DNA from: Hydrogenovibrio halophilus DSM 15072
GTDB taxonomy: Bacteria > Pseudomonadota > Gammaproteobacteria > Thiomicrospirales > Thiomicrospiraceae
DNA: 64,000 bases
NCBI RefSeq assembly: GCF_000384235.1
Contig: NZ_KB913033.1
Coordinates: 875,164 to 939,163, forward strand
Direction of reading: 5' to 3'
In this document: piece after piece, positions 1 through 64,000 of the stretch
Position numbering within the stretch: position 1 is the stretch's first letter
Layout: each line of letters starts with the position of its first letter
Position numbers and translations under genes: made by a program
Notes under the pieces: generated by a model
The model's database searches: none
Told to the model about the DNA's origin: nothing
What the model saw: only the letters and a program-made list of their open reading frames with translations

Positions 1-2
1 GT

Positions 3-692
3 TCGGGCTTTCTGGGCGGCATGGCCGGCTGTGCGATGATCGGCCAGTCGATCATCAACGTCAAATCCGGTGGGCGCGGACGCTTGTCCACCTTCTCCGC
101 AGGCCTGTTTCTGCTGATCATGGTGGTGTTTGTGGCCGACTATCTGTCGGTGGTGCCCATGGCCGCATTGGTCGCGGTGATGATCATGGTGTCCATTGGG
201 ACCTTTAACTGGCACTCGCTGGCCGAAATCAAAACCAACCCGCCCAGCGCCACCATCGTGATGCTGGCCACCGTGATCGTCACCGTCTGGACCCACAACC
301 TGGCGTTCGGCGTGATCACCGGCGTGGTATTGGCCGCCTTGTTCCTGGCCGGACGTCTGCGCGAATTCATGACGGTGCAGAACCACTTTGACGACGCCAC
401 CGGCACCCGCACCTACACGGTGATCGGTCAGGTGTTCTTCAACTCGTCCGATAAGTTCATAAGTTATTTTGATTTTAAAGAGGCTGTGGACAAGGTTATT
501 ATCGACGTCCATCGTGCCCATTTCTGGGACATCAGCGCCATTTATGCGCTGGACAAAGTGGTCATCAAACTCAAACGCGAAGGGGCGGATGTGGACATCA
601 TCGGACTCAATGAAGCCAGTGAGACGCTGGTAGACAAATACGCCGTACACGACAAACCCGAACACATCGAAAAAGTCATGGGAGGTCACTGA
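3..692 (+). CDS. SulP-family anion transporter, C-terminal part (truncated by window edge)
   Basis: The reading frame is open at the left edge, so only the C-terminal part is present. It begins with the conserved SulP segment containing GGMAGCAMIGQS, followed by several hydrophobic segments over roughly the first 120 residues. The last 90 or so residues are soluble and look like a STAS domain, including the DVHRAHFWDISA stretch. SulP proteins carry sulfate, bicarbonate or other anions across the inner membrane. In an autotrophic sulfur oxidiser bicarbonate uptake is a reasonable alternative to sulfate, but nothing visible here decides the substrate. Its stop codon overlaps the start of the stress-protein gene that follows, so the two are probably one operon. 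Confidence 0.9.
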   Translation, partial: SGFLGGMAGCAMIGQSIINVKSGGRGRLSTFSAGLFLLIMVVFVADYLSVVPMAALVAVMIMVSIGTFNWHSLAEIKTNPPSATIVMLATVIVTVWTHNLAFGVITGVVLAALFLAGRLREFMTVQNHFDDATGTRTYTVIGQVFFNSSDKFISYFDFKEAVDKVIIDVHRAHFWDISAIYALDKVVIKLKREGADVDIIGLNEASETLVDKYAVHDKPEHIEKVMGGH

Positions 693-1558
693 TGCAAGCC
701 TTGGAACAAAAATGGGTCCTGTCCTGCATTGATGGTTCCTACATCAGTGATGCCGTGGCCGACTATTCGGCCTGGATCGCGGGTCGTGTCAACTCGCCGC
801 TGGAACTGGTTCACAGCATTGAACATTCGATGCTGCTGGAACACACCAACCGTTCCGGCAACCTCACGCCCAATATGCGTGAGCATCTGTCCAAAACCCT
901 GGCCGAAGACGAGCAGAAAGAAAGTAAAGCGCTGATTGCCGCCGGCAAGGAAATGCTGGCAAAAGCCAAAGCCCGCATTGACGGTCAGGCCCTGAAAGAA
1001 GTGATCACCCGTCAGCGTCACGGCGGCGTGGCCGAAGCGATCAAGGATCTGGAAGACGAAATCCGGGTACTGGTGATCGGCGTGCGCGGTGAAGACCACG
1101 AACAGGACGAAAACCACATCGGTGCCCAGATCGAAGAAACCATTCGCAGCCTGCACCGCCCGATCTTCATCGTCAACGGCGACTTCAAGGAACCCAAGTC
1201 ATTGATGCTGGCCTACAACCGCTCCGAAGGCGCGGACAAGGCGCTGAAAATGGTGGCGGAAAGCCCGCTTTACAAAGGCATGGACGTGCATGTGGTCACG
1301 GCGGGCGACAAGCCGTCAGAGGCCAGATCGCTGCTGGACAAGGCCGGTGAAACCCTCAAAGCCGCGGGCATTGAGCCGACTCTGGCCCATGTCGAAGGCG
1401 ACGCCCAACAGGCCTTGCTGGATTACCAGAACCAGCACGATCTGGACATGACCGTCATGGGCGCGTTCAATCATGGCAAACTGCGCAGTCTGTTTTTCGG
1501 CAGCTTCACCCTGAAAATGCTGGCCAACAACCGCAAACCACTGATCCTGATCCGCTAA
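692..1558 (+). CDS. Universal stress protein with two UspA domains
   Basis: The 288-residue length fits two tandem UspA domains of about 140 residues. The first starts with the strand WVLSCIDGS; the second starts near residue 170 and ends with the typical segment VMGAFNHGKLRSLFFGSFT, which matches the nucleotide-binding G-x-x-G-x(9)-G-S/T pattern. The start ATG overlaps the upstream TGA by one base (TGATG) and a GGAGGT ribosome-binding site lies just before it. It is probably a cytoplasmic ATP-binding stress or regulatory protein translationally coupled to the SulP transporter. Usp proteins next to SulP transporters may tune transport, but that is inference. Confidence 0.88.
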   Translation: MQALEQKWVLSCIDGSYISDAVADYSAWIAGRVNSPLELVHSIEHSMLLEHTNRSGNLTPNMREHLSKTLAEDEQKESKALIAAGKEMLAKAKARIDGQALKEVITRQRHGGVAEAIKDLEDEIRVLVIGVRGEDHEQDENHIGAQIEETIRSLHRPIFIVNGDFKEPKSLMLAYNRSEGADKALKMVAESPLYKGMDVHVVTAGDKPSEARSLLDKAGETLKAAGIEPTLAHVEGDAQQALLDYQNQHDLDMTVMGAFNHGKLRSLFFGSFTLKMLANNRKPLILIR

Positions 1559-1583
1559 GATCGGATCGCCAATAAGCCCATGC

Positions 1584-1609
1584 AAAAACCACCAGGCCTG
1601 GTGGTTTTT
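1584..1609. terminator. Bidirectional intrinsic terminator built around the palindrome
   Basis: AAAAACC, then ACCAGGCCTGGT, then GGTTTTT form a perfect 26-bp inverted repeat with A and T tracts on the two sides. It lies between the convergent stress-protein and acyltransferase genes, so it can end transcripts in both directions. Confidence 0.75.
1591..1602. repeat. ACCAGGCCTGGT palindrome, copy 1
   Basis: Exact 12-bp palindrome, intergenic, at the centre of the terminator between two convergent genes. Confidence 0.95.
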
Positions 1610-1643
1610 TTGTCTCTGAAAGGCGACTTAAGATGGTTTGGGT

Positions 1644-2543
1644 TTATGATTTGGATTTATAAGGGTTGGCGACACCGGCTGGCGGGTGTTTGTAGCGTTT
1701 GTAGCTCCATTGATATTGCGCCGGAAATTGGCGCACGAGCGTTTCCACCGTCTGGTTCAGTGCCGTGGCCGCTTCCTGTGATTCCGCGCTGGCAATGGGG
1801 GTCTCAACCGGTTGCACATGCAACACATAACCCTGCCCCTTGGGCAGACGCTCGGCCAGAATGGTCACCGCGGCGCAATCGGTTTTCGAGGCCAGTTTCG
1901 ACACCAGCAGCATGGTCCGCGCCGGATGCCCGAAAAACGGCGCATGGACACTGCCGCGTTTGCCAGGGTCCTGATCGGGCAGAATCCCGACCAGTTCGTT
2001 GCGGTCCAGAGCCTGACGCAAACCACGCACCCCCTTGATGTCTGTGGGCAACAATCTGGCTCCGGTACGCTGACGCACTGTCAACATAAACGGCTCCAGC
2101 GCCGGCAGATTGGGCGGACGATACAAGGTCGTCATCGGATAATACTGCGCCATGTACAGCCCGGCCACTTCCCAGGCTCCGATGTGAGGGGACAGCATCA
2201 TCACACCCCGCCCCTGTGCAAACGCCGCCTGCAAATGGGCTTCGCCTTCCACCCGCTGAACTCTGGCCAGCACCTTCTCCACCGGCCAGCACCAGATCGG
2301 ACCCAGTTCGGTCGCGGTTTTGCCCAGCTCCACCAGGCTCTGCTTCAACAGCGTCCGTTTCTGCTCAGCGTCCTTATCGGGAAAAGCGGTGTCGATATTG
2401 ATGCGGGAAACCCGTTTGACCGGGTTGGGCAGCCACCACAGCGCCCATCCCAAAGCGGTGCCCAGCGCATGATTGGCACGCAGAGGCAACCAGGACAGCG
2501 TTCTGAGCAGACCACGGACCAGAGCGGCCTTGAACTTATCCAT
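1644..2543 (-). CDS. Lipid A biosynthesis lauroyl/myristoyl acyltransferase (LpxL/HtrB family)
   Basis: The 299-residue protein has an N-terminal hydrophobic anchor around residues 20-40 and the family catalytic H-x4-D/E motif (His120 and Glu125 in PHIGAWE). The later conserved segments GILPDQDPGKRGSVHAPFFG and QYQWSYKRYK are typical of late acyltransferases of lipid A synthesis, which move an acyl chain from acyl-ACP to Kdo-lipid IVA at the inner membrane. The start overlaps the end of ttcA by eight bases, so both are read from one transcript. LpxL and LpxM cannot be told apart by eye. Confidence 0.9.
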   Translation of the reverse strand: MDKFKAALVRGLLRTLSWLPLRANHALGTALGWALWWLPNPVKRVSRINIDTAFPDKDAEQKRTLLKQSLVELGKTATELGPIWCWPVEKVLARVQRVEGEAHLQAAFAQGRGVMMLSPHIGAWEVAGLYMAQYYPMTTLYRPPNLPALEPFMLTVRQRTGARLLPTDIKGVRGLRQALDRNELVGILPDQDPGKRGSVHAPFFGHPARTMLLVSKLASKTDCAAVTILAERLPKGQGYVLHVQPVETPIASAESQEAATALNQTVETLVRQFPAQYQWSYKRYKHPPAGVANPYKSKS

Positions 2544-3369
2544 CGGATTCGGTCGCGTTCAGTTGTGCCTGACCGGCATGGTTGTCATCGCCAATCAGCG
2601 GCTGCATCGCCCGCCACAGATTGGCGTACAGATGTTTGTTGTGCTGCTCTTCGTTCAGCAACAGTTGTTTCATCCGTTCCCGCTCCTGGGGCTTGTCATA
2701 GCAGGCCGGGCAATTGTCCTGAATCACCGGCAGGCCCGCCGTTTCGGCAAAATCCCGGCACTGATTCTCACGCACCCGCACCAGCGGGCGGATAATGCGG
2801 ATGTCCTCGTCGTTGTTCAGATAGTGCGCCTTCATGGTGCGCAACTCCCCGGCATTGAACGCCGAAATCATCAGACTTTCCGCCAGATCGTCCAGATGCT
2901 GGGCCAGCGCCAGCACGTTGTAGCCTTCGCGCCGACAGACGGTATAAAGCTTGCCGCGCTTCTGCCGCGCACAAAAACTGCAAAACGAATTGCCTTTCAT
3001 GTACTGGTCGGCCAGCGCCACCATGTCTTCGGCTTCATAAAAAAACGGAATCTCCAGCTCGCCCAGCCAGTCTTTCAGTGGCGTGGGGTCGAATCCCGGA
3101 ATTTCCGGGTCGATGGTGCAGGCCGCCAGCTCGAACTTGACCGGGGAGTGACGTTGCAGATGGCGCAACACCATCAGCAGGGAAAGGGAGTCTTTGCCGC
3201 CGGACAAACCGAGCAATATCCGGTCGCCTTCGCGAATCATGCTGTATTGCGCCAGCGCGCGTCCCACCGGCTTCAGAATGGCCTTGGGCGGACGGTAATG
3301 GCTTGGCAGGGCTTTGACAACGGCATCGACAGACATAAGCAACGCTTTCGGCTCTTGGATAAAAGCCAT
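2536..3369 (-). CDS. ttcA: tRNA 2-thiocytidine(32) synthetase TtcA
   Basis: The PP-loop ATP-pyrophosphatase motif SGGKDS is at residues 56-61, and the iron-sulfur cluster cysteines are in CSFC (130-133) and CPAC (220-223), as in TtcA. The enzyme thiolates cytidine 32 of certain tRNAs in the cytoplasm. The chosen ATG gives a 277-residue protein close to the family norm; a second ATG at 3336 is possible and a longer upstream extension is not family-like. The gene is divergent from the PAS/GGDEF/EAL gene and overlaps the acyltransferase downstream. Confidence 0.93.
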   Translation of the reverse strand: MAFIQEPKALLMSVDAVVKALPSHYRPPKAILKPVGRALAQYSMIREGDRILLGLSGGKDSLSLLMVLRHLQRHSPVKFELAACTIDPEIPGFDPTPLKDWLGELEIPFFYEAEDMVALADQYMKGNSFCSFCARQKRGKLYTVCRREGYNVLALAQHLDDLAESLMISAFNAGELRTMKAHYLNNDEDIRIIRPLVRVRENQCRDFAETAGLPVIQDNCPACYDKPQERERMKQLLLNEEQHNKHLYANLWRAMQPLIGDDNHAGQAQLNATESDG

Positions 3370-3497
3370 TATTCTACACCTTCCATGGGGCTTTATCACG
3401 CCCAAACCATGCGCCCAACCCCATTGAATCATAGACGAATCGACCGAATTCCATAGGCATAAAACTTTACATTTACAGGGTTTTTGCTTACCATTTA

Positions 3498-5519
3498 ATG
3501 TCACTCTCCAAGCTGAATTTTATGACCCAGCCATTCGAAACCTACCTCAACAAAGCCCCGTTCGCGTTTATGCGCTGGGAAAATCGCCCCGGCTGGCCGG
3601 TGATTTATGCTTCCACGCCGATTCAGGCGCTGCTTGGGTATGCGCCAGAGCGTTTTTGCAATGGCGATCTGAGCTACGCCGAACTGGTGCACCCGGATGA
3701 CCGGGACCGGGTCGACAAGGAAGTCGCCCATGCACTGGACAACGGTTCCAGCGAATTCGAGCACCGTCCCTATCGGCTTCAGAACAAACAGGGCGACTGG
3801 ATATGGGTCAAGGACACCACCGAAATCATCCGCGACGAACAGGGGCAGGCGGTCGAATTTTACGGCTTCCTTCAGGACTGGACCGACCTGATCAGCTACA
3901 AAAAACAGGCGCAGAAAGCCCAGCTGATCAACCGCCAGATCAATCAGGCGCTGGACGAAAGCAATCTGGTGTCGCGTTCGGACGCCGCCGGGCGCATCAC
4001 TTACGTCAACGACCATCTGCTGGCGCTGACCGGCTACACCCGCAAGGAACTCATTGGCCAGCCCCACAGTATCCTGCGCCACCCCGACACCCCCAGAGCC
4101 ACGTTCCAGGATATGTGGCAAACCATTCAGAACGGGCAGACATGGAAAGGCACCCTCAAAAACCGCAAGAAAAGCGGGGATGCCTATTGGGTGGAAATGA
4201 CGCTGCTGCCACTGTTCGACGAAAACGGCCAGTTTGCCGAATACCTGGCAATTCGCCACGAAGTGACCGAACTGGTGCGCAAACAGATGGCGCTCAACAA
4301 CGCCCTGACCACTTCACGACTGCTGAACATTCCCAATCGTCTGGCCCTGATCGAGGCGATTGAAGAAGCCGACAAACCGGTGCTGGCCATGCTGGATCTG
4401 GACAACTTCCGTCAGATCAATGAATATTTCGGACACAGCTTCGGCGACCAGCTCCTGATCCACTTCATGCTGCACGTGTTCTACTACAAACCGCTGGAAT
4501 ACCGGCTGTTTCATCTGGGCTCGGACCAGCTGGTTTTGCTGGCCGAAAACGTGCATGCGACCGAATTCAGTCACAACCTGCAGCAACTGCGCGAAAACCT
4601 GAACGAAAAGCGCTACTGCATCCGCAATCAGGAAATCATGACAAACCCCACGCTGGCGTTGTCCTTCGAGCCCAAAGACAACCTGTTGCGCTCACTGGAA
4701 ATCGCCATGCGTTATGCCAAGCGCCACCACCACAACCAGATCACCTATGCCAGTGAAATTGATCAGCCGGAACAACGCGCGCAGAATCTGAAATGGTCGG
4801 CCAAACTGAACCAGGCGTTGCAGGACGATCGCATTACCGTGCATTTCCAGCCGATCTACAACTACCAGAGCCAGCGCATTGAACGCCATGAATGTCTGGT
4901 GCGCCTGATCGACACCGACCAGACGGTGGTGTCGCCGTTTTATTTTCTGGACGTGTCCAAGCGCACCAAAAAGTATTACCAATTGTCGCGGCGCGTGGCC
5001 AGCAAAGCGTTTGAGCAGTTTGAAGCATGCGGGTTGCCGTTTTCCATCAACATTTCGTCATTGGACATGACCCGGCCCAGCTACGCCAAACACCTGCTGC
5101 ATCTGCTCGACAGCTGTTCCGCGCCCGAGAACGTCACCCTGGAAATTCTGGAATCGGAAGACATCACCGACTTTGCGGCGGTACACCGCTTTATTGAAAA
5201 AGTCCGGCAAAGGGGCTGTCAGATTGCGATCGACGATTTCGGGGCCGGCTACGCCAACTACCATCACCTGCTGAGTCTGGACGCCGACTACATCAAAATC
5301 GACGGTTCCTTGATCAAAGGCCTGGCCGACAACCAGGATGCCTACGACATCGTCGAATCCATTGTCAGTTTTGCCCGCAAGCGTGGCATTGCCACCATTG
5401 CCGAATTTGTCAGCGACCAGCGCATTTTCGACTGCGTTAGAGAACTGAACATTGACTTCGCCCAGGGCTTTTACATCGGCGCGCCCCAGGCAGAGCCGCA
5501 ACGCGAATTCACGCCCTGA
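3498..5519 (+). CDS. PAS-PAS-GGDEF-EAL protein, probable c-di-GMP phosphodiesterase
   Basis: Two PAS domains lie at about residues 15-135 and 150-265. A GGDEF-like domain (about 275-430) has GSDQL at the active-site position, so it is probably not a cyclase and may bind GTP as a regulatory site. The EAL domain (about 440-670) has ECLVRL at the EALVR position but keeps the metal and catalytic residues elsewhere: NIS, the Glu of LEILES, DDFGAGY, KIDGSLIK and QGFYIG. It therefore looks able to hydrolyse c-di-GMP. No membrane segment is visible, so the PAS domains probably sense a cytoplasmic cue. An alternative start lies at 3522. It meets hmuV tail to tail with one base between. Confidence 0.88.
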   Translation: MSLSKLNFMTQPFETYLNKAPFAFMRWENRPGWPVIYASTPIQALLGYAPERFCNGDLSYAELVHPDDRDRVDKEVAHALDNGSSEFEHRPYRLQNKQGDWIWVKDTTEIIRDEQGQAVEFYGFLQDWTDLISYKKQAQKAQLINRQINQALDESNLVSRSDAAGRITYVNDHLLALTGYTRKELIGQPHSILRHPDTPRATFQDMWQTIQNGQTWKGTLKNRKKSGDAYWVEMTLLPLFDENGQFAEYLAIRHEVTELVRKQMALNNALTTSRLLNIPNRLALIEAIEEADKPVLAMLDLDNFRQINEYFGHSFGDQLLIHFMLHVFYYKPLEYRLFHLGSDQLVLLAENVHATEFSHNLQQLRENLNEKRYCIRNQEIMTNPTLALSFEPKDNLLRSLEIAMRYAKRHHHNQITYASEIDQPEQRAQNLKWSAKLNQALQDDRITVHFQPIYNYQSQRIERHECLVRLIDTDQTVVSPFYFLDVSKRTKKYYQLSRRVASKAFEQFEACGLPFSINISSLDMTRPSYAKHLLHLLDSCSAPENVTLEILESEDITDFAAVHRFIEKVRQRGCQIAIDDFGAGYANYHHLLSLDADYIKIDGSLIKGLADNQDAYDIVESIVSFARKRGIATIAEFVSDQRIFDCVRELNIDFAQGFYIGAPQAEPQREFTP

Positions 5520-5520
5520 C

Positions 5521-6327
5521 TCAATCGCCCGGCACCACCAACGGCCAACCGCTCGGATGGGTCAGCACCGTCAGCGGACACTGATACACTGCCTGCAACG
5601 TGGCCGCTTTCAGAACCTCTGACGGCGCGCCTTCTGCCCTGACTTCGCCCTGATCCAGCAACAGCAGCCGATCGGCGTATTGCGCCGCCAGTTGCAGATC
5701 GTGCAACACCATCACCACCGCTGCATTGGCGTCCCGACAGGCGGCCTGAAACGTCTGCAGGCATTGACGCTGATAGCGCATGTCCAGATGCGCCAGCGGT
5801 TCGTCCAGAATCACCAGGCCTGGTTGTTTTGTCGACAACTGCCCCTGCTGAAACTGCAGCCAGACCCGGGCCAACTGGGCGCGCTGCTGTTCGCCGCCGG
5901 ACAGGGTCGGATAGACCCGCTCGGCCAATTCCGACAGCGCGAACCTGGTCAGAGCGTCGCTCAGCAACGCTTGCGCGTCCGCGGCTTTGGGCCAGAGCAA
6001 GCCCATCGCCACCACCTCACGCACGGTAAAGGGAAACGTCAATTCGGTGCGCTGCGGCAACACCGCCCGCACCTGCGCCAGCGCTTCCGGCGACCAGTCT
6101 GCCAATGGCCGATCCCGCAGACGAATCTCACCGCTGTCTGGTGCAGGGTCCCCGCTCAGGCATTCCAGCAGGGTCGATTTGCCTGCGCCATTGGGACCGA
6201 TCACCGCCAGACATTCCCCCGGCTTCAGGGTCAAGTCCACGCCGCTCAGGCGAAGCTTTCCGCCCAGACGCACCGACAGCGCCTGCGTTTGCATGAGATG
6301 ATTATGAATTGGGTGCGTCTCAGGCAT
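5521..6327 (-). CDS. hmuV: Haem/iron-chelate ABC transporter ATP-binding protein (HmuV-like)
   Basis: The ATPase has a Walker A motif (GPNGAGKST), signature LSGGEQQRAQLARV, and Walker B (LVILDEPLAHLD) followed by the H-loop VLHDL. Overall similarity is to haemin importer ATPases. It overlaps the permease gene by eight bases and has a GGGAGG ribosome-binding site. With a HugZ-like haem utilisation gene just upstream and divergent, haem is the likely cargo; cobalamin or siderophore transport is the main alternative. A copy of the genome-wide palindrome lies just before Walker B and is translated as Pro-Gly-Leu-Val. Confidence 0.85.
   Translation of the reverse strand: MPETHPIHNHLMQTQALSVRLGGKLRLSGVDLTLKPGECLAVIGPNGAGKSTLLECLSGDPAPDSGEIRLRDRPLADWSPEALAQVRAVLPQRTELTFPFTVREVVAMGLLWPKAADAQALLSDALTRFALSELAERVYPTLSGGEQQRAQLARVWLQFQQGQLSTKQPGLVILDEPLAHLDMRYQRQCLQTFQAACRDANAAVVMVLHDLQLAAQYADRLLLLDQGEVRAEGAPSEVLKAATLQAVYQCPLTVLTHPSGWPLVVPGD
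5813..5824. repeat. ACCAGGCCTGGT palindrome, copy 2 (inside hmuV)
   Basis: Exact copy inside hmuV, read in the gene as Pro-Gly-Leu-Val directly before the Walker B strand. Confidence 0.95.
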
Positions 6328-7369
6328 GCGGCCCTCCCAGCAGTCCGCCGCGCAAATGCCGCCACAACAGCCACAGGAAAAACGGCCCGCCGACCGCGGC
6401 CATGATAATGCCCAACGGCAATTCCGCCGGGGCGGCCAGCCCTCTGGCCAGCGTATCGGCCACCACCACCAGACACGCGCCCATCAGCGCACTGGCAGGC
6501 AAAAGCCAGCGATGGTCCGGGCCAATCAGCAACCGCACCAGATGCGGCGCCACCAGCCCCACAAACCCGATCACGCCGCTGACCGACACCGCCGCGCCCA
6601 CGCCCAGCGCGGTCCATAAAACCACCGCGCGCTTCATCGCCGGCAACGACAGGCCCAGATGGGTCACCACCCGGTCCCCCATCAAAAACAGATTCAAGGC
6701 ACGGGCGTAACTCATCAGCCCCAGCAACGCGCCGATCAGCACCGGCAGCAGCAGCCCCACCTGCGCCCAGTCCGCCTGACTGAGCGATCCCAGCGTCCAG
6801 TAGGTGAGCTGACGCAATGCCTGATCCGAGGCCAGATAACTCATCAGCCCCATTCCGGCCCCCGCCATCGCATTGACCGCGACCCCGGCCAGCAGCATCA
6901 CCCCGATGTCGGTGCGACCGTAGCGGCTGGCAAAACGGTAAATGAACCAGGTGACCGCCACCCCGCCCAGAAACCCGGCCAGCGGACGCAACCAGAATGC
7001 GTTTTCGGGCACAAACGCCAGCGAACTGCCCAGCACAATCACCATCACCGACGCCAGCGCCGCCCCGCTGGACACGCCGATCAACGCCGGGTCCGCCAGC
7101 GGGTTGCGAAACAGCCCCTGCATCGCCGCGCCGCACAGCCCCAGAATCGCCCCGACCAGCGCCGCCAGCAACAATCTGGGCAGGCGCAACTCCCACACCA
7201 CCTGAGTGGCCACGCCCGTCGCCCCGGGCGAATGCAACGCCTGCCACCATTCGGCCCACGACAGCGAATAAACGCCCTGACGCAACGCCCAGATCGCACA
7301 CAGCACCAGCGTCAGCCACAACAGGCCCAGCAGCGCAGGGCGGCCAATTGGCTGGTTCATCGTGCCCAT
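6320..7369 (-). CDS. hmuU: Haem/iron-chelate ABC transporter permease (HmuU/BtuC family)
   Basis: The 349-residue, very hydrophobic protein has about ten membrane segments and FecCD-family landmarks: LRLPRLLLAALVGA near the N terminus, GLFRNPLADPALIGVSSGA, and the coupling segment GFVGLVAPHLVRLLIGPDHR near residue 270. It forms the inner-membrane channel for the HmuV ATPase encoded by the overlapping downstream gene. No periplasmic binding protein (HmuT) or TonB receptor gene lies next to it in this window. The alternative start at 7360 would remove three residues. Confidence 0.87.
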   Translation of the reverse strand: MGTMNQPIGRPALLGLLWLTLVLCAIWALRQGVYSLSWAEWWQALHSPGATGVATQVVWELRLPRLLLAALVGAILGLCGAAMQGLFRNPLADPALIGVSSGAALASVMVIVLGSSLAFVPENAFWLRPLAGFLGGVAVTWFIYRFASRYGRTDIGVMLLAGVAVNAMAGAGMGLMSYLASDQALRQLTYWTLGSLSQADWAQVGLLLPVLIGALLGLMSYARALNLFLMGDRVVTHLGLSLPAMKRAVVLWTALGVGAAVSVSGVIGFVGLVAPHLVRLLIGPDHRWLLPASALMGACLVVVADTLARGLAAPAELPLGIIMAAVGGPFFLWLLWRHLRGGLLGGPHA

Positions 7370-7469
7370 CCGTTGAATTCAGTATTTGAGGTTCGCTTCA
7401 TAGACCGCTATCATAAGGAGTCCTTCGCACGAGATCAAACACGGATAAAAAGACCCATAAGGGAAGACC

Positions 7470-7982
7470 ATGACGCAGGATCCCGAAAACAGTGCGCTCC
7501 TCAAGGAGTGTCAGAGCTTCATGCAGCAACACCGCACCGCTGTGTTGGCCACCACCGATCCACAGGGCGTGCCCGAAGCCAGCTACGCCCCCTTTATCAG
7601 CGACCGCAACCGTTTTTGCCTCTATCTGTCGGAACTGGCGCAACACACCCGCAATCTGCTGGCCGGTTCTCAGGCCAGCCTGCTGCTGATCGAGCCCGAA
7701 ACCGACGACAACCGCTTCACCCGGCGGCGGGTCACCGTACAGACCAATGTGGCAGAAATCGAACGGCATTCGCCGGAATGGGAAGCAGTGATGGAAAGCA
7801 TGCAGGCGCAACTGGGCGAGACCGTGGCCATGCTCAAAACGCTGGACGACTTTCACCTGTTTGCGCTGACGCCAATGCGCGGGCGCTTTGTCAAAGGCTT
7901 CGCTCAGGCATTCGATCTGGAAGGCGAAACCCTGTCCACCCTGACCCACATCCGCGGCCCCGGCCACCGCAAGGAAGCGTAA
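7470..7982 (+). CDS. HugZ/HutZ-family haem utilisation protein (FMN-binding split-barrel fold)
   Basis: This 170-residue protein belongs to the pyridoxamine-phosphate-oxidase-like split-barrel group: RTAVLATTDPQGVPEASYAPF is the first strand pair. The C-terminal segment RGRFVKGFAQAFDL is typical of HugZ/HutZ proteins that bind haem and help release its iron. It is divergent from hmuUV with 100 bp between, a layout usual for haem-use loci. A ribosome-binding site AGGGAAG precedes the ATG. No clear Fur box was found by eye. Confidence 0.8.
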   Translation: MTQDPENSALLKECQSFMQQHRTAVLATTDPQGVPEASYAPFISDRNRFCLYLSELAQHTRNLLAGSQASLLLIEPETDDNRFTRRRVTVQTNVAEIERHSPEWEAVMESMQAQLGETVAMLKTLDDFHLFALTPMRGRFVKGFAQAFDLEGETLSTLTHIRGPGHRKEA

Positions 7983-8010
7983 TACCACATACGATACGGG
8001 GCACCAATCA

Positions 8011-8040
8011 CGTCATTCCTGCGAAAGCAGGCATCTTTCA
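8011..8040. repeat. REP-like short hairpin repeat (GTCATTCCTGCGAAAGCAGG type)
   Basis: CCTGCgaaaGCAGG forms a five-base-pair stem inside a CGTCATTCC...CATCTTTC context. Sequences of this type occur as dispersed hairpin repeats in many bacterial genomes. It sits after the stop codon of the HugZ-like gene. Confidence 0.6.
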
Positions 8041-8086
8041 ATGATTCAGAAGCCGATTCGATAACCCAGTCATCGTGACCCAACAT

Positions 8087-8181
8087 TTTGTCATCCCGAC
8101 CGAAGCGGAGGGATCTTTATCGACCCTCTCGGTATCACAGCCAGCCTGGAAATATCCTTCGGCTGCGCTCAGGATGACAAG
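8087..8181. repeat. Paired inverted REP-like repeats (TTGTCATCC...GGATGACAAG)
   Basis: Two arms of about 31 bases, at about 8087-8118 and 8151-8181, are imperfect reverse complements (TTGTCATCCCGACCGAAGCG against the complement of TCCTTCGGCTGCGCTCAGGA). About 32 bases separate them. The motif resembles the widespread 'TCATCCTGAGCGCAGCGAAGGATC' class of bacterial palindromic repeats arranged as a BIME-like pair. The space holds no gene. Confidence 0.6.
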
Positions 8182-8198
8182 ACTTGACCACCTTTTTC

Positions 8199-8210
8199 AC
8201 CAGGCCTGGT
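8199..8210. repeat. ACCAGGCCTGGT palindrome, copy 3
   Basis: Exact copy between convergent genes. The flanks CCTTTTTC and CAAAAAGG extend it into a near-perfect 28-bp inverted repeat (8191-8218) that could end transcription both ways. Confidence 0.95.
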
Positions 8211-8231
8211 CAAAAAGGCCATTCCAAGCGG

Positions 8232-8999
8232 TCACAACAAGGCCGACACATTCTGCGACAGAATGAACGCCCCCATCACAATCAGAAACACCGCAAACAC
8301 GCGCTTGAGCAGGGTTTGATCGACCTTGTGGCTGACGCGATGCCCCAGCCAGCCGCCCAGAATGCCCAGCACCGAAAACAAGCCGACCACCTGCCAGTCA
8401 ATCGACAGGCTCAAGCCGTCCAGCACATTCAGATATTCGTAAAAGCCCACAAACGATTTGGCGGCAATGATCACCAGACTGGTGCCCACGGCCAGCCGCA
8501 TCGACAAGCCGCCCATCAGCACCAACGCCGGAATGATCAGAAAGCCGCCGCCCACGCCCACCAGACCGGTGATCGCGCCCACCACCAGACCGTCGATACC
8601 GACTTTCCAGATCGCGCGCTTTTTCGGGGCCTGACCGGCGGAATCCATTTTCACCGGCTTCAGCATCAACCCCGCCGCCGCCAGCAACAGGGCCGCAAAC
8701 ACCAGCATCTGCACCGGGTTGGACACAAAATGCGCCCCAAAGGCCCCAAGATACGCCCCTAACATGCCCGGAATCCCGAACACCAGCGCGGTGCGCCAAT
8801 CCACCATCTTCTGGCGCGCGTAAGGCCAGGCTGAAAACACACTGATGATGCCCACAATCAGCAGGGAACCGGCAATGGCCACCTTGGGGTCCTGCCCCAC
8901 CAGATACACCAGCACCGGCACCGTCAGAATCGAGCCGCCAGAACCCAGCAACCCCAGGCTCACCCCAATCAACACCGCGCCAATCAATCCCAGAATCAT
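8232..8999 (-). CDS. TauE/SafE (TSUP) family sulfite/organosulfonate exporter-like membrane protein
   Basis: The 255-residue protein has about eight membrane segments. The family signature appears twice: [19 protein letters not shown] near the N terminus and [18 protein letters not shown] near residue 145. TSUP proteins move sulfite, sulfoacetate or related anions through the inner membrane, which fits the sulfur-oxidising theme, though the substrate is not shown. The start ATG overlaps the trmA stop (ATGA), with AAGGAAAG as ribosome-binding site, so it is translationally coupled to trmA. Confidence 0.85.
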
Positions 9000-10123
9000 G
9001 GGGCTTTCCTTTGCAGCAACACGCCGCTTTCAATGTGATGGGTATAGGGAAACTGATCGAACAGAGCGGTATTGACCACCTCATGCGTGGCCTTCAACAC
9101 CTCAAGATCGCGGGCCAGCGTTTCCGGATTGCAGGAAATGTAAATCACCCAGTCAAACCCGGCCGCCATCGAGCGAGTCAGATCGTCCAGCCCAGCCCGC
9201 GGCGGGTCCAGAAACAGAGTGGTAAAACGGTAATCGTCCAGCGGCACGTCTTTCAGGCGCTTGAAGGTTTCGCCCTTCAGCGCCGCCGAAATCTCCTCGG
9301 CCGCCATGCGCACCACCGTCAGGTTTTCCACCCCGTTTTGCTCGATATTGATTTTGGCCGACGCCACCGAGGTTTTGGAAATCTCCGTGGCCAACACCCG
9401 TCGGAAAAACGGTGCCAGCGCAATCGAAAAATGGCCGTTGCCGCAATAGAGTTCCAGCAGATCGCCCTCGCCTTGTGGGTTGGCCTGCTGCGCCCTATCC
9501 TGCGCCCAGGCCAGCATCGCCTGCGCCATGTACGGATTGGGTTGGGTAAAGCTGTTTTCAATCTGCTGAAACGACCAGGCCTGGTCATGTACCTGCAAGC
9601 GCTCGGTGACAAAATCCTGATCCAGACACACCTTCTGCTTGCGCGCCCGGCCGATGATGTGATCAATCGGCAACCGTTCGCGCAGGGTTTCGGCCGCCTG
9701 CAACCAATCCGGGTCCGTGTGCAAGGTGCCGTGACTGTCCAGGTACTGCAACGGCCGCCGATAAATCAGCGTCACCAGCATCTCGCCACTGAGCGTGGCC
9801 AGAAAATCCACCTGAAACAGTTTGCGGCGCAACACCGAATCGGCCACGATGGCGTCCATCAACGGCTCCATCAGCTCCGCAATCGACTCAATCGCCATCG
9901 GACAGAAGTGAATCGGCACTTTGCTCTTGGTCTCGGGGTCGAACATGATGTAATCGGTCCGATCCCCCTCATGCCAGACCCGAAACTCCGCCCGCGCCCG
10001 ATAATGTTCTGGCGGCGGCGCAAAACATTCAAATTGCGGCAGCTCGCCCAAAAGGGACTGCAATCGGGCCTGTTTGCTGGCAAGCTGTTCCGCGTATTGG
10101 TCCGGGTCGGTCTGACAGAGCAT
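8996..10123 (-). CDS. trmA: tRNA (uracil-5-)-methyltransferase TrmA
   Basis: The 375-residue length and sequence fit TrmA, the SAM-dependent enzyme that makes ribothymidine at position 54 of tRNA. Visible landmarks are the N-terminal [10 protein letters not shown], the [10 protein letters not shown] segment, the SAM-binding [16 protein letters not shown], and the catalytic region [10 protein letters not shown] followed by [12 protein letters not shown] with the nucleophilic cysteine. It overlaps the TSUP gene by four bases. A palindrome copy near residue 180 is read as Gln-Ala-Trp. Confidence 0.93.
9574..9585. repeat. ACCAGGCCTGGT palindrome, copy 4 (inside trmA)
   Basis: Exact copy within trmA, read on the gene strand as Asp-Gln-Ala-Trp. 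Confidence 0.95.
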
Positions 10124-10193
10124 GGCGCCTCAAAAAAGGAAAGTTTGAAAGAGACCACATTGTACCAAATCCGGTTTCAAGACCCCGACTTTC

Positions 10194-10205
10194 ACCAAGC
10201 CTGGT
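10194..10205. repeat. Palindrome variant ACCAAGCCTGGT
   Basis: One base differs from the 12-bp consensus. It is intergenic between trmA and the Fic gene and has the CAAAAGTACACTT tail seen at several exact copies. Confidence 0.7.
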
Positions 10206-10310
10206 CAAAAGTACACTTCCCCACAAAATGGCTTTGCGCCTGTTCCTTAAAATCGTTCAAGGACATGAAACCGGACAATACGGCCAAAATAAAATAGAAA
10301 TGTCCGTATA

Positions 10311-11327
10311 ATGATCGATATGGACAAAAAAGCGATTCAAAACAACGCGCTCAGCTTTCTGAAAAACCAAAGCAAGCCGGTCACCACCCTGGAGATTCAC
10401 CAGCACATCCAACAAACAGTGTCCGAAAGAACCCTGCGCCGATGGCTCGCCGACTGGCAAGCGCAAGGGCTTGTGGAAAGGCTCGGCCACAAACGCGGCA
10501 CTCGCTACCAATACCGTCCGCAGTCGATTGAACCCAAACTGAGCTTTTTACAAAGCATCCCTAAACATCGTCGCCAGGCCCTGATTCATCAGATCCGTGA
10601 CGTCTGGACGCATTCCTCCACTGCTCTGGAAGGCAATACCTTCACCCTGGGGGATACGTCCATTTTGCTGGAACAGGGCCTCACCATTTCCGGCAAACCG
10701 ATCAAAGAACATCAGGAAATTCTGGGGCACGCCAAAGCGATTGATCTGATTTACCAGTTTGTCAGCCAAAACCAACCGATCGATAAAGCGTTTGTCTGCA
10801 GGCTGCACCTCGCCGTGCAAACCGAAAACGTGCTGGACATTTACAAGCCCATGGGCGATTGGAAAGTGGAGCCGAATGGCACCAATGCCGTGGATAAGCA
10901 TGACCGACCGGTTTACATCGAATACGCCCACCCGCTGGACGTTGAAGCGCTCATGAACGAGTTTATGGAAGCGTTAAATGGCATCAAAACAGAAGCGATC
11001 ACGCCCGAAAACGCGCCTCAGATTTATGCCGGACTGCATATGGGCTTTGTCCACATTCACCCCTTCTGGGACGGCAATGGCCGTCTGGCAAGACTGATCG
11101 CCAATATTCCACTGCTCAAAGCCGGGTTACCGCCACTGGTGATCGACCAAACCCAACGCGTGGAATACATTCGAGCCATCGCCGACTACCAAATCAAAAC
11201 CGGAAAACTCACAAGCCAAACCGGCGTCTGGCCCGATAACGCAAACTACCAATGGTTTGAACACTTTTGCCAGAGCTGCTATCAGCTCACTCAAAAGTTG
11301 ATCGATGAGGCGAAACAAGCAAAATAA
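10311..11327 (+). CDS. Fic-domain protein with N-terminal winged helix
   Basis: The Fic active-site motif HPFWDGNGR is complete at residues 250-258, so the protein should transfer AMP or another nucleotide part onto a target protein. The auto-inhibitory motif is present N-terminally as SSTALEGN (102-109), which marks a self-restrained class II Fic enzyme. Residues 1-70 look like a winged-helix DNA-binding domain (TLRRWLADWQAQGLVERLG), so it may regulate its own expression. A TATAAT at 10307-10312 overlaps the first ATG; if it is the -10 box, translation begins at the ATG at 10320 on a leaderless message. The stop codon shares a base with a palindrome. Confidence 0.88.
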   Translation: MIDMDKKAIQNNALSFLKNQSKPVTTLEIHQHIQQTVSERTLRRWLADWQAQGLVERLGHKRGTRYQYRPQSIEPKLSFLQSIPKHRRQALIHQIRDVWTHSSTALEGNTFTLGDTSILLEQGLTISGKPIKEHQEILGHAKAIDLIYQFVSQNQPIDKAFVCRLHLAVQTENVLDIYKPMGDWKVEPNGTNAVDKHDRPVYIEYAHPLDVEALMNEFMEALNGIKTEAITPENAPQIYAGLHMGFVHIHPFWDGNGRLARLIANIPLLKAGLPPLVIDQTQRVEYIRAIADYQIKTGKLTSQTGVWPDNANYQWFEHFCQSCYQLTQKLIDEAKQAK

Positions 11328-11338
11328 CCAGGCCTGGT
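11327..11338. repeat. ACCAGGCCTGGT palindrome, copy 5
   Basis: Exact copy; its first base is the last base of the Fic stop codon. The tail GGGTTTTACAAAAAC follows, between convergent genes. Confidence 0.95.
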
Positions 11339-11391
11339 GGGTTTTACAAAAACTCGTGCTGCCTTCATAACCTGACCGTTTTCTAGCTAAG

Positions 11392-11685
11392 TCAATCTGA
11401 CGGTTTATATTCCCCCGCGGATTCGGCGACTTGTTGCATCCGGTTTTTGACTTTTTCATACAGGGTTTCTGGGGCAATATCGGCCTCGTTGGGCCAAACC
11501 AGTGTGCCGGATTCGACCTTGGCCTGTTTGAAAAACGTCTGGTCTTTCAACGGGGAAAAAATCGGACCCTTGTCAGGGTAGTCGCTCAGGTCGATTTCGG
11601 CTTTTACCTGATCGTCATATTCAATGTAGAAACGATAATCGCCGCGATATTCGGCTTTGGTGATCTGATTAAAGCGCCACATCAT
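11392..11685 (-). CDS. DUF2442-family small protein
   Basis: A 97-residue protein beginning MMWRFNQITKAEY, with the DUF2442-type pattern of a short strand-rich domain containing IDLSDYPDKGPIFSPLKD. A ribosome-binding site GGGAGG lies just before the ATG at 11685; a longer frame upstream would run into the DUF4160 gene and is not family-like. DUF2442 and DUF4160 genes are commonly found as a pair and have been suggested to act as toxin-antitoxin-like modules; that role is not shown here. Confidence 0.75.
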   Translation of the reverse strand: MMWRFNQITKAEYRGDYRFYIEYDDQVKAEIDLSDYPDKGPIFSPLKDQTFFKQAKVESGTLVWPNEADIAPETLYEKVKNRMQQVAESAGEYKPSD

Positions 11686-11692
11686 AGCCTCC

Positions 11693-11953
11693 CTAGTCCA
11701 AGGGCTGGATTTTTTTGATTTCTTTTCCACTGACCGCCAGTTGCCAGTCTTCTTCAAGTTCTGGCTGGTGTAAATCGATCCATTCACGAACCAGCCTGGT
11801 TGCCGTTCTGGACGCCAGATTGCCCTTTAAGATATTGCCCTTAAAATCGAAGATTGCATTCGCGCCAGAATACTCCACATGAACATGGGGTGGATTATGA
11901 TCATCGTAATACATTCTGATGATGATGCCAAAGAAGCGGGAAATAATCGGCAT
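11693..11953 (-). CDS. DUF4160-family small protein
   Basis: The 86-residue protein has the family hallmarks MPIISRFFGIIIRMYYDDHNPPHVHVEY: a short N-terminal motif and an HxPPHxH-like stretch that might bind metal. A ribosome-binding site AAGGAGT precedes the ATG. It is seven bases upstream of the DUF2442 gene and the two form one unit. Biochemical function is unknown. Confidence 0.78.
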   Translation of the reverse strand: MPIISRFFGIIIRMYYDDHNPPHVHVEYSGANAIFDFKGNILKGNLASRTATRLVREWIDLHQPELEEDWQLAVSGKEIKKIQPLD

Positions 11954-11974
11954 GGTCGTACTCCTTACCCGGCT

Positions 11975-13852
11975 TTAACGAGCCGTTTGATCCTTCTTGT
12001 GCTGATACATGCCCTGATCGGCCCGTGCCATTAGGGTGTCTACCTGGTCGCCGTCTTCTGGGAAGTGAACTTGGCCGAAGCTGATGCCGACCCAGACGGA
12101 CTCACCGGTCTCCAGCGTCACTGGGGCCATCACCCTTTCTTGCCAGTCTGCCAGCCATTGGTTCAACTGTGCTTCCTCTGGCGGGTCCGGTATCAGGGCC
12201 AGAAACTCGTCCCCGCCCAGACGCCCGAATACCGCCGTTTCCGGCATGGCCTGCTCCAGGCGCTGACACACGGTTTGCAGTACCAGATCGCCTGCGGCAT
12301 GGCCGTGCTCGTCGTTGATCTGTTTGAACCGGTTCAAATCCATCATCACCAGCGTCAGAGGGTCGCCGCACGCGACCCAATCTTCGAGCTGTTCGTAGAG
12401 CCCAAAGCGGTTGTAGACCCCGGTCAGGCTGTCGTGCCGCGCCTGATGGGCGAGTTGTTTCTGACTGACGCGCAAACGCTGGTTGGTTTCTTCCAACTGG
12501 CGGGTCCGCGCCTGAACCCGGTCTTCCAGCATGCGTTCGCTGTTTTTGAGTTGTTCCACCATCTGCTGACGGGTTTCCAATACCTGTTCGCGGGCTTCGT
12601 CCCGGGCCTTTTGCATGCTGTGCACCCGGTCGGCCAGTGCCAGTGACAGCAACACCATTTCAAACGCCGAGCCGATGAACAGCGCATTGTTGGTGATGCC
12701 GTTGGACGGCAGCACGCCGATGTTGTGCAGTGCGATCACCACCACTCCGGTCAGCAGCGACGCCCAGGCCAGCACGAAAAAACGCGCCCCCGGCACCCGG
12801 TCATACAAACTGATCGCCCCAATCGTCAACGCACTGAGCGCAAACACCAGCGACACCAGATTGACCGTGACGGCGGCCAGCGCATAAAAGCCAAGCGCCG
12901 CGCTGACAAAGCTGAACAGATACACCGCCGAAATCACCGGCATCAGCCAGCGCACCCGCAACCGTTTCGCCGTTTTATGCAAAAACCGCTGCGCAAACAG
13001 GGCCCCGAACATCCCGGCCACTGACACCCCGCCGGTCGGACTCAAATGCACCAACCAGGCCTGATCCGGCCACAAAAATTGCCCGGTCAGCCCCGACAGG
13101 CCAGCCTGTCCCACCGCCAGAAAGCCGATAAAGCCCACATAAATCAGATACAGCGAATCGCGCAGGGACAAAAACAGAAACAGGTTATAAAACATCAGCC
13201 CCAGCAACAGGCCGTAATACATCCCCAGCACCATGTAACTGGTCTGATCCGCCTGCCAGCGGGCTTCCGGTTGCCACAGCGTCACCGGTATGGTCAACGT
13301 GCCTTCGGAGCGGACTTCCAGATAAAACTCATACTCCGTGTCCGGCGACAACCGCATCGGGAACAGATGATGCCGATGCCAGCCGGGTTGTTGCGACCAG
13401 GGAATGCGATCACCGGAGTGCAACGCTTTCAACGGCTGACCCGACTGGCCCCAGTAAAGCGTGACCCAGTCCAGCGAACCGTGCGCCACCTCCAGCCACC
13501 AATCCGGCGGCAGCTGGCTGGCCGTTTTCAGCGTGCCGTGCAGCCAGATGGTGTCGGTGGTCAGGCCAAAATTGGTCGCCCCCTTGCCTTCGCCCGAAAG
13601 CGAACGAAACGCCCCCTCTGCCCGCAATTGGCGAACTTCGGACAAGGAAAGCGACGATTCCGCATCCCGCAACACACTCAACTGAGACGAAAGCCGCTGC
13701 TGAGTCTGATCACTGACCAATACCTGTTCCGAACCCGGTTCCGACGCCTGCACCGGGCCAGTCGGCCAAAACAGGGCCAACAGCACAAAGCCACCCATCA
13801 CCGCCCAAAAAAGCAGCGCAAAGCGGTCGGATGTCAAAAAACGTAGGTGCAT
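11975..13852 (-). CDS. 7TMR-DISM diguanylate cyclase (membrane GGDEF protein)
   Basis: From the ATG at 13852 the protein starts with a hydrophobic signal or anchor ending in PVQA. A periplasmic 7TMR-DISMED2-type sensory domain follows (about 40-180), then seven membrane segments (about 185-400), a coiled coil (about 400-465) and a GGDEF domain with the intact motif GRLGGDEF. It should make c-di-GMP in response to an extracytoplasmic signal. The inhibitory I-site (RxxD before GGDEF) is absent: the corresponding residues read PETA, so product inhibition may be lost. Upstream in-frame residues lack signal-peptide character. Confidence 0.87.
   Translation of the reverse strand: MHLRFLTSDRFALLFWAVMGGFVLLALFWPTGPVQASEPGSEQVLVSDQTQQRLSSQLSVLRDAESSLSLSEVRQLRAEGAFRSLSGEGKGATNFGLTTDTIWLHGTLKTASQLPPDWWLEVAHGSLDWVTLYWGQSGQPLKALHSGDRIPWSQQPGWHRHHLFPMRLSPDTEYEFYLEVRSEGTLTIPVTLWQPEARWQADQTSYMVLGMYYGLLLGLMFYNLFLFLSLRDSLYLIYVGFIGFLAVGQAGLSGLTGQFLWPDQAWLVHLSPTGGVSVAGMFGALFAQRFLHKTAKRLRVRWLMPVISAVYLFSFVSAALGFYALAAVTVNLVSLVFALSALTIGAISLYDRVPGARFFVLAWASLLTGVVVIALHNIGVLPSNGITNNALFIGSAFEMVLLSLALADRVHSMQKARDEAREQVLETRQQMVEQLKNSERMLEDRVQARTRQLEETNQRLRVSQKQLAHQARHDSLTGVYNRFGLYEQLEDWVACGDPLTLVMMDLNRFKQINDEHGHAAGDLVLQTVCQRLEQAMPETAVFGRLGGDEFLALIPDPPEEAQLNQWLADWQERVMAPVTLETGESVWVGISFGQVHFPEDGDQVDTLMARADQGMYQHKKDQTAR
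13054..13065. repeat. Palindrome variant ACCAGGCCTGAT (inside diguanylate cyclase gene)
   Basis: One base differs from consensus; read in the gene as Asp-Gln-Ala-Trp. Confidence 0.6.
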
Positions 13853-14024
13853 AACAAAGCGTCTGAGGTCATGATTGAAACAGAAGATCATCTTATCAAA
13901 GATTGAAGGGCAAGATACGCAAAGCCGCATAATCAAGCGGCCATCACCTGATGGTTATGCAACTCCACTCGCGCTGGTAATACTCAATCTGAAAATAACA
14001 TGGAATCCGTGCTATCATGCTAAC

Positions 14025-14318
14025 ATGATTGTTTCGTTTAAAAACAAAGCGGTTGAGGATGTTTTTAATGGGCGAGCTTCCAAGGAAGCCCGAAAAACAT
14101 GCCCTCAAACGATTTGGAAGATTGCCGCTCGAAAGCTCGAACAACTGGATTCGGTGGTGGCGCTTGACGAATTGAAAATCCCACCAGGCAACCGCCTGGA
14201 AGCTTTATCTGGTGACAGGCAGGGGCAATACAGTATTCGAATAAACGGACAATTCAGAATTTGTTTTAAATGGAACGATTCAGGCCCAGACGAGGTCGAA
14301 ATCGTTGATTATCACTGA
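14025..14318 (+). CDS. higB: HigB-type toxin (RelE/ParE superfamily)
   Basis: A 97-residue protein with the HigB pattern: MIVSFKNKAVEDVFNG, the GNRLEALSGDRQGQYSIRINGQFRICFKW core and the C-terminal VEIVDYH. Proteins of this type cleave mRNA on the ribosome. The ATG at 14025 gives the usual size; the open frame runs farther upstream but that part looks like untranslated leader. The toxin gene precedes its antitoxin by five bases, the order typical of higBA. Confidence 0.88.
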   Translation: MIVSFKNKAVEDVFNGRASKEARKTCPQTIWKIAARKLEQLDSVVALDELKIPPGNRLEALSGDRQGQYSIRINGQFRICFKWNDSGPDEVEIVDYH

Positions 14319-14323
14319 GGTGA

Positions 14324-14635
14324 ATGATGATTCGTATTCCAACAGATCGAGTGCCAACCCATCCCGGCGAAATGCTGGTGGAGGAATTTCTTCGCCCGAT
14401 GGGCCTATCGCAAAAAGCGCTGGCAGAGGCGATTCACGTGCCTTACCAGAGAATCAATGAGTTGGTGAATCAAAAACGCGGTGTGACACCAAGCACCGCA
14501 CTGAGACTGGGCAAATTTTTCGGCATGTCGGCCGATTTTTGGCTGAATCTGCAAATCCGCTGGGACCTGTATAAAGCTCAACAACTCGAAGCCGAAGCCC
14601 TGGCATCGATCGAAAACTGCCATTGCCCGGCTTAG
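14324..14635 (+). CDS. higA: HigA-type antitoxin, XRE-family DNA-binding protein
   Basis: The 103-residue protein has the HigA N terminus (HPGEMLVEEFLRPMGLSQ) and a helix-turn-helix at about residues 28-60 (LSQKALAEAIHVPYQRINEL), followed by FGMSADFWLNLQIRWDL. It should bind and neutralise HigB and repress the higBA promoter. A GAGGTGA ribosome-binding site overlaps the toxin stop region. The second ATG at 14327 is equally possible. Confidence 0.9.
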   Translation: MMIRIPTDRVPTHPGEMLVEEFLRPMGLSQKALAEAIHVPYQRINELVNQKRGVTPSTALRLGKFFGMSADFWLNLQIRWDLYKAQQLEAEALASIENCHCPA

Positions 14636-14699
14636 CTGGTAAAGCCTTAAAATTGATAGAAAACAACAGAAACAATAACGAGACTTCCTTGCCAAAACC

Positions 14700-14711
14700 A
14701 CCAGGCCTGGC
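14700..14711. repeat. Palindrome variant ACCAGGCCTGGC
   Basis: The inner ten bases are intact, the last base differs. Intergenic, 65 bp after higA. Confidence 0.75.
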
Positions 14712-14767
14712 CAGAAACAGACCTTTTTATGCTAAAATCAACCTGATCATATAAAAAGGAATCCGTG

Positions 14768-15007
14768 ATGCAACTCAATGAGTTAGTTGAAAAAATCAAT
14801 CGTCTGCCTGACCTGAAACGTCAGGAAGTGGCTGACTTTGTCGCATTTCTGGAAACGCGCTATGCCAATGATGCCACCAAAGATTCTTCCCCTGCTGCTT
14901 GGCATGACCAGCCATTTAAAAGCATGAGCATTGATCAGGCCATGGTCGGGTTGGATGACGAACCTGATTTGTACACTGAGGCTGACCTCAAGGCACATTG
15001 GTCATGA
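14768..15007 (+). CDS. DUF2281-family antitoxin-like protein (orphan)
   Basis: A 79-residue protein with the DUF2281 N terminus LVEKINRLPDLKRQEVADFVAFLE, a domain found in VapB-like and other antitoxins. An AAGGA ribosome-binding site lies ten bases upstream. A toxin gene usually follows such proteins. Here an ATG overlaps the stop (TCATGA) and opens only an 11-codon frame that runs straight into a palindrome copy and stops, so the partner appears to be lost. Confidence 0.7.
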   Translation: MQLNELVEKINRLPDLKRQEVADFVAFLETRYANDATKDSSPAAWHDQPFKSMSIDQAMVGLDDEPDLYTEADLKAHWS

Positions 15008-15024
15008 AACAAAGCCTGAAAACC

Positions 15025-15036
15025 ACCAGGCCTGGT
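15025..15036. repeat. ACCAGGCCTGGT palindrome, copy 6
   Basis: Exact intergenic copy after the DUF2281 gene, with the asymmetric tail TAAAAATGCACTT. Confidence 0.95.
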
Positions 15037-15134
15037 TAAAAATGCACTTGTCGCACGAACGCTGTGTGCCCTCACCACTTCACCCTCAGGCCTGTGCTAA
15101 AATAAAGGATTTCAATGATGATTGAGTTTCCTTT

Positions 15135-18100
15135 ATGGCCCATTCCGACACTGCCTTGACGCTTTCCGACTCTCAGCGCCAGTCGCGCCTGACCCGCATC
15201 GCCCAGTTGCGCGACCGTCTGAAAACCCGCATTGTGCGTCTGGACGGGGCCATGGGCACCATGATTCAGAACCTCAAACTGACCGAGTCCGAGTTTCGCG
15301 GTGAGCGTTTTTCCGACTGGTCGTGCGACATTCAGGGCAACAACGACATTCTGGCGATGACCCAGCCGCAGTTGATCGAGAACATCCACCGCCAGTTTCT
15401 GCAAGCCGGTGCCGACATCGTTGAAACCAACTCCTTTAACGCCACCACCATTGCCCAGGCCGATTACGAGATGGAATCGATCGTCACCGATCTGAACATC
15501 GCGGCGGCCGAAGTGGCGCGCAGAGCCTGTGATGCCCTGACCGACCAGGACGGCGAACCGCGTTTTGTCGCCGGGGTGCTGGGGCCAACCAATCGCACCG
15601 CGTCGATTTCGCCGGACGTGAACGATCCGGGCGCACGAAACACCACGTTTGACCAATTGGTCGAAGCCTATGAGCAAGCCACCCGCGCCCTGATCACCGG
15701 CGGCGCGGACGTGATTCTGATCGAAACCATTTTTGATACCCTCAACGCCAAGGCCGCGATTTTTGCGGTCAAAAACATCGAGACCGAACTGGGCGACGAA
15801 ATCCCGATCATGCTGTCGGGCACCATCACCGACGCCTCCGGGCGCACCCTGTCGGGCCAGACCACCGAGGCCTTTTACAATGCGGTTTCCCACGCCAACC
15901 CGCTGTCAGTGGGCCTGAACTGTGCCCTGGGGCCGGAAGAACTGCGTCGCTATGTGGGCGAACTCAGCCGCGTGTGCGAGGCCTATGTCTCGATTCACCC
16001 CAACGCCGGGCTGCCCAATGAATTCGGCGAATACGACGAAAGCCCAGAACAGATGGCGCACGAAATCGCAATCTGGGCGGAAAAGGGCTGGATTAATATC
16101 ATCGGCGGCTGCTGCGGCACCACGCCCGATCACATTGCCGCCTTTACCCAGGCGATGAAAAATCACACGCCCCGCGCCCTGCCCGAGATCGCACCGGCCT
16201 GTCGCCTGTCGGGGCTGGAGCCGCTCAACATCGACGAAGACTCGCTGTTTGTGAATGTGGGCGAGCGCAACAACGTCACCGGGTCGGCCAAATTCAAACG
16301 CCTGATCATCGAAGACAATTTTGATGAAGCCATCGACATCGCAGTCAAACAGGTGGAAGACGGCGCTCAGGTGATCGACGTCAATATGGACGAAGGCATG
16401 CTTGATGCCAAAGCCTGCATGGTCAAATTTCTGAACCTGCTGGCCAGCGAACCCGACGCTTCGCGCGTGCCGATTATGATCGACTCCTCCAAATGGGAGG
16501 TGATCGAAGCCGGACTCAAATGCATTCAGGGCAAAGGCATCGTCAATTCCATCTCGCTCAAGGAAGGCGAAGAGGCGTTCATCAAACAGGCCAAGCTGGT
16601 TCGTGACTATGGCGCGGCGGCGATCATTATGGCGTTTGACGAAGACGGTCAGGCCGACACCTATGAGCGCAAAATCGAAATCTGCGAACGCTCCTATCGG
16701 GTGCTGGTGGACAAGGTCGGCTTTCCGCCGCAGGACATCATTTTCGATCCCAATATTTTTGCCGTGGCCACCGGGATCGAGGAACACAATCGCTACGGCC
16801 TCGACTTTATTGAGGCGGTGCGCTGGATCAAACAACACCTGCCCCACGCCAAAATCTCCGGCGGCGTGTCCAATGTGTCCTTTTCCTTTCGCGGCAACAA
16901 TCCGGTGCGCGAAGCGATCCACTCGGTGTTTCTGTACTATGCGATCAAGGAAGGCATGGACATGGGCATCGTCAACGCCGGGCAGATGGCGATTTACGAC
17001 GAGGTTCCGCCCAAGCTGCGCGATGCGGTCGAAGACGTCATTCTGAACAAAGACCCGGAAGCCAGCGAACGCCTGCTGGAGATCGCCGAAGAATACCGTG
17101 GCGACGGCACCGCCGCCAGCCGGGAAGCCGATCTGACCTGGCGCGAAGGCGATGTGGAAAGCCGCCTGCAACACGCGCTGATCAAAGGCATCACCGATTA
17201 CATTGAAGACGACACCGAAGAGGCCTATCAGAAACTGGGCGCGCCGATCAACGTGATCGAAGGCCCGCTGATGGACGGCATGAACATCGTTGGTGACCTG
17301 TTTGGTGCGGGCAAAATGTTCCTGCCCCAGGTGGTCAAATCGGCGCGGGTGATGAAGCGCGCGGTGGCCCACCTTGACCCTTACCTGCAGGCGGAAAAAG
17401 CCGAAGGCCAGGTCAAGGGCAAAATCGTGCTCGCCACGGTCAAGGGCGACGTGCACGACATCGGCAAAAACATCGTCGGCATCGTATTGCAGTGCAACAA
17501 CTTTGACGTGATCGATCTGGGCGTGATGGTGCCGGGCGAGGACATTCTGGATGCGGCAGAAAAAGAAAACGCCAATGTGGTGGGCCTGAGCGGCCTGATC
17601 ACCCCGTCGCTGGAAGAAATGGTCAATGTCGCCAAAATGATGCAGGAACGCGGCATGGAGGTGCCCCTGCTGATTGGCGGGGCCACCACTTCCAAAGCGC
17701 ATACCGCGGTCAAAATCGAACCGCAATACGAGCACCCGGTGGTGTACGTCAAGGACGCTTCGCGCGCCGTGGGCGTGGCGCAAAGCCTGATCTCGCATGA
17801 CAAAAAGGCCGCCTTTGCCGACAAAATCCGCGCCGAATACGCCGACGTGCGCGAAGCGCGCAAGGCCCGCGCCAAAGAGGTCAAGCGGGTGTCGATCAAA
17901 CAGGCGCGTCAGAATCCGGCGCTGAAAACGCTGGACGACCAGGCCTGGTCGGATTTTACCCCGACCAAGCCCAGCTTCCTCGGCAGTCGCGTGATCGAAG
18001 ACTTTCCGCTGGAAACCCTGCTGGAACGCTTTGACTGGTCGCCGTTTTTCCAGGCCTGGGAACTGCACGGCAAATACCCGCGCATTCTGGACGACAAGGT

Positions 18101-18896
18101 CGTGGGCGAAGAAGCGAAAAAAGTCTTTGCCGACGCCAAGGAAATGCTGGAAGATTTGATGCGCGAAAAATGGCTGACCGCCAAAGCCGTGTACGGCTTT
18201 TACCCGGCCAATCGCGTGGGCGACGACATCGAAGTCTATACCGACGACAGCCGCTCGGAAGTGCTGACCCGTTTCCACCACCTGCGCCAGCAGTCGCAGA
18301 AAAAACGCGGCGGGGCCAACAACTGCCTGTCCGATTTTGTGGCCCCCAAAGACACCGGCGTCAAAGATTACATCGGCGTGTTTGCGGTCACAACCGGCAT
18401 TGGCATCGAAGAACACATTGCCCGCTTTGAAGCCGCGCACGACGACTATCGCGCGATCATGCTCAAGGCGCTGGCCGACCGTTTCGCCGAAGCCTTTGCC
18501 GAAACCCTGCACCAGCAGGTGCGCAAAACCGATTGGGGCTATGCACCGGACGAAGCGCTCGACAACGACGCGCTGATTGCCGAACGCTATCAGGGCATTC
18601 GCCCGGCCGCGGGCTATCCCGCCTGCCCGGACCACACCGAAAAAGGCCTTTTGTGGGATCTGCTCAAACCCGATGAGCGCATCGGTCTGGAAATCACCGA
18701 ATCCTTTGCCATGACGCCGACGGCGGCCGTGTCCGGCACCTACTTCGCGCACCCTGACAGCCGCTATTTCGGCGTCGGCTCCATCGGCCGCGACCAGGTC
18801 GAAGACTACGCCCAGCGCAAAGACTGGACCATCGAACAAGCCGAAAAATGGCTGGCCCCGAACCTGGGCTACGACCCCGAAGATTTTGCCAACTGA
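15135..18896 (+). CDS. metH: Cobalamin-dependent methionine synthase MetH
   Basis: The 1253-residue protein has all four MetH modules in order: homocysteine domain (about 20-340, zinc cysteines in GLNC and [10 protein letters not shown]), pterin/folate domain (about 370-620), cobalamin cap and B12 domain (about 660-900, DVHDIGKNI near residue 772 with the cobalt-ligating histidine), and the AdoMet activation domain (about 910-1240, with AEAFAE, Y-x-G-I-R-P-A-x-G-Y-P-x-C-P). It methylates homocysteine using methyltetrahydrofolate. A TGCTAAAAT at 15094-15102 may be an extended -10 box. No cobalamin or SAM riboswitch was recognised upstream. Two palindrome-related copies are read as Gln-Ala-Trp. 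Confidence 0.97.
17938..17949. repeat. ACCAGGCCTGGT palindrome, copy 7 (inside metH)
   Basis: Exact copy in the linker before the activation domain of MetH, read as Asp-Asp-Gln-Ala-Trp-Ser. Confidence 0.95.
18050..18059. repeat. Palindrome core CCAGGCCTGG (inside metH)
   Basis: Ten-base core only, read as Phe-Gln-Ala-Trp-Glu. A similar F-Q-x-W-E motif is conserved in MetH, so this copy may be constrained by protein sequence. Confidence 0.55.
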
Positions 18897-18909
18897 AAAA
18901 GCGATCACC

Positions 18910-19203
18910 ATGAAAAAACGTCTGCAACAACTCGCCTCGCCCATTCTGAATCCGCTGGAAAACTCGGAAGGCGATTACCACTACAGCCCGTCGCACCGCA
19001 AGGTGCTCAAAATCATGGGCGTTCTGTTTGTGATGCTCGGTGGCGTGGGCCTGTATTTCTCCCTACTTGCCGACATTCTGGCCGGCCTGTTTCCGGTGAT
19101 TCTGTTTACCGGCATTGGCCTGCTCTGTCTGATCGTGGGCTATCTGGGCAGTGACAAAGCCGTTTCCAAACTCTGGCGCAACCGCAACGAAACGCACCAG
19201 TAA
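18910..19203 (+). CDS. Small two-segment membrane protein, function unknown
   Basis: A 97-residue protein whose ATG lies 13 bases after the metH stop. Two hydrophobic stretches (about residues 38-58 and 61-82) suggest a helical hairpin in the inner membrane with both ends cytoplasmic; the ends are rich in Lys and Arg. I do not recognise the family. The position suggests co-transcription with metH. Confidence 0.7.
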   Translation: MKKRLQQLASPILNPLENSEGDYHYSPSHRKVLKIMGVLFVMLGGVGLYFSLLADILAGLFPVILFTGIGLLCLIVGYLGSDKAVSKLWRNRNETHQ

Positions 19204-19214
19204 CCGCAGAAACC

Positions 19215-19226
19215 ACCAGGCCTGGT
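19215..19226. repeat. ACCAGGCCTGGT palindrome, copy 8
   Basis: Exact intergenic copy 12 bp after the small membrane gene, extended by CC/GG to an 18-bp inverted repeat. Confidence 0.95.
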
Positions 19227-19311
19227 GGTCAGGCACGGCCACATTGGTGCCCAACGTGGGCCAACGGCGACAACCCAGCAGGGCGCAACGTCACTAAAAA
19301 GGTAGGAAGGT

Positions 19312-19974
19312 ATGTCCGATTCAACCCAAGCACTCAACATGGATTTCACCCAAAAAGTGGTCGTGGAAACCGAAAAAATGGACTGGGTCGGCAGTCGTGC
19401 CGACCAGGTGTTGCGCAAACCACTGGAAAGAGAATTTGCCGAATCGGGCCGAGCCACCAGCATCGTCCAGTTTTTGCCCGGTGCCAGCTTCCCTGCGCAT
19501 CAACATGCTCTGGGCGAAGAAATCTTTGTGCTGGAAGGCGTCTTTTCCGATGAAAGCGGCGACTACCCCGCTGGCACCTATCTGCGCAACCCGCCCGGCT
19601 CAAGCCACGCGCCCCATTCCAAAGAGGGCTGCGTTATTTTCGTCAAACTGGAACAATTCTCGCCAGAAGACACTCAGCACGTGGCCCTGGATACCCATCA
19701 GGCCACCATGCAACCTGGCATCGGTCACTTAAACGTATTGAGCTTACACAGCTTTCAATCCGAACACTCCGCGCTGGTGTATTGGCCAGCGGGCGAACGG
19801 TTTCAACCGCATCAGCATTGGGGCGGCGAAGAAATTTTGGTGTTAAAAGGCGAATTGATCGACGAACACGGTCGCTATCCCCAAGGCACCTGGATTCGCA
19901 GCCCTCACCTGAGTCAGCACCACCCTTACGTGGAACAAGACACCTTGATTTACGTGAAAACGGGGCATTTATAG
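19312..19974 (+). CDS. Double-cupin ChrR-like protein
   Basis: The 220-residue protein holds two cupin barrels. The first has FPAHQHALGEEIFVLEG with metal-binding His/His/Glu residues; the second has FQPHQHWGGEEILVLKG. Both end with YPxGTxxRxP. The pattern is that of the ChrR-type anti-sigma cupin (cupin_7) without the zinc-binding anti-sigma domain, so a regulatory role is unlikely and a metal-binding or enzymatic one is more plausible. An AGGAAGG ribosome-binding site precedes the ATG. Confidence 0.8.
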   Translation: MSDSTQALNMDFTQKVVVETEKMDWVGSRADQVLRKPLEREFAESGRATSIVQFLPGASFPAHQHALGEEIFVLEGVFSDESGDYPAGTYLRNPPGSSHAPHSKEGCVIFVKLEQFSPEDTQHVALDTHQATMQPGIGHLNVLSLHSFQSEHSALVYWPAGERFQPHQHWGGEEILVLKGELIDEHGRYPQGTWIRSPHLSQHHPYVEQDTLIYVKTGHL

Positions 19975-20033
19975 CCACAAGCCGGGCTTTGCCCCGGATG
20001 AACGGTTTGATAGAGCGGTCAGCGCCTTTAACT

Positions 20034-20315
20034 ATGACAGACAAAACGCCAACCAACACCGACTGGCAAGTGTATCTGTTACGGTGTGCCGACAATACCC
20101 TCTATTGCGGCATCACCAACAACCTGCCACGCCGCCTGCGCCAGCACAACGGCGAAATGAACGGCGGCGCCAAATACACCCAGGGCCGTCGTCCGTGCCA
20201 ACTGGCCTACTGCGAACACCACCCCGACAAAAGCCAGGCCCTAAAACGCGAACAGCAAATCAAACATTACACAAGACCCCAAAAAGAAAGCCTGTGTTCC
20301 AAGCTGGTGCCGTAA
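20034..20315 (+). CDS. GIY-YIG nuclease-family protein (YhbQ-like)
   Basis: A 93-residue single-domain GIY-YIG protein: WQVYLLRCADNTLYCGITNNLPRRL contains the VYLL...YCGIT signature and catalytic Arg, and the later REQQIKHYTRPQKESL is typical of the UPF0213 group. Possible DNA-structure-specific nuclease; substrate unknown. The frame is open farther upstream but that part overlaps the cupin gene and is not family-like. Confidence 0.85.
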   Translation: MTDKTPTNTDWQVYLLRCADNTLYCGITNNLPRRLRQHNGEMNGGAKYTQGRRPCQLAYCEHHPDKSQALKREQQIKHYTRPQKESLCSKLVP

Positions 20316-20324
20316 CCAAAACGT

Positions 20325-20336
20325 ACCAGGCCTGGT
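20325..20336. repeat. ACCAGGCCTGGT palindrome, copy 9
   Basis: Exact copy ten bases after the GIY-YIG stop, with the tail TAAAACGGTGTTTTAA. Confidence 0.95.
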
Positions 20337-20379
20337 TAAAACGGTGTTTTAATACGCAGTAACGAAAGACAGGATGAAG

Positions 20380-20404
20380 AAAAAAGGGTAGCGTCCCCCT
20401 TTTT
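20380..20404. terminator. Hairpin with A and T flanks upstream of the TerB/J-domain gene
   Basis: AAAAAGGG and CCCTTTTT pair around the loop TAGCGTCC, giving a possible bidirectional terminator. Confidence 0.45.
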
Positions 20405-20454
20405 CCCAAAAACAAGCAGAAGAAGACGTGTTTGTTGAGAAACCATGAGACCCT

Positions 20455-21267
20455 ATGAAATTCATTAAATACCTCCTACTTTTTATTGTTTTTATTTTCT
20501 TCAAGTTATTCGGTTGGCTGTTTAAAGGCACACGAAAAACCGTCGACATTGGGGTTGATGCCTATAAATCAGTGAAAAACAGTGAAAGCTTTGATGAAGC
20601 TTACCGAAACTTCGCATCGAACAAATACGCCAAAGCACGTTTAGGGATCCCCGAAGAAATCATTGCTTTGATGGCCAAGGTCGCCGCCAGCGATGGCAAG
20701 ATCAGTGAACTGGAAATTGAATACATGAGCGACACCATAAAGTCGATGGCTCAGGCGATGATATCTGCAGGTGTTGATCCAAGGGTCGTCGACCCCATCA
20801 AAAAAAGACTTTTTTCGCTGGCAAACGTGGCAAAGCGTGATGACAACCCGGTCTCTTATTACTGCCACGCCTTATCAAAGGCCAATCACGAAATTCGCCA
20901 GGGTGCACTCCTGCAAATCATTGCTTTTGCCTCTCTGGATGGGGTGTCCGAAAACACCAGGGCAATGCTATTTGAGCTAGGTGAAAATTTGCATTTCTCG
21001 CATTCTGAAACTGAGACTTTCTTTGAGAACGTGAACGGGAACGCTGGAGGATCCACCTATCAGAATGACCCTTATGAGGTGCTTGGCTGCAATGAAGAAG
21101 ACGACTTTTCAACCATCAAAAAAACTTACCGCAAATTAGTCAAGCAATATCACCCTGACTTTATGCACGGCAAGGGAATGGAGGACGCCCAAATTAGAGA
21201 AGCCACAGAAAAGATGCAAGAGATCAATGCCGCCTATGAGGAAATCAAGCGTCGCCGAAATGCATGA
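20455..21267 (+). CDS. DjlA-like membrane co-chaperone with TerB and J domains
   Basis: An N-terminal membrane anchor (residues 1-25) is followed by a TerB-like helical domain (about 60-190; LMAKVAASDGKISELEIEYM) and a C-terminal J domain (about 205-268) with the HPD motif intact (QYHPDFMHGKG). This is the architecture of DjlA, an inner-membrane partner of DnaK, so it should stimulate DnaK ATPase at the membrane. The N-terminal region is more basic than in DjlA and the length, 270, is similar. Base composition is more AT-rich than in neighbouring genes. Confidence 0.85.
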   Translation: MKFIKYLLLFIVFIFFKLFGWLFKGTRKTVDIGVDAYKSVKNSESFDEAYRNFASNKYAKARLGIPEEIIALMAKVAASDGKISELEIEYMSDTIKSMAQAMISAGVDPRVVDPIKKRLFSLANVAKRDDNPVSYYCHALSKANHEIRQGALLQIIAFASLDGVSENTRAMLFELGENLHFSHSETETFFENVNGNAGGSTYQNDPYEVLGCNEEDDFSTIKKTYRKLVKQYHPDFMHGKGMEDAQIREATEKMQEINAAYEEIKRRRNA

Positions 21268-21276
21268 CAACGAAGT

Positions 21277-21304
21277 AAAAGGCGTCCCCTTAGCGCCGTT
21301 TTTT
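21277..21304 (+). terminator. Possible intrinsic terminator after the TerB/J-domain gene
   Basis: GGCG and CGCC form a short stem followed by GTTTTTT, ten bases after the stop codon. Confidence 0.45.
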
Positions 21305-21359
21305 ACCGAAAATAGGCAAAGCCCTTAATGCCATTATCTGCACATTGCCTGAACGAATG

Positions 21360-22037
21360 CTAAGGCTTTTTCGCAAGGAAAATAGTATGGCGACTGCCTT
21401 TACCCGGTCTTGCTCTCACCGTTTTGTTGCTCACTTTGAATCCGGCTTTTTTGAGTTGATTCATGAACTTCGAATCTGGCCCGGCAGACCACACGGCCAG
21501 CATCCCTTCAGGGCGTAGACTGTTATATAACGCACTTAAACCTGCGCTTGAATACAGCCAATTGTTCTCACTGTTCGTCATGCCTTCCGGTCCATTATCG
21601 ACATCGAGCAAAATGGCGTCAAAATCTGGTTTCTGTTGTGTGATTAATTCGGCGATATCGCCTAATCGTACCTGGCTGCGCGCATCTTCTAACGGGTTGC
21701 CAGCACATTCCCCTAGCGGGCCGCGGTTCCATTCAACCACTTCTGGAATCAGCTCTGCCACAGTCACCCTTGAGCTAGCCGTCACACACACCAACGCGGT
21801 TGCCAAGGTATACCCCATCCCCAAACCGCCCACTAAAACCTCTGCACTGTCTTTGTTTTTAATATGCGCACAGCCAAGCTTAGCCAATTCCTGCTCGGAG
21901 CTATAAACCCGACTACTCATCAATACACCGCGTGAACCAGAAAGCTTTATCGTAAATTCATCTTCACGCTGTAATAAAACCAACTCACCGCCGTTGTTGG
22001 GAATCATCGCTGTCGCGAGTTTGCTTAATTGCGTCAT
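21360..22037 (-). CDS. Spermidine-synthase-like methyltransferase-fold protein
   Basis: The 225-residue protein has a Rossmann fold of the spermidine-synthase type: glycine-rich VLVGGLGMGYTLATAL, acidic strand end VTVAELIPEVVEWN, and DAILLDVDNGPEG. The polyamine-binding residues of true spermidine synthases are not evident, so it may be a SAM-dependent methyltransferase of unknown substrate. Ribosome-binding site GAG is weak. It stands alone, tandem with the DUF3820 gene. Confidence 0.7.
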   Translation of the reverse strand: MTQLSKLATAMIPNNGGELVLLQREDEFTIKLSGSRGVLMSSRVYSSEQELAKLGCAHIKNKDSAEVLVGGLGMGYTLATALVCVTASSRVTVAELIPEVVEWNRGPLGECAGNPLEDARSQVRLGDIAELITQQKPDFDAILLDVDNGPEGMTNSENNWLYSSAGLSALYNSLRPEGMLAVWSAGPDSKFMNQLKKAGFKVSNKTVRARPGKGSRHTIFLAKKP

Positions 22038-22115
22038 ATTATCTCGTCATGTATGGGGTTGATTGAGTGGCCGTGTATTTTTTAGAAAGGGCAGAGTAAA
22101 AACCATGTAAAACCT

Positions 22116-22127
22116 ACCAGGCCTGGT
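22116..22127. repeat. ACCAGGCCTGGT palindrome, copy 10
   Basis: Exact copy; one end base is part of the DUF3820 stop codon on the minus strand. Tails CAATTTTGATTTC and AGGTTTTAC. Confidence 0.95.
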
Positions 22128-22342
22128 CAATTTTGATTTCTCAACGGATCAAGAAGGTGCTTCAAACCATTGTGATCCAACTCATGCATGAGAGCCAATA
22201 ACTGCCCTAAATGACCAGATGGAAACCCCTCACGCGCAAACCAATTAAGGTAATTTCCTGGCAAATCAGCAATAATTCGTCCCTTGTATTTGCCGTAAGG
22301 CATCGTGACGGTAACGAGTTTCTTTAAATTCTCTGGGTTCAT
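22127..22342 (-). CDS. DUF3820-family small protein
   Basis: A 71-residue protein with the DUF3820 pattern TMPYGKYKGRIIADLPGNYLNWFAREGFPSGHLGQLLALMHEL. The family is related to putative quorum-sensing-regulated virulence factors, but no biochemical role is known. Its stop codon touches the palindrome. Confidence 0.82.
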   Translation of the reverse strand: MNPENLKKLVTVTMPYGKYKGRIIADLPGNYLNWFAREGFPSGHLGQLLALMHELDHNGLKHLLDPLRNQN

Positions 22343-22416
22343 AAGTTAAAGAATAGAGATAAGCAGTGATTAAGCATTTTGACTCCTGAATTCAGGCACA
22401 GTTCAGACAGTTGTCC

Positions 22417-22558
22417 ATGGAAGAACGATACCATATTCAGTTTGAATTTGAACTGGGATTGAGCTTAAGGCAAATTGCCAAAACCACCAGGCCTAGTGCG
22501 GTTCAACGCCCGGCTGAGCATGGTGCTGGCGCTGTCTGAGCCTGCTTCATTTACCTGA
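22417..22558 (+). pseudogene. IS30-like transposase fragments
   Basis: The N-terminal fragment (22417 to about 22485) carries the conserved start of the transposase helix-turn-helix; the C-terminal fragment lies in a different frame from 22499. More than 250 codons are missing between them. The call rests on short stretches read by eye. Confidence 0.5.
22486..22497. repeat. Palindrome variant ACCAGGCCTAGT
   Basis: One base from consensus, lying exactly where the two transposase fragments are joined. Confidence 0.65.
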
Positions 22559-22700
22559 TCAACAATTCATAACCCGTTGTGGTACCTTTAATGGAGGGGC
22601 GTCTGCCTGAACTGTGTCATCTTTGGCGCACGAATGCTTTGTGTGAAATCGACCATTCCAGGGCAGTTAGCTCCTCACCATTCAACTTTAGGAGATGGTT

Positions 22701-23081
22701 ATGAAGAGACAATGGACCAGCTGGACAATTTTGGTGGCTTTTATGAGTGTTATGACTTTGCCGGTTCAGGCGGCGATGATGTCGACCGAGCAAGTGGTGC
22801 AAACCCAGCAGGCGCAGGTGGACCGTCAAAACCTTACGCAAATGCTTGACCGCACCGACGTGCAGGATCAGCTCGTGGCAATGGGCGTATCCGCCGACGA
22901 TGTGCAACAACGCGTCGCGGCGATGACGGATACGGAAGTGGCACAACTCAACGGACAGCTTGCCGATTTACCGGCGGGTGAAGGCGTTCTTGGCGTGGTG
23001 GCACTGATCTTTGTGGTGTTTGTGATCACCGATGTCGTCGGTGCGACGGACATTTTCCCATTCATTCACCCCGTCAGATAA
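22701..23081 (+). CDS. PA2779-family small membrane/secreted protein
   Basis: A 126-residue protein with an N-terminal signal-like segment ending PVQA, a glutamine-rich helical middle (STEQVVQTQQAQVDRQNL) and a hydrophobic C-terminal helix (GVLGVVALIFVVFVITDVVGATD). This layout matches the uncharacterised PA2779 family, which is nearly always followed by a PA2778-type peptidase, as here. A TTTAGGAGA ribosome-binding site supports the ATG at 22701; an ATG at 22695 lies inside it. The stop overlaps the next start (TAATG). Confidence 0.78.
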   Translation: MKRQWTSWTILVAFMSVMTLPVQAAMMSTEQVVQTQQAQVDRQNLTQMLDRTDVQDQLVAMGVSADDVQQRVAAMTDTEVAQLNGQLADLPAGEGVLGVVALIFVVFVITDVVGATDIFPFIHPVR

Positions 23082-24082
23082 TGGCTTTGCCATTCCCGTT
23101 TTATCGCGCCCGGCTCTGGCTGGGCGTTTTTTTGTCTGCGTCCCTGATAGCCCTTTCCGGGTGTGGCTCTTTGCCGTATTCACAGGAACTGACGGTGTCG
23201 CCACAACAGGCCGAACTGAGCCAGGTGCCATTTTACGCGCAGACAAAATACCAGTGCGGCCCGGCGGCCCTGGCCACGGTGTTGCAACATCGCGATCAGA
23301 ATGTCTTGCCGGACGACCTGGTCAGCCGGGTTTATACGCCACAAAAACAGGGCAGCCTGCAGGTGGACATGATCGGCGCGGCACGTCAGCAAGGGCTGGT
23401 TCCCTACCCGCTCGAACCAAAAATGCAGGCATTGCTGACCGAAGTGGCCCAGGGCAATCCGGTATTGGTGATGCAGAACCTGCGCTTTGGCTGGTGGCCG
23501 CTTTGGCACTATGCGGTGGTAGTGGGGTACGATTTGTCTGAAAACGAAGTGGTCTTGCGCTCTGGCGAAACCAAACGCAGGGTGACCACGCTTGGGACAT
23601 TTGAACGCACATGGCAGCGCGCCGACTACTGGGCGTTGGTGGTGGTGGAGCCGGACCGGATTCCGGCGACGGCCAATCACCAGGCCTGGTTAAAAACCGC
23701 TTTTGATTTGGAGCAGACGGGGCAAAAGGCCGCCGCGCTCACGGCTTACCAAACCGGCTGGCAAACCTGGCCGCAAAGCGCCCAGCTGGGCATGACGCTG
23801 GCCAATTTGCATTACCAACAGGGTCAGTACGATTCAAGCAGTCAAACGTTTGCAGCCCTGAGCCGAAGACACGGTCAGCAAGCGATGGTCTGGAACAACT
23901 GGGCCTATGCTCTGAAAGCGCAGGGCTGCAAGCATGAAGCCCATCAGGCGGCGCAATGTGCAAGACAACTCGCGCCGGACGATCCTGACATTCAATCCAC
24001 CTCCCAGGAAATGCAAACCTCTGCCCGGCCTGAACCGGATTGCCCCAGAGTTCAGTGCCCGACGGTTCGGTCGGAGAATTAA
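23081..24082 (+). CDS. PA2778-family lipoprotein with C39-like cysteine peptidase and TPR domains
   Basis: A lipoprotein signal with lipobox LSGC lies near residues 24-27. The C39-like papain fold follows, with the catalytic cysteine in YQCGPAAL (about residue 59) and the histidine in WHYAVVVGY (about 145). Residues 205-320 form TPR-like repeats. PA2778 proteins may cleave a peptide exported with or encoded by the PA2779 partner, but the substrate is unknown. A palindrome copy between the peptidase and TPR parts is read Gln-Ala-Trp-Leu-Lys-Thr-Ala-Phe. Confidence 0.82.
   Translation: MALPFPFYRARLWLGVFLSASLIALSGCGSLPYSQELTVSPQQAELSQVPFYAQTKYQCGPAALATVLQHRDQNVLPDDLVSRVYTPQKQGSLQVDMIGAARQQGLVPYPLEPKMQALLTEVAQGNPVLVMQNLRFGWWPLWHYAVVVGYDLSENEVVLRSGETKRRVTTLGTFERTWQRADYWALVVVEPDRIPATANHQAWLKTAFDLEQTGQKAAALTAYQTGWQTWPQSAQLGMTLANLHYQQGQYDSSSQTFAALSRRHGQQAMVWNNWAYALKAQGCKHEAHQAAQCARQLAPDDPDIQSTSQEMQTSARPEPDCPRVQCPTVRSEN
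23679..23690. repeat. ACCAGGCCTGGT palindrome, copy 11 (inside PA2778-like gene)
   Basis: Exact copy with the tail TAAAAACCGCTTTTGA, fully translated. Confidence 0.95.
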
Positions 24083-24088
24083 CCCCTC

Positions 24089-25330
24089 TCAGGATTTCGT
24101 CACCGCAGGTGGTTCCGTTTTCTGCGGTGGCTCTGCCGCAGCGTCTTTTCTGCTATGAAAACGCTTGTCGAAATCCAGCCCCCAGACGACCTTGAAAAAC
24201 CTCACCACAACGTACAGAAACAACAATGGCAACAGAATTGAGCGCAGAATAAAGGCCACCATCGCGTTCAGCATCGCATTGATCGCATTGGTCATCACAT
24301 CTTTGAGGCCTTCGTAAGTCAGCTTGTCTGTGAGCCCGTCGAACTTGCTTGAGAGACCGGAAATCTTGTCTTTGACCCCGCCCATAAAGCCGATGGATTC
24401 GCCGCGAAGCCGTTTTTCCAAATCCCGGATCGCCTGATTCAATTTGCCCATCGCCTCATTCCCCGCAGCCAATTCGTCTTCCAGCGCATCCAGTTTCGCC
24501 ACGGAACGGTCAAACGCGGATTTGGCAGTTTTCGCGCTGCTTTCAGAACGGAAAGGGTTATAGGTCTCCAGAGTCGAGTATTGATCCAGCGCTTGGCGAA
24601 ACCGCTCGACTTCGGCTTGCTGGGCGTCAACCTGACCCGCCAGATCACGCACCGTTTCCGCCATTTCGGTCTTCTGCTGTCTGTGGTTTTCCAGCCGAGC
24701 TTCCAGTCTGGCTTTAACCTCTTCGGGAATGGCAGGCGGCAGCTCCATCTCTTGGATCGCTTCTTCCGCGCTGCCCAATGCCTGCAGGTTCTGTTCCAGT
24801 TTTTCGTCCAGAAACATCTGACTGGCCACGCCACTGAGCAGCGCCATCAAAACCACCAGAAAGCGGATGACCACCAGCGTAATAAACAGTTTGATCGCGA
24901 TCACTTGGTATTTGACCGCGTTAAGCAGCAAGGCGCCCACAGCGAATCCGGCCGTCAGCGTCAGCAGCAGATTGAAAAAGGCGGTGCCCACAATTTCCAC
25001 CAGCAGTTTCTGCAATACCAGCGAACCGATCGCCAGTTTCATCACGGTCGAAAAGTCCTCGACCATGTCCAGCAAGGGGGAGATCACTTCGCCCACGGAC
25101 ACCGAAGTGCCCAGCCCGAACTGAAACGTCACCGCAGTGGATTCAATGACCGAGCCCAACGCATTGATGCCGCGGCCGATTCCGAACGCCACCCCCGCAT
25201 CGATCAGGGCCTCGTCCACATACTCGATGGCCAACAGATCCAGTGCATTGGTCCAGGACAGCGCCAGGACGAAAGCGACCGCAAGCACAAAGAGTTTGCT
25301 GTATAAACGATCCGTGTGTTCAAACATCAT
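24089..25330 (-). CDS. Multi-pass membrane protein with long coiled coil, function unknown
   Basis: From the ATG at 25330 (GAGG ribosome-binding site) the 413-residue protein has an N-terminal membrane segment, two hydrophobic stretches around residues 95-185, a long charged coiled coil (about 190-330, rich in Glu, Gln, Ala and Arg), and a C-terminal membrane segment (about 370-390) ending in a basic tail. No family was recognised. It meets the PA2778-like gene tail to tail. A scaffold or mechanosensing role is only a guess. Confidence 0.75.
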   Translation of the reverse strand: MMFEHTDRLYSKLFVLAVAFVLALSWTNALDLLAIEYVDEALIDAGVAFGIGRGINALGSVIESTAVTFQFGLGTSVSVGEVISPLLDMVEDFSTVMKLAIGSLVLQKLLVEIVGTAFFNLLLTLTAGFAVGALLLNAVKYQVIAIKLFITLVVIRFLVVLMALLSGVASQMFLDEKLEQNLQALGSAEEAIQEMELPPAIPEEVKARLEARLENHRQQKTEMAETVRDLAGQVDAQQAEVERFRQALDQYSTLETYNPFRSESSAKTAKSAFDRSVAKLDALEDELAAGNEAMGKLNQAIRDLEKRLRGESIGFMGGVKDKISGLSSKFDGLTDKLTYEGLKDVMTNAINAMLNAMVAFILRSILLPLLFLYVVVRFFKVVWGLDFDKRFHSRKDAAAEPPQKTEPPAVTKS

Positions 25331-25512
25331 GTCCCTCAACGGTTGAAAGTCAACGCTGAGCGCGGCCGCTTTTACCCGACCACACTCGCCTACCATTTAA
25401 CGCCTCTTTTTCCAAACTGGCAATCACAAAACGCTTACGCAAAGCGAAGCTTTCTATGCATAGGATAGTTAAATGAATAGAATGGACGCTTTCCAATTTC
25501 CGGTTCCACCCC

Positions 25513-26604
25513 ATGCCCAAAACACACAGATCAAACCCGCTTCTCGATCACGTTGAGGCCCTTTTGCCGTTGATTCGGCGTGATGCGGCGGTGGCCGAGG
25601 CGCAGGGACGCCTGACGGATTCGGTGTTGCAGAACCTGTTTGATCTGGGGCTGTTTCGGTTGTTTGTCTCCGAGCGCTATCAGGGCATGAGCGTCGATTT
25701 GCCCACGGCCTTGCGCGTGTTTGAACGGGTCGCTTCGGCCGATGGTGCCACCGGTTGGCTGGTGATGATCGGCGCAGGCGGCGGTTTGTTTTCCGGGTTT
25801 CTGCCGGAAAAGGCGGCGCGCGCCCTCTTTGAATCCAAATACGCTGTGATTGCCGGGTCGGGCATGCCCTGTGGAATGGCCCGCCCAAACGCTGACACAG
25901 CGCCGGATAGGTTTGAGGTCAGCGGACGCTGGCCTTATGCCAGCGGGGCGCACCATGCCAGCACCTTTACCGCCAACTGCAAACTGGCTGGCGACGAAGA
26001 CCGGATTGTGTCGATTGCGGTGCCCGCCAGCGCGGTGACCATTCATGACACCTGGTCCACTCTGGGACTGAACGCCACCGGCAGCCATGATTTCAGCATC
26101 GACCCCATGCCCCTGGATGCGTCCATGACGTTTTCGCTGTCTGAACCGCCTGTTCTGAATGAGCCCATTTACCACTGTCCGCTGGAAACCCTGGCTCATT
26201 TGAGCTTTGCCAGCGTGGCGCTTGGGCTCTCTCAGCTGGCGCTGAACACGTTTGAAGCCCATTGTCAGCAAGCGATTGCACCCAATGCGGCGCCCAATCA
26301 AAACAAGCAAACGCAGATAAAACAGGCCCGGGATCAGATGGAACACGCCCGTAACACGGTTTACCCGCAGGCCGAGCGCATCTGGCAGTCGTTAACCGGG
26401 GAAGGGACGGTCTCGAAAGCGCAGCAGGAAACGACCCGACAAACCTGTCTCGAGCTGGTTCAAACCTGTTTGCAGAATGCGGATGCGCTCAAGGCCCAGG
26501 CCGGGATGATGGCGATCAAAACCGATTCGGAATTCGGTCGCGCCTGGCGTGATTTGCATACGCTGGCGCAACACGCGCTGCTGGCCCCGGAGCCAGTGCA
26601 TTGA
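25513..26604 (+). CDS. Acyl-CoA dehydrogenase-fold flavoprotein (HsaA/DszC-like)
   Basis: The 363-residue protein has the acyl-CoA dehydrogenase layout: N-terminal helices (VLQNLFDLGLFRLFVSERYQG), a middle barrel with VSGRWPYASGAHHASTF, and a C-terminal helical bundle. The catalytic glutamate of true dehydrogenases is not evident, and the ASGAHHAS stretch is like flavin-dependent monooxygenases such as HsaA and DszC, which may fit. No partner reductase is adjacent. No strong ribosome-binding site is seen before the ATG. Confidence 0.7.
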   Translation: MPKTHRSNPLLDHVEALLPLIRRDAAVAEAQGRLTDSVLQNLFDLGLFRLFVSERYQGMSVDLPTALRVFERVASADGATGWLVMIGAGGGLFSGFLPEKAARALFESKYAVIAGSGMPCGMARPNADTAPDRFEVSGRWPYASGAHHASTFTANCKLAGDEDRIVSIAVPASAVTIHDTWSTLGLNATGSHDFSIDPMPLDASMTFSLSEPPVLNEPIYHCPLETLAHLSFASVALGLSQLALNTFEAHCQQAIAPNAAPNQNKQTQIKQARDQMEHARNTVYPQAERIWQSLTGEGTVSKAQQETTRQTCLELVQTCLQNADALKAQAGMMAIKTDSEFGRAWRDLHTLAQHALLAPEPVH

Positions 26605-26616
26605 AACAGAGGGGAC

Positions 26617-26922
26617 CTACGTCGGGCGTTTGCCATTCGGATTCGGGCGCATGGTCAGCAGGTTTTCGACCTCGTGGGCATGATAGCCTCGGCCCAGCGC
26701 ATAATCGGCCAGTGCCTGAGCCCGATCCTGCAACCGTTCGGGGGCCACATCGTTTTCAATCGCTTCTTCCAGATGCTCGGACAGCCGCTCCAAGGTGTCC
26801 ACTTCGTTTTCATCCGGGTCCAGACCCTGCGTGTGCAAACGTGTCAGATTCTGATCAAAACTTTCCAGCAACTGGCGTGCCTTCAGTGTGCATCGGATCG
26901 GGATCACCTGTGACTGTGTCAT
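26617..26922 (-). CDS. Conserved-looking hypothetical protein, 101 residues
   Basis: A charged, mostly helical protein (DPDENEVDTLERLSEHLEEA). No domain was recognised. A GGAGT ribosome-binding site precedes the ATG, which supports it as a real gene. It is convergent with the flavoprotein gene. Confidence 0.6.
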   Translation of the reverse strand: MTQSQVIPIRCTLKARQLLESFDQNLTRLHTQGLDPDENEVDTLERLSEHLEEAIENDVAPERLQDRAQALADYALGRGYHAHEVENLLTMRPNPNGKRPT

Positions 26923-27052
26923 CGTTACTCCAAATTAAAAGCTCTAATACCCCATAAACCTATTTTATAGGTAAACAAAAAACCTCTTTTTGCAGTCTCC
27001 ATCCCCGCATTCTAAAATGAGGGTTCATTCAGAAACACAGAATCGCGTTGTT

Positions 27053-27541
27053 ATGGAAGTCATTGTCTGGAGCGCCTGGCTGGCCGGTTTGGCCATCGGG
27101 TTGTTCGTTATATTTCATTTTTGGCTGATGGGCAAGCCCGCCGGTTGTTCCACCGGTTACGGCAATGTCTGCGGGCTGATGTGCCAGCGTGTGTCCTATT
27201 TTCGCGAGGGCGAATACCGTCAGTTAAACAACGCCAAACTCTGGTTTTTGCTGGGCATTCCGCTGGGCGGCCTGATCAGCGCCTTGAGTTCGCCCGAACC
27301 TTGGCATTTCAATTTCAGCATGGGCATGTACGACGAGATTCTGCCGCAGACGCTGGCAGGCAAAGCCATCTGGCTGGTGTTTGGCGGTGCGCTGCTGGGC
27401 TTTGGCGCACGTCTGGCCGGTGCCTGCACCACCGGGCATGCGCTGGTCGGCGGGGCCATGCTCAATCCGCCCAGTCTGCTGGCGGGGATGATTTTCTTTT
27501 TGAGCGCCTTTTTTACCACCCATCTGCTGTTTGGCACCTGA
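27053..27541 (+). CDS. YeeE/YedE-family sulfur-transport protein, first subunit
   Basis: A hydrophobic protein of about 162 residues with the YeeE/YedE motifs PAGCSTGYGNVCG near the N terminus and RLAGACTTGHAL near residue 115, each with a conserved cysteine proposed to relay thiosulfate or another sulfur species. The second half-protein follows 18 bases later, so the pair corresponds to the split (PmpA/PmpB-like) arrangement rather than a single long YedE. The ATG at 27017 would add 12 residues; the chosen one starts directly before the first membrane segment. Confidence 0.85.
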   Translation: MEVIVWSAWLAGLAIGLFVIFHFWLMGKPAGCSTGYGNVCGLMCQRVSYFREGEYRQLNNAKLWFLLGIPLGGLISALSSPEPWHFNFSMGMYDEILPQTLAGKAIWLVFGGALLGFGARLAGACTTGHALVGGAMLNPPSLLAGMIFFLSAFFTTHLLFGT

Positions 27542-27559
27542 AACCGGAGAAGGTGAATC

Positions 27560-28084
27560 ATGTACGAAGAAACCCTGTTCCTACGCTGCCGTAATATGCT
27601 GGTCTCCTTCTTTTTTGTCTACCGCACCCAGATTTTCGGGTTGCTGACCGGTGTGTTGTTCGGGTTCCTGATGAGCCGCGCCGGGGCCACCACTTACGAC
27701 TATCACGCCAAAATGTTTCTGTTTGAAGACTTTCAACTGATGATCGTGATTGCCACCGCCGTCGTCATCGCCATGATCGGCGTCTGGCTGCTGAAAAAAA
27801 CCCACATTCATGCGGTCGCCACCGGCGAAGAAGTCGATTTTGTCAAAAAGCCCTACCAGAAAGGCCTGATAATCGGGGCCGCTCTGTTTGGCGTGGGCTG
27901 GGGCATGACCGCTTCCTGCCCCGGCACCATTCCGGCCATGATCGGCGAAGGCAAGGTCGCTGGATTTTTCGCCCTCGCCGGCATCCTGATCGGCACCATG
28001 GCCTACGGCATTCTGCAAAGCCACCTGCATCTGGCCAGACAACAAGCCGAGCAACAGTCGACCCCTTCCAAAGACACCGACTGA
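27560..28084 (+). CDS. YeeE/YedE-family sulfur-transport protein, second subunit
   Basis: A 174-residue protein with several membrane segments and the matching motifs FLMSRAGATTYDYHAKMF and GMTASCPGTIPAMIGEGK. Strong ribosome-binding site GGAGAAGG. It probably pairs with the upstream subunit to import a reduced sulfur compound, in keeping with the Sox genes in the window. The C terminus is hydrophilic and glutamine-rich. Confidence 0.86.
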   Translation: MYEETLFLRCRNMLVSFFFVYRTQIFGLLTGVLFGFLMSRAGATTYDYHAKMFLFEDFQLMIVIATAVVIAMIGVWLLKKTHIHAVATGEEVDFVKKPYQKGLIIGAALFGVGWGMTASCPGTIPAMIGEGKVAGFFALAGILIGTMAYGILQSHLHLARQQAEQQSTPSKDTD

Positions 28085-28114
28085 CGCCAGCCAGCGACCA
28101 AAACCCAAGAATCT

Positions 28115-28126
28115 ACCAGGCCTGGT
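28115..28126. repeat. ACCAGGCCTGGT palindrome, copy 12
   Basis: Exact intergenic copy 31 bp after the second YeeE/YedE gene; left side reads AGATTCTTGGGTTTT on the other strand. Confidence 0.95.
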
Positions 28127-28184
28127 AAACTTTAGGATATCATAAAGAAAACATGCGCTTGGGGGATGGCCGCTGGAGCATTCA

Positions 28185-28823
28185 ATGAACAAAGAATTGA
28201 CCATCATTGCCGGGCCCAACGGGGCAGGCAAAACCACGTTTGCCATGCAGCTGATTGATGAAGGTGTGATAGAACACTTTATCAACGCCGACGAGATTGC
28301 CAAATCATTGATCGACGTGCCAGCCGAGTTTCGCAACATTCATGCAGGCAAACAGTTTTTACGGCGTTTGAATCAAGCCATCCAACAACAACAAACTGTG
28401 TGTTTTGAGACCACTCTTTCAGGTCTTTCTTACCTAAAGCGCATTCAAAAACTCAAACAACAAGGTTGGCAGGTCACCCTTTATTATCTGGCATTGGAAG
28501 ACGTTGCGCTGTCCAGACAACGGGTCAAAGAACGCGTTCAGCATGGCGGCCACAACATTCCCATCCAGGACATTGAACGACGTTTTCCAAAGAGCGTGTA
28601 TAATTTGTTCTACCATTATCTGAAAGTCGTTGATTCGATGTATTGCGTCTTGAATATGGACGAACCCGACCTCATTTTTTTCAAAACCGGCAAGAATGTT
28701 GAAATCACTCTGCCACAGCATTATCAAAACCTGAAATCGATTGCGGATGCGTATGATGAAAAAAGCGAAAAAACTAGACGGAAAAGACGTTGTCGAAATC
28801 CTGAAACGCGCGGTCAAACGTGA
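28185..28823 (+). CDS. Zeta-toxin-like P-loop kinase
   Basis: The 212-residue protein has the Walker A motif GPNGAGKTTF (residues 10-19), followed by FINADEIAKSL and FETTLSGLSYL, as in zeta toxins and the related predicted ABC-type ATPases. Zeta toxins phosphorylate UDP-N-acetylglucosamine, but chromosomal members of this group are poorly characterised. The basic C-terminal tail overlaps a small gene in another frame. No epsilon antitoxin is recognised. GGAG ribosome-binding site upstream. Confidence 0.82.
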   Translation: MNKELTIIAGPNGAGKTTFAMQLIDEGVIEHFINADEIAKSLIDVPAEFRNIHAGKQFLRRLNQAIQQQQTVCFETTLSGLSYLKRIQKLKQQGWQVTLYYLALEDVALSRQRVKERVQHGGHNIPIQDIERRFPKSVYNLFYHYLKVVDSMYCVLNMDEPDLIFFKTGKNVEITLPQHYQNLKSIADAYDEKSEKTRRKRRCRNPETRGQT

Positions 28824-28899
28824 AATGAATCGAAAACGCGCACTGGGTCAATACGCTGTGATTTTTGAGGATGGCAAAATCAAAAAGATCCAATTTTAA
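28753..28899 (+). CDS. Small basic protein overlapping the zeta-like kinase, probable partner
   Basis: ATG at 28753 opens a 48-codon frame beginning MMKKAKKLDGKDVVEILKRA and ending IFEDGKIKKIQF. It overlaps the end of the kinase gene by 71 bases in another frame. The sequence is highly basic and has a regular helix-then-strand character, unlike a chance frame. I recall similar short proteins beside zeta-like kinases in other Gammaproteobacteria, so it may be a cognate antitoxin or accessory factor. No clear ribosome-binding site was seen. Confidence 0.6.
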   Translation: MMKKAKKLDGKDVVEILKRAVKREMNRKRALGQYAVIFEDGKIKKIQF

Positions 28900-28914
28900 G
28901 CGATCAATCTTCTT

Positions 28915-28926
28915 ACCAGGCCTGGT
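28915..28926. repeat. ACCAGGCCTGGT palindrome, copy 13
   Basis: Exact intergenic copy 15 bp after the small kinase partner; tail AGATTTTGGG. Confidence 0.95.
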
Positions 28927-29018
28927 AGATTTTGGGTTTCGTCCCCTCTGCAAATGGCCTAAGCGCTTGTGAACTAACAAAAAACCGTGGGTTTCACAAA
29001 AATCGACAGGGCTTTCTG

Positions 29019-29024
29019 TATAAT
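29019..29024 (+). promoter_or_regulatory. Candidate -10 box for typA
   Basis: TATAAT in the context CTGTATAATACCCC lies 31 bases before the typA ATG. No good -35 box stands at the usual distance. Confidence 0.45.
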
Positions 29025-29054
29025 ACCCCCTTTTCGAAACACCTGAGAGACCCA

Positions 29055-30881
29055 ATGAAAACCGATCATATTCGTAATATCGCCATTATTGCCCACGTTG
29101 ACCACGGCAAAACCACCCTGGTTGACCAGCTTTTACGCCAGTCTGGCACCTTTGATGAGTCGCGCAAAGACATGGGCGACCGGGTCATGGATTCCAATGA
29201 CCTGGAAAAAGAGCGCGGTATTACGATTCTGTCGAAAAACACCGCCGTCAACTGGCGCGATTTCCGCATCAACATTGTCGACACCCCCGGCCACGCCGAC
29301 TTTGGTGGCGAAGTGGAACGGATTCTGTCGATGGTGGATTCGGTGCTGCTGCTGGTCGATTCGGTCGAAGGCCCGATGCCGCAAACCCGTTTTGTGACCG
29401 AAAAAGCCCTCAAGCAAGGTCTGAAGCCGATTGTGGTCATCAACAAGATCGACCGTCCCGGCGCGCGTCCGGACTGGGTTCTGGATCAGACCTTTGATTT
29501 GTTTGACCGCTTGGGCGCGACCGATGATCAGATGGACTTTGAAGTCATCTACGCGTCAGGCCTGAACGGTTTTGCCGGTCTGGAAGACGACGTGCGTGAT
29601 GGCGACATGACGCCGATTTTTGAAATCATCACCGAAAAAGTGCCGGCACCCGATGTGGACATTGCCGGACCGTTTCAGTTGCAGTGTATCTCGCTCGATT
29701 ACGACACCTACAAAGGCGTAATCGGCACCGGACGCATCAAGCGCGGTGCCGCCGAAGCAGGCATGACCCTGACCATCATCGGCGCCGACGGCAAAGAGCG
29801 CAAAGGCAAACTGGCCGAACTGTTTGGCTTTCACGGACTGGAGCGGATTAATGTGGACGAAGCCCATGCCGGTGACATCGTCGCGTTTTCCGGGCTGGAC
29901 CCGCTGAACATTTCCGACACCCTGTGTGATCCCAACCATGTGGAGGCGCTGCCACCTCTGACCGTGGACGAACCGACGGTCAGCATGACCTTCCAGGTCA
30001 ATGACTCGCCGTTTGTGGGCCAGGACGGCAAACTGCTGACCTCGCGCCAGATTCGCGAACGCCTGGACAAAGAGCTGCTGACCAACGTGGCGCTGCGCGT
30101 GGAAGAAACCGAAGACGCCAACAAGTTCCGGGTTTCCGGGCGCGGCGAGCTGCACTTGTCGGTGTTGATTGAAAACATGCGTCGCGAAGGCTACGAAATG
30201 GGCATTTCGCGTCCGGAAGTCATTTTCCGCGAAATCGACGGCCAAATGTGCGAACCCTATGAAAACCTGACCGTGGATGTGCCGGAAGAATCGCAAGGCT
30301 CGATCATGGAAAAACTGGGCGAGCGCAAAGGCGAAATGCAGGACATGGTGCCGGACGGACACGGTCGCGTGCGCATTGACTTTATTATCCCTTCGCGCGG
30401 CCTGATCGGTTTCCGCACCGAGTTTATGACCGCCACCCAGGGACACGGACTGATCTTTTCCAGCTTTTCGCATTACGGCCCGACCTTCAAAGGCGAAATC
30501 GGCGACCGCAACAATGGGGTGCTGATCGCCAATGCCAAAGGCAAGGCGCTGGCGTTTGCGCTGTTTAACCTGCAGGACCGCGGCAAGCTGTTTATCGGAC
30601 ACGGCGAAGACGTGTACGAAGGCATGGTGATCGGCCTGCACAGCCGCAGCAATGACCTGACCGTGAACGCGCTCAAGGGCAAGCAGCTGACCAACGTGCG
30701 TGCCGCCGGCACCGACGAGGCGCTCACACTGGTACCGCCTCAGCGTTTTTCGCTGGAGCAGGCGCTGGAATTCATCGATGAGGATGAACTGGTCGAAGTC
30801 ACGCCGCACCACGTGCGCATTCGCAAAAAGGAATTGACCGAAAACGAACGCAAACGTTCGAGCCGTCCCAAAAAGAACTGA
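29055..30881 (+). CDS. typA: Ribosome-binding GTPase TypA/BipA
   Basis: The 608-residue translational GTPase has the G1 motif AHVDHGKTT (about 12-20), the G2 segment ERGITI, G3 [10 protein letters not shown], and G4 NKID. Its C-terminal half (about 400-605) has the TypA-specific [21 protein letters not shown]. It acts in ribosome assembly and stress adaptation. The ATG is preceded by GAGAG; the frame runs farther upstream without homology. Confidence 0.96.
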
Positions 30882-30897
30882 GGACGGTTTTCGGTTT

Positions 30898-31347
30898 ATG
30901 ATTGCGCTGTTGCAACGCGTCACCCAAGGCCAGGTCACGGTTGCGGGCGACACAGTGGGGCAGATTTCACCAGGCCTGGTGGTTTTGCTGGGATTCGAAC
31001 CCCACGACAGCGCACTGACGCTGGACAAAATGGCGCACAAACTGCTGCATTATCGAGTGTTTGCCGACCAGGACGGCAAAATGAATCTCAATGTGCAGCA
31101 GGCCTTTGACAACCGGGGCGGCGAGCTGTTGCTGGTGCCCCAGTTTACTCTGGCCGCTTCCACCCAAAAAGGGCTGCGTCCCAGCTTTCATACCTCCGCC
31201 CCACCCGATCTGGCAAAAACGCTTTTTCACGATTTCTGCGAGCGCATCGCTCAGGCTTACCGCCCGCCTCAAACCGGTCAATTCGGTGCCGACATGCAGG
31301 TATCGCTCACCAACGACGGACCCGTGACTTTCTGGCTGCAGACCTGA
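30898..31347 (+). CDS. dtd: D-aminoacyl-tRNA deacylase Dtd
   Basis: The 149-residue protein carries the Dtd hallmarks VPQFTLAASTQKGLRPSF (the SQxTL motif appears here as PQFTL) and the C-terminal NDGPVTFWL. It hydrolyses D-amino acids from mischarged tRNA and edits glycyl-tRNA(Ala). It lies 16 bases after typA. The palindrome in the first strand of the fold is read Pro-Gly-Leu-Val. Confidence 0.93.
   Translation: MIALLQRVTQGQVTVAGDTVGQISPGLVVLLGFEPHDSALTLDKMAHKLLHYRVFADQDGKMNLNVQQAFDNRGGELLLVPQFTLAASTQKGLRPSFHTSAPPDLAKTLFHDFCERIAQAYRPPQTGQFGADMQVSLTNDGPVTFWLQT
30969..30980. repeat. ACCAGGCCTGGT palindrome, copy 14 (inside dtd)
   Basis: Exact copy in dtd, tail GGTTTTGC, read as Ser-Pro-Gly-Leu-Val. 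Confidence 0.95.
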
Positions 31348-31354
31348 CTGGTAC

Positions 31355-31380
31355 GACGGCGGGCGGTTCGCTTTTTTTTT
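31355..31380 (+). terminator. Probable intrinsic terminator after dtd
   Basis: A short GC-rich stem (GCG...CGC within GGCGGGCGGTTCGC) followed by nine Ts. Confidence 0.4.
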
Positions 31381-31425
31381 GCGATCAAAGCGTATACACT
31401 GATGGTTAAAAACACGAGTGGTACC

Positions 31426-33534
31426 ATGTCCGAATCTCACGCGCCTTCTTCCCAAGACCTGACCCGCCTGCATGGTCAACCGGCCCACATATTGGTGATC
31501 GATGACGATCCGGTCATCTGCAAAACCATTGCCAAGGTGCTGGAAAAAAAAGGCTTTCGGGTCACCCAGACCCGGAACGGGCGCGAAGGCTTCAGTGCCT
31601 TTCTGGACGATTTGCCCGATCTGGTTCTGATGGACGTGCTGATGCCGGAAATGGATGGCTTTGCCACCACCGAAGCCATCCGCCACTACGAGAAAGAGCG
31701 CGCTGTCCCCATTCTGATGCTGACCGCACCGGAAGACATTCCCTCAATTGACCGGGCTTTCAAGGCCGGGGCCACCGATTTCATCACCAAACCCATCAAC
31801 TGGTCACTGCTCAGTCAGCGGGTCAAATACGCGATCAAGGCCTCTTTGACCGAAGACGCACTGCGCATCAGCCAGACCCAGTTGAGCTTTGCCCAGCAGC
31901 TGGCCAGACTGGCCTACTGGGAATGGGACGCGGTCAATGACCGGGTCAGCGGGTCCGGCTTTGCGTTTGAGCTGTTTGGCATTCCCAATCAGGCCGACGT
32001 GACACTGGAACAATTTCTGTCCAACATCGAAGCCAAAGACAAGCCACTGGTCCAGCAGGCCATTGCCGATGCCAGTCAGGGCTATGACGACCTTCAGGTC
32101 AGCTTCCGGGTTCACCACCATGACGGTAGCAAACTGCACGTGGACCTGCTGGGCGAAGTGTTTTTCAACGAGCGTCACGAAATGATCAGAGTGACCGGTT
32201 CGGCGCAGGACATCAGCCGCCTGCACAAGGCCGAAAGCCTGATCGACTATCAGTCCAGCCATGACAAGCTGACCGATCTGGCCAACCGTTCTTTCTTTAC
32301 CAAAGCCCTCAACACCTTTCTGGCCGAAGCCAAATCCGATTGCTACAGCGCGATCGTGATCTTCGACATCGACAGCTTCAAGAAAATCAATGACAACCTG
32401 GGTCAGGAAGAAGGCGACGAATTGCTGCGCAAACTGTCGCAACGCCTGAACCGGGTCACCCGCGAAGACGATTTTGTGGCCCGACTGGGCAGCGACGAAT
32501 TTGCGATCATCATCAAGAACGCGCAGGACGAACAGGAACTGGGCTTGAGTCTGGCCCGGCTGTTTCAGGCGCTGTCCAAGCCCTATTACATCACCTCCCA
32601 GGAACTGTTCATCACCCTGTCGATGGGCGTCAGCCTGCTCAATCAGGACGGAACCGAAGCCAGCGACCTGATTGCCCACGCCAACATGGCCCGTACGCAG
32701 GCCAAGCAGGAAGGCGGCAACAAGTACCTCTACTATCAGGCGCAGATGAACGCCCATTCCAAAGAACAGCTGATTCTGGAAAACGATCTGCGCAAAGCGC
32801 TGGAACGGGATGAAATCGAAGTCTATTACCAGCCACAGGTCAATGGCCAGACACTCAAACCCTATGGTGCCGAAGCACTGGTACGCTGGAACCACCCGGA
32901 AGCCGGGATCGTGTCACCGGGCATCTTTATTCCCATTGCCGAGAGCAGCGGCCTGATTGACGAAATCGGCCATTATGTGCTCAAAACCGCGATGCATCAG
33001 GCGCACCTCTGGCATCAGGACGGTTTCAAGGACTTGCACATTGGCGTCAATCTGTCCGGCCGCCAGTTCTCCCACAATGACCTGATCCGTCAGGTACAGA
33101 CCCTTTTGACCGAAACCGGACTGCCACCGCGTTTTCTGGACCTGGAAATCACCGAAAGCCTGGCCATGAGCAATGCCGACCACAACATCAGCATTCTCAA
33201 AAGCCTGAAAGCCATGGGCGTGTCGCTGTCGATTGATGACTTCGGCACCGGCTATTCGTCGCTGGCCTACCTGCAGAGTTTTCCCATCGACACCATCAAA
33301 ATCGACCGCTCCTTCATCGTCAATCTGGAAACGTCCGAAGGCCAGGCGATTGTGCGCACCATCCTTGCCATGGCCGAAAGTCTGAACCTGCAGGTCGTGG
33401 CCGAAGGCATTGAAGAAGAATTCCACGTCGCCTTTCTGCAGAACAAAAACTGTGCGGTGTTCCAGGGCTTCAAATTCGGCAAACCCATGCCCGCTGCGGA
33501 CTTTGCCGAATTTTTGCGTCATAACAGCGGTTAA
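31426..33534 (+). CDS. Response regulator with REC, PAS, GGDEF and EAL domains
   Basis: An N-terminal receiver domain (about 15-140) has acidic residues in VIDDDP and the phospho-acceptor Asp near residue 69 in LMDVLMPEMDG. A PAS-like domain (about 160-270) follows. The GGDEF domain (about 275-435) reads GSDEF, which is functional in some cyclases. The EAL domain (about 450-700) is canonical: GAEALVRW, NLSGRQF, LEITES, DDFGTGYSS, QGFKFG. It is probably a phospho-regulated c-di-GMP phosphodiesterase, maybe bifunctional. The sensor kinase is not adjacent. An upstream ATG at 31402 is possible; TATACA at 31392 favours 31426. Confidence 0.88.
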   Translation: MSESHAPSSQDLTRLHGQPAHILVIDDDPVICKTIAKVLEKKGFRVTQTRNGREGFSAFLDDLPDLVLMDVLMPEMDGFATTEAIRHYEKERAVPILMLTAPEDIPSIDRAFKAGATDFITKPINWSLLSQRVKYAIKASLTEDALRISQTQLSFAQQLARLAYWEWDAVNDRVSGSGFAFELFGIPNQADVTLEQFLSNIEAKDKPLVQQAIADASQGYDDLQVSFRVHHHDGSKLHVDLLGEVFFNERHEMIRVTGSAQDISRLHKAESLIDYQSSHDKLTDLANRSFFTKALNTFLAEAKSDCYSAIVIFDIDSFKKINDNLGQEEGDELLRKLSQRLNRVTREDDFVARLGSDEFAIIIKNAQDEQELGLSLARLFQALSKPYYITSQELFITLSMGVSLLNQDGTEASDLIAHANMARTQAKQEGGNKYLYYQAQMNAHSKEQLILENDLRKALERDEIEVYYQPQVNGQTLKPYGAEALVRWNHPEAGIVSPGIFIPIAESSGLIDEIGHYVLKTAMHQAHLWHQDGFKDLHIGVNLSGRQFSHNDLIRQVQTLLTETGLPPRFLDLEITESLAMSNADHNISILKSLKAMGVSLSIDDFGTGYSSLAYLQSFPIDTIKIDRSFIVNLETSEGQAIVRTILAMAESLNLQVVAEGIEEEFHVAFLQNKNCAVFQGFKFGKPMPAADFAEFLRHNSG

Positions 33535-33666
33535 TCGCCGTCCAGCAACGCTTTTTTCTTTAAAACCAGTCGGAAAAGAATTAGAGTAACACGCTTGAAC
33601 ACAGCGCCATCAGGCAAGTCATCTCCCGATCTTCGCGCTTTTTTTGGATTCGACACAGGAAAAACC

Positions 33667-34287
33667 ATGCGATACCAAGTCAACAAAGACGAAAAATTTC
33701 TGGCCAAAAACCCTCACCATATTTTCAACCTGAATGTGCTGATCACGCATCTGGCCGTTTCCAAGGTCGCGCTGGAGCTGGGGGATGGCAACCCCTTTTA
33801 CTTTTTGCTGGTGCCGGGCCTGTCGATGCTGGTCATCGCCTACCTCTATTTTCACGGCAAAAAGGTGCAGGAACGCGGCTCCTGGTTTGTGTCTGCGCAC
33901 TGGATGCTGGCTTACCGCCGTGGCCGAAATCTGATGATTTCCTACGCCGTAGCGGTGGCGGTGCTGGTATTGGCAACGATATTGGGCAATGTCTTTGGCG
34001 GCGGTCTGATGATGAACGATTTCTCCGAGACCGGTTCCTCCACCTCCATTGTCCAGAAAATCGGCATGTTCTTCGCCGGGGTGCTGGTGTTTTTTACCGT
34101 GCTTTATAACTTCCTGCAGACCGGGATTTCGGTGTACGACGCCGGCAGAGGCATCATTGACAAGAAAATCGAGCGCTTCATGCCACGCAATGCCGAAGCC
34201 AATGAAGAACTGGGCGAGGGCGACGAGCAGGTCAGAACCGAAGCGCCCGATCCGAAATCGAACGACGAGACTGAGACCCGATCATGA
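33667..34287 (+). CDS. Conserved-looking membrane protein, function unknown
   Basis: A protein of 206 residues with four hydrophobic stretches (about 25-45, 46-62, 88-112 and 132-155) and an acidic C-terminal tail rich in Glu and Asp. I do not recognise a family. The gene overlaps the next one by four bases (ATGA), so they are translationally coupled. Confidence 0.65.
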   Translation: MRYQVNKDEKFLAKNPHHIFNLNVLITHLAVSKVALELGDGNPFYFLLVPGLSMLVIAYLYFHGKKVQERGSWFVSAHWMLAYRRGRNLMISYAVAVAVLVLATILGNVFGGGLMMNDFSETGSSTSIVQKIGMFFAGVLVFFTVLYNFLQTGISVYDAGRGIIDKKIERFMPRNAEANEELGEGDEQVRTEAPDPKSNDETETRS

Positions 34288-34928
34288 ACCTGAAAACCCT
34301 GCTTGCAAAACTGCCCATCTGGGCATGGGTCCTGATCGGCGCCACCACGGCCACGCTGATGTTCGTGGTTTTTCCGCCGGAACGCACCCAGACGCCACCG
34401 CAATTATTGCCGTGGAACGCCACCTACAATGAACAGGGGCGACTGCAGGCATTGGGACTGTCCGTTGGGCAGGACACCACTCAACAGGCCATCGACCTGT
34501 ATGGGCACGATTATGAAGTGCGGTTGTTTTCCAAAAAAGACGAGGACGGCAAGACCGCCGAAGTGTTTTTCCCCTCCATTCACATCAGCAGCATCCACGG
34601 GGCCATCGCATTGCGCCTCAAAGTGCCTCAAGACGAACTCAACCGCTTCTATTCCGAGGGCATACAAACCACGGTGACCAAACTGGGCAACCGCGAAGTC
34701 ACGCCCCACAATGAAGCCATCGAAGCACTCAAAAAGGCACCGATCCAGTCGGTCACCCTCGTGCCCAGAAAAAGCCTGACCGAACGCGCCATCAAAATGC
34801 GCTTCGGCGAACCCGAACGCACCCAGGTCCAGTCAGACGGCGTGCCCCACTGGTTCTACCCGGAAAAAGGCCTGGAAATCATCCTCAACAACGAAGGCCC
34901 GGACGCGCTGCAGTACTACCCGTTTTAA
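34284..34928 (+). CDS. Single-pass membrane-anchored protein, function unknown
   Basis: A 214-residue protein with an N-terminal membrane anchor (residues 9-30) and a mixed alpha/beta soluble part that is probably periplasmic. No family recognised. It follows the membrane protein as a coupled pair. The stop codon is fused to a palindrome copy (TAACCAGG). Confidence 0.65.
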   Translation: MNLKTLLAKLPIWAWVLIGATTATLMFVVFPPERTQTPPQLLPWNATYNEQGRLQALGLSVGQDTTQQAIDLYGHDYEVRLFSKKDEDGKTAEVFFPSIHISSIHGAIALRLKVPQDELNRFYSEGIQTTVTKLGNREVTPHNEAIEALKKAPIQSVTLVPRKSLTERAIKMRFGEPERTQVQSDGVPHWFYPEKGLEIILNNEGPDALQYYPF

Positions 34929-34939
34929 CCAGGCCTGGT
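34928..34939. repeat. ACCAGGCCTGGT palindrome, copy 15
   Basis: Exact copy whose first base is the last base of the upstream stop codon; between convergent genes. Tail TAAATAGGATTTTTTGG. Confidence 0.95.
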
Positions 34940-34962
34940 TAAATAGGATTTTTTGGGGAGGA

Positions 34963-35451
34963 CTATTCGTCTGCTTCTCTGGTCCAGTGGCCGCTTTTTC
35001 CGCCTTTCTTTTCTTCCAGCTGAATGCCTTCGATCTGCATGCCTTTGTCCACCGCTTTGCACATGTCATACAGCGTCAGCGCGGCGGCAGAAACGGCGGT
35101 GAGCGCTTCCATTTCCACCCCGGTCTGCCCGGCCAACTTGCAGGTGGCTTCAATGTCCACGCAGCTTTCTTTCGGATTTTCCGTCAACTCGACCTTGACC
35201 GAGGTCAGCATCAGTGGATGACACATCGGAATCAGGTCGGGGGTGCGCTTGGCGGCCATAATCCCGGCAATGCGGGCGGTGGCGATCACATCGCCTTTTT
35301 TGTGGGTGCCGTCCAGGATCATGGCCAGGGTCCGGGGTTGCATCACCACTCGGCCGACGGCCGTCGCTTCGCGCTCGGTCACCGCTTTTTGGGTCACATC
35401 GACCATCCGTGCCTGGCCTTTTTCATCAAGATGGGTCAATGCCTCACTCAT
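34963..35451 (-). CDS. moaC: Cyclic pyranopterin monophosphate synthase MoaC
   Basis: The 162-residue protein contains the conserved MoaC sequences [30 protein letters not shown] (with the catalytic CHP) and [20 protein letters not shown], and ends with the KSGHW motif. It converts the MoaA product to cPMP, the first stable intermediate of molybdenum cofactor. Ribosome-binding site AGGAGAA. Confidence 0.95.
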
Positions 35452-35491
35452 GACGTTCTCCTTTTCATAGTGATGATCGTTCTAAATACAT

Positions 35492-36862
35492 TTAAGCACC
35501 CGCCTCTTCAAGCAGGTCGATGATTTTATCGCCCGCTGCCGTTTTATTTTTGTAGGCGATATCCAAGGGAGTGAGTCGATCGGTTCCATGCATGGACCAG
35601 GCTTGCCAGACCGGATTGAGCGCCACACCCTGGTCTATCAAATACGCAACCAGAGACACATGGCCCTTGGCCGCCGCCGTATGGAGCAGGGTTTGGCCTT
35701 TTTCCCACTGAGCACCCAGATCGGCACCATGTCTGACCAGCATTTTGGTCATGGTCATGGCGCGGGGTTCATCATCGATCGTACCCAACAAATACATGGG
35801 CCAGGGGGCCATACGCACGCCCAACGCCAGCCATTCTTTCAGTGTGTCCAGGTCGCCATGCTCAAGCACCAGGGGCACCTTGGCCTTTTGCGCGTCCAAA
35901 TTGGCATTGGGGTTTGCCCCTTGATCGACCAGTGTTTGCGCTTTCGCGTACGCCTGATCGGTTTCAAAATAATTTTCAAAAAGGGTGCTGAATGTCTGGG
36001 TCGCCTGATAGTGGCTGTATTGTTGCCAACCCAGCACGGCGGCCAGTAGCACCAAGCCCAGGGTCACTGCGGTCACTGGACGATCGGAAACAGTGCTGGC
36101 TTTGCCTTTGATCGAACGCAAAAACTGATAGAGCATGCCCGCATAAAGCTTGATGTCTTCGTCACTCGTCCCCGCATCCTGCATGGACGAGACAGCTGAG
36201 TCAGTGGCCTGTTCAACGAAGGTCTGATATTCCCTGGATTTTTTACCGTGCTTTTTGATGACCTGACGTGCATCCTTGGCCATGTCCATCAATGTGCCCG
36301 GAAAACGCTGTTCGAACGCCCATACCCCCATCTGAAACGCCGTTTCTTCCTGTTTGATCGGGGCCAGATAGACACTCAAAAAGGTACTGGAGACAAACAT
36401 AAACAGCATCAAAGGCCAGTAAGGGGCCAGGGCAATCCACAAGCCTTGCCCGTTGAGCACTTGATACAGTTGCACCCAGACCAACAGTGCAATCGCCGCA
36501 TAGCTGAGCACAAGCGCCGTGGTAAAGAGGCGATTGAACCATCCATCGGACGGGTATTGGATGCGTGCGTGCCACTGGAGCTTGAGCGGGGCAAACATCG
36601 ACTGGGATTTTTCCAGTGCCTCAATGCGTTTGAGCTCCATATACCGCCTGACCATATACACACTGTAAAAAGGGGCCAGGATAAAAAAGGTCAGGCCCAC
36701 AGTGGCCAGCGTCAGCACCATCAACCCTGCCGCACTTGCCATACTCAGACCGGAGACATTGAGCCGGGTCTGATTGCCTGAGCGGATGAGTTGACCGTTC
36801 TGATATTCCTTGACCAACGCCTTTTTGAAGACCGGCGTGTTGGCGATTTGTTTCAAATCCAT
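35492..36862 (-). CDS. Membrane protein with C-terminal ankyrin repeats, function unknown
   Basis: From the ATG at 36862 (GGAT ribosome-binding site) the 456-residue protein has an N-terminal hydrophobic pair (about 38-65), a second pair (about 110-160), one more segment near residue 265 and ankyrin-like repeats from about 310 to the end, including HGADLGAQWEKGQTLLHTAA and DQGVALNPVWQAW. It lies inside the moa/moe cluster on the same strand but no cofactor role is known. The repeats suggest protein binding in the cytoplasm or periplasm. Confidence 0.7.
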   Translation of the reverse strand: MDLKQIANTPVFKKALVKEYQNGQLIRSGNQTRLNVSGLSMASAAGLMVLTLATVGLTFFILAPFYSVYMVRRYMELKRIEALEKSQSMFAPLKLQWHARIQYPSDGWFNRLFTTALVLSYAAIALLVWVQLYQVLNGQGLWIALAPYWPLMLFMFVSSTFLSVYLAPIKQEETAFQMGVWAFEQRFPGTLMDMAKDARQVIKKHGKKSREYQTFVEQATDSAVSSMQDAGTSDEDIKLYAGMLYQFLRSIKGKASTVSDRPVTAVTLGLVLLAAVLGWQQYSHYQATQTFSTLFENYFETDQAYAKAQTLVDQGANPNANLDAQKAKVPLVLEHGDLDTLKEWLALGVRMAPWPMYLLGTIDDEPRAMTMTKMLVRHGADLGAQWEKGQTLLHTAAAKGHVSLVAYLIDQGVALNPVWQAWSMHGTDRLTPLDIAYKNKTAAGDKIIDLLEEAGA

Positions 36863-36999
36863 GTGTGATCCTTCAGCGCGCAACGCGAATTGAGTTTAGC
36901 AAGTTCCGAATGAAACCACACATTGTAAGGAATACATCACCGTAATTTAAGCCATATTGCGCAATTTATTACAAAGACCGGCAACTTGATGACAAAACG

Positions 37000-37011
37000 A
37001 CCAGGCCTTGT
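37000..37011. repeat. Palindrome variant ACCAGGCCTTGT
   Basis: One base from consensus, three bases before the moeA stop codon, between the ankyrin gene and moeA. Confidence 0.6.
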
Positions 37012-37013
37012 CA

Positions 37014-38231
37014 TTATTGGAACGCATCAAACGGCAAGAAAGCCACGGTATCGCCTTGTGACACCGTCGTGTCCTCTTCGATCACCACAAACCCTTCACC
37101 CCAGACGGTGGAAGTCAGAACGCCGGACCCCTGTTGCGGATACAAGACGACTTTGGTTTCCGCGTAATTGGGACCACTGACCAGTTGCGCTCGGGCGAAC
37201 TCACGCCGAAATCCGGCCTGAGGCCAGTCAAAGTCGGCCTTGACCCAGTAGGGCTTGATGTAGACGTCTTCGGCCCCCTGCATGCGCAGCAGAAACGCGC
37301 GGGCAAACAGATAACAGGTGGCAAAGGCGGAAACCGGGTTGCCCGGCAGACCGATAAACGGCGTATCATTCACAAAGCCAAACGCCAGTGGTTTGCCCGG
37401 CTTCATTTTCACCCGCCACAAATCCAGCGAGCCCAGTGCCTCCACAGCGGGTTTCAGATGGTCTTCTTCGCCCACCGACACCCCCCCGGTGGTAATGATC
37501 GCATCGGCCTGTTCACTGGCTTGCTGCAAGGCACGACGGGTGGCGGTCGCGTCATCGGGAATGCGTCCCAGATCAACCAGTTCAACCCCCCATTGCTGCA
37601 TCATGCCTTGAATCACCGAATGATTGGCATTGAAAATTTTGCCCGGTTGCCAGTCTTCGCCTGGGGCCAGCAGTTCGTCACCGGTGGTAAAGGTCGCCAC
37701 TTTCAAAGGGACATACACGGTCACTTCGGCCTGACCAATGGAGGCGATCAACCCCAGATCCTGCGGACGCAGACGCTGTCCGGGTTCCAGAATGGTCGCG
37801 CCTTTGGCAATGTCTTCGCCTTTGCGGCGAATGTTTTCGCCCGCTGCCACACTGGGCTGTTTGATCCGAATGCGGGTGTCGTCCACCATCTCGGCGTTTT
37901 CCTGCATCACCACCGCATTGGCATCGGGTGGAATCGGCGCGCCGGTAAAGATGCGCGCAGCGGTCCCGCTTTCCAGCGGCGTGTCGGCGTGATCGCCGGC
38001 AGCAATGCGCTGGCTGATCGGCAGCTCCTGCCCGTGGGTCAAATCAAAGCTGTGCAGTGCGTAACCATCCATCTGACTGTTGTCATGCGGCGGCACCGCC
38101 ATCGGCGACACAACCGGTTCGGCCAGTACACGGCCCAGTGCTTCGCCAACCGGCAAGGTCTGAGTGCGTTGAAGGGGTTGGGCCTTTCTGACCAGTTGTG
38201 CCAGGGCCTGATCGAAGCTCAGCATTTGCAT
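37014..38231 (-). CDS. moeA: Molybdopterin molybdenumtransferase MoeA
   Basis: The protein of about 405 residues shows the MoeA landmarks PPHDNSQMDGYAL, GTAARIFTGAPIPPDANAVVMQE, TTGGVSVGEEDHLK, KMKPGKPLAFG and FIGLPGNPVSAF. It inserts molybdate into adenylated molybdopterin. The ATG at 38231 has AAGGAA ahead; 38249 is an alternative inside the terminator tail. It lies downstream of moaE but is separated by a terminator hairpin, so it may be partly independent. Confidence 0.94.
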   Translation of the reverse strand: MQMLSFDQALAQLVRKAQPLQRTQTLPVGEALGRVLAEPVVSPMAVPPHDNSQMDGYALHSFDLTHGQELPISQRIAAGDHADTPLESGTAARIFTGAPIPPDANAVVMQENAEMVDDTRIRIKQPSVAAGENIRRKGEDIAKGATILEPGQRLRPQDLGLIASIGQAEVTVYVPLKVATFTTGDELLAPGEDWQPGKIFNANHSVIQGMMQQWGVELVDLGRIPDDATATRRALQQASEQADAIITTGGVSVGEEDHLKPAVEALGSLDLWRVKMKPGKPLAFGFVNDTPFIGLPGNPVSAFATCYLFARAFLLRMQGAEDVYIKPYWVKADFDWPQAGFRREFARAQLVSGPNYAETKVVLYPQQGSGVLTSTVWGEGFVVIEEDTTVSQGDTVAFLPFDAFQ

Positions 38232-38251
38232 GATTGGTTCCTTGTTCATCG

Positions 38252-38275
38252 AAAAAAAACCCCGCGGAGCGGGGC
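38252..38275 (-). terminator. Intrinsic terminator after moaE
   Basis: CCCCGC/GCGGGG stem with a three-base loop, followed on the minus strand by eight Ts. It ends moaE transcripts directly before moeA. Confidence 0.8.
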
Positions 38276-38311
38276 AATGACAGTTAACCGTTGAAGGTCG
38301 TTTAAAAAAAT

Positions 38312-38788
38312 TCAGGCGTTTTCGGAAGCCTTAAGCCACTTCTTTTTGGCTTCGTCATCCGAAAGCCGTGCGTCCACCCAGCGGGTGGTGCCATCAGGCA
38401 AGGTCTCTTTCTTCCAGAAAGGCGCGTGGGTCTTGAGAAAATCCATAATAAAATGCGCCCCTTCAAAGGCCGCTTCCCGGTGACGCGAGGCCACAGCCAC
38501 CAGCACTATCTGATCACAGGGACGCATTTCGCCCACGCGATGTATGATCAAGCTGTTCTGCAGGGGCCAGCGCTGATGCGCTTTCTGGCGGATGTTTTCC
38601 AGGGCTTTTTCGGTCATGCCTGGATAATGCTCCAGTTCCAGAACGGCCACATCGGCATGGTCATTGACGTCGCGCACCGTACCAACAAAACTGACCACGG
38701 CACCAATGTCCTTGTGGCCCTCTCTCAGGGCCTTGACCTCATGACTGAGATCAAAATCGTCGGTTTGTACCCGGATCTGCTCGAACAT
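38312..38788 (-). CDS. moaE: Molybdopterin synthase large subunit MoaE
   Basis: The 158-residue protein has GAVVSFVGTVRD, ELEHYPGMTEKAL, HRVGEMRPCDQIVLVAVAS and the catalytic lysine region KTHAPFWKKE, all typical of MoaE, which joins MoaD thiocarboxylate to cPMP to form molybdopterin. ATG at 38788 lies one base after the moaD stop; an upstream GTG at 38797 would overlap. Confidence 0.94.
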   Translation of the reverse strand: MFEQIRVQTDDFDLSHEVKALREGHKDIGAVVSFVGTVRDVNDHADVAVLELEHYPGMTEKALENIRQKAHQRWPLQNSLIIHRVGEMRPCDQIVLVAVASRHREAAFEGAHFIMDFLKTHAPFWKKETLPDGTTRWVDARLSDDEAKKKWLKASENA

Positions 38789-38789
38789 C

Positions 38790-39041
38790 TCAGCCACCGG
38801 TCACGGGCGGAAAAAAGGCCACTTCGTCCCCGGCTTTGATCGGGGTATGACGCCGCGCCATGTCCTGGTTGACGGCAATCTGAACCTGCTGGCCGTCACC
38901 CAGAATCCGTGCCCAGTTGTCGCCGCGCTCGGACAGGTGTTTCAACACACATTCCACCGACTCAAAGCCTTCCATCGGCAATTGCTCGCGACTGGTGCCC
39001 AATTCTTCTCTGAAACGTGCAAAGTACTGTACGGTCAACAT
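38790..39041 (-). CDS. moaD: Molybdopterin synthase sulfur carrier MoaD
   Basis: The 83-residue ubiquitin-fold protein ends in the required Gly-Gly (FFPPVTGG), whose terminal carboxylate becomes the thiocarboxylate sulfur donor. The N terminus LTVQYFARFREELG is typical of MoaD. It is immediately followed by moaE and preceded by moaA. Confidence 0.93.
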   Translation of the reverse strand: MLTVQYFARFREELGTSREQLPMEGFESVECVLKHLSERGDNWARILGDGQQVQIAVNQDMARRHTPIKAGDEVAFFPPVTGG

Positions 39042-39058
39042 CTGCTTGTCCTCTTTGT

Positions 39059-40054
39059 TCAGCCGCCAAGTGAGACCATCTGGCGGAACTCGATGTTGTG
39101 AACGTTCTCGTTGAAAAAGTGACGTTCGGGTTTCTTTTTCATGGATTTGACGATCAAGGCCTGTAAGTCCTCGTCTGAAATGCCTTCACGCAACGGCGTT
39201 TTCAAATCGACCGAATCTTCCTGCCCCAGACACAACGCCAGAATCCCGGTGGCCGTCAGCCGAACCCGGTTGCAGCTTTCACAGAAATGATCGGACACGG
39301 CTGAGATCACTCCGATTTTGGCCTGGGTATCCTGAATTTCAAAATTATTGGCCGGGCCATCATGGCTTTGGCTGGTGCAGGGAATCAAGTCCTTGCCCAC
39401 ATGATCGCGCACCCGTTGCAGAATTTTCTTCTTGGGGTAGTGCTGATCCATCATGCTCACCCCGGCTGGCCCGATGGGCATGGTTTCGATGAAACGCACT
39501 TCCACACCGTGTTCGATGCCGAAATCGATCATGTCTTCGATTTCAACGTCGTTGGTGCCTTTCATCACCACCATATTGAATTTCATCGGGTTGAGACCGG
39601 CGTCGATCCCGGCTTTGACCCCGGCCAGCACCTTCTCCAGATCCCCGCCGCGGGTGATTTCTTTGAACAGCTTGGGTTTGAGTGAATCAATGGAGATATT
39701 GGCACGATGCAAACCCGCTTCTTTCAGGGCCACCGCGTGTTTCTCCAGGTGATGCGCATTGGTCGAAAGCGCGATTTCCTTGAGCCCTTTCAGCGGTGAA
39801 ATCTGGGAGACAAAGCCCGGGATGCCTTTGCGCACCAATGGCTCCCCGCCGGTAATGCGCACCTTCTTGACCCCCAATGTCACAAACGCGGTGATAATGC
39901 GCGTCAGCTCATCAAACGTCAGGTATTCGCTGTGGTGCCCTTCCGGGTGCACGCCCTGTTCTGGCATGCAGTAACCGCAACGGTAATTACAGCGGTCTGT
40001 CACCGAAACGCGCAAATATTCAATGTGTCGATCAAACGGGTCAATCAATGGCAT
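39059..40054 (-). CDS. moaA: GTP 3',8-cyclase MoaA (radical SAM)
   Basis: A 331-residue radical SAM protein. The first [4Fe-4S] motif is CNYRCGYC (near residue 22-29); the second cluster cysteines are in CESCNRVRLTATGILALC. The C terminus ends in Gly-Gly as required for activity. It starts molybdenum cofactor synthesis by rearranging GTP. Ribosome-binding site AAAGGACG. Operon order moaA-moaD-moaE. Confidence 0.96.
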   Translation of the reverse strand: MPLIDPFDRHIEYLRVSVTDRCNYRCGYCMPEQGVHPEGHHSEYLTFDELTRIITAFVTLGVKKVRITGGEPLVRKGIPGFVSQISPLKGLKEIALSTNAHHLEKHAVALKEAGLHRANISIDSLKPKLFKEITRGGDLEKVLAGVKAGIDAGLNPMKFNMVVMKGTNDVEIEDMIDFGIEHGVEVRFIETMPIGPAGVSMMDQHYPKKKILQRVRDHVGKDLIPCTSQSHDGPANNFEIQDTQAKIGVISAVSDHFCESCNRVRLTATGILALCLGQEDSVDLKTPLREGISDEDLQALIVKSMKKKPERHFFNENVHNIEFRQMVSLGG

Positions 40055-40154
40055 CGGGGCCGTCCTTTTTCTCGCTCGTTATTTCCGAGTGGGAATAACG
40101 GTTTATTCTACGGATTTCATTGTGTGGTGCAAGTCGAATCCCGGTATTCAGACG

Positions 40155-40181
40155 AAAAAAAACCCGCCGAAGCGGGTTTTT
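40155..40181. terminator. Bidirectional intrinsic terminator after soxD
   Basis: CCCGC cgaa GCGGG stem with A8 on the left and T5 on the right. It ends the soxCD message on the minus strand and separates it from moaA. Confidence 0.82.
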
Positions 40182-40198
40182 ATGATAAGCGTCAGGCT

Positions 40199-41278
40199 TT
40201 ACATGCCTGCGTGACCCACACCTGGTGGATCTTCGTGCATACGTTCAGGTACGTTGTACTGAGGCGTACCATCCGGCAACAAGCGAGCTTGTTCGAAGTT
40301 TTGGATATTGCCTTTGCCGTCACCAACCATGTAGTCAGGACAGTCAGACATACAACGTTCGTTGTGAATCACCGGACGGTGGTCACAGAAGAAGTTGCCC
40401 TGGTTCTTCATATACTTGTTCTGCTTCATCAGCAGTTCAGAGTTATAGACGGTATCATAATCCAGCTCAATCGGATTACCGTCATCGTCAAAGCCAACCG
40501 GAATGTAGTTGGACTGCATGATGTAACCGGTCATGCCCATGTAACCCGCATCACCAATCGCTGGCATGTTAGGCGTCCAGAAAGGCATGGTACGACGGAT
40601 GTAGTCAAACAGAGTGACCGCATACGGCCAGTAGTTGCCCACGGTTTTCATCGGTGACGAATCATCAAAGTCAGATGTGACCAAGTTGCCGTCTACCGCC
40701 AATGGCAAATAGCCTTTGGCGCCTTCACCAAAGTCACCGTGACACATGCCACAGAACTGAACATACAGTTCACCGCCTTCTTCAACGGTCATGCCCACTG
40801 AAGGATCGGGCAAATTGTTGCCGTCACCGTCTACAGTGATGTTCCAGACTTTGGTGGCTTCTTCGGCAATGGGCTTACCAAAGCCGTAAGCCTTGAAGTC
40901 GGCATCGTTGGTGTAGTTTTTGGCTGCTTCTTCATGCACTTCGGTAAAGGCCGCTGGCACTTTACACTGCGCGTTGCCGTGGTTACCACCATCGATGCTG
41001 TCGTCCACTTCGAAGGAGTAAGGGTTGGCCGGGTCCAGCTTAGCCATCAAACCGGTACGACCGTAAGTGGCGTCTTCACCCAGAATGGCTTCGATCACTT
41101 TCGGGTCCAAATACTCACCATTGTTTTCTTTGATGATTTCTGCATAGTTTGCAGCGTATTTGCCGTCAATTTTTTCGCCGTTGGCAGAACCGTCGCCGCT
41201 GCCGCTCATTGCAAAGGCGGTACCGGTAGCAGCCATGGCCACTGCCGACGCCAGTAGTGTTTGCTTAGTATTGAACAT
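40199..41278 (-). CDS. soxD: Sulfane dehydrogenase cytochrome subunit SoxD-like
   Basis: A Sec signal peptide (TLLASAVAMAATGTAFA) heads the 359-residue periplasmic protein. One c-type haem motif, CGMCH, lies near residue 176. The C-terminal region has a second set of cysteines (CDHRPVIHNERCMSDCPDY) without a CxxCH motif, unlike the diheme SoxD of Paracoccus. The gene overlaps soxC by 14 bases and has GGAGGT before the start. It should pass electrons from SoxC to the respiratory chain. Confidence 0.88.
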   Translation of the reverse strand: MFNTKQTLLASAVAMAATGTAFAMSGSGDGSANGEKIDGKYAANYAEIIKENNGEYLDPKVIEAILGEDATYGRTGLMAKLDPANPYSFEVDDSIDGGNHGNAQCKVPAAFTEVHEEAAKNYTNDADFKAYGFGKPIAEEATKVWNITVDGDGNNLPDPSVGMTVEEGGELYVQFCGMCHGDFGEGAKGYLPLAVDGNLVTSDFDDSSPMKTVGNYWPYAVTLFDYIRRTMPFWTPNMPAIGDAGYMGMTGYIMQSNYIPVGFDDDGNPIELDYDTVYNSELLMKQNKYMKNQGNFFCDHRPVIHNERCMSDCPDYMVGDGKGNIQNFEQARLLPDGTPQYNVPERMHEDPPGVGHAGM

Positions 41279-42626
41279 TTTCGATCATACCTCCGTTTTT
41301 GCCATCTTCCCATGGGTGAACACGCCAGGTCACCATCGCTGTACGGTGGTAGACGTTGTTGGTGCCTTCCAGCTCACGCATCTGTGGCATCGGCGGCTGT
41401 ACGTAACCGGTTTCATCGGTTACACGGCTCATCATAAAGGCTTCGGAACCATCCCAGTCCCATTCCACTTCAAAGCGGGTCCAGGCTTTGTCGAGGACCG
41501 CGGACGTAAAGTGGGCTTCTTTCCAGTTGCGTCCACCGTCAAAGGAGACGTCAACGTGCTTGACCTTGCCACGACCAGACCAGGCCAGACCACGGACAAA
41601 GTATTTACCAGGCCCCTGCATCTTGAAATCTGGTGACGGGTAAGTGATCACCGAGTTGGCTTCCATGTACCATGAGAAACGCTGAGCGGTGCCATCCGGC
41701 ATCAATTCAGTGTATTTGGAGGTTTCTTCACGATGCTGTGCCGGTACGTCATGCACCTGGATACGACGCAGGTACTTGACCCACATGTTGGCTTCACAGC
41801 CTGGCACAACCAGACGAATTGGGTAACCTTGTTCACGACGCAGCGCTTCGCCGTTCTGGGCGTAAGCAATGATGCAGTCGTCCATGGCGATGTCCATCGG
41901 GATGGAGCGGGTCAGAGCCGCCGCGTCCGCACCTTCTGGAATCAACCATTTGGCTTCGGGCTTGATGCCCGCTTCTTTCAGCAGATCAGACAGACGCACA
42001 CCGGTCCATTCCACACAAGACATCATGCCGTGTGTCCACTGGACGGAATCCAGCTGAACCCCTTTCCACTCCATGGCACCGTTGGCCGGACACTCAGCGA
42101 AGTGAATGCGGGAAACCGATGGGAAGCGCTTCAGGTCGTCCATGGTAAAAATCAATGGACGCTCAACCAGGCCGTGGATCACCAGACGGTGTTCGGCCGG
42201 ATCGATGGTCGGAACCCCACCGTGGAAACGCTCAAAGTGCAGACCGTTCGGGGTGATGATCCCGTGCAGGCTTTGCAGTGGCGTCATGGTGATGGACGCC
42301 ATCGCATCCGGGGTCAGCCATTCCAGCGTACGACGCTGAACTTCTTTTTCGTACGGGGAAGGCATGCCGTATGGGTACTTACGCACACCAAAGCCCAGAG
42401 ATTTACGCGCAGCGCCGTCTTGCAGCACTTCGGTCATTTCTTCTTTACCGGCATAAGTCGAGACGGCTTTTTTGGGGTCATACTGACCACCTTCCGCCGC
42501 TGACGCCGCTTTGGTGAACAGTACACCACCGGCTACGGCTGCACTGCCTTTCAAAAAGGCACGACGACCCTGATCACGGCTCTCGTCGGTTTGCACAGCA
42601 ACCTTTTCAACGATTTTGTCTGTCAT
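41265..42626 (-). CDS. soxC: Sulfane dehydrogenase molybdenum subunit SoxC
   Basis: The 453-residue protein begins with a Tat signal (GRRAFLKGSAAVAGG), so it is exported folded with cofactor. The sulfite-oxidase-type molybdopterin domain carries the molybdenum-ligating cysteine in HFAECPANG (near residue 178) and RLVVPGCEANMWVKYL; the C-terminal dimerisation domain follows (GRGKVKHVDVSFDGGRNW). SoxC oxidises the sulfane sulfur bound to SoxYZ. Ribosome-binding site AAGGAG supports the ATG at 42626. No soxXYZAB genes are in the window. Confidence 0.93.
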   Translation of the reverse strand: MTDKIVEKVAVQTDESRDQGRRAFLKGSAAVAGGVLFTKAASAAEGGQYDPKKAVSTYAGKEEMTEVLQDGAARKSLGFGVRKYPYGMPSPYEKEVQRRTLEWLTPDAMASITMTPLQSLHGIITPNGLHFERFHGGVPTIDPAEHRLVIHGLVERPLIFTMDDLKRFPSVSRIHFAECPANGAMEWKGVQLDSVQWTHGMMSCVEWTGVRLSDLLKEAGIKPEAKWLIPEGADAAALTRSIPMDIAMDDCIIAYAQNGEALRREQGYPIRLVVPGCEANMWVKYLRRIQVHDVPAQHREETSKYTELMPDGTAQRFSWYMEANSVITYPSPDFKMQGPGKYFVRGLAWSGRGKVKHVDVSFDGGRNWKEAHFTSAVLDKAWTRFEVEWDWDGSEAFMMSRVTDETGYVQPPMPQMRELEGTNNVYHRTAMVTWRVHPWEDGKNGGMIENVQY

Positions 42627-42754
42627 GTTTTGCTCCTTGATTGACAACCGAACCAGTTGCCTCAATTTCAAGAGTTTATATTTAAAAACTTTTATATTAT
42701 TCAGCGCCACCTGCAACCAGCGACGCACAGCACATTGCTAACCCGTAATAATAT

Positions 42755-42794
42755 GTTTTCCAAGGGTCAAGATCAAGTTTTCCCTCTTGGAAAA
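42755..42794. promoter_or_regulatory. Inverted repeat upstream of soxC, candidate operator
   Basis: GTTTTCCAAGGG (42755-42766) and CCCTCTTGGAAAA (42782-42794) are near-perfect inverted repeats separated by 15 bases. They lie about 130-170 bases upstream of soxC in an AT-rich region that also spans the downstream end of the neighbouring gene. Could bind a dimeric regulator or form an RNA hairpin. Confidence 0.5.
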
Positions 42795-42852
42795 TTAGAA
42801 GTTGCTTATATAAATTTTTTATGGGCAACACACCCCAGTCTATTGACTTGAT

Positions 42853-43311
42853 TTATTGACGCCCTTCATTCTGAGGCAGACGCTGACAAACCGGCCCGGT
42901 TTTCGGGTGCTCAATGTCTTCGGCCACCTGATGCAGAAACGCCTGAATTTCTTCGATGCTCAGAACCGATAACAGACGGTTCATGATTTCCGGGTCAATC
43001 GCAACGGTGGTGTAGTCGCCCGAACTCAAACGCAACTGCACGCCACAGACATCGGCCTGGGCCCCACCGTCATTGCCTTCGATCAGTGCGGCCTGGTCTT
43101 CGAAAAAGCGCTGGTCGTATAAGGCTTCGACCATGTCCATCTGTTCGTCGGTCAATGCCTGACGGACCTGAACTTCGCACACGGTTTCCTCACCGGTTTC
43201 GGCCACGGCCAGCACACTGGCCTGAATGCCCTGTTGATTCAATTGCTCGGCAAAACTTTCGGCCAGCGGCCGATCAAAAAACACGTAATCAAAGGTATCC
43301 ATGTCACTCAT
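42853..43311 (-). CDS. Hypothetical acidic protein
   Basis: A 152-residue acidic protein with cysteines spread through it (TVCEVQV, ADVCGVQ, GPVCQ). The start MSDMDTFDYVFFDRPLAESF is reminiscent of proteins with a short N-terminal domain that swaps beta strands, but no family was recognised. It is divergent from hemB and precedes the soxC upstream region. Confidence 0.6.
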   Translation of the reverse strand: MSDMDTFDYVFFDRPLAESFAEQLNQQGIQASVLAVAETGEETVCEVQVRQALTDEQMDMVEALYDQRFFEDQAALIEGNDGGAQADVCGVQLRLSSGDYTTVAIDPEIMNRLLSVLSIEEIQAFLHQVAEDIEHPKTGPVCQRLPQNEGRQ

Positions 43312-43363
43312 TGCATCGCCCTTCGCTTTCAGCCCAAAAGGCCCAATTTTAACCCAACCTCTT

Positions 43364-43375
43364 ACCAGGCCTGGT
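43364..43375. repeat. ACCAGGCCTGGT palindrome, copy 16
   Basis: Exact copy in the divergent space between the acidic-protein gene and hemB; tail CAGTTTTATTG. Confidence 0.95.
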
Positions 43376-43387
43376 CAGTTTTATTGA

Positions 43388-45306
<1,919 letters not shown>

Positions 45307-45327
45307 CCCTGTCAAACGAGGAGATGG

Positions 45328-46587
45328 ATGACCGAATTCCAGCAATTGCTTTACCCATTGGGCGTCGCTCTGGCCATCGGCCTGCTGATTGGCACCGAGC
45401 GCGGCTGGCAAAACCGCGAAACCCGTGATGGCGGACGCATTGCCGGGGTACGCACCTTCGGCCTGGTCGGCCTGCTCGGCGGATTGCTCGCCATCGTCGA
45501 TCTCGACCACTGGGTCATTGGGCTGGCGTTTGTGGCGCTGGCCGGTGTCATGACCAGTGTGTATGCGCTCAATCTGCGTCAGGGCGATGACGTGGGCATC
45601 ACCACACTGATTGCGACGCTGGTCACTTTTATGCTGGGGGTGCTCGCCGGAATGGGCGACGTTCTGCTCGCCAGCGCCACCGCCGTGGTGGTCACTCTGC
45701 TGCTCACCTACAAGCCGGCCCTGCATCGCGGGCTGGCGCGTCTCCAACCCAAGGAACTGCATGCGGCCCTGAAACTGTTGTTGATTTCGGTGGTGCTGCT
45801 ACCCATTCTGCCCAATCAGGGCTATGGCCCCTATCAGGCGCTCAACCCTTACGAAATCTGGTGGATGGTGGTGGTGATCGCCGCCATTTCTTTTGTTGGC
45901 TACAGCGCCATCAAAATCGGCGGCGCGCGCAAAGGCGCGGTTTTTACCGGTCTTTTTGGTGGATTGGCCGCTTCCACAGCGGTCACCCTACACTTTTCAC
46001 GCCTGACCCGCACCCACTCGGAAATGGGACCCATGCTCGCCACCGGCATTCTGATTGCCTGCGGCACCATGTTTCCACGCATGCTGCTGGTGGCCTCGGC
46101 CTTGAGCCCCGCATTGTTTTACCCGCTGTGGCTGCCGGCGCTGGTGATGGCGATTCTCACCTACCTGCCGGCCGTGATCTACTGGCGCGCCCAGGCCCAT
46201 CAGAACCCGATTCAGGAAACGCCCTTGAGGAACCCGCTGGAATTGAAGACCGCGCTGGCATTCGGGTTGCTGCTGACACTGGTGATGCTGCTCGGGCAGA
46301 CCCTGCGCGACTGGTTTGGGGACGCGGGCATTCTGGCGCTGGCCGCCGCCTCCGGTGTGGCCGATGTCGATGCCATCACCCTGTCGCTGGCACGGATGAG
46401 CCAGGAAGAGCTGGGTACCGCCATTGCCGCGACCGGGATTGTGATCGCCGCCGCCGTCAACAATTTGGTCAAAGGCAGCATGGCCGCCAGCATCGGCGGC
46501 AGACAAATGCTCACCCGCGTCGCCCTGCCTCTCTGGCTCAGCGGCGGCATCGGCCTGATCACCACCTGGCTTTGGGTCTGGGCTTAG
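45328..46587 (+). CDS. MgtC/SapB-DUF4010 membrane protein
   Basis: The 419-residue protein starts with an MgtC-like domain (residues 8-140; GVALAIGLLIGTERGWQNRE, GVRTFGLVGLLGG) followed by the DUF4010 domain with several membrane segments (AAATGIVIAAAVNNLVKGSMA). About twelve membrane segments in all. Related proteins occur in several phyla; transport or magnesium-stress roles have been suggested for MgtC but not shown for this fusion. It meets the gamma-CA gene tail to tail with four-base overlap. Confidence 0.83.
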   Translation: MTEFQQLLYPLGVALAIGLLIGTERGWQNRETRDGGRIAGVRTFGLVGLLGGLLAIVDLDHWVIGLAFVALAGVMTSVYALNLRQGDDVGITTLIATLVTFMLGVLAGMGDVLLASATAVVVTLLLTYKPALHRGLARLQPKELHAALKLLLISVVLLPILPNQGYGPYQALNPYEIWWMVVVIAAISFVGYSAIKIGGARKGAVFTGLFGGLAASTAVTLHFSRLTRTHSEMGPMLATGILIACGTMFPRMLLVASALSPALFYPLWLPALVMAILTYLPAVIYWRAQAHQNPIQETPLRNPLELKTALAFGLLLTLVMLLGQTLRDWFGDAGILALAAASGVADVDAITLSLARMSQEELGTAIAATGIVIAAAVNNLVKGSMAASIGGRQMLTRVALPLWLSGGIGLITTWLWVWA

Positions 46588-47129
46588 TCGATTTGAGCGT
46601 CCTGTTGGGCGTAGGTGTTTTTCAAACGCACATAATGCCCGGCCGAATATTTGAAAAACGCTTTTTCTTCGTCGGTGAGCGGACGGATTTTTTTGACCGG
46701 TGACCCCAGATACAGATGGCCGGATTCCAATTCTTTATTAGGCGGCACCAGAGAGTTGGCCCCGATCATCACCTGGGAACGCACCACCGCGTTGTCCAAC
46801 ACCACCGAACCCATGCCGATCAGGCACTGGTCTTCGATCACACAGCCGTGCAATACCACATTGTGTCCCACCGTCACGTCCTCGCCCACCCGGCATTGCG
46901 AGCCTTTGGTCATGTCAGAGCTGTGCGTGGTGTGGCAGACACAGCCATCCTGAATATTGGAGCGGGCACCGATCCGGATGGCGTTGACGTCACCGCGCAA
47001 GGTCGCATTGGGCCAGACACTGACGTCTTCGCCCAAAGTGCAATCGCCAATCACCACCGCAGAGGCATCCACCCAGGCGGATTCCGCCAACGTTGGAAAC
47101 CATTCTTTAAAACCACGTAATGCTTTCAT
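46584..47129 (-). CDS. Gamma-carbonic-anhydrase-like hexapeptide-repeat protein (YrdA/PaaY family)
   Basis: The 181-residue left-handed beta-helix protein has repeated hexapeptides and the metal-binding histidines in HTTHSSDM and GHNVVLHGC. The N-terminal arginine in LRGDVNAIRIG is conserved in gamma-carbonic anhydrases. Enzymes of the YrdA/CaiE group may bind zinc without strong hydratase activity. Ribosome-binding site AGGAAAG. Confidence 0.87.
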   Translation of the reverse strand: MKALRGFKEWFPTLAESAWVDASAVVIGDCTLGEDVSVWPNATLRGDVNAIRIGARSNIQDGCVCHTTHSSDMTKGSQCRVGEDVTVGHNVVLHGCVIEDQCLIGMGSVVLDNAVVRSQVMIGANSLVPPNKELESGHLYLGSPVKKIRPLTDEEKAFFKYSAGHYVRLKNTYAQQDAQID

Positions 47130-47203
47130 CGTCTTTCCTGAAGGTTATTGAATTCATGAGGTTAGTGTATGCGATCCCTGGTTTTCAGCCAACTGCAAAG
47201 CAC

Positions 47204-47215
47204 ACCAGGCCTGGT
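47204..47215. repeat. ACCAGGCCTGGT palindrome, copy 18
   Basis: Exact intergenic copy in the divergent space between the gamma-CA gene and the thiC leader; tail GGATTTTCACTGTTTT. Confidence 0.95.
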
Positions 47216-47289
47216 GGATTTTCACTGTTTTACTTGAAAGCCGACCAAAGCTTTGCTAACTTAAAAAAGCAATTGAAAAATTGATTCGC

Positions 47290-47397
47290 TCTCGGGGTGT
47301 GTGCCCAAACACTGAGACAGCCAAGCGAACCGTCCGACGGTTCCGGTGGCTGAACCCGCTGAACTTGATCTGGTTAAAACCAGCGTAAGGAAGAGAC
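47290..47397 (+). promoter_or_regulatory. TPP riboswitch (THI element) controlling thiC operon
   Basis: The conserved blocks are all present: GGGGTGTGTGCCC...CTGAGA (47294-47325), then CTGAACCCGCTGAACTTGATCTGG and TTAAAACCAGCGTAAGGAAG. Binding of thiamine pyrophosphate should shut down thiC. The leader continues for about 200 bases to the thiC ATG and includes further hairpins such as GGGTG ttcg CACCC that may act as the expression platform. Confidence 0.95.
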
Positions 47398-47577
47398 CTC
47401 CCCCCGCTTTGGGTGTTCGCACCCGGTTTGCGTCGGGGTCGATGTGTCGACACCTGACGTGAAGCCGCCGATTCCGCTTCGTTTCCGTCTGTGTCCACTC
47501 AGTTTGATGTTCCGATCTTGCCGGTGTTTTTCACCTGCAGAATCGTCCTTTCTTCGCGGTTTTTTCCTGGCTTTTAA

Positions 47578-50592
<3,015 letters not shown>

Positions 50593-50596
<4 letters not shown>

Positions 50597-50808
50597 GCGA
50601 CTCGACTGTGTCCATTGTTGTCAACAATGCCCCGGTACGCTTGAAAGCACCTTTGCGCTTGACGGAGCTATTGAAACACATGGCCTGCGACGACCAATCG
50701 GTGGCCGTGGCCGTCAATCTGGATTTTGTGCCCAGAAGCCGCTGGGCCAATCACTTTTTACAACCGGGCGATCAGGTTGAAATCGTCGCCCCCATGCAAG
50801 GAGGTTGA
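50593..50808 (+). CDS. thiS: Thiamine biosynthesis sulfur carrier ThiS
   Basis: A 71-residue ubiquitin-fold protein ending in MQGG, the site of thiocarboxylation. Starts inside the thiO stop (ATGA) with GGAGG before it. It brings sulfur to ThiG. Confidence 0.93.
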
Positions 50809-50809
50809 T

Positions 50810-51601
50810 ATGACCGATTCCTGGCGCCTGGCCGACACCCAGGTAAGCAGCCGCCTGATGATCGGCTCTGCGCTCTACCCATCGCCCGAGGTGATGCAGT
50901 CTGCGATTGAGGCCAGTGGGGCCGAAGTCGTGACCGTTTCCCTGCGCCGACAGACCGCCGGGCAAAACACCGATTCCAGTTACTGGTCCTGGCTGAAACA
51001 ACTGCCGGTCCACTGGCTGCCCAATACCGCCGGTTGTTACGGGGTGCGCGAAGCCGTCACCACGGCCCAAATGGCACGGGAGGTGTTTGGCACCCATTGG
51101 CTCAAACTGGAGGTGATCGGCGATGAACAGACCCTGCAGCCGGACCCGTTCGGGCTGGTTGAAGCAGCGGACATTTTAATCCGAGACGGGTTTGAGGTCT
51201 TTCCCTATATGACCGATGACCTGGTATTGGCCCAGCGCCTGGTCGATGTGGGTTGCCGCATTCTGATGCCCTGGGCCTCGCCCATCGGCAGTGGTCAGGG
51301 GATACGCCATCCGCAAAATATTATGCTTTTACGTGAACGTTTTCCTCAGGTTCAACTGATCGTGGATGCTGGGCTCGGACGGCCGTCGGATGCCACCGAG
51401 GCCATGGAGTTTGGATGTGACGGTGTATTGCTGAATTCCGCCATTGCTCTGTCGCCTGATCCGACACGCATGGCCGGCGCCTTTGAGCAGGCCGTTTCCG
51501 CCGGTCGCCTTGGGTATCGCGCTGGCATCATGCCCCAGCGCCAGTGGGCGAGTGCTTCCACTCCGACCATCGGCACACCTTTTTGGCATCAGGTACCGTA
51601 A
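50810..51601 (+). CDS. thiG: Thiazole synthase ThiG
   Basis: The 263-residue TIM-barrel protein has the Schiff-base lysine region WLKLEVIGDE, the phosphate-binding PWASPIGSGQG and the segment FGCDGVLLNSAIALSPDP. It forms thiazole phosphate from DXP, iminoacetate and ThiS sulfur. ATG at 50810 follows GGAGG and lies one base after the thiS stop. Confidence 0.94.
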   Translation: MTDSWRLADTQVSSRLMIGSALYPSPEVMQSAIEASGAEVVTVSLRRQTAGQNTDSSYWSWLKQLPVHWLPNTAGCYGVREAVTTAQMAREVFGTHWLKLEVIGDEQTLQPDPFGLVEAADILIRDGFEVFPYMTDDLVLAQRLVDVGCRILMPWASPIGSGQGIRHPQNIMLLRERFPQVQLIVDAGLGRPSDATEAMEFGCDGVLLNSAIALSPDPTRMAGAFEQAVSAGRLGYRAGIMPQRQWASASTPTIGTPFWHQVP

Positions 51602-52266
51602 TGCGATTTGCTTCTTTGCCGACTTTACTGGGCATCTACCCATTGGTTGAAAGCGCACAGAAGGCCTGTGCCATGGCGAACGCTGGAGCCAGAGTGGTTC
51701 AACTTCGAATCAAAAACCGACCCATCGAAAAGATCGAAGCCGAAGTGGCGCTGGCGTGCCGCCTTATGGCAGACATGCCCTGCCAACTCATCATCAATGA
51801 CCACTGGGCACTGGCAATCCGATACGGTGCCGACGGTGTGCACCTCGGCCAGGAAGATTTATCAGAAGTGCATGATGAGATACTCTCGCAACTGAGCCAT
51901 GCCGGTCTCGCGCTGGGGCTAAGTAGCCATACGCTCGATGAAATCACCCGTGCCCAGCTCTGGTCACCTTCCTATCTAGCAATTGGGCCGATCTTTGAGT
52001 CACCCAGCAAACGTTTGCCCTACCCCGCGGTGGGGATGGATCGCCTTACACAGTGGGCCCAAACGGTTCCCTGCCCCGTCATTGCCATCGGAGGCATTCA
52101 AGCCCGGCACTTGCCCCAACTGGGTCGATCGGGCATTGCCGGTGTCGCCATGATCGATGCGTTGCAAAGGGCCGATGACCCGGTCACAGAACTGCGCAGC
52201 CTGCAAAGCCTTTTTGACCAGGCCTGGTCTGTTTCACATGAAACGGGAGAACGCCATGTCAGTTAA
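51601..52266 (+). CDS. thiE: Thiamine phosphate synthase ThiE
   Basis: The 221-residue TIM-barrel protein couples HMP-PP with thiazole phosphate. Conserved parts: VQLRIKNR, LIINDHWALAIRYGADGVHLGQEDL, GLSSHTLDEI, YLAIGPIFESPSK and VIAIGGIQ. Start overlaps the thiG stop by one base (TAATG). The palindrome near the C terminus is read Asp-Gln-Ala-Trp-Ser. Confidence 0.92.
   Translation: MRFASLPTLLGIYPLVESAQKACAMANAGARVVQLRIKNRPIEKIEAEVALACRLMADMPCQLIINDHWALAIRYGADGVHLGQEDLSEVHDEILSQLSHAGLALGLSSHTLDEITRAQLWSPSYLAIGPIFESPSKRLPYPAVGMDRLTQWAQTVPCPVIAIGGIQARHLPQLGRSGIAGVAMIDALQRADDPVTELRSLQSLFDQAWSVSHETGERHVS
52217..52228. repeat. ACCAGGCCTGGT palindrome, copy 20 (inside thiE)
   Basis: Exact copy near the end of thiE; reverse-side tail CAAAAAGGCTTTGC. 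Confidence 0.95.
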
Positions 52267-53092
52267 TACCAAGCCTTCTGTTTTGACAGTGGCCGGGTCG
52301 GACAGCTTCGCCGGGGCGGGCATTCAGGCAGACCTGAAAGCCATTCAAGCCCAAGGTGCACACGCCCTGACTGTGGTCACAGCCATTACCGCTCAAAATT
52401 CCAAAGGGGTACAGGCCGTGCATGCCTTGCCTGCTCAGTGGGTGGACGAACAACTGGATGCCTTGCTTTCAGACCAGCAGGTGGACGCCATTAAAATCGG
52501 GGCCCTTGCGAACCCGACCATTGTAGAGACAGTGGCCAAACACTTGGCACCCTATGCGACTCTGCCCATTGTGCTGGACCCAGTCGTCATGAGTTCCAGC
52601 GGCCATCGTCTTTTATCGCAGGCGGGCGAGAAAGCCTTGATCAAGCAACTGCTGCCACTGGCGACCCTGATCACCCCCAACCAGCCCGAAGCGCAGGCGC
52701 TTTCAGGCTGTGCCGCATCCGACAACCCTTCGCCAGGCGCGCTGGCTCAGCGCCTTCTGTCACTTGGGGCGGGGGCCGTACTCATCAAAGGCGGTCATAA
52801 CCCAGACCCTTTAGCCTGCTGCGACCGGTTATTTCAACGCAAACACCCCGTCAAAACGACGTGTTCTCCCCGCGTGAGTACCTCGGCGACGCACGGCACT
52901 GGCTGCTTGCTGTCATCCGCCATCGCCACCCACTTGGCCAAAGGCCATGACTTAGCGACCTCTGTCGAACTGAGTCACCACTGGCTACATCAATGCCTTA
53001 AGCAAACCGAAAACATGACCTTGACATGCCTCAACCCGACTGGAGAAGAACCACGCTTTCCAGTACCGGTTATCAAACCGCCTGCAGACTGA
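52256..53092 (+). CDS. thiD: Hydroxymethylpyrimidine/phosphomethylpyrimidine kinase ThiD
   Basis: The 278-residue ribokinase-fold kinase phosphorylates HMP phosphate. Landmarks: TVAGSDSFAGAGIQADLKAIQAQGAHALTVVTA start (AGSDxxGGAGIQAD pattern with Phe replacing the usual residue), DPVVMSSSGHRLL, LITPNQPEAQAL and the C-terminal STSATHGTGCLLSSAIA. Overlaps thiE by 11 bases; the ATG at 52238 is an alternative. Confidence 0.93.
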   Translation: MSVNTKPSVLTVAGSDSFAGAGIQADLKAIQAQGAHALTVVTAITAQNSKGVQAVHALPAQWVDEQLDALLSDQQVDAIKIGALANPTIVETVAKHLAPYATLPIVLDPVVMSSSGHRLLSQAGEKALIKQLLPLATLITPNQPEAQALSGCAASDNPSPGALAQRLLSLGAGAVLIKGGHNPDPLACCDRLFQRKHPVKTTCSPRVSTSATHGTGCLLSSAIATHLAKGHDLATSVELSHHWLHQCLKQTENMTLTCLNPTGEEPRFPVPVIKPPAD

Positions 53093-53178
53093 GATTACAT
53101 AAAGATTGAATTTTCTGCCCACCCCGAAAGGTTAAACTGACAATAAACATACATTCATTCAACCAATCAGGAGAAACC

Positions 53179-53700
53179 ATGCCATTAACCTCTTTCCATC
53201 ACAAAGTGCAAGCGCTCCTTGCCACTATACTGATGAGCGCTCTGCTGTCCATCAGTCCTGTCACACAGGCACAATCACTGAATAATGCCCAAGCTTTGAG
53301 CGGCGTGGATCATGTCAAAGCCATCTACGATGTGCGCAAAAGCCACCCGAAACCGCTACTTGGATATCTGAAAGCGATTGAAACCAACGTCACCAACCTG
53401 AAAAAAGAAGGCGTCACTTTTGATCTGCAGATGATTTTTATTTCGAAGGCTGTGACCTTCATCACCACCGAACCGGAAGAAACTTTGGCAATGGAACACG
53501 ATGAAACGCTCGAGCAGATCGCGAAACAGATTGCCCGCCTACAATCGCTAGGGGTGAAAATGGAAGCCTGTGGTGGTGCCACCGCGTATTTCAACGTTGA
53601 TAACGACACTTTGTTGCCCGGTATTGAACCGGTTCGATCCGGTTTCATCAGCCTGATGGGTTGGCAAGCCAAAGGCTATGGACTGGTCACGGTTTACTGA
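53179..53700 (+). CDS. Secreted DsrE-like protein
   Basis: A signal peptide of about 33 residues (ATILMSALLSISPVTQAQS) precedes a DsrE/DsrF-fold domain with AIYDVRKSHPKPLLGYLKAIE and MEACGGATAYFNVDND, where one cysteine is placed near the family sulfur-binding site. DsrE-like proteins often carry sulfur; the export signal suggests a periplasmic role. Ribosome-binding site AGGAGAAACC. Confidence 0.78.
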   Translation: MPLTSFHHKVQALLATILMSALLSISPVTQAQSLNNAQALSGVDHVKAIYDVRKSHPKPLLGYLKAIETNVTNLKKEGVTFDLQMIFISKAVTFITTEPEETLAMEHDETLEQIAKQIARLQSLGVKMEACGGATAYFNVDNDTLLPGIEPVRSGFISLMGWQAKGYGLVTVY

Positions 53701-53718
53701 CATTACAGAGCCCAGACC

Positions 53719-53750
53719 CCAAAAGGCCGTGCATTGACACGGCCTTTTGG
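53719..53750 (+). terminator. Strong intrinsic terminator after the DsrE-like gene
   Basis: CCAAAAGGCCGTG and CACGGCCTTTTGG form a 13-bp perfect stem with a six-base loop. It also lies downstream of gor, so it can work in both directions. Confidence 0.85.
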
Positions 53751-53788
53751 GTTTGAGCGGTTGCATAAGCGGTTCTGGGGGAAACGCT

Positions 53789-55159
53789 TTATTTTAAAAT
53801 CATCGGGCGCATGGTCACCAGCTCTTCCGACGAGGTCGGGTGAATGGCAATGGTGGCGTCCAGATCGGCCTTGGTCGCACCCATCTGTACGGCCACGGCA
53901 AAGCCTTGCAGCATTTCATCCGCGCCTTCGCCCACAATGTGCAGGCCGACTACGGTTTGTTCCTCACCGGCGCACACCAGCTTCAAAGCCGTTTTGACCT
54001 GATGCGCGGTAAAGGCATTGCGCATCGGCGTGAACACCGAGCTGTAAACCTGCACATTGTCGTGCCCGTATTGGGCACGGGCTTCGTGTTCGGCCAAGCC
54101 CATTGTGCCCACGGGCGGGTGAGAAAAAATCACGGTGGGCACTTTGGACAAATCCATTTTCAAATGCGGCTGGTTGTTGTACAGACGCTCGGCCAGATAG
54201 CGTCCGGCGCGGATCGCCACCGGAGTCAATTGCGCCTGACCGGTGACATCGCCGATCGCGTAGATATTGGGCACAGCGGTCTGGTGAAAGTCGTCCACGT
54301 CCAGATACCCCTTGCCGTTGACGCTCAAACCAACGTTTTCCAGCCCCAGTGGCTCGGTCACGGTTTCACGCCCGACCGCCCAGATCACCTCGTCAAACCC
54401 TTGCAGATGCTGACCGTCTTCGGACTCGACGATCAGAGTTCCGTCTTTGGCTTTTTCCAGTTTTTTGACCTTGAAGTGGTATTCTTTTTTCACACCGCTT
54501 TCAATCATCGCATCGGTCAGGGTTTCACGGATCATGTCGTCAAATCCGCGCAGTACCAAGTCCTTACGGCTGATCAAGGTGGTGTCGGTGCCCAGCGCCT
54601 GCAGCACCCCGGCGATTTCCACGGCAATGTAGCCACTGCCGATCACCGCCACTTTTTTCGGTTGTTCTTTCAGGGCAAAAAACCCGTCGGAAGTGAGGCC
54701 CAGTTCGGCGTTTTCGGTTTCATTGGGAATAAAGGGTTTGCCACCCGGTGCGACCACAATCGTTTCGGCGGTAAATTCCCGACCGGCCACCTCGATCGTG
54801 TGCTTATCCACAAAACGGCCCCACCCTTCGAGCACGTCAATCCCCAGCTCGTCAAAATAGCCGGCATACCATTCGGTGATGTTGCCAATCAGGTTTTCAC
54901 GCTGCTCGACCAGTTTGCCCCAGTCGAACCCCTTTTGTTCCACGTGAAACCCGAAGTCCGATGCATCGCGCAAGGCCTCGGCGATGTGGGAACCGAACCA
55001 CATGACCTTTTTGGGCACGCAGCCGACATTGACGCAGGTGCCGCCCATTTTATTGGCCTCGACCACCGCGCACTTCTTGCCATATTCCACGGCGCGCTCC
55101 ACCACAGACAAACCGCCACTGCCGCCACCGATGGCGATCACATCATAATCGTATTGCAT
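53789..55159 (-). CDS. gor: Glutathione reductase
   Basis: The 456-residue flavoenzyme has the N-terminal FAD motif AIGGGSGG, the redox-active disulfide [13 protein letters not shown] near residue 46, the NADPH-binding [13 protein letters not shown] and the C-terminal catalytic HPTSSEE. It reduces oxidised glutathione and supports the peroxiredoxin-glutaredoxin encoded upstream. Confidence 0.95.
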
Positions 55160-55180
55160 GCATGCTCCTTATGCTTTTTG

Positions 55181-55192
55181 ACCAGGCCTGGT
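55181..55192. repeat. ACCAGGCCTGGT palindrome, copy 21
   Basis: Exact intergenic copy just upstream of gor; reverse-side tail CAAAAAGCATAAGG. Confidence 0.95.
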
Positions 55193-55281
55193 ACTTAGAG
55201 CAGACCGGGGACACATTGTGCTTTGCCCAACACGCCTGAATGCAGGCATCTTAGGCAAAAAACAATGTCCGAAACGGAAAC

Positions 55282-55309
55282 GAAAAAGCGGCTCAACAGC
55301 CGCTTTTTC
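55282..55309. terminator. Bidirectional intrinsic terminator after the peroxiredoxin gene
   Basis: GAAAAAGCGGCT caac AGCCGCTTTTTC, a 12-bp stem with A/T flanks, separates the hybrid peroxiredoxin from gor. Confidence 0.83.
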
Positions 55310-55345
55310 AGATCGTTCAATCAGTGATTGAATTCACAGCAGCCC

Positions 55346-56092
55346 TCAGGAAGCCAGATACTTGTCCAGCTCTTCCGAGCCACCGATTTTCTTGCCGCCA
55401 ATAAAGACCTGTGGCACCGTATCGGCATCGGCCACGGCACGCAAAGTGCGCAGGGTCACACCGGCATTGGCAATGGTGATTTCTTCATAGTTGATGCCCG
55501 CATCTTCCAGCGCCGCTTTGGCTTTGGCACAGAAAGGACAACCCGGTTTGGTGAAGACGGTCGCGGTGTCAATCGGCTTCGCATTCGGGTTGATGTAGTT
55601 CAGCATGGTGTCGGCGTCGGACACTTCAAACGGGTCGCCCGGCTTGTTGGGTTCGATGAACATCTTGTCAACCACGCCGTCTTTGACCAGCATGGAATAA
55701 CGCCAGGAACGCTTGCCAAAGCCCAGGTCGTTCTTGTTCACCAGCATGCCCATGCCTTCGGTGAACTCACCGTTGCCATCCGGGATCAACGTCACTTTGT
55801 CCGCTTCCTGATCCTTGGCCCATTCGTTCATGACAAAGGTGTCGTTCACGGACATACAAACGATTTCGTCGACACCGTTTTCAAAAAACACCGGTGCCAA
55901 TTCGTTGTAACGTGGCAAGTGGGTGGAAGAACAGGTCGGCGTGAAGGCACCCGGCAAAGAGAAGACCACCACGGTGCGGCCTTTGAAAATGTCATCGCTG
56001 TTGACGTTGACCCATTCGTTGTTCTGACGCGTTGGCCAGACAACACTCGGAACTTTTTGACCTTCCATGTTTTTCAAATCAGACATACTCAA
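55346..56092 (-). CDS. Hybrid peroxiredoxin-glutaredoxin (hyPrx5/PGdx)
   Basis: The N-terminal peroxiredoxin-5-like domain (residues 5-160) carries the peroxidatic cysteine in [15 protein letters not shown]-terminal glutaredoxin domain (about 170-248) has the CPFC motif ([16 protein letters not shown]). Such fusions reduce peroxides with glutathione directly, so the neighbouring gor can regenerate their reductant. Ribosome-binding site AAGGAGT. Confidence 0.93.
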
Positions 56093-56225
56093 CTCCTTAT
56101 CGTTGGTTTATCAATTCTGCGGCCAGGCCGCTTTAAAAGATGGGTTTATCATACCGACTGTGATAAATAAGTAAAATCAATTGTTTTAATAAAGATAATA
56201 GCTAAAAGCTATTGCTCGGTGACAT

Positions 56226-56245
56226 AAAAAGGCGCCGAAGCGCCC
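56226..56245 (-). terminator. Intrinsic terminator after the OmpA-family gene
   Basis: On the minus strand GGGCGC ttcg GCGCC is followed by TTTTTAT, just past the stop codon. Confidence 0.7.
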
Positions 56246-56251
56246 TGTTGA

Positions 56252-56917
56252 TTATTCGACGATGGTCAGTTCCACTCGACGGTTCTGTTGTCGCCCGTCA
56301 GCGGTGTCATTGCTCGCGATCGGGTTGGATTCGCCCTGACCGTCGGTCATGATTCGGTCGGCGTCAATGCCCTGATCGATCAGATAGGCTTTGACCGAGT
56401 CAGCACGACGCTGGGACAGATCCTGGTTGTAGGCCTGTGCGCCACGACTGTCGGTGTGTCCGACCACGCGCACCTTCATCTCCGACTCGCGCTTCATGTA
56501 ATCGGCATAGATGTCGAGCTTGTCTTTTGCCAAAGCACGCAAAGCGGCTTTGTTGGTATCAAAAAAACCACGGAAGGCTTCGGGCTTATTCAACTCGGCC
56601 GGGGCTTTGGCTTGTTCCGGCTCAGGCTGAGGTTCCACCACCGTGACCGGCGATGCAGGCTTGGGTGCGGGCGCAGGTTTCGCAGGCGCTGGCTCCGCTA
56701 CCGCATCAGGATCGGTCCCGCAAGGCAGGGAATCTTCGGTCCAGTGAATGGTGCGCACGCAATTGCCCCAGCGATCACGCACCACCTTGCCATAGGAGTC
56801 CCAGACATAAGCGCGGTTGTCATAATGAGGAATGTCTTCAAACGCCTGAGCGGCGGTCATGGACACAGCGGACACCGCCGAAACGGCCAGTGCGGAAAGG
56901 ATGGTCTTCTTCATCAT
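56252..56917 (-). CDS. OmpA-family outer-membrane/peptidoglycan-binding protein
   Basis: From the ATG at 56917 (GAGGGTAAC ribosome-binding site) the 221-residue protein begins with a signal peptide (KKTILSALAVSAVSAVSMTAAQA). A middle Pro/Ala-rich linker (about 75-110) leads to an OmpA-like C-terminal domain (about 120-220) with VVGHTDSRGAQAYNQDLSQRRA and SNPIASNDTADGRQQNRRVEL, which binds peptidoglycan. No beta-barrel is evident. The start of transcription may lie in or near the MITE-like element upstream. Confidence 0.87.
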   Translation of the reverse strand: MMKKTILSALAVSAVSAVSMTAAQAFEDIPHYDNRAYVWDSYGKVVRDRWGNCVRTIHWTEDSLPCGTDPDAVAEPAPAKPAPAPKPASPVTVVEPQPEPEQAKAPAELNKPEAFRGFFDTNKAALRALAKDKLDIYADYMKRESEMKVRVVGHTDSRGAQAYNQDLSQRRADSVKAYLIDQGIDADRIMTDGQGESNPIASNDTADGRQQNRRVELTIVE

Positions 56918-56965
56918 CGAGTTACCCTCAATTTTAAAATTCGTAATAAAACCCAAGTTCAATCA

Positions 56966-57167
56966 TACCCGAATGTTTCATGAATTTGTGCTGAGATTGC
57001 GCAGTGCCTTGGTTTCACAAGGAAATTTTCTCGACTTACCCCTTCGGGCGTCGAGTTCTTCGTTTCGAAGAAGCGTCGTATCCGTGATTACGACCGACTG
57101 AGAAAATATTTCTTGTGGAATCAAGGAGCAAGCAAGGTCGGTGCAAATTTGTGAAATATTCGGGTTA
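56966..57167 (+). mobile_element. MITE-like repeat element, copy 1
   Basis: About 202 bases bounded by imperfect terminal inverted repeats: TACCCGAATGTTTCATGAAT at the left and the complement of ATTTGTGAAATATTCGGGTT at the right. An inner core (about 57014-57124) matches the copy at 62256-62479 with few differences by eye, in the opposite orientation. TA dinucleotides at the ends suggest a TA target. There is no transposase gene, so it would need one in trans. Confidence 0.65.
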
Positions 57168-57209
57168 ATACGGGTGTTTCAAAAAAGAAAGCACCCTGGC
57201 AAAAAAGCG

Positions 57210-57659
57210 TCAGTGCACCGGTGCCCCTTCGAGTTCGCGCATCAGGGTCTCCAGATGACCGACGGCCTGAGCGTATTTCATCAGCACCCCCAGCACGGCC
57301 TGATCTTCCTGTTTGCTGGCAATGCGCGCCGTCAGCAGAAACTCTTTGTCGGTCACGCTGCCCTGAAAGGCATTGGCTTCCAGTAGGGCGGCCACCGCAC
57401 CCACATTTTTCAACAAGGCCGCCGCCTGCAAGGGTTTGACCGTTTCGCCTTCGGCGTCTTCACCCACGGATTGCTGCGGCGACACAAAATGCTCCTGGAT
57501 CAGCACTTTGATCATCCAGTAATTCATTTCCGGCGCTTCCTGGCTTTCCAGCGCGTTCATAAAAATTTCATTGGGGTCAATGCGGTGTTTCTGCACCAGC
57601 ATCTGCACCGACTTGGAAAAATGTTCCCGCTGCGCTTCGGGCAAATCCAGTAAATTCAT
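57210..57659 (-). CDS. Hypothetical helical protein
   Basis: A 149-residue protein with mainly helical character and an ankyrin-like segment (ALLKNVGAVAALLEANAFQG). No family recognised with confidence. An AAGGAAG ribosome-binding site supports the ATG at 57659 over one five codons upstream. It lies between the MITE-like element and the HI0933-type gene. Confidence 0.62.
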   Translation of the reverse strand: MNLLDLPEAQREHFSKSVQMLVQKHRIDPNEIFMNALESQEAPEMNYWMIKVLIQEHFVSPQQSVGEDAEGETVKPLQAAALLKNVGAVAALLEANAFQGSVTDKEFLLTARIASKQEDQAVLGVLMKYAQAVGHLETLMRELEGAPVH

Positions 57660-57710
57660 AATCTTCCTTGTCATGGTATCCCTGGCGTTTGTGCAGGGAA
57701 TCCGTCATCT

Positions 57711-58955
57711 TCAGGCCACGGAACCGGCGGCATGGCCCGAGGCCCAGGCCCATTGAAAATTGTATCCGCCCAAACGACCGGTCACATCCAGCACTTCGCC
57801 GATGAAGTGCACTTTGGGCCAGGTTTTGACCGCCAGAGTTTTGGAAGAAATGGCGTCGGTGTCCACACCGCCCAGCATCACTTCGGCTTTGTCATAACCG
57901 CCATCGTCCACCGGATACCAGCTGGCCGAATGAAGCTCGCGGGCAATGGCTTCCAGGGATTCGTTGCCAGCGTCTCCAAGGTTGATGGGGGCATCCGGGT
58001 GCCATTTCAACCAGGCCTGCACCATTTTTTTGGGCCAGAAAGTTTGCAACCAGCGATCCAGACGTCCGTTTTCATCGCGCAAGGCTTTCAAGGCTTCCAG
58101 TGCGTCCTGGTCCGGCAACCAGTCAATTCGTATGGCCTGACCCGGTTGCCAGTAGTTGGACAGTTGCAACACCGCCGGGCCACTGAGGCCCTGATGGGTA
58201 AACAGCAACTGGTCACGGACCTGTCGGTCGGCGGTTTGAAGCGTCACCGGCAAACTGTTCCCTGCCAGCGACTGACAGAATGCCAGCGCCGCTCCGTCCA
58301 GATGCAAAGGCACCAATCCCGGACGGGTCGGGCGCACGCTCAATCCCAGCTGCTCGGCAAAACGCAGCCCCCAGTCGGTGGCTTTCAATTTGGGATAGGC
58401 TTTGCCGCCTGTGGCCACCACCAGCGTTTCGCAGGCAATGTTGGTCGAGTCGGTTTTGACCAGGCCTGGTGCATTCTGGGTCGGCGCAATCACGCTCTGA
58501 ACCGGTGTTTTGACCCGGACTTCCGCGCCCGCCCATTTGGCCTGGGTCTGCAGCATGTGAATCAGATCGCCCGCCCGCTGGGCACAGAACAATTTGCCCT
58601 GATCGCGTTCTTCGTACTCAATGCCGTGAAGTTCGACCAACGCCAGAAAATCTTCCGGGGTAAAACGGGCCAGCGCGCTTTTGACAAAATGCGGGTTGGC
58701 GCAAATGTAATCTTCCGGGGTCACCTTGCGGTTGGTAAAGTTGCATTGACCACCGCCGGAAATGCGAATTTTGGCTGCGGCTTTGGGGGCGTGGTCCAGT
58801 ACCAGCACCTTTCGCCCCCGAAACCCGGCCGTGGCCGCACACATCAACCCGGCCGCCCCGGCACCGATCACAATCACGTCCACCCTTTCGTCTACGTTTT
58901 CAGTCATCTTGTCTTCCATGCGATCCAGCGGGCTTTTTTCAGCGTGGGGTGTCAT
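57711..58955 (-). CDS. HI0933/YhiN-family FAD-dependent oxidoreductase (BaiN-like)
   Basis: The 414-residue protein carries the N-terminal FAD motif VIVIGAGAAGLMCA, then KIRISGGGQCNFTNRKVTPEDY and GEVLDVTGRLGGYNFQWAWASG near the C terminus, all typical of the HI0933 family. Some members reduce steroid ketones, but the substrate of most is unknown. The start ATG overlaps the upstream CinA-like stop (ATGA). Two palindrome-related sites are translated (Pro-Gly-Leu-Val and Gln-Ala-Trp). Confidence 0.88.
   Translation of the reverse strand: MTPHAEKSPLDRMEDKMTENVDERVDVIVIGAGAAGLMCAATAGFRGRKVLVLDHAPKAAAKIRISGGGQCNFTNRKVTPEDYICANPHFVKSALARFTPEDFLALVELHGIEYEERDQGKLFCAQRAGDLIHMLQTQAKWAGAEVRVKTPVQSVIAPTQNAPGLVKTDSTNIACETLVVATGGKAYPKLKATDWGLRFAEQLGLSVRPTRPGLVPLHLDGAALAFCQSLAGNSLPVTLQTADRQVRDQLLFTHQGLSGPAVLQLSNYWQPGQAIRIDWLPDQDALEALKALRDENGRLDRWLQTFWPKKMVQAWLKWHPDAPINLGDAGNESLEAIARELHSASWYPVDDGGYDKAEVMLGGVDTDAISSKTLAVKTWPKVHFIGEVLDVTGRLGGYNFQWAWASGHAAGSVA
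58010..58021. repeat. Palindrome variant ACCAGGCCTGCA (inside HI0933-like gene)
   Basis: Two bases from consensus, read as Gln-Ala-Trp-Leu-Lys. Confidence 0.5.
58459..58470. repeat. ACCAGGCCTGGT palindrome, copy 22 (inside HI0933-like gene)
   Basis: Exact copy read as Ala-Pro-Gly-Leu-Val-Lys; reverse-side tail CAAAACCGAC. Confidence 0.95.
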
Positions 58956-59737
58956 ACCGGGACGGCATCATCAGACAGTTCGTAGGGGGCCTGACGGCGC
59001 TGGACTTCCTGCACAATCGCCTGAAACCCCTGCTCGGCCAACGCTGGCTGGCCTTCCACGCCCAGTTCGATGTGACGTTTTCCATCCGGTCGAATGCTGG
59101 GCAGGCTGAACAGGCGCAGGTCCGGAAAACGCGCTTCAAACGCCTGCATGAAATCAATCCATTCCGATTCATGGCCATTGACCAGACGCAGACTGCGTTC
59201 CACCGTGGGAGTGGACTGATGATCGCGATAATAGGTTTCCAGCACCCACTGCATCATGCCTTTGGCCATCATCGGAAAACCGGGCATAAAATGGTGATCG
59301 GCGACACTGAAACCCGGCACCCGGTTATACGGATTGGGAATGATGGACGCGCCCTGAGGGTACTCGGCCATTTTGACCCGGTTGGGGTAGGCCTCGTTGC
59401 CGAACTGGGCTTCGATTTCGGCCACCGCTTGCGGATGACGCTCAATCGGCCGCCCCAGGGCTTCGGCCGCACATTGACGGGTCCGGTCGTCCGGCGTGGC
59501 CCCAATGCCGCCAAAACTGAACACCAGGTCGCCACTGGCAAACGTCTCTTTCAGAGTGGCCGTCAGACGCTGAGGTTCGTCGCCCAGTATCCGCACCCAG
59601 CTCAGGGCAAAGCCTTTGGGCCGCAACAGCGCATTGGCCTGTGCCAGGTGCTTGTCCTGACGTTTGCCGGACAGCACTTCGTCGCCAATGATTAACAGCC
59701 CAATGGTGGGTAACGACGATTTGGCCTGACTGCACAT
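58952..59737 (-). CDS. MoaB/CinA-like molybdopterin-binding domain protein
   Basis: From the ATG at 59737 (GGAGAG ribosome-binding site) the 261-residue protein has the MogA/MoeA-type fold: IGLLIIGDEVLSGKRQDKH, FSFGGIGATPDDRT and PNPYNRVPGFSVADHHFMPGFPMMAKGM. This corresponds to the N-terminal domain of CinA without the amidase domain. Known homologues hydrolyse ADP-ribose or FAD; a molybdopterin role is not shown. It is coupled to the HI0933-like gene by ATGA. Confidence 0.85.
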   Translation of the reverse strand: MCSQAKSSLPTIGLLIIGDEVLSGKRQDKHLAQANALLRPKGFALSWVRILGDEPQRLTATLKETFASGDLVFSFGGIGATPDDRTRQCAAEALGRPIERHPQAVAEIEAQFGNEAYPNRVKMAEYPQGASIIPNPYNRVPGFSVADHHFMPGFPMMAKGMMQWVLETYYRDHQSTPTVERSLRLVNGHESEWIDFMQAFEARFPDLRLFSLPSIRPDGKRHIELGVEGQPALAEQGFQAIVQEVQRRQAPYELSDDAVPV

Positions 59738-59771
59738 GGCAAAGCTCTCCTTTGAGTTATTCAACCTGCTT

Positions 59772-59969
59772 TTAAGGAACGTTATCCTTGGCTTGCTGGT
59801 AAGTTTCAACGGTTTCCTGTACCGAATCTCCCGTCATGGACAAGGAGTCAATCACCGCATCCAGCGCACTGACACCCTCTTCTGCCCAATGACGCGCATC
59901 CAGCCAGTCGAACATAATGGCCAGCGCCACAAACAGAGCCAACCCAATAAAAAATAAAACTTTTTTCAC
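59772..59969 (-). CDS. Small single-membrane-segment protein
   Basis: A 65-residue protein beginning at a GTG with AAGGAATGAC before it. Residues 3-20 form a hydrophobic segment or signal; the rest is acidic and helical. Function unknown. It may be in an operon with the CinA-like gene. Confidence 0.55.
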   Translation of the reverse strand: MKKVLFFIGLALFVALAIMFDWLDARHWAEEGVSALDAVIDSLSMTGDSVQETVETYQQAKDNVP

Positions 59970-60029
59970 GTCATTCCTTTTGCACTATGCCTCTTCGAAC
60001 ACCCAAAAACCCCATCACTGAATCCAGTC

Positions 60030-62207
60030 TTACTCATCGGGCATAATACTGTATTTTGTCCGGCCTTTGAAGCTACCCTGCCCTTTCTGCCAGGCGCGGA
60101 TGGCAAAACGGGCCGGGTGCAGCCAGTGGGCCACCGGCGTGGGCATTGGCCAGGGACGCTGAGTGATCTGTGCGGCCAACAGGTCGGCGGCCAGAAACAC
60201 CGACATCAACCCTCTGGAACCGTGGCCATTATTGACCCAAAGCCCGGCCTGATAAGGCATGTCCGGGTACTGACGCGGCCGCTGGCCCGGTGCCTGAGTC
60301 GCATAGGTACGATCAAACACCTCCCAGTCAGGCACAGGCCCCACCACCGGCAAATGATCGGGCGTGGTCGGGCGGTAAGCCAGGCGTCCGGACAGATGTG
60401 CCGGTTCTGGCTGGTTCCCGACACATGAGGCGGTCAGCCAATGCGGCAATGCCGACGTCACCGCTTCCAGGTTCTTTTGATGGGCCACTGCGGTCAGCGC
60501 CTGACCCGGGTCATCGCCCTCAAAAGTGGCCCCGCATACGGCGGCCACGTCCGGTGCCTGCGGCCAGCTTGCCTGAATGCTGTAGCCTTTGTGATTCACC
60601 GGCGCGGACAATACGCCCGACACCGCCGACGCAGGCAAGTGCGTGACCTGACCTTTGGCGGGGCGAATCGGCAGGCGCAGACGTGCATGACCGGTCTTTT
60701 CCAGAGCGCCTGTGGCCAAAATCACATGGTCTGCGACAAAACGCCCCTGAGCGGTTTCGACCCACCAGGCCTGGTCATTTTTGCCCCAGTCCGATACCGG
60801 GGCGTTGCACACCACTCGAATATTGGGATGCGTCAGGCAGTGTTGCACCACCGTTGGCGGTGACACCCAGCCGCCCTGCGGGAACCACATCCCCGCGACC
60901 CCAGTTTGCGTGCCCAGTTGCGCTGAGGCCTGCTTCGTGTCCAGCGGTTTTGCCAGCGCTTCGGGCAATGGCACCGCGCTCAAGGCCTTGTCAAACCGCG
61001 CCGACAAGGCATCGGACACAGCCAGCTGCACACTGCCCGCCAGTTCGCCCTGCACCCCGGTAACCGGGTCAGCCAGCCAGGGTTGCAACCAGCGATGCGT
61101 GGCCGCCAGCCCCAGCGTGTAAAACTGGCTGCGCCGATTCCAGTCGGCCGTCACCAGCGGGTGCAGGGTGCCGCCCAGATTGCCCGACGCCGCTTGCGCG
61201 GGCGCTTCCTGCGCCTCCAGCACCGTAACCTCCAGCCCCGCTTCGGCCAAAGCCCGAGCGGTGGTCGCGCCCGCCAGTCCGCCGCCCACAACCAAAGCGC
61301 TCAATCCGCTCTGCCGCTGCTTCACCACCGGTGCCGGGGCAAACCAGGGCGTCAGACAGGCCTCGGCACGGGGGTGGCGCATCTTACCGCAACGCATCTG
61401 GTGCCGGTCGTCCAGCCCCGCCTGCGTCCGCACCGCAAACCCGGCCTGCGCCAACACCGGATCCATCTCGCCCGTTGCTGGGCAGACGGAAAAAGTGGAC
61501 CCGGCATGACTCAACCGGGCCATGGTCTGAAACAAGGCCGGTTGAAACAACGCAGAACCGTGCGTTTCTGAACCCGTTTCTGCGCCCGTTTCGGTTGAAT
61601 GACCCGCCGGTGCCAGACCATCCAGCAACCAGACGTTCATCGGCGTTTCCAGCTCCCTGAGTCCGGCCAGCACCTCGCCCCAGAACACCTGCAGGGACAC
61701 CCCCAGATCGGCCCAGTCACATTGGTGCCAGCCAGGAAGACGCAGCGGATAATCGGCTTGCAGGCGTGCCATCCAGTCCGTCCACTCGACATTGAGAGGT
61801 GGATTGACTGGGGAATCGACCCGTGAATTCACAAGAGATTGATGGGCTTTTTTTAGTTGGGAGTGGGTCAGCGGGCGTGGTTCAAACGAGAGATAACGCA
61901 GTTGCGGCAGATCCTTGCGTGCAAATCGCGGTACCACAAGGGTCTGCCACAACGCGCACACCTGCAAAAACGTCAGGCCAGCGCCAAACCCGACCTGGGC
62001 CACCCAAAAATGTTGCCCGGCCTCTAACCGTTGCAAACGCTCGATAAATTGATTTGGCGCAATAAAAACCCGATCCATTTCCGACAGAAAATCTGCCGCA
62101 GCGCCATAATAGTTGGAAGACGCACCGACTCCCGGTCTATCCGGGACAGACCCCGCCAACGCAGGCAAGGGCAATAAAGACCGTTTTTCAGAGTCGGGAT
62201 TCGTCAT
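60030..62207 (-). CDS. mnmC: Bifunctional tRNA modification enzyme MnmC
   Basis: The 725-residue protein fuses an N-terminal methyltransferase (about 30-275; VGFGAGLTFLQ, VWLDG-like segment WLLDGLAPAGHS) to a C-terminal FAD oxidoreductase (about 295-715; LVVGGGLAGATTARAL, LPVVGPV, NNGHGSRGLMS). It completes mnm5s2U34 in tRNA anticodons by removing carboxymethyl and adding methyl. A palindrome copy is read Asp-Gln-Ala-Trp-Trp. Confidence 0.95.
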   Translation of the reverse strand: MTNPDSEKRSLLPLPALAGSVPDRPGVGASSNYYGAAADFLSEMDRVFIAPNQFIERLQRLEAGQHFWVAQVGFGAGLTFLQVCALWQTLVVPRFARKDLPQLRYLSFEPRPLTHSQLKKAHQSLVNSRVDSPVNPPLNVEWTDWMARLQADYPLRLPGWHQCDWADLGVSLQVFWGEVLAGLRELETPMNVWLLDGLAPAGHSTETGAETGSETHGSALFQPALFQTMARLSHAGSTFSVCPATGEMDPVLAQAGFAVRTQAGLDDRHQMRCGKMRHPRAEACLTPWFAPAPVVKQRQSGLSALVVGGGLAGATTARALAEAGLEVTVLEAQEAPAQAASGNLGGTLHPLVTADWNRRSQFYTLGLAATHRWLQPWLADPVTGVQGELAGSVQLAVSDALSARFDKALSAVPLPEALAKPLDTKQASAQLGTQTGVAGMWFPQGGWVSPPTVVQHCLTHPNIRVVCNAPVSDWGKNDQAWWVETAQGRFVADHVILATGALEKTGHARLRLPIRPAKGQVTHLPASAVSGVLSAPVNHKGYSIQASWPQAPDVAAVCGATFEGDDPGQALTAVAHQKNLEAVTSALPHWLTASCVGNQPEPAHLSGRLAYRPTTPDHLPVVGPVPDWEVFDRTYATQAPGQRPRQYPDMPYQAGLWVNNGHGSRGLMSVFLAADLLAAQITQRPWPMPTPVAHWLHPARFAIRAWQKGQGSFKGRTKYSIMPDE
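60764..60775. repeat. ACCAGGCCTGGT palindrome, copy 23 (inside mnmC)
   Basis: Exact copy in mnmC; tail CATTTTTGCC. Confidence 0.95.
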
Positions 62208-62255
62208 AGGCGTGTCGTGTGAACGTCATATTTCTGTCAAAGAGGCATTATAAGC

Positions 62256-62479
62256 TAACCCAGAAAATTCATAAAATTATGCACCATCTCGCTTGCCCCT
62301 TGATTCCACAAGAAATATTTCTTCAGTCGGTCGTAATCATAGATACGACACTTCTTCAGAAACGAAGAACTCGACGCCCGAAGGGGTAAGTCGAGAAATT
62401 TCCTTGTGAAAACAAGCTCCTGCGCGATCTTGGCGCAAATTTATGAATCGAAGAAACCGAAGGTAAATTTCCGGGCTAA
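62256..62479 (-). mobile_element. MITE-like repeat element, copy 2 (inverted)
   Basis: About 224 bases with end repeats TAACCCAGAAAATTC and the complement of a TTTCCGGGCTAA end. The inner core (about 62300-62411) is the reverse complement of copy 1 with few differences by eye. One arm is about 20 bases longer than in copy 1. It fills the divergent space between mnmC and the carboxymuconolactone-decarboxylase-like gene. Confidence 0.65.
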
Positions 62480-62523
62480 GTAACGGACACACCAAACCAC
62501 AAACCACGATTCTCAGGAGAACC

Positions 62524-62853
62524 ATGATGGAACGACTTGAACAGACCGGCCAGTTGATGCAGCGACTGATGCAGGACCTGCCCGCACAAACCAAGGAATT
62601 CGGCGCTTTCGTCAAAATCGCAGAAAAGCAGGGCGCGCTCGACGAAAAGAACAAGCACCTGATTTTGTTGTCACTGGCCATCGCCTTTCAGTGCGGCTGG
62701 TGCATTGCGGTCCACACCCAGGATTGCGTCAAAGCCGGTGCGGCCAAGGCCGAGATTCTGGAATCGGCGATGATGGCCGTGGTGATGGGCGGCGGGCCCA
62801 AGCTGATGTACATGGAAGTGCTCTACGAAGAGCTGGACAAATACGACCTGTAA
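62524..62853 (+). CDS. AhpD/carboxymuconolactone-decarboxylase-like protein
   Basis: The 109-residue all-helical protein has the AhpD-like redox pair with histidine, CGWCIAVH (near residue 57), and the segment AKAEILESAMMAVVMGGGP. Such proteins are peroxidase or reductase partners. An AGGAGA ribosome-binding site precedes the ATG. The MITE-like element just upstream may carry its promoter. Confidence 0.86.
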   Translation: MMERLEQTGQLMQRLMQDLPAQTKEFGAFVKIAEKQGALDEKNKHLILLSLAIAFQCGWCIAVHTQDCVKAGAAKAEILESAMMAVVMGGGPKLMYMEVLYEELDKYDL

Positions 62854-62858
62854 CCCGG

Positions 62859-63446
62859 TCACAACTGGCGTTGCTCGGTGGCGACCCGCTTCAACTGATC
62901 GGCGTCGTGTGACACCCAGACCGCGCAGGCCGGGCGCTCTTGCAGATAGTCTCTGACCCAGTCTTCCACCGCATGCGTGGTGTCGGGGTCCAGATTTGCC
63001 GTGACCTCGTCCAGCAGTAGCACCTGCGGCTGGTATTGCAACCCTCGAATCAATGCCAGGCGCTGTTTTTCGCCACTGGAAAGCTGCGCCACCGGCTGAT
63101 CCAGCATGGCTTCGGGCAATTGCAAGGCCGAAAAAGCCGTTTTTAACCAGGCCTGGTCAATCTCTTCTTTAAAATGCGCGCGCACCGTGTCTTCCCACCA
63201 GGCGGTTTCGGCGGCAAACAACATCACCTGAGCGCGCCATCGACGGGCCGGGACATCGGCTTGTGCCTCTCCGTTCAGGGTCACCTCACCATCGTGTTCC
63301 AGCAAATCCGCCAGTTTTTTCAGCAGGACCGACTTGCCACCGCCCGAAGCCCCGTAAACGCCCAACACCTCTCCGGCCTCGATGGCAAACGACCAGGCAG
63401 GTTGTTCGGGTCGCGGCGTCAGCGCTTGCACTTCGAACAATGCCAT
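62859..63446 (-). CDS. ABC transporter ATP-binding protein (FetA/YbbL-like)
   Basis: A short 195-residue ATPase with Walker A GASGGGKSVLL, signature LSSGEKQRLALIRGL, Walker B VLLLDEVTANLD and H-loop VSHDADQLKR. Size and the E-V-T-A-N-L-D segment suit the YbbL/FetA group, whose partner permease FetB (iron efflux) is not adjacent here. The ATG at 63446 begins five bases after the uvrD stop. The palindrome is read Asp-Gln-Ala-Trp-Leu-Lys-Thr-Ala-Phe. Confidence 0.83.
   Translation of the reverse strand: MALFEVQALTPRPEQPAWSFAIEAGEVLGVYGASGGGKSVLLKKLADLLEHDGEVTLNGEAQADVPARRWRAQVMLFAAETAWWEDTVRAHFKEEIDQAWLKTAFSALQLPEAMLDQPVAQLSSGEKQRLALIRGLQYQPQVLLLDEVTANLDPDTTHAVEDWVRDYLQERPACAVWVSHDADQLKRVATEQRQL
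63146..63157. repeat. ACCAGGCCTGGT palindrome, copy 24 (inside ABC gene)
   Basis: Exact copy in the ABC ATPase; on the gene strand it is followed by TAAAAACGGCTTTTTCGG, the tail type seen in the PA2778-like gene. Confidence 0.95.
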
Positions 63447-63451
63447 CGCAT

Positions 63452-64000
63452 TCACCCCATTTTTTCCAGTTTGGCAAACGCGGCCACCAGCCATTTGCTG
63501 CCCGCATGTTTGAACTCAACCTGAATGCGCGCATGACTGCCTGCGCCTTCGGTCGCGGTGACCATGCCTTCGCCGAATTTGGTGTGAAACACGGTTTCGC
63601 CGATCCGGTAGTCGGTTTGATTGAGGTTGCCACTCTGCTGACCCATGCCCGGTGACACCACCGCTCGCCCGTAAGCCTGGGCCTGACCCTGCATCCGCAC
63701 CTGCTGCACACAGTCCTGCGGCAATTCATGGATAAAACGCGACGGTTGCGGGAAAATTTCGCGCCCATACAGACGCCGGCGGCTGGCATGGGTCAGCACC
63801 AACTGTTTTTCCGCACGGGTGATGCCGACATACGCCAGACGCCGCTCTTCCTCCAGGCGCGTGGGATCTTCCTGCGCCGACTGACCGGGAAACAACCCTT
63901 CTTCCAATCCGACGATGCAGACCAGCGGAAATTCCAGCCCTTTGGCCGAGTGCAGCGTCATCAACTGCACCGAGGATTCCCAGCGATCGGCTTGCTGATC
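63452..64000 (-). CDS. uvrD: DNA helicase II UvrD, C-terminal part (truncated by window edge)
   Basis: Only the last 180 or so residues are present; the frame is open at the right edge. It holds the helicase motifs V (VQLMTLHSAKGLEF) and VI (EEERRLAYVGITRAEKQL) and the C-terminal segment YRIGETVFHTKFGEGMV, which is typical of UvrD/PcrA. It unwinds DNA in nucleotide-excision and mismatch repair. Its stop lies just before the ABC ATPase start. Confidence 0.93.
   Translation of the reverse strand, partial: DQQADRWESSVQLMTLHSAKGLEFPLVCIVGLEEGLFPGQSAQEDPTRLEEERRLAYVGITRAEKQLVLTHASRRRLYGREIFPQPSRFIHELPQDCVQQVRMQGQAQAYGRAVVSPGMGQQSGNLNQTDYRIGETVFHTKFGEGMVTATEGAGSHARIQVEFKHAGSKWLVAAFAKLEKMG

Follow-up and report, generated by a model that had tools for sequence, protein, structure and literature searches.

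Two inverted palindromic elements near ompA and mnmC

Two related palindromic elements are found in inverted orientation about 5 kb apart in the 64-kb window, as we call the whole stretch of Hydrogenovibrio halophilus DNA analyzed here (Table 1). Copy 1 lies upstream of ompA, whose likely start codon follows ~50 bp downstream of the element, while copy 2 separates mnmC from a divergently oriented AhpD-like gene. An earlier note, made from the letters of the sequence, had pointed out the pair; both copies are indeed present, but the limits that it gave were slightly too wide and were corrected to elements of 197 and 217 bp, respectively.

Table 1. Positions of the two elements and their parts within the window.
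Feature	Position	Strand	Description
MITE copy 1	56968..57164	+	197 bp; 161-bp unit + 36-bp micro-hairpin insertion; CCCGAA...TTCGGG
Left flank of copy 1, CATA	56964..56967		expected target duplication, decayed
Right flank of copy 1, TTAA	57165..57168		
Micro-hairpin CTCGACTTACCCCTTCGGGCGTCGAGTTCTTCG nested in copy 1	57030..57062	+	TTT flanks at 57027-57029 and 57063-57065
MITE copy 2	62259..62475	-	217 bp; 161-bp unit + 36-bp micro-hairpin + ~19-bp second module; subfamily B ends (CCCGGAAATTT)
Left target duplication of copy 2, CTAA	62255..62258		
Right target duplication of copy 2, CTAA	62476..62479		
Micro-hairpin nested in copy 2	62363..62395	-	33-nt sequence identical to that in copy 1; TTT on both sides (minus strand)
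Second small module, ACCttcGGT-TTCTTCGATTC	62445..62464	-	inside the terminal repeat of copy 2; grammar as in the micro-hairpin: hairpin + TTCTTCG + NTTC

The two copies share three inverted arm matches, namely 57067-57164 with 62260-62357 (80% identity), 57024-57066 with 62359-62401 (98% over 43 nt), and 56977-57028 with 62396-62447 (83%), and this similarity is far beyond chance. It had been described as a highly similar core; the similarity is real, but it resides mainly in a nested 33-nt hairpin element, here termed the micro-hairpin, that had not been recognized. Both copies are predicted to fold into a near full-length hairpin (z -10.6 and -4.9), and no Rfam match was found at either of them. 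Elsewhere in the window, Rfam identified a TPP riboswitch at 47283-47408. The suggestion that the elements supply promoters was not borne out, since a promoter scan of the two copies returned 1 and 0 weak sites against a chance expectation of ~0.5, i.e., no enrichment. Given their positions beside ompA and the mnmC/AhpD-like genes, effects of the two copies on transcripts are possible.

Independently of the two elements, the 12-bp palindrome ACCAGGCCTGGT occurs at 24 exact sites between positions 1591 and 63146 of the window (29 with one mismatch; 0.15 expected), that is, about once per 2.7 kb, a density reminiscent of HIP1 or DNA-uptake signals. A 20-kb stretch of Thiomicrospira sp. WB1 contained 4 copies, and loci from other relatives none to two. 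Among the papers listed by a literature search, there was no bacterial one that uses this palindrome.

The MITE family and its probable IS30 parentage

The pair is part of a large family. With copy 1 as the query, BLAST gave 71 matches in the genome that it comes from, with E-values down to 1e-106. In all, ~40 units of 161 bp (CCCGAA...TTCGGG) are present in 2.36 Mb, and once the ends were defined, 38 copies could be scored along with a few degenerate ones; these genome-wide statements rest on searches. The basic unit starts with CCCGAA or CCCGGA, ends with TTCGGG or TCCGGG, and is palindromic over almost its entire length. Two subfamilies, A (CCCGAATGTTTCATGAATTTGTGC) and B (CCCGGAAATTTCATAAATTTGCGCC), were distinguished, and the window holds one of each. 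Terminal inverted repeats are present, as 66 end-pattern matches were obtained in the genome and none with the reversed-pattern control. The elements are 158–226 bp long, multicopy and without a transposase, the last of which had been noted for the two window copies, and the description as MITE-like thus holds. Their lengths are quantised (161, 179–180, 197, 216–217, and 226), and the increments are separate small insertions. Ultra-short derivatives of 30–60 bp, consisting of scarcely more than two terminal repeats, were seen at five loci (L110, L111, L112, L115, and L117), and a ~60-bp mini-derivative lies at position 267290 of the window genome (G000). The MITE was not found in plasmids, and its ends had no exact matches among the IMG/VR viral contigs.

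Identical 4-bp flanks were observed in 30 of the 61 copies compared in this and related genomes, while permutation of the flanks among copies gave a mean of 7.8 and a maximum of 18 in 20,000 trials. The duplication stops at 4 bp, with a fifth matching base in only 1/61 copies, and the duplicated motif is TTAA, TTAG, CTAA, or CTAG (YTAR) in 26 of the 30 cases. It is intact at copy 2, whereas the flanks of copy 1 no longer match. The TA reported earlier at the ends is therefore present, but as the center of this duplication and not as the duplicated end itself.

Thiomicrospira sp. WB1 (L071) has no element at either insertion site: its sequence is ...CATAGTAATACC... on the ompA side and ...ATTATAAAGTAAGG... 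between mnmC and AhpD, and its gene order is as in the window. Both insertions thus postdate the split from this relative. The MITE is patchy among relatives, being carried by 8 of 56 genomes. In one of these (G026), a MITE copy is 93% identical to the query, while the AhpD gene is only 71% identical, for which horizontal spread or recent movement would be the simplest reading.

End-pattern searches in the relatives led to contig 40 of another gammaproteobacterium (G055), which contains an 867-bp element (L109) with the ends of the MITE and CTAT/CTAG flanks. Pieces of an IS30 transposase were recognized in this element (NF033563 matches; Pfam HTH_38, 1.8e-11), and the C-terminal piece shows 52–68% tblastn identity to annotated IS30-family transposases. 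The resemblance of both its arms to the window MITE goes past the terminal repeat, with scores of 23 and 22 where shuffling of the interiors gave at most 19 and 18. G055 also has a MITE (L093) that corresponds to L109 with the central part deleted. An insertion sequence with matching ends, as sought by the earlier note, is thus represented by this remnant, and of the two things that the note said would refute it together, a lone pair and a lack of matching transposon ends, neither was observed. L109 was the only case of an IS30 transposase between such ends. Counting against the assignment, it is broken, comes from a different family of the class, and is at most 74% identical to the window MITE family, and the searches turned up no complete IS30 element whose ends match exactly. 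IS30 members usually generate duplications of 2–3 bp, so that the 4 bp seen here are on the long side. The IS30 elements of two further genomes (G002 and G003) were rejected as parents, since the inverted repeats near them differ from the MITE ends, and no full-length parent was detected at the lone end matches in the window genome (69488, 184390, and 352112).

We conclude with high confidence that this first layer is an ordinary one, a new MITE family derived from IS30. The MITEs would have become non-autonomous when an IS30-family insertion sequence lost its transposase gene, and an IS30-type transposase probably moved them in trans, recognizing the CCCGAATGTTTCATRAATTTG ends and duplicating the 4-bp YTAR target. 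This enzyme appears to have since disappeared from the window genome. No IS30 transposase was found there, and the copies are therefore likely immobile at present unless served by another enzyme.

The nested micro-hairpin

The micro-hairpin consists of CTCGAC...GTCGAG followed by TTCTTCG and occupies T-rich sites. It is 33 nt long, or 23–25 nt in short versions with loops of 4–6 nt. The main insertion is CTCGACTTACCCCTTCGGGCGTCGAGTTCTTCG plus TTT, and a MITE gains 36 or 28 bp per micro-hairpin. Within the MITE copies it is found at no fewer than four positions and in both orientations: in some copies it follows ...GTTTT and precedes CACAAGG, in others it stands between ...AATTTT and CGAAGAAG, at two loci (L038 and L183) it is reversed in the other arm, and at another (L004) the short version is present.

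The same hairpin occurs in unrelated surroundings. It was found in members of a second MITE-like family, whose ends are of the GAGACCTTTGCACGAG type, within a CGAACCAAAAAAGCAC repeat of which the window genome has four near-identical copies, in the middle of other palindromes (L153 and L158), and within a CTGAACTTGTTTCAGGAT repeat adjoining an empty copy of that repeat (L160). Solitary hairpins occur as well, and so do tandem arrays of different versions (L169, L155, L053, and L167). As to these hosts, the second family is palindromic, has ends GAGACCTTTGCACGAG...CTCGTGCAAAGGTCTC and many copies in G064, and was located at L078 (around 13250-13560), L040, L165, and L209-L218; the CGAACCAAAAAAGCAC repeats with the embedded hairpin (L122, L123, L129, and L130) lie beside CATCCCGACCGAAGCGGAGGGATC-type repeats. 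At L053 (1484-1535), two short hairpins of 27 nt each stand in tandem, close to where a 71-aa ORF starts and a HipA-like ORF ends.

Altogether, 76 instances in ~49 contexts were sampled by pattern searches, with six look-alikes that had unrelated flanks and no conserved tail excluded as chance, and the reversed-pattern control gave zero. The 6-bp stem is perfectly complementary in 72/76 instances, with two positions variable and covarying (C-G/T-A at position 3 and A-T/G-C at position 5), while shuffling of the arms among instances left a mean of 34.4 perfect stems and a maximum of 47. On the 3' side, TTT is present in 64/76 instances, which no search pattern had required; the 5' TTT was seen in only 43/76, a count that is biased because one pattern required it.

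Within the family, the strict pattern was matched in 16 of 63 genomes, with zero for the control throughout, and the looser pattern in 25 of 63, the highest copy number being 39, in G064. When 369 gammaproteobacterial genomes were sampled, 12 of the 365 outside the family had a match, one each except G043 (two, overlapping), and most of these had unmatched stems or atypical loops. Since the outside matches are isolated and chance-like, the micro-hairpin is confined to this lineage. It had no exact matches among the IMG/VR viral contigs, and none of the papers listed by a literature search contained the sequence of either the MITE or the micro-hairpin in connection with bacterial repeats.

The best explanation of the data as a whole, which we regard as very probable, is an IS30-derived MITE family into which a second, smaller repeat has inserted in several copies. 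This repeat, a hairpin with a 6-bp stem plus TTCTTCG, would have inserted 3' of T-rich sites and be bounded on its 3' side by TTT. The T-rich sites with 3' TTT, the stacked versions, and the dependence on the hairpin suggest that a single-stranded DNA or RNA intermediate is used, via which the repeat may spread autonomously. That it moves independently is held with moderate confidence. The full proposal of a 23–33-nt mobile hairpin, tied to no known transposase, which uses T-rich/3' TTT sites, prefers palindromic DNA, and hitch-hikes on MITEs between genera, is more tentative, and we put it at somewhat below even. Some findings count against this picture: TTT stands on the 5' side of only 43/76 instances, certain boundaries in G061 look more like replacement via short homology than like clean insertion, and one position of the second MITE family is occupied by differing versions of the hairpin. 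Recombination that exchanges versions at one position could accordingly account for part of the spread.

Alternative explanations and known systems

The earlier note had also considered that the two copies might allow the intervening 5 kb to invert. In favor of such a switch, the inverted arms match at 98% over as many as 43 nt; however, the unchanged gene order in Thiomicrospira sp. WB1, with no element at either site, marks the two as independent insertions and gives no sign of an inversion or of its fixation. Moreover, ~40 further copies make the pair unexceptional, and no recombinase was seen within the interval, so that we consider a switch highly improbable. An unlikely, though less remote, explanation is that the elements are structural or regulatory RNA/DNA repeats of the ERIC/REP type that serve the host in mRNA stability or termination and have spread incidentally. 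Their strong folding, the two-sided changes in 12/49 pairs of the MITE consensus, where 98% of cells pair, and the resemblance of a hairpin with a T-rich tail to a terminator speak for such a role. Yet the end repeats, the precise 4-bp duplication, the empty sites, and the IS30 parent account for the palindrome with no need of a host function, and the elements are patchy among relatives. A terminator scan of the window copies did return 2–3 sites against ~0.5 expected, but none of these is the micro-hairpin itself.

For the micro-hairpin, movement as a REP element by a RAYT (Y1 tyrosine) transposase was weighed. REP and REPIN sequences are hairpins of 20–40 nt dispersed in many copies (PMC3116915, PMC3733652), and the size, single hairpin, and conserved tail of the micro-hairpin are REP-like; in addition, several carriers encode Y1 transposases (G064, G061, G034, G075, and G001). 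On the other hand, eight carriers (G000, G005, G011, G018, G030, G032, G062, and G068) have no Y1 transposase, and near the two RAYT genes that were inspected, both in carriers, no copy of the hairpin lies within ~1.5 kb, while another palindrome (AAAAGGGGACGCTACCC) brackets the genes. The micro-hairpin also differs from REP/REPIN in having no linked Y1 transposase and, in place of the GTAG or CGTC tag (PMC3733652), the conserved tail TTCTTCG. Together these findings make a REP/RAYT origin quite unlikely, and the Y1-free carriers and the other palindromes at the two RAYT loci inspected were grounds for rejecting IS200/Y1 as the mobiliser. RAYT-type Y1 genes with AAAAGGGGACGCTACCC palindrome flanks are located at L231 and L232, in two Thiomicrorhabdus genomes.

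The IS30-derived MITE has several relatives in kind. Correia elements (CREE/NEMIS) of Neisseria are gene-less, MITE-type sequences of 100–155 bp with 26-bp end repeats, many copies, and transcribed hairpins (PMC3898611). The window MITE is likewise short, gene-less, multicopy, and bounded by end repeats, but Correia elements duplicate TA, whereas this family duplicates YTAR and has ends matching an IS30 remnant, and the sequences are unrelated. With the ERIC, RUP, and Coxiella-type MITEs it shares a short, palindromic, intergenic, non-autonomous, and IS-derived nature; it differs in parent IS and sequence and in being regularly interrupted by a second mobile hairpin.

It is this second layer that is unusual. 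The micro-hairpin most resembles the small dispersed repeats (SDRs) of the cyanobacterium Nostoc, which Elhai et al. are said to have described in 2008. These are reportedly 21–27 nt long, with a conserved hairpin and compensatory changes, embedded in mini-transposons and in themselves, confined to one lineage, and linked to no known enzyme. The micro-hairpin shares the nesting in mini-transposons and in itself, the compensatory stem, and the confinement to a lineage, but has another sequence, a length of 23–33 nt, a TTCTTCG tail, and a T-rich target, and it belongs to a gammaproteobacterial family (Thiomicrospira/Thiomicrorhabdus).

If mobile, the micro-hairpin would rank among the smallest known mobile DNAs. 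To our knowledge, how such small repeats move without a recognizable enzyme has been an open question since the cyanobacterial SDRs. The MITE family is a natural target library, with dozens of near-identical 161-bp copies filled or empty at defined positions, and the comparison of filled with empty copies exposes the exact insertion footprint of a ~30-nt element. With close relatives that carry from none to ~40 copies, movement of the micro-hairpin becomes testable in this family by comparison and by experiment.
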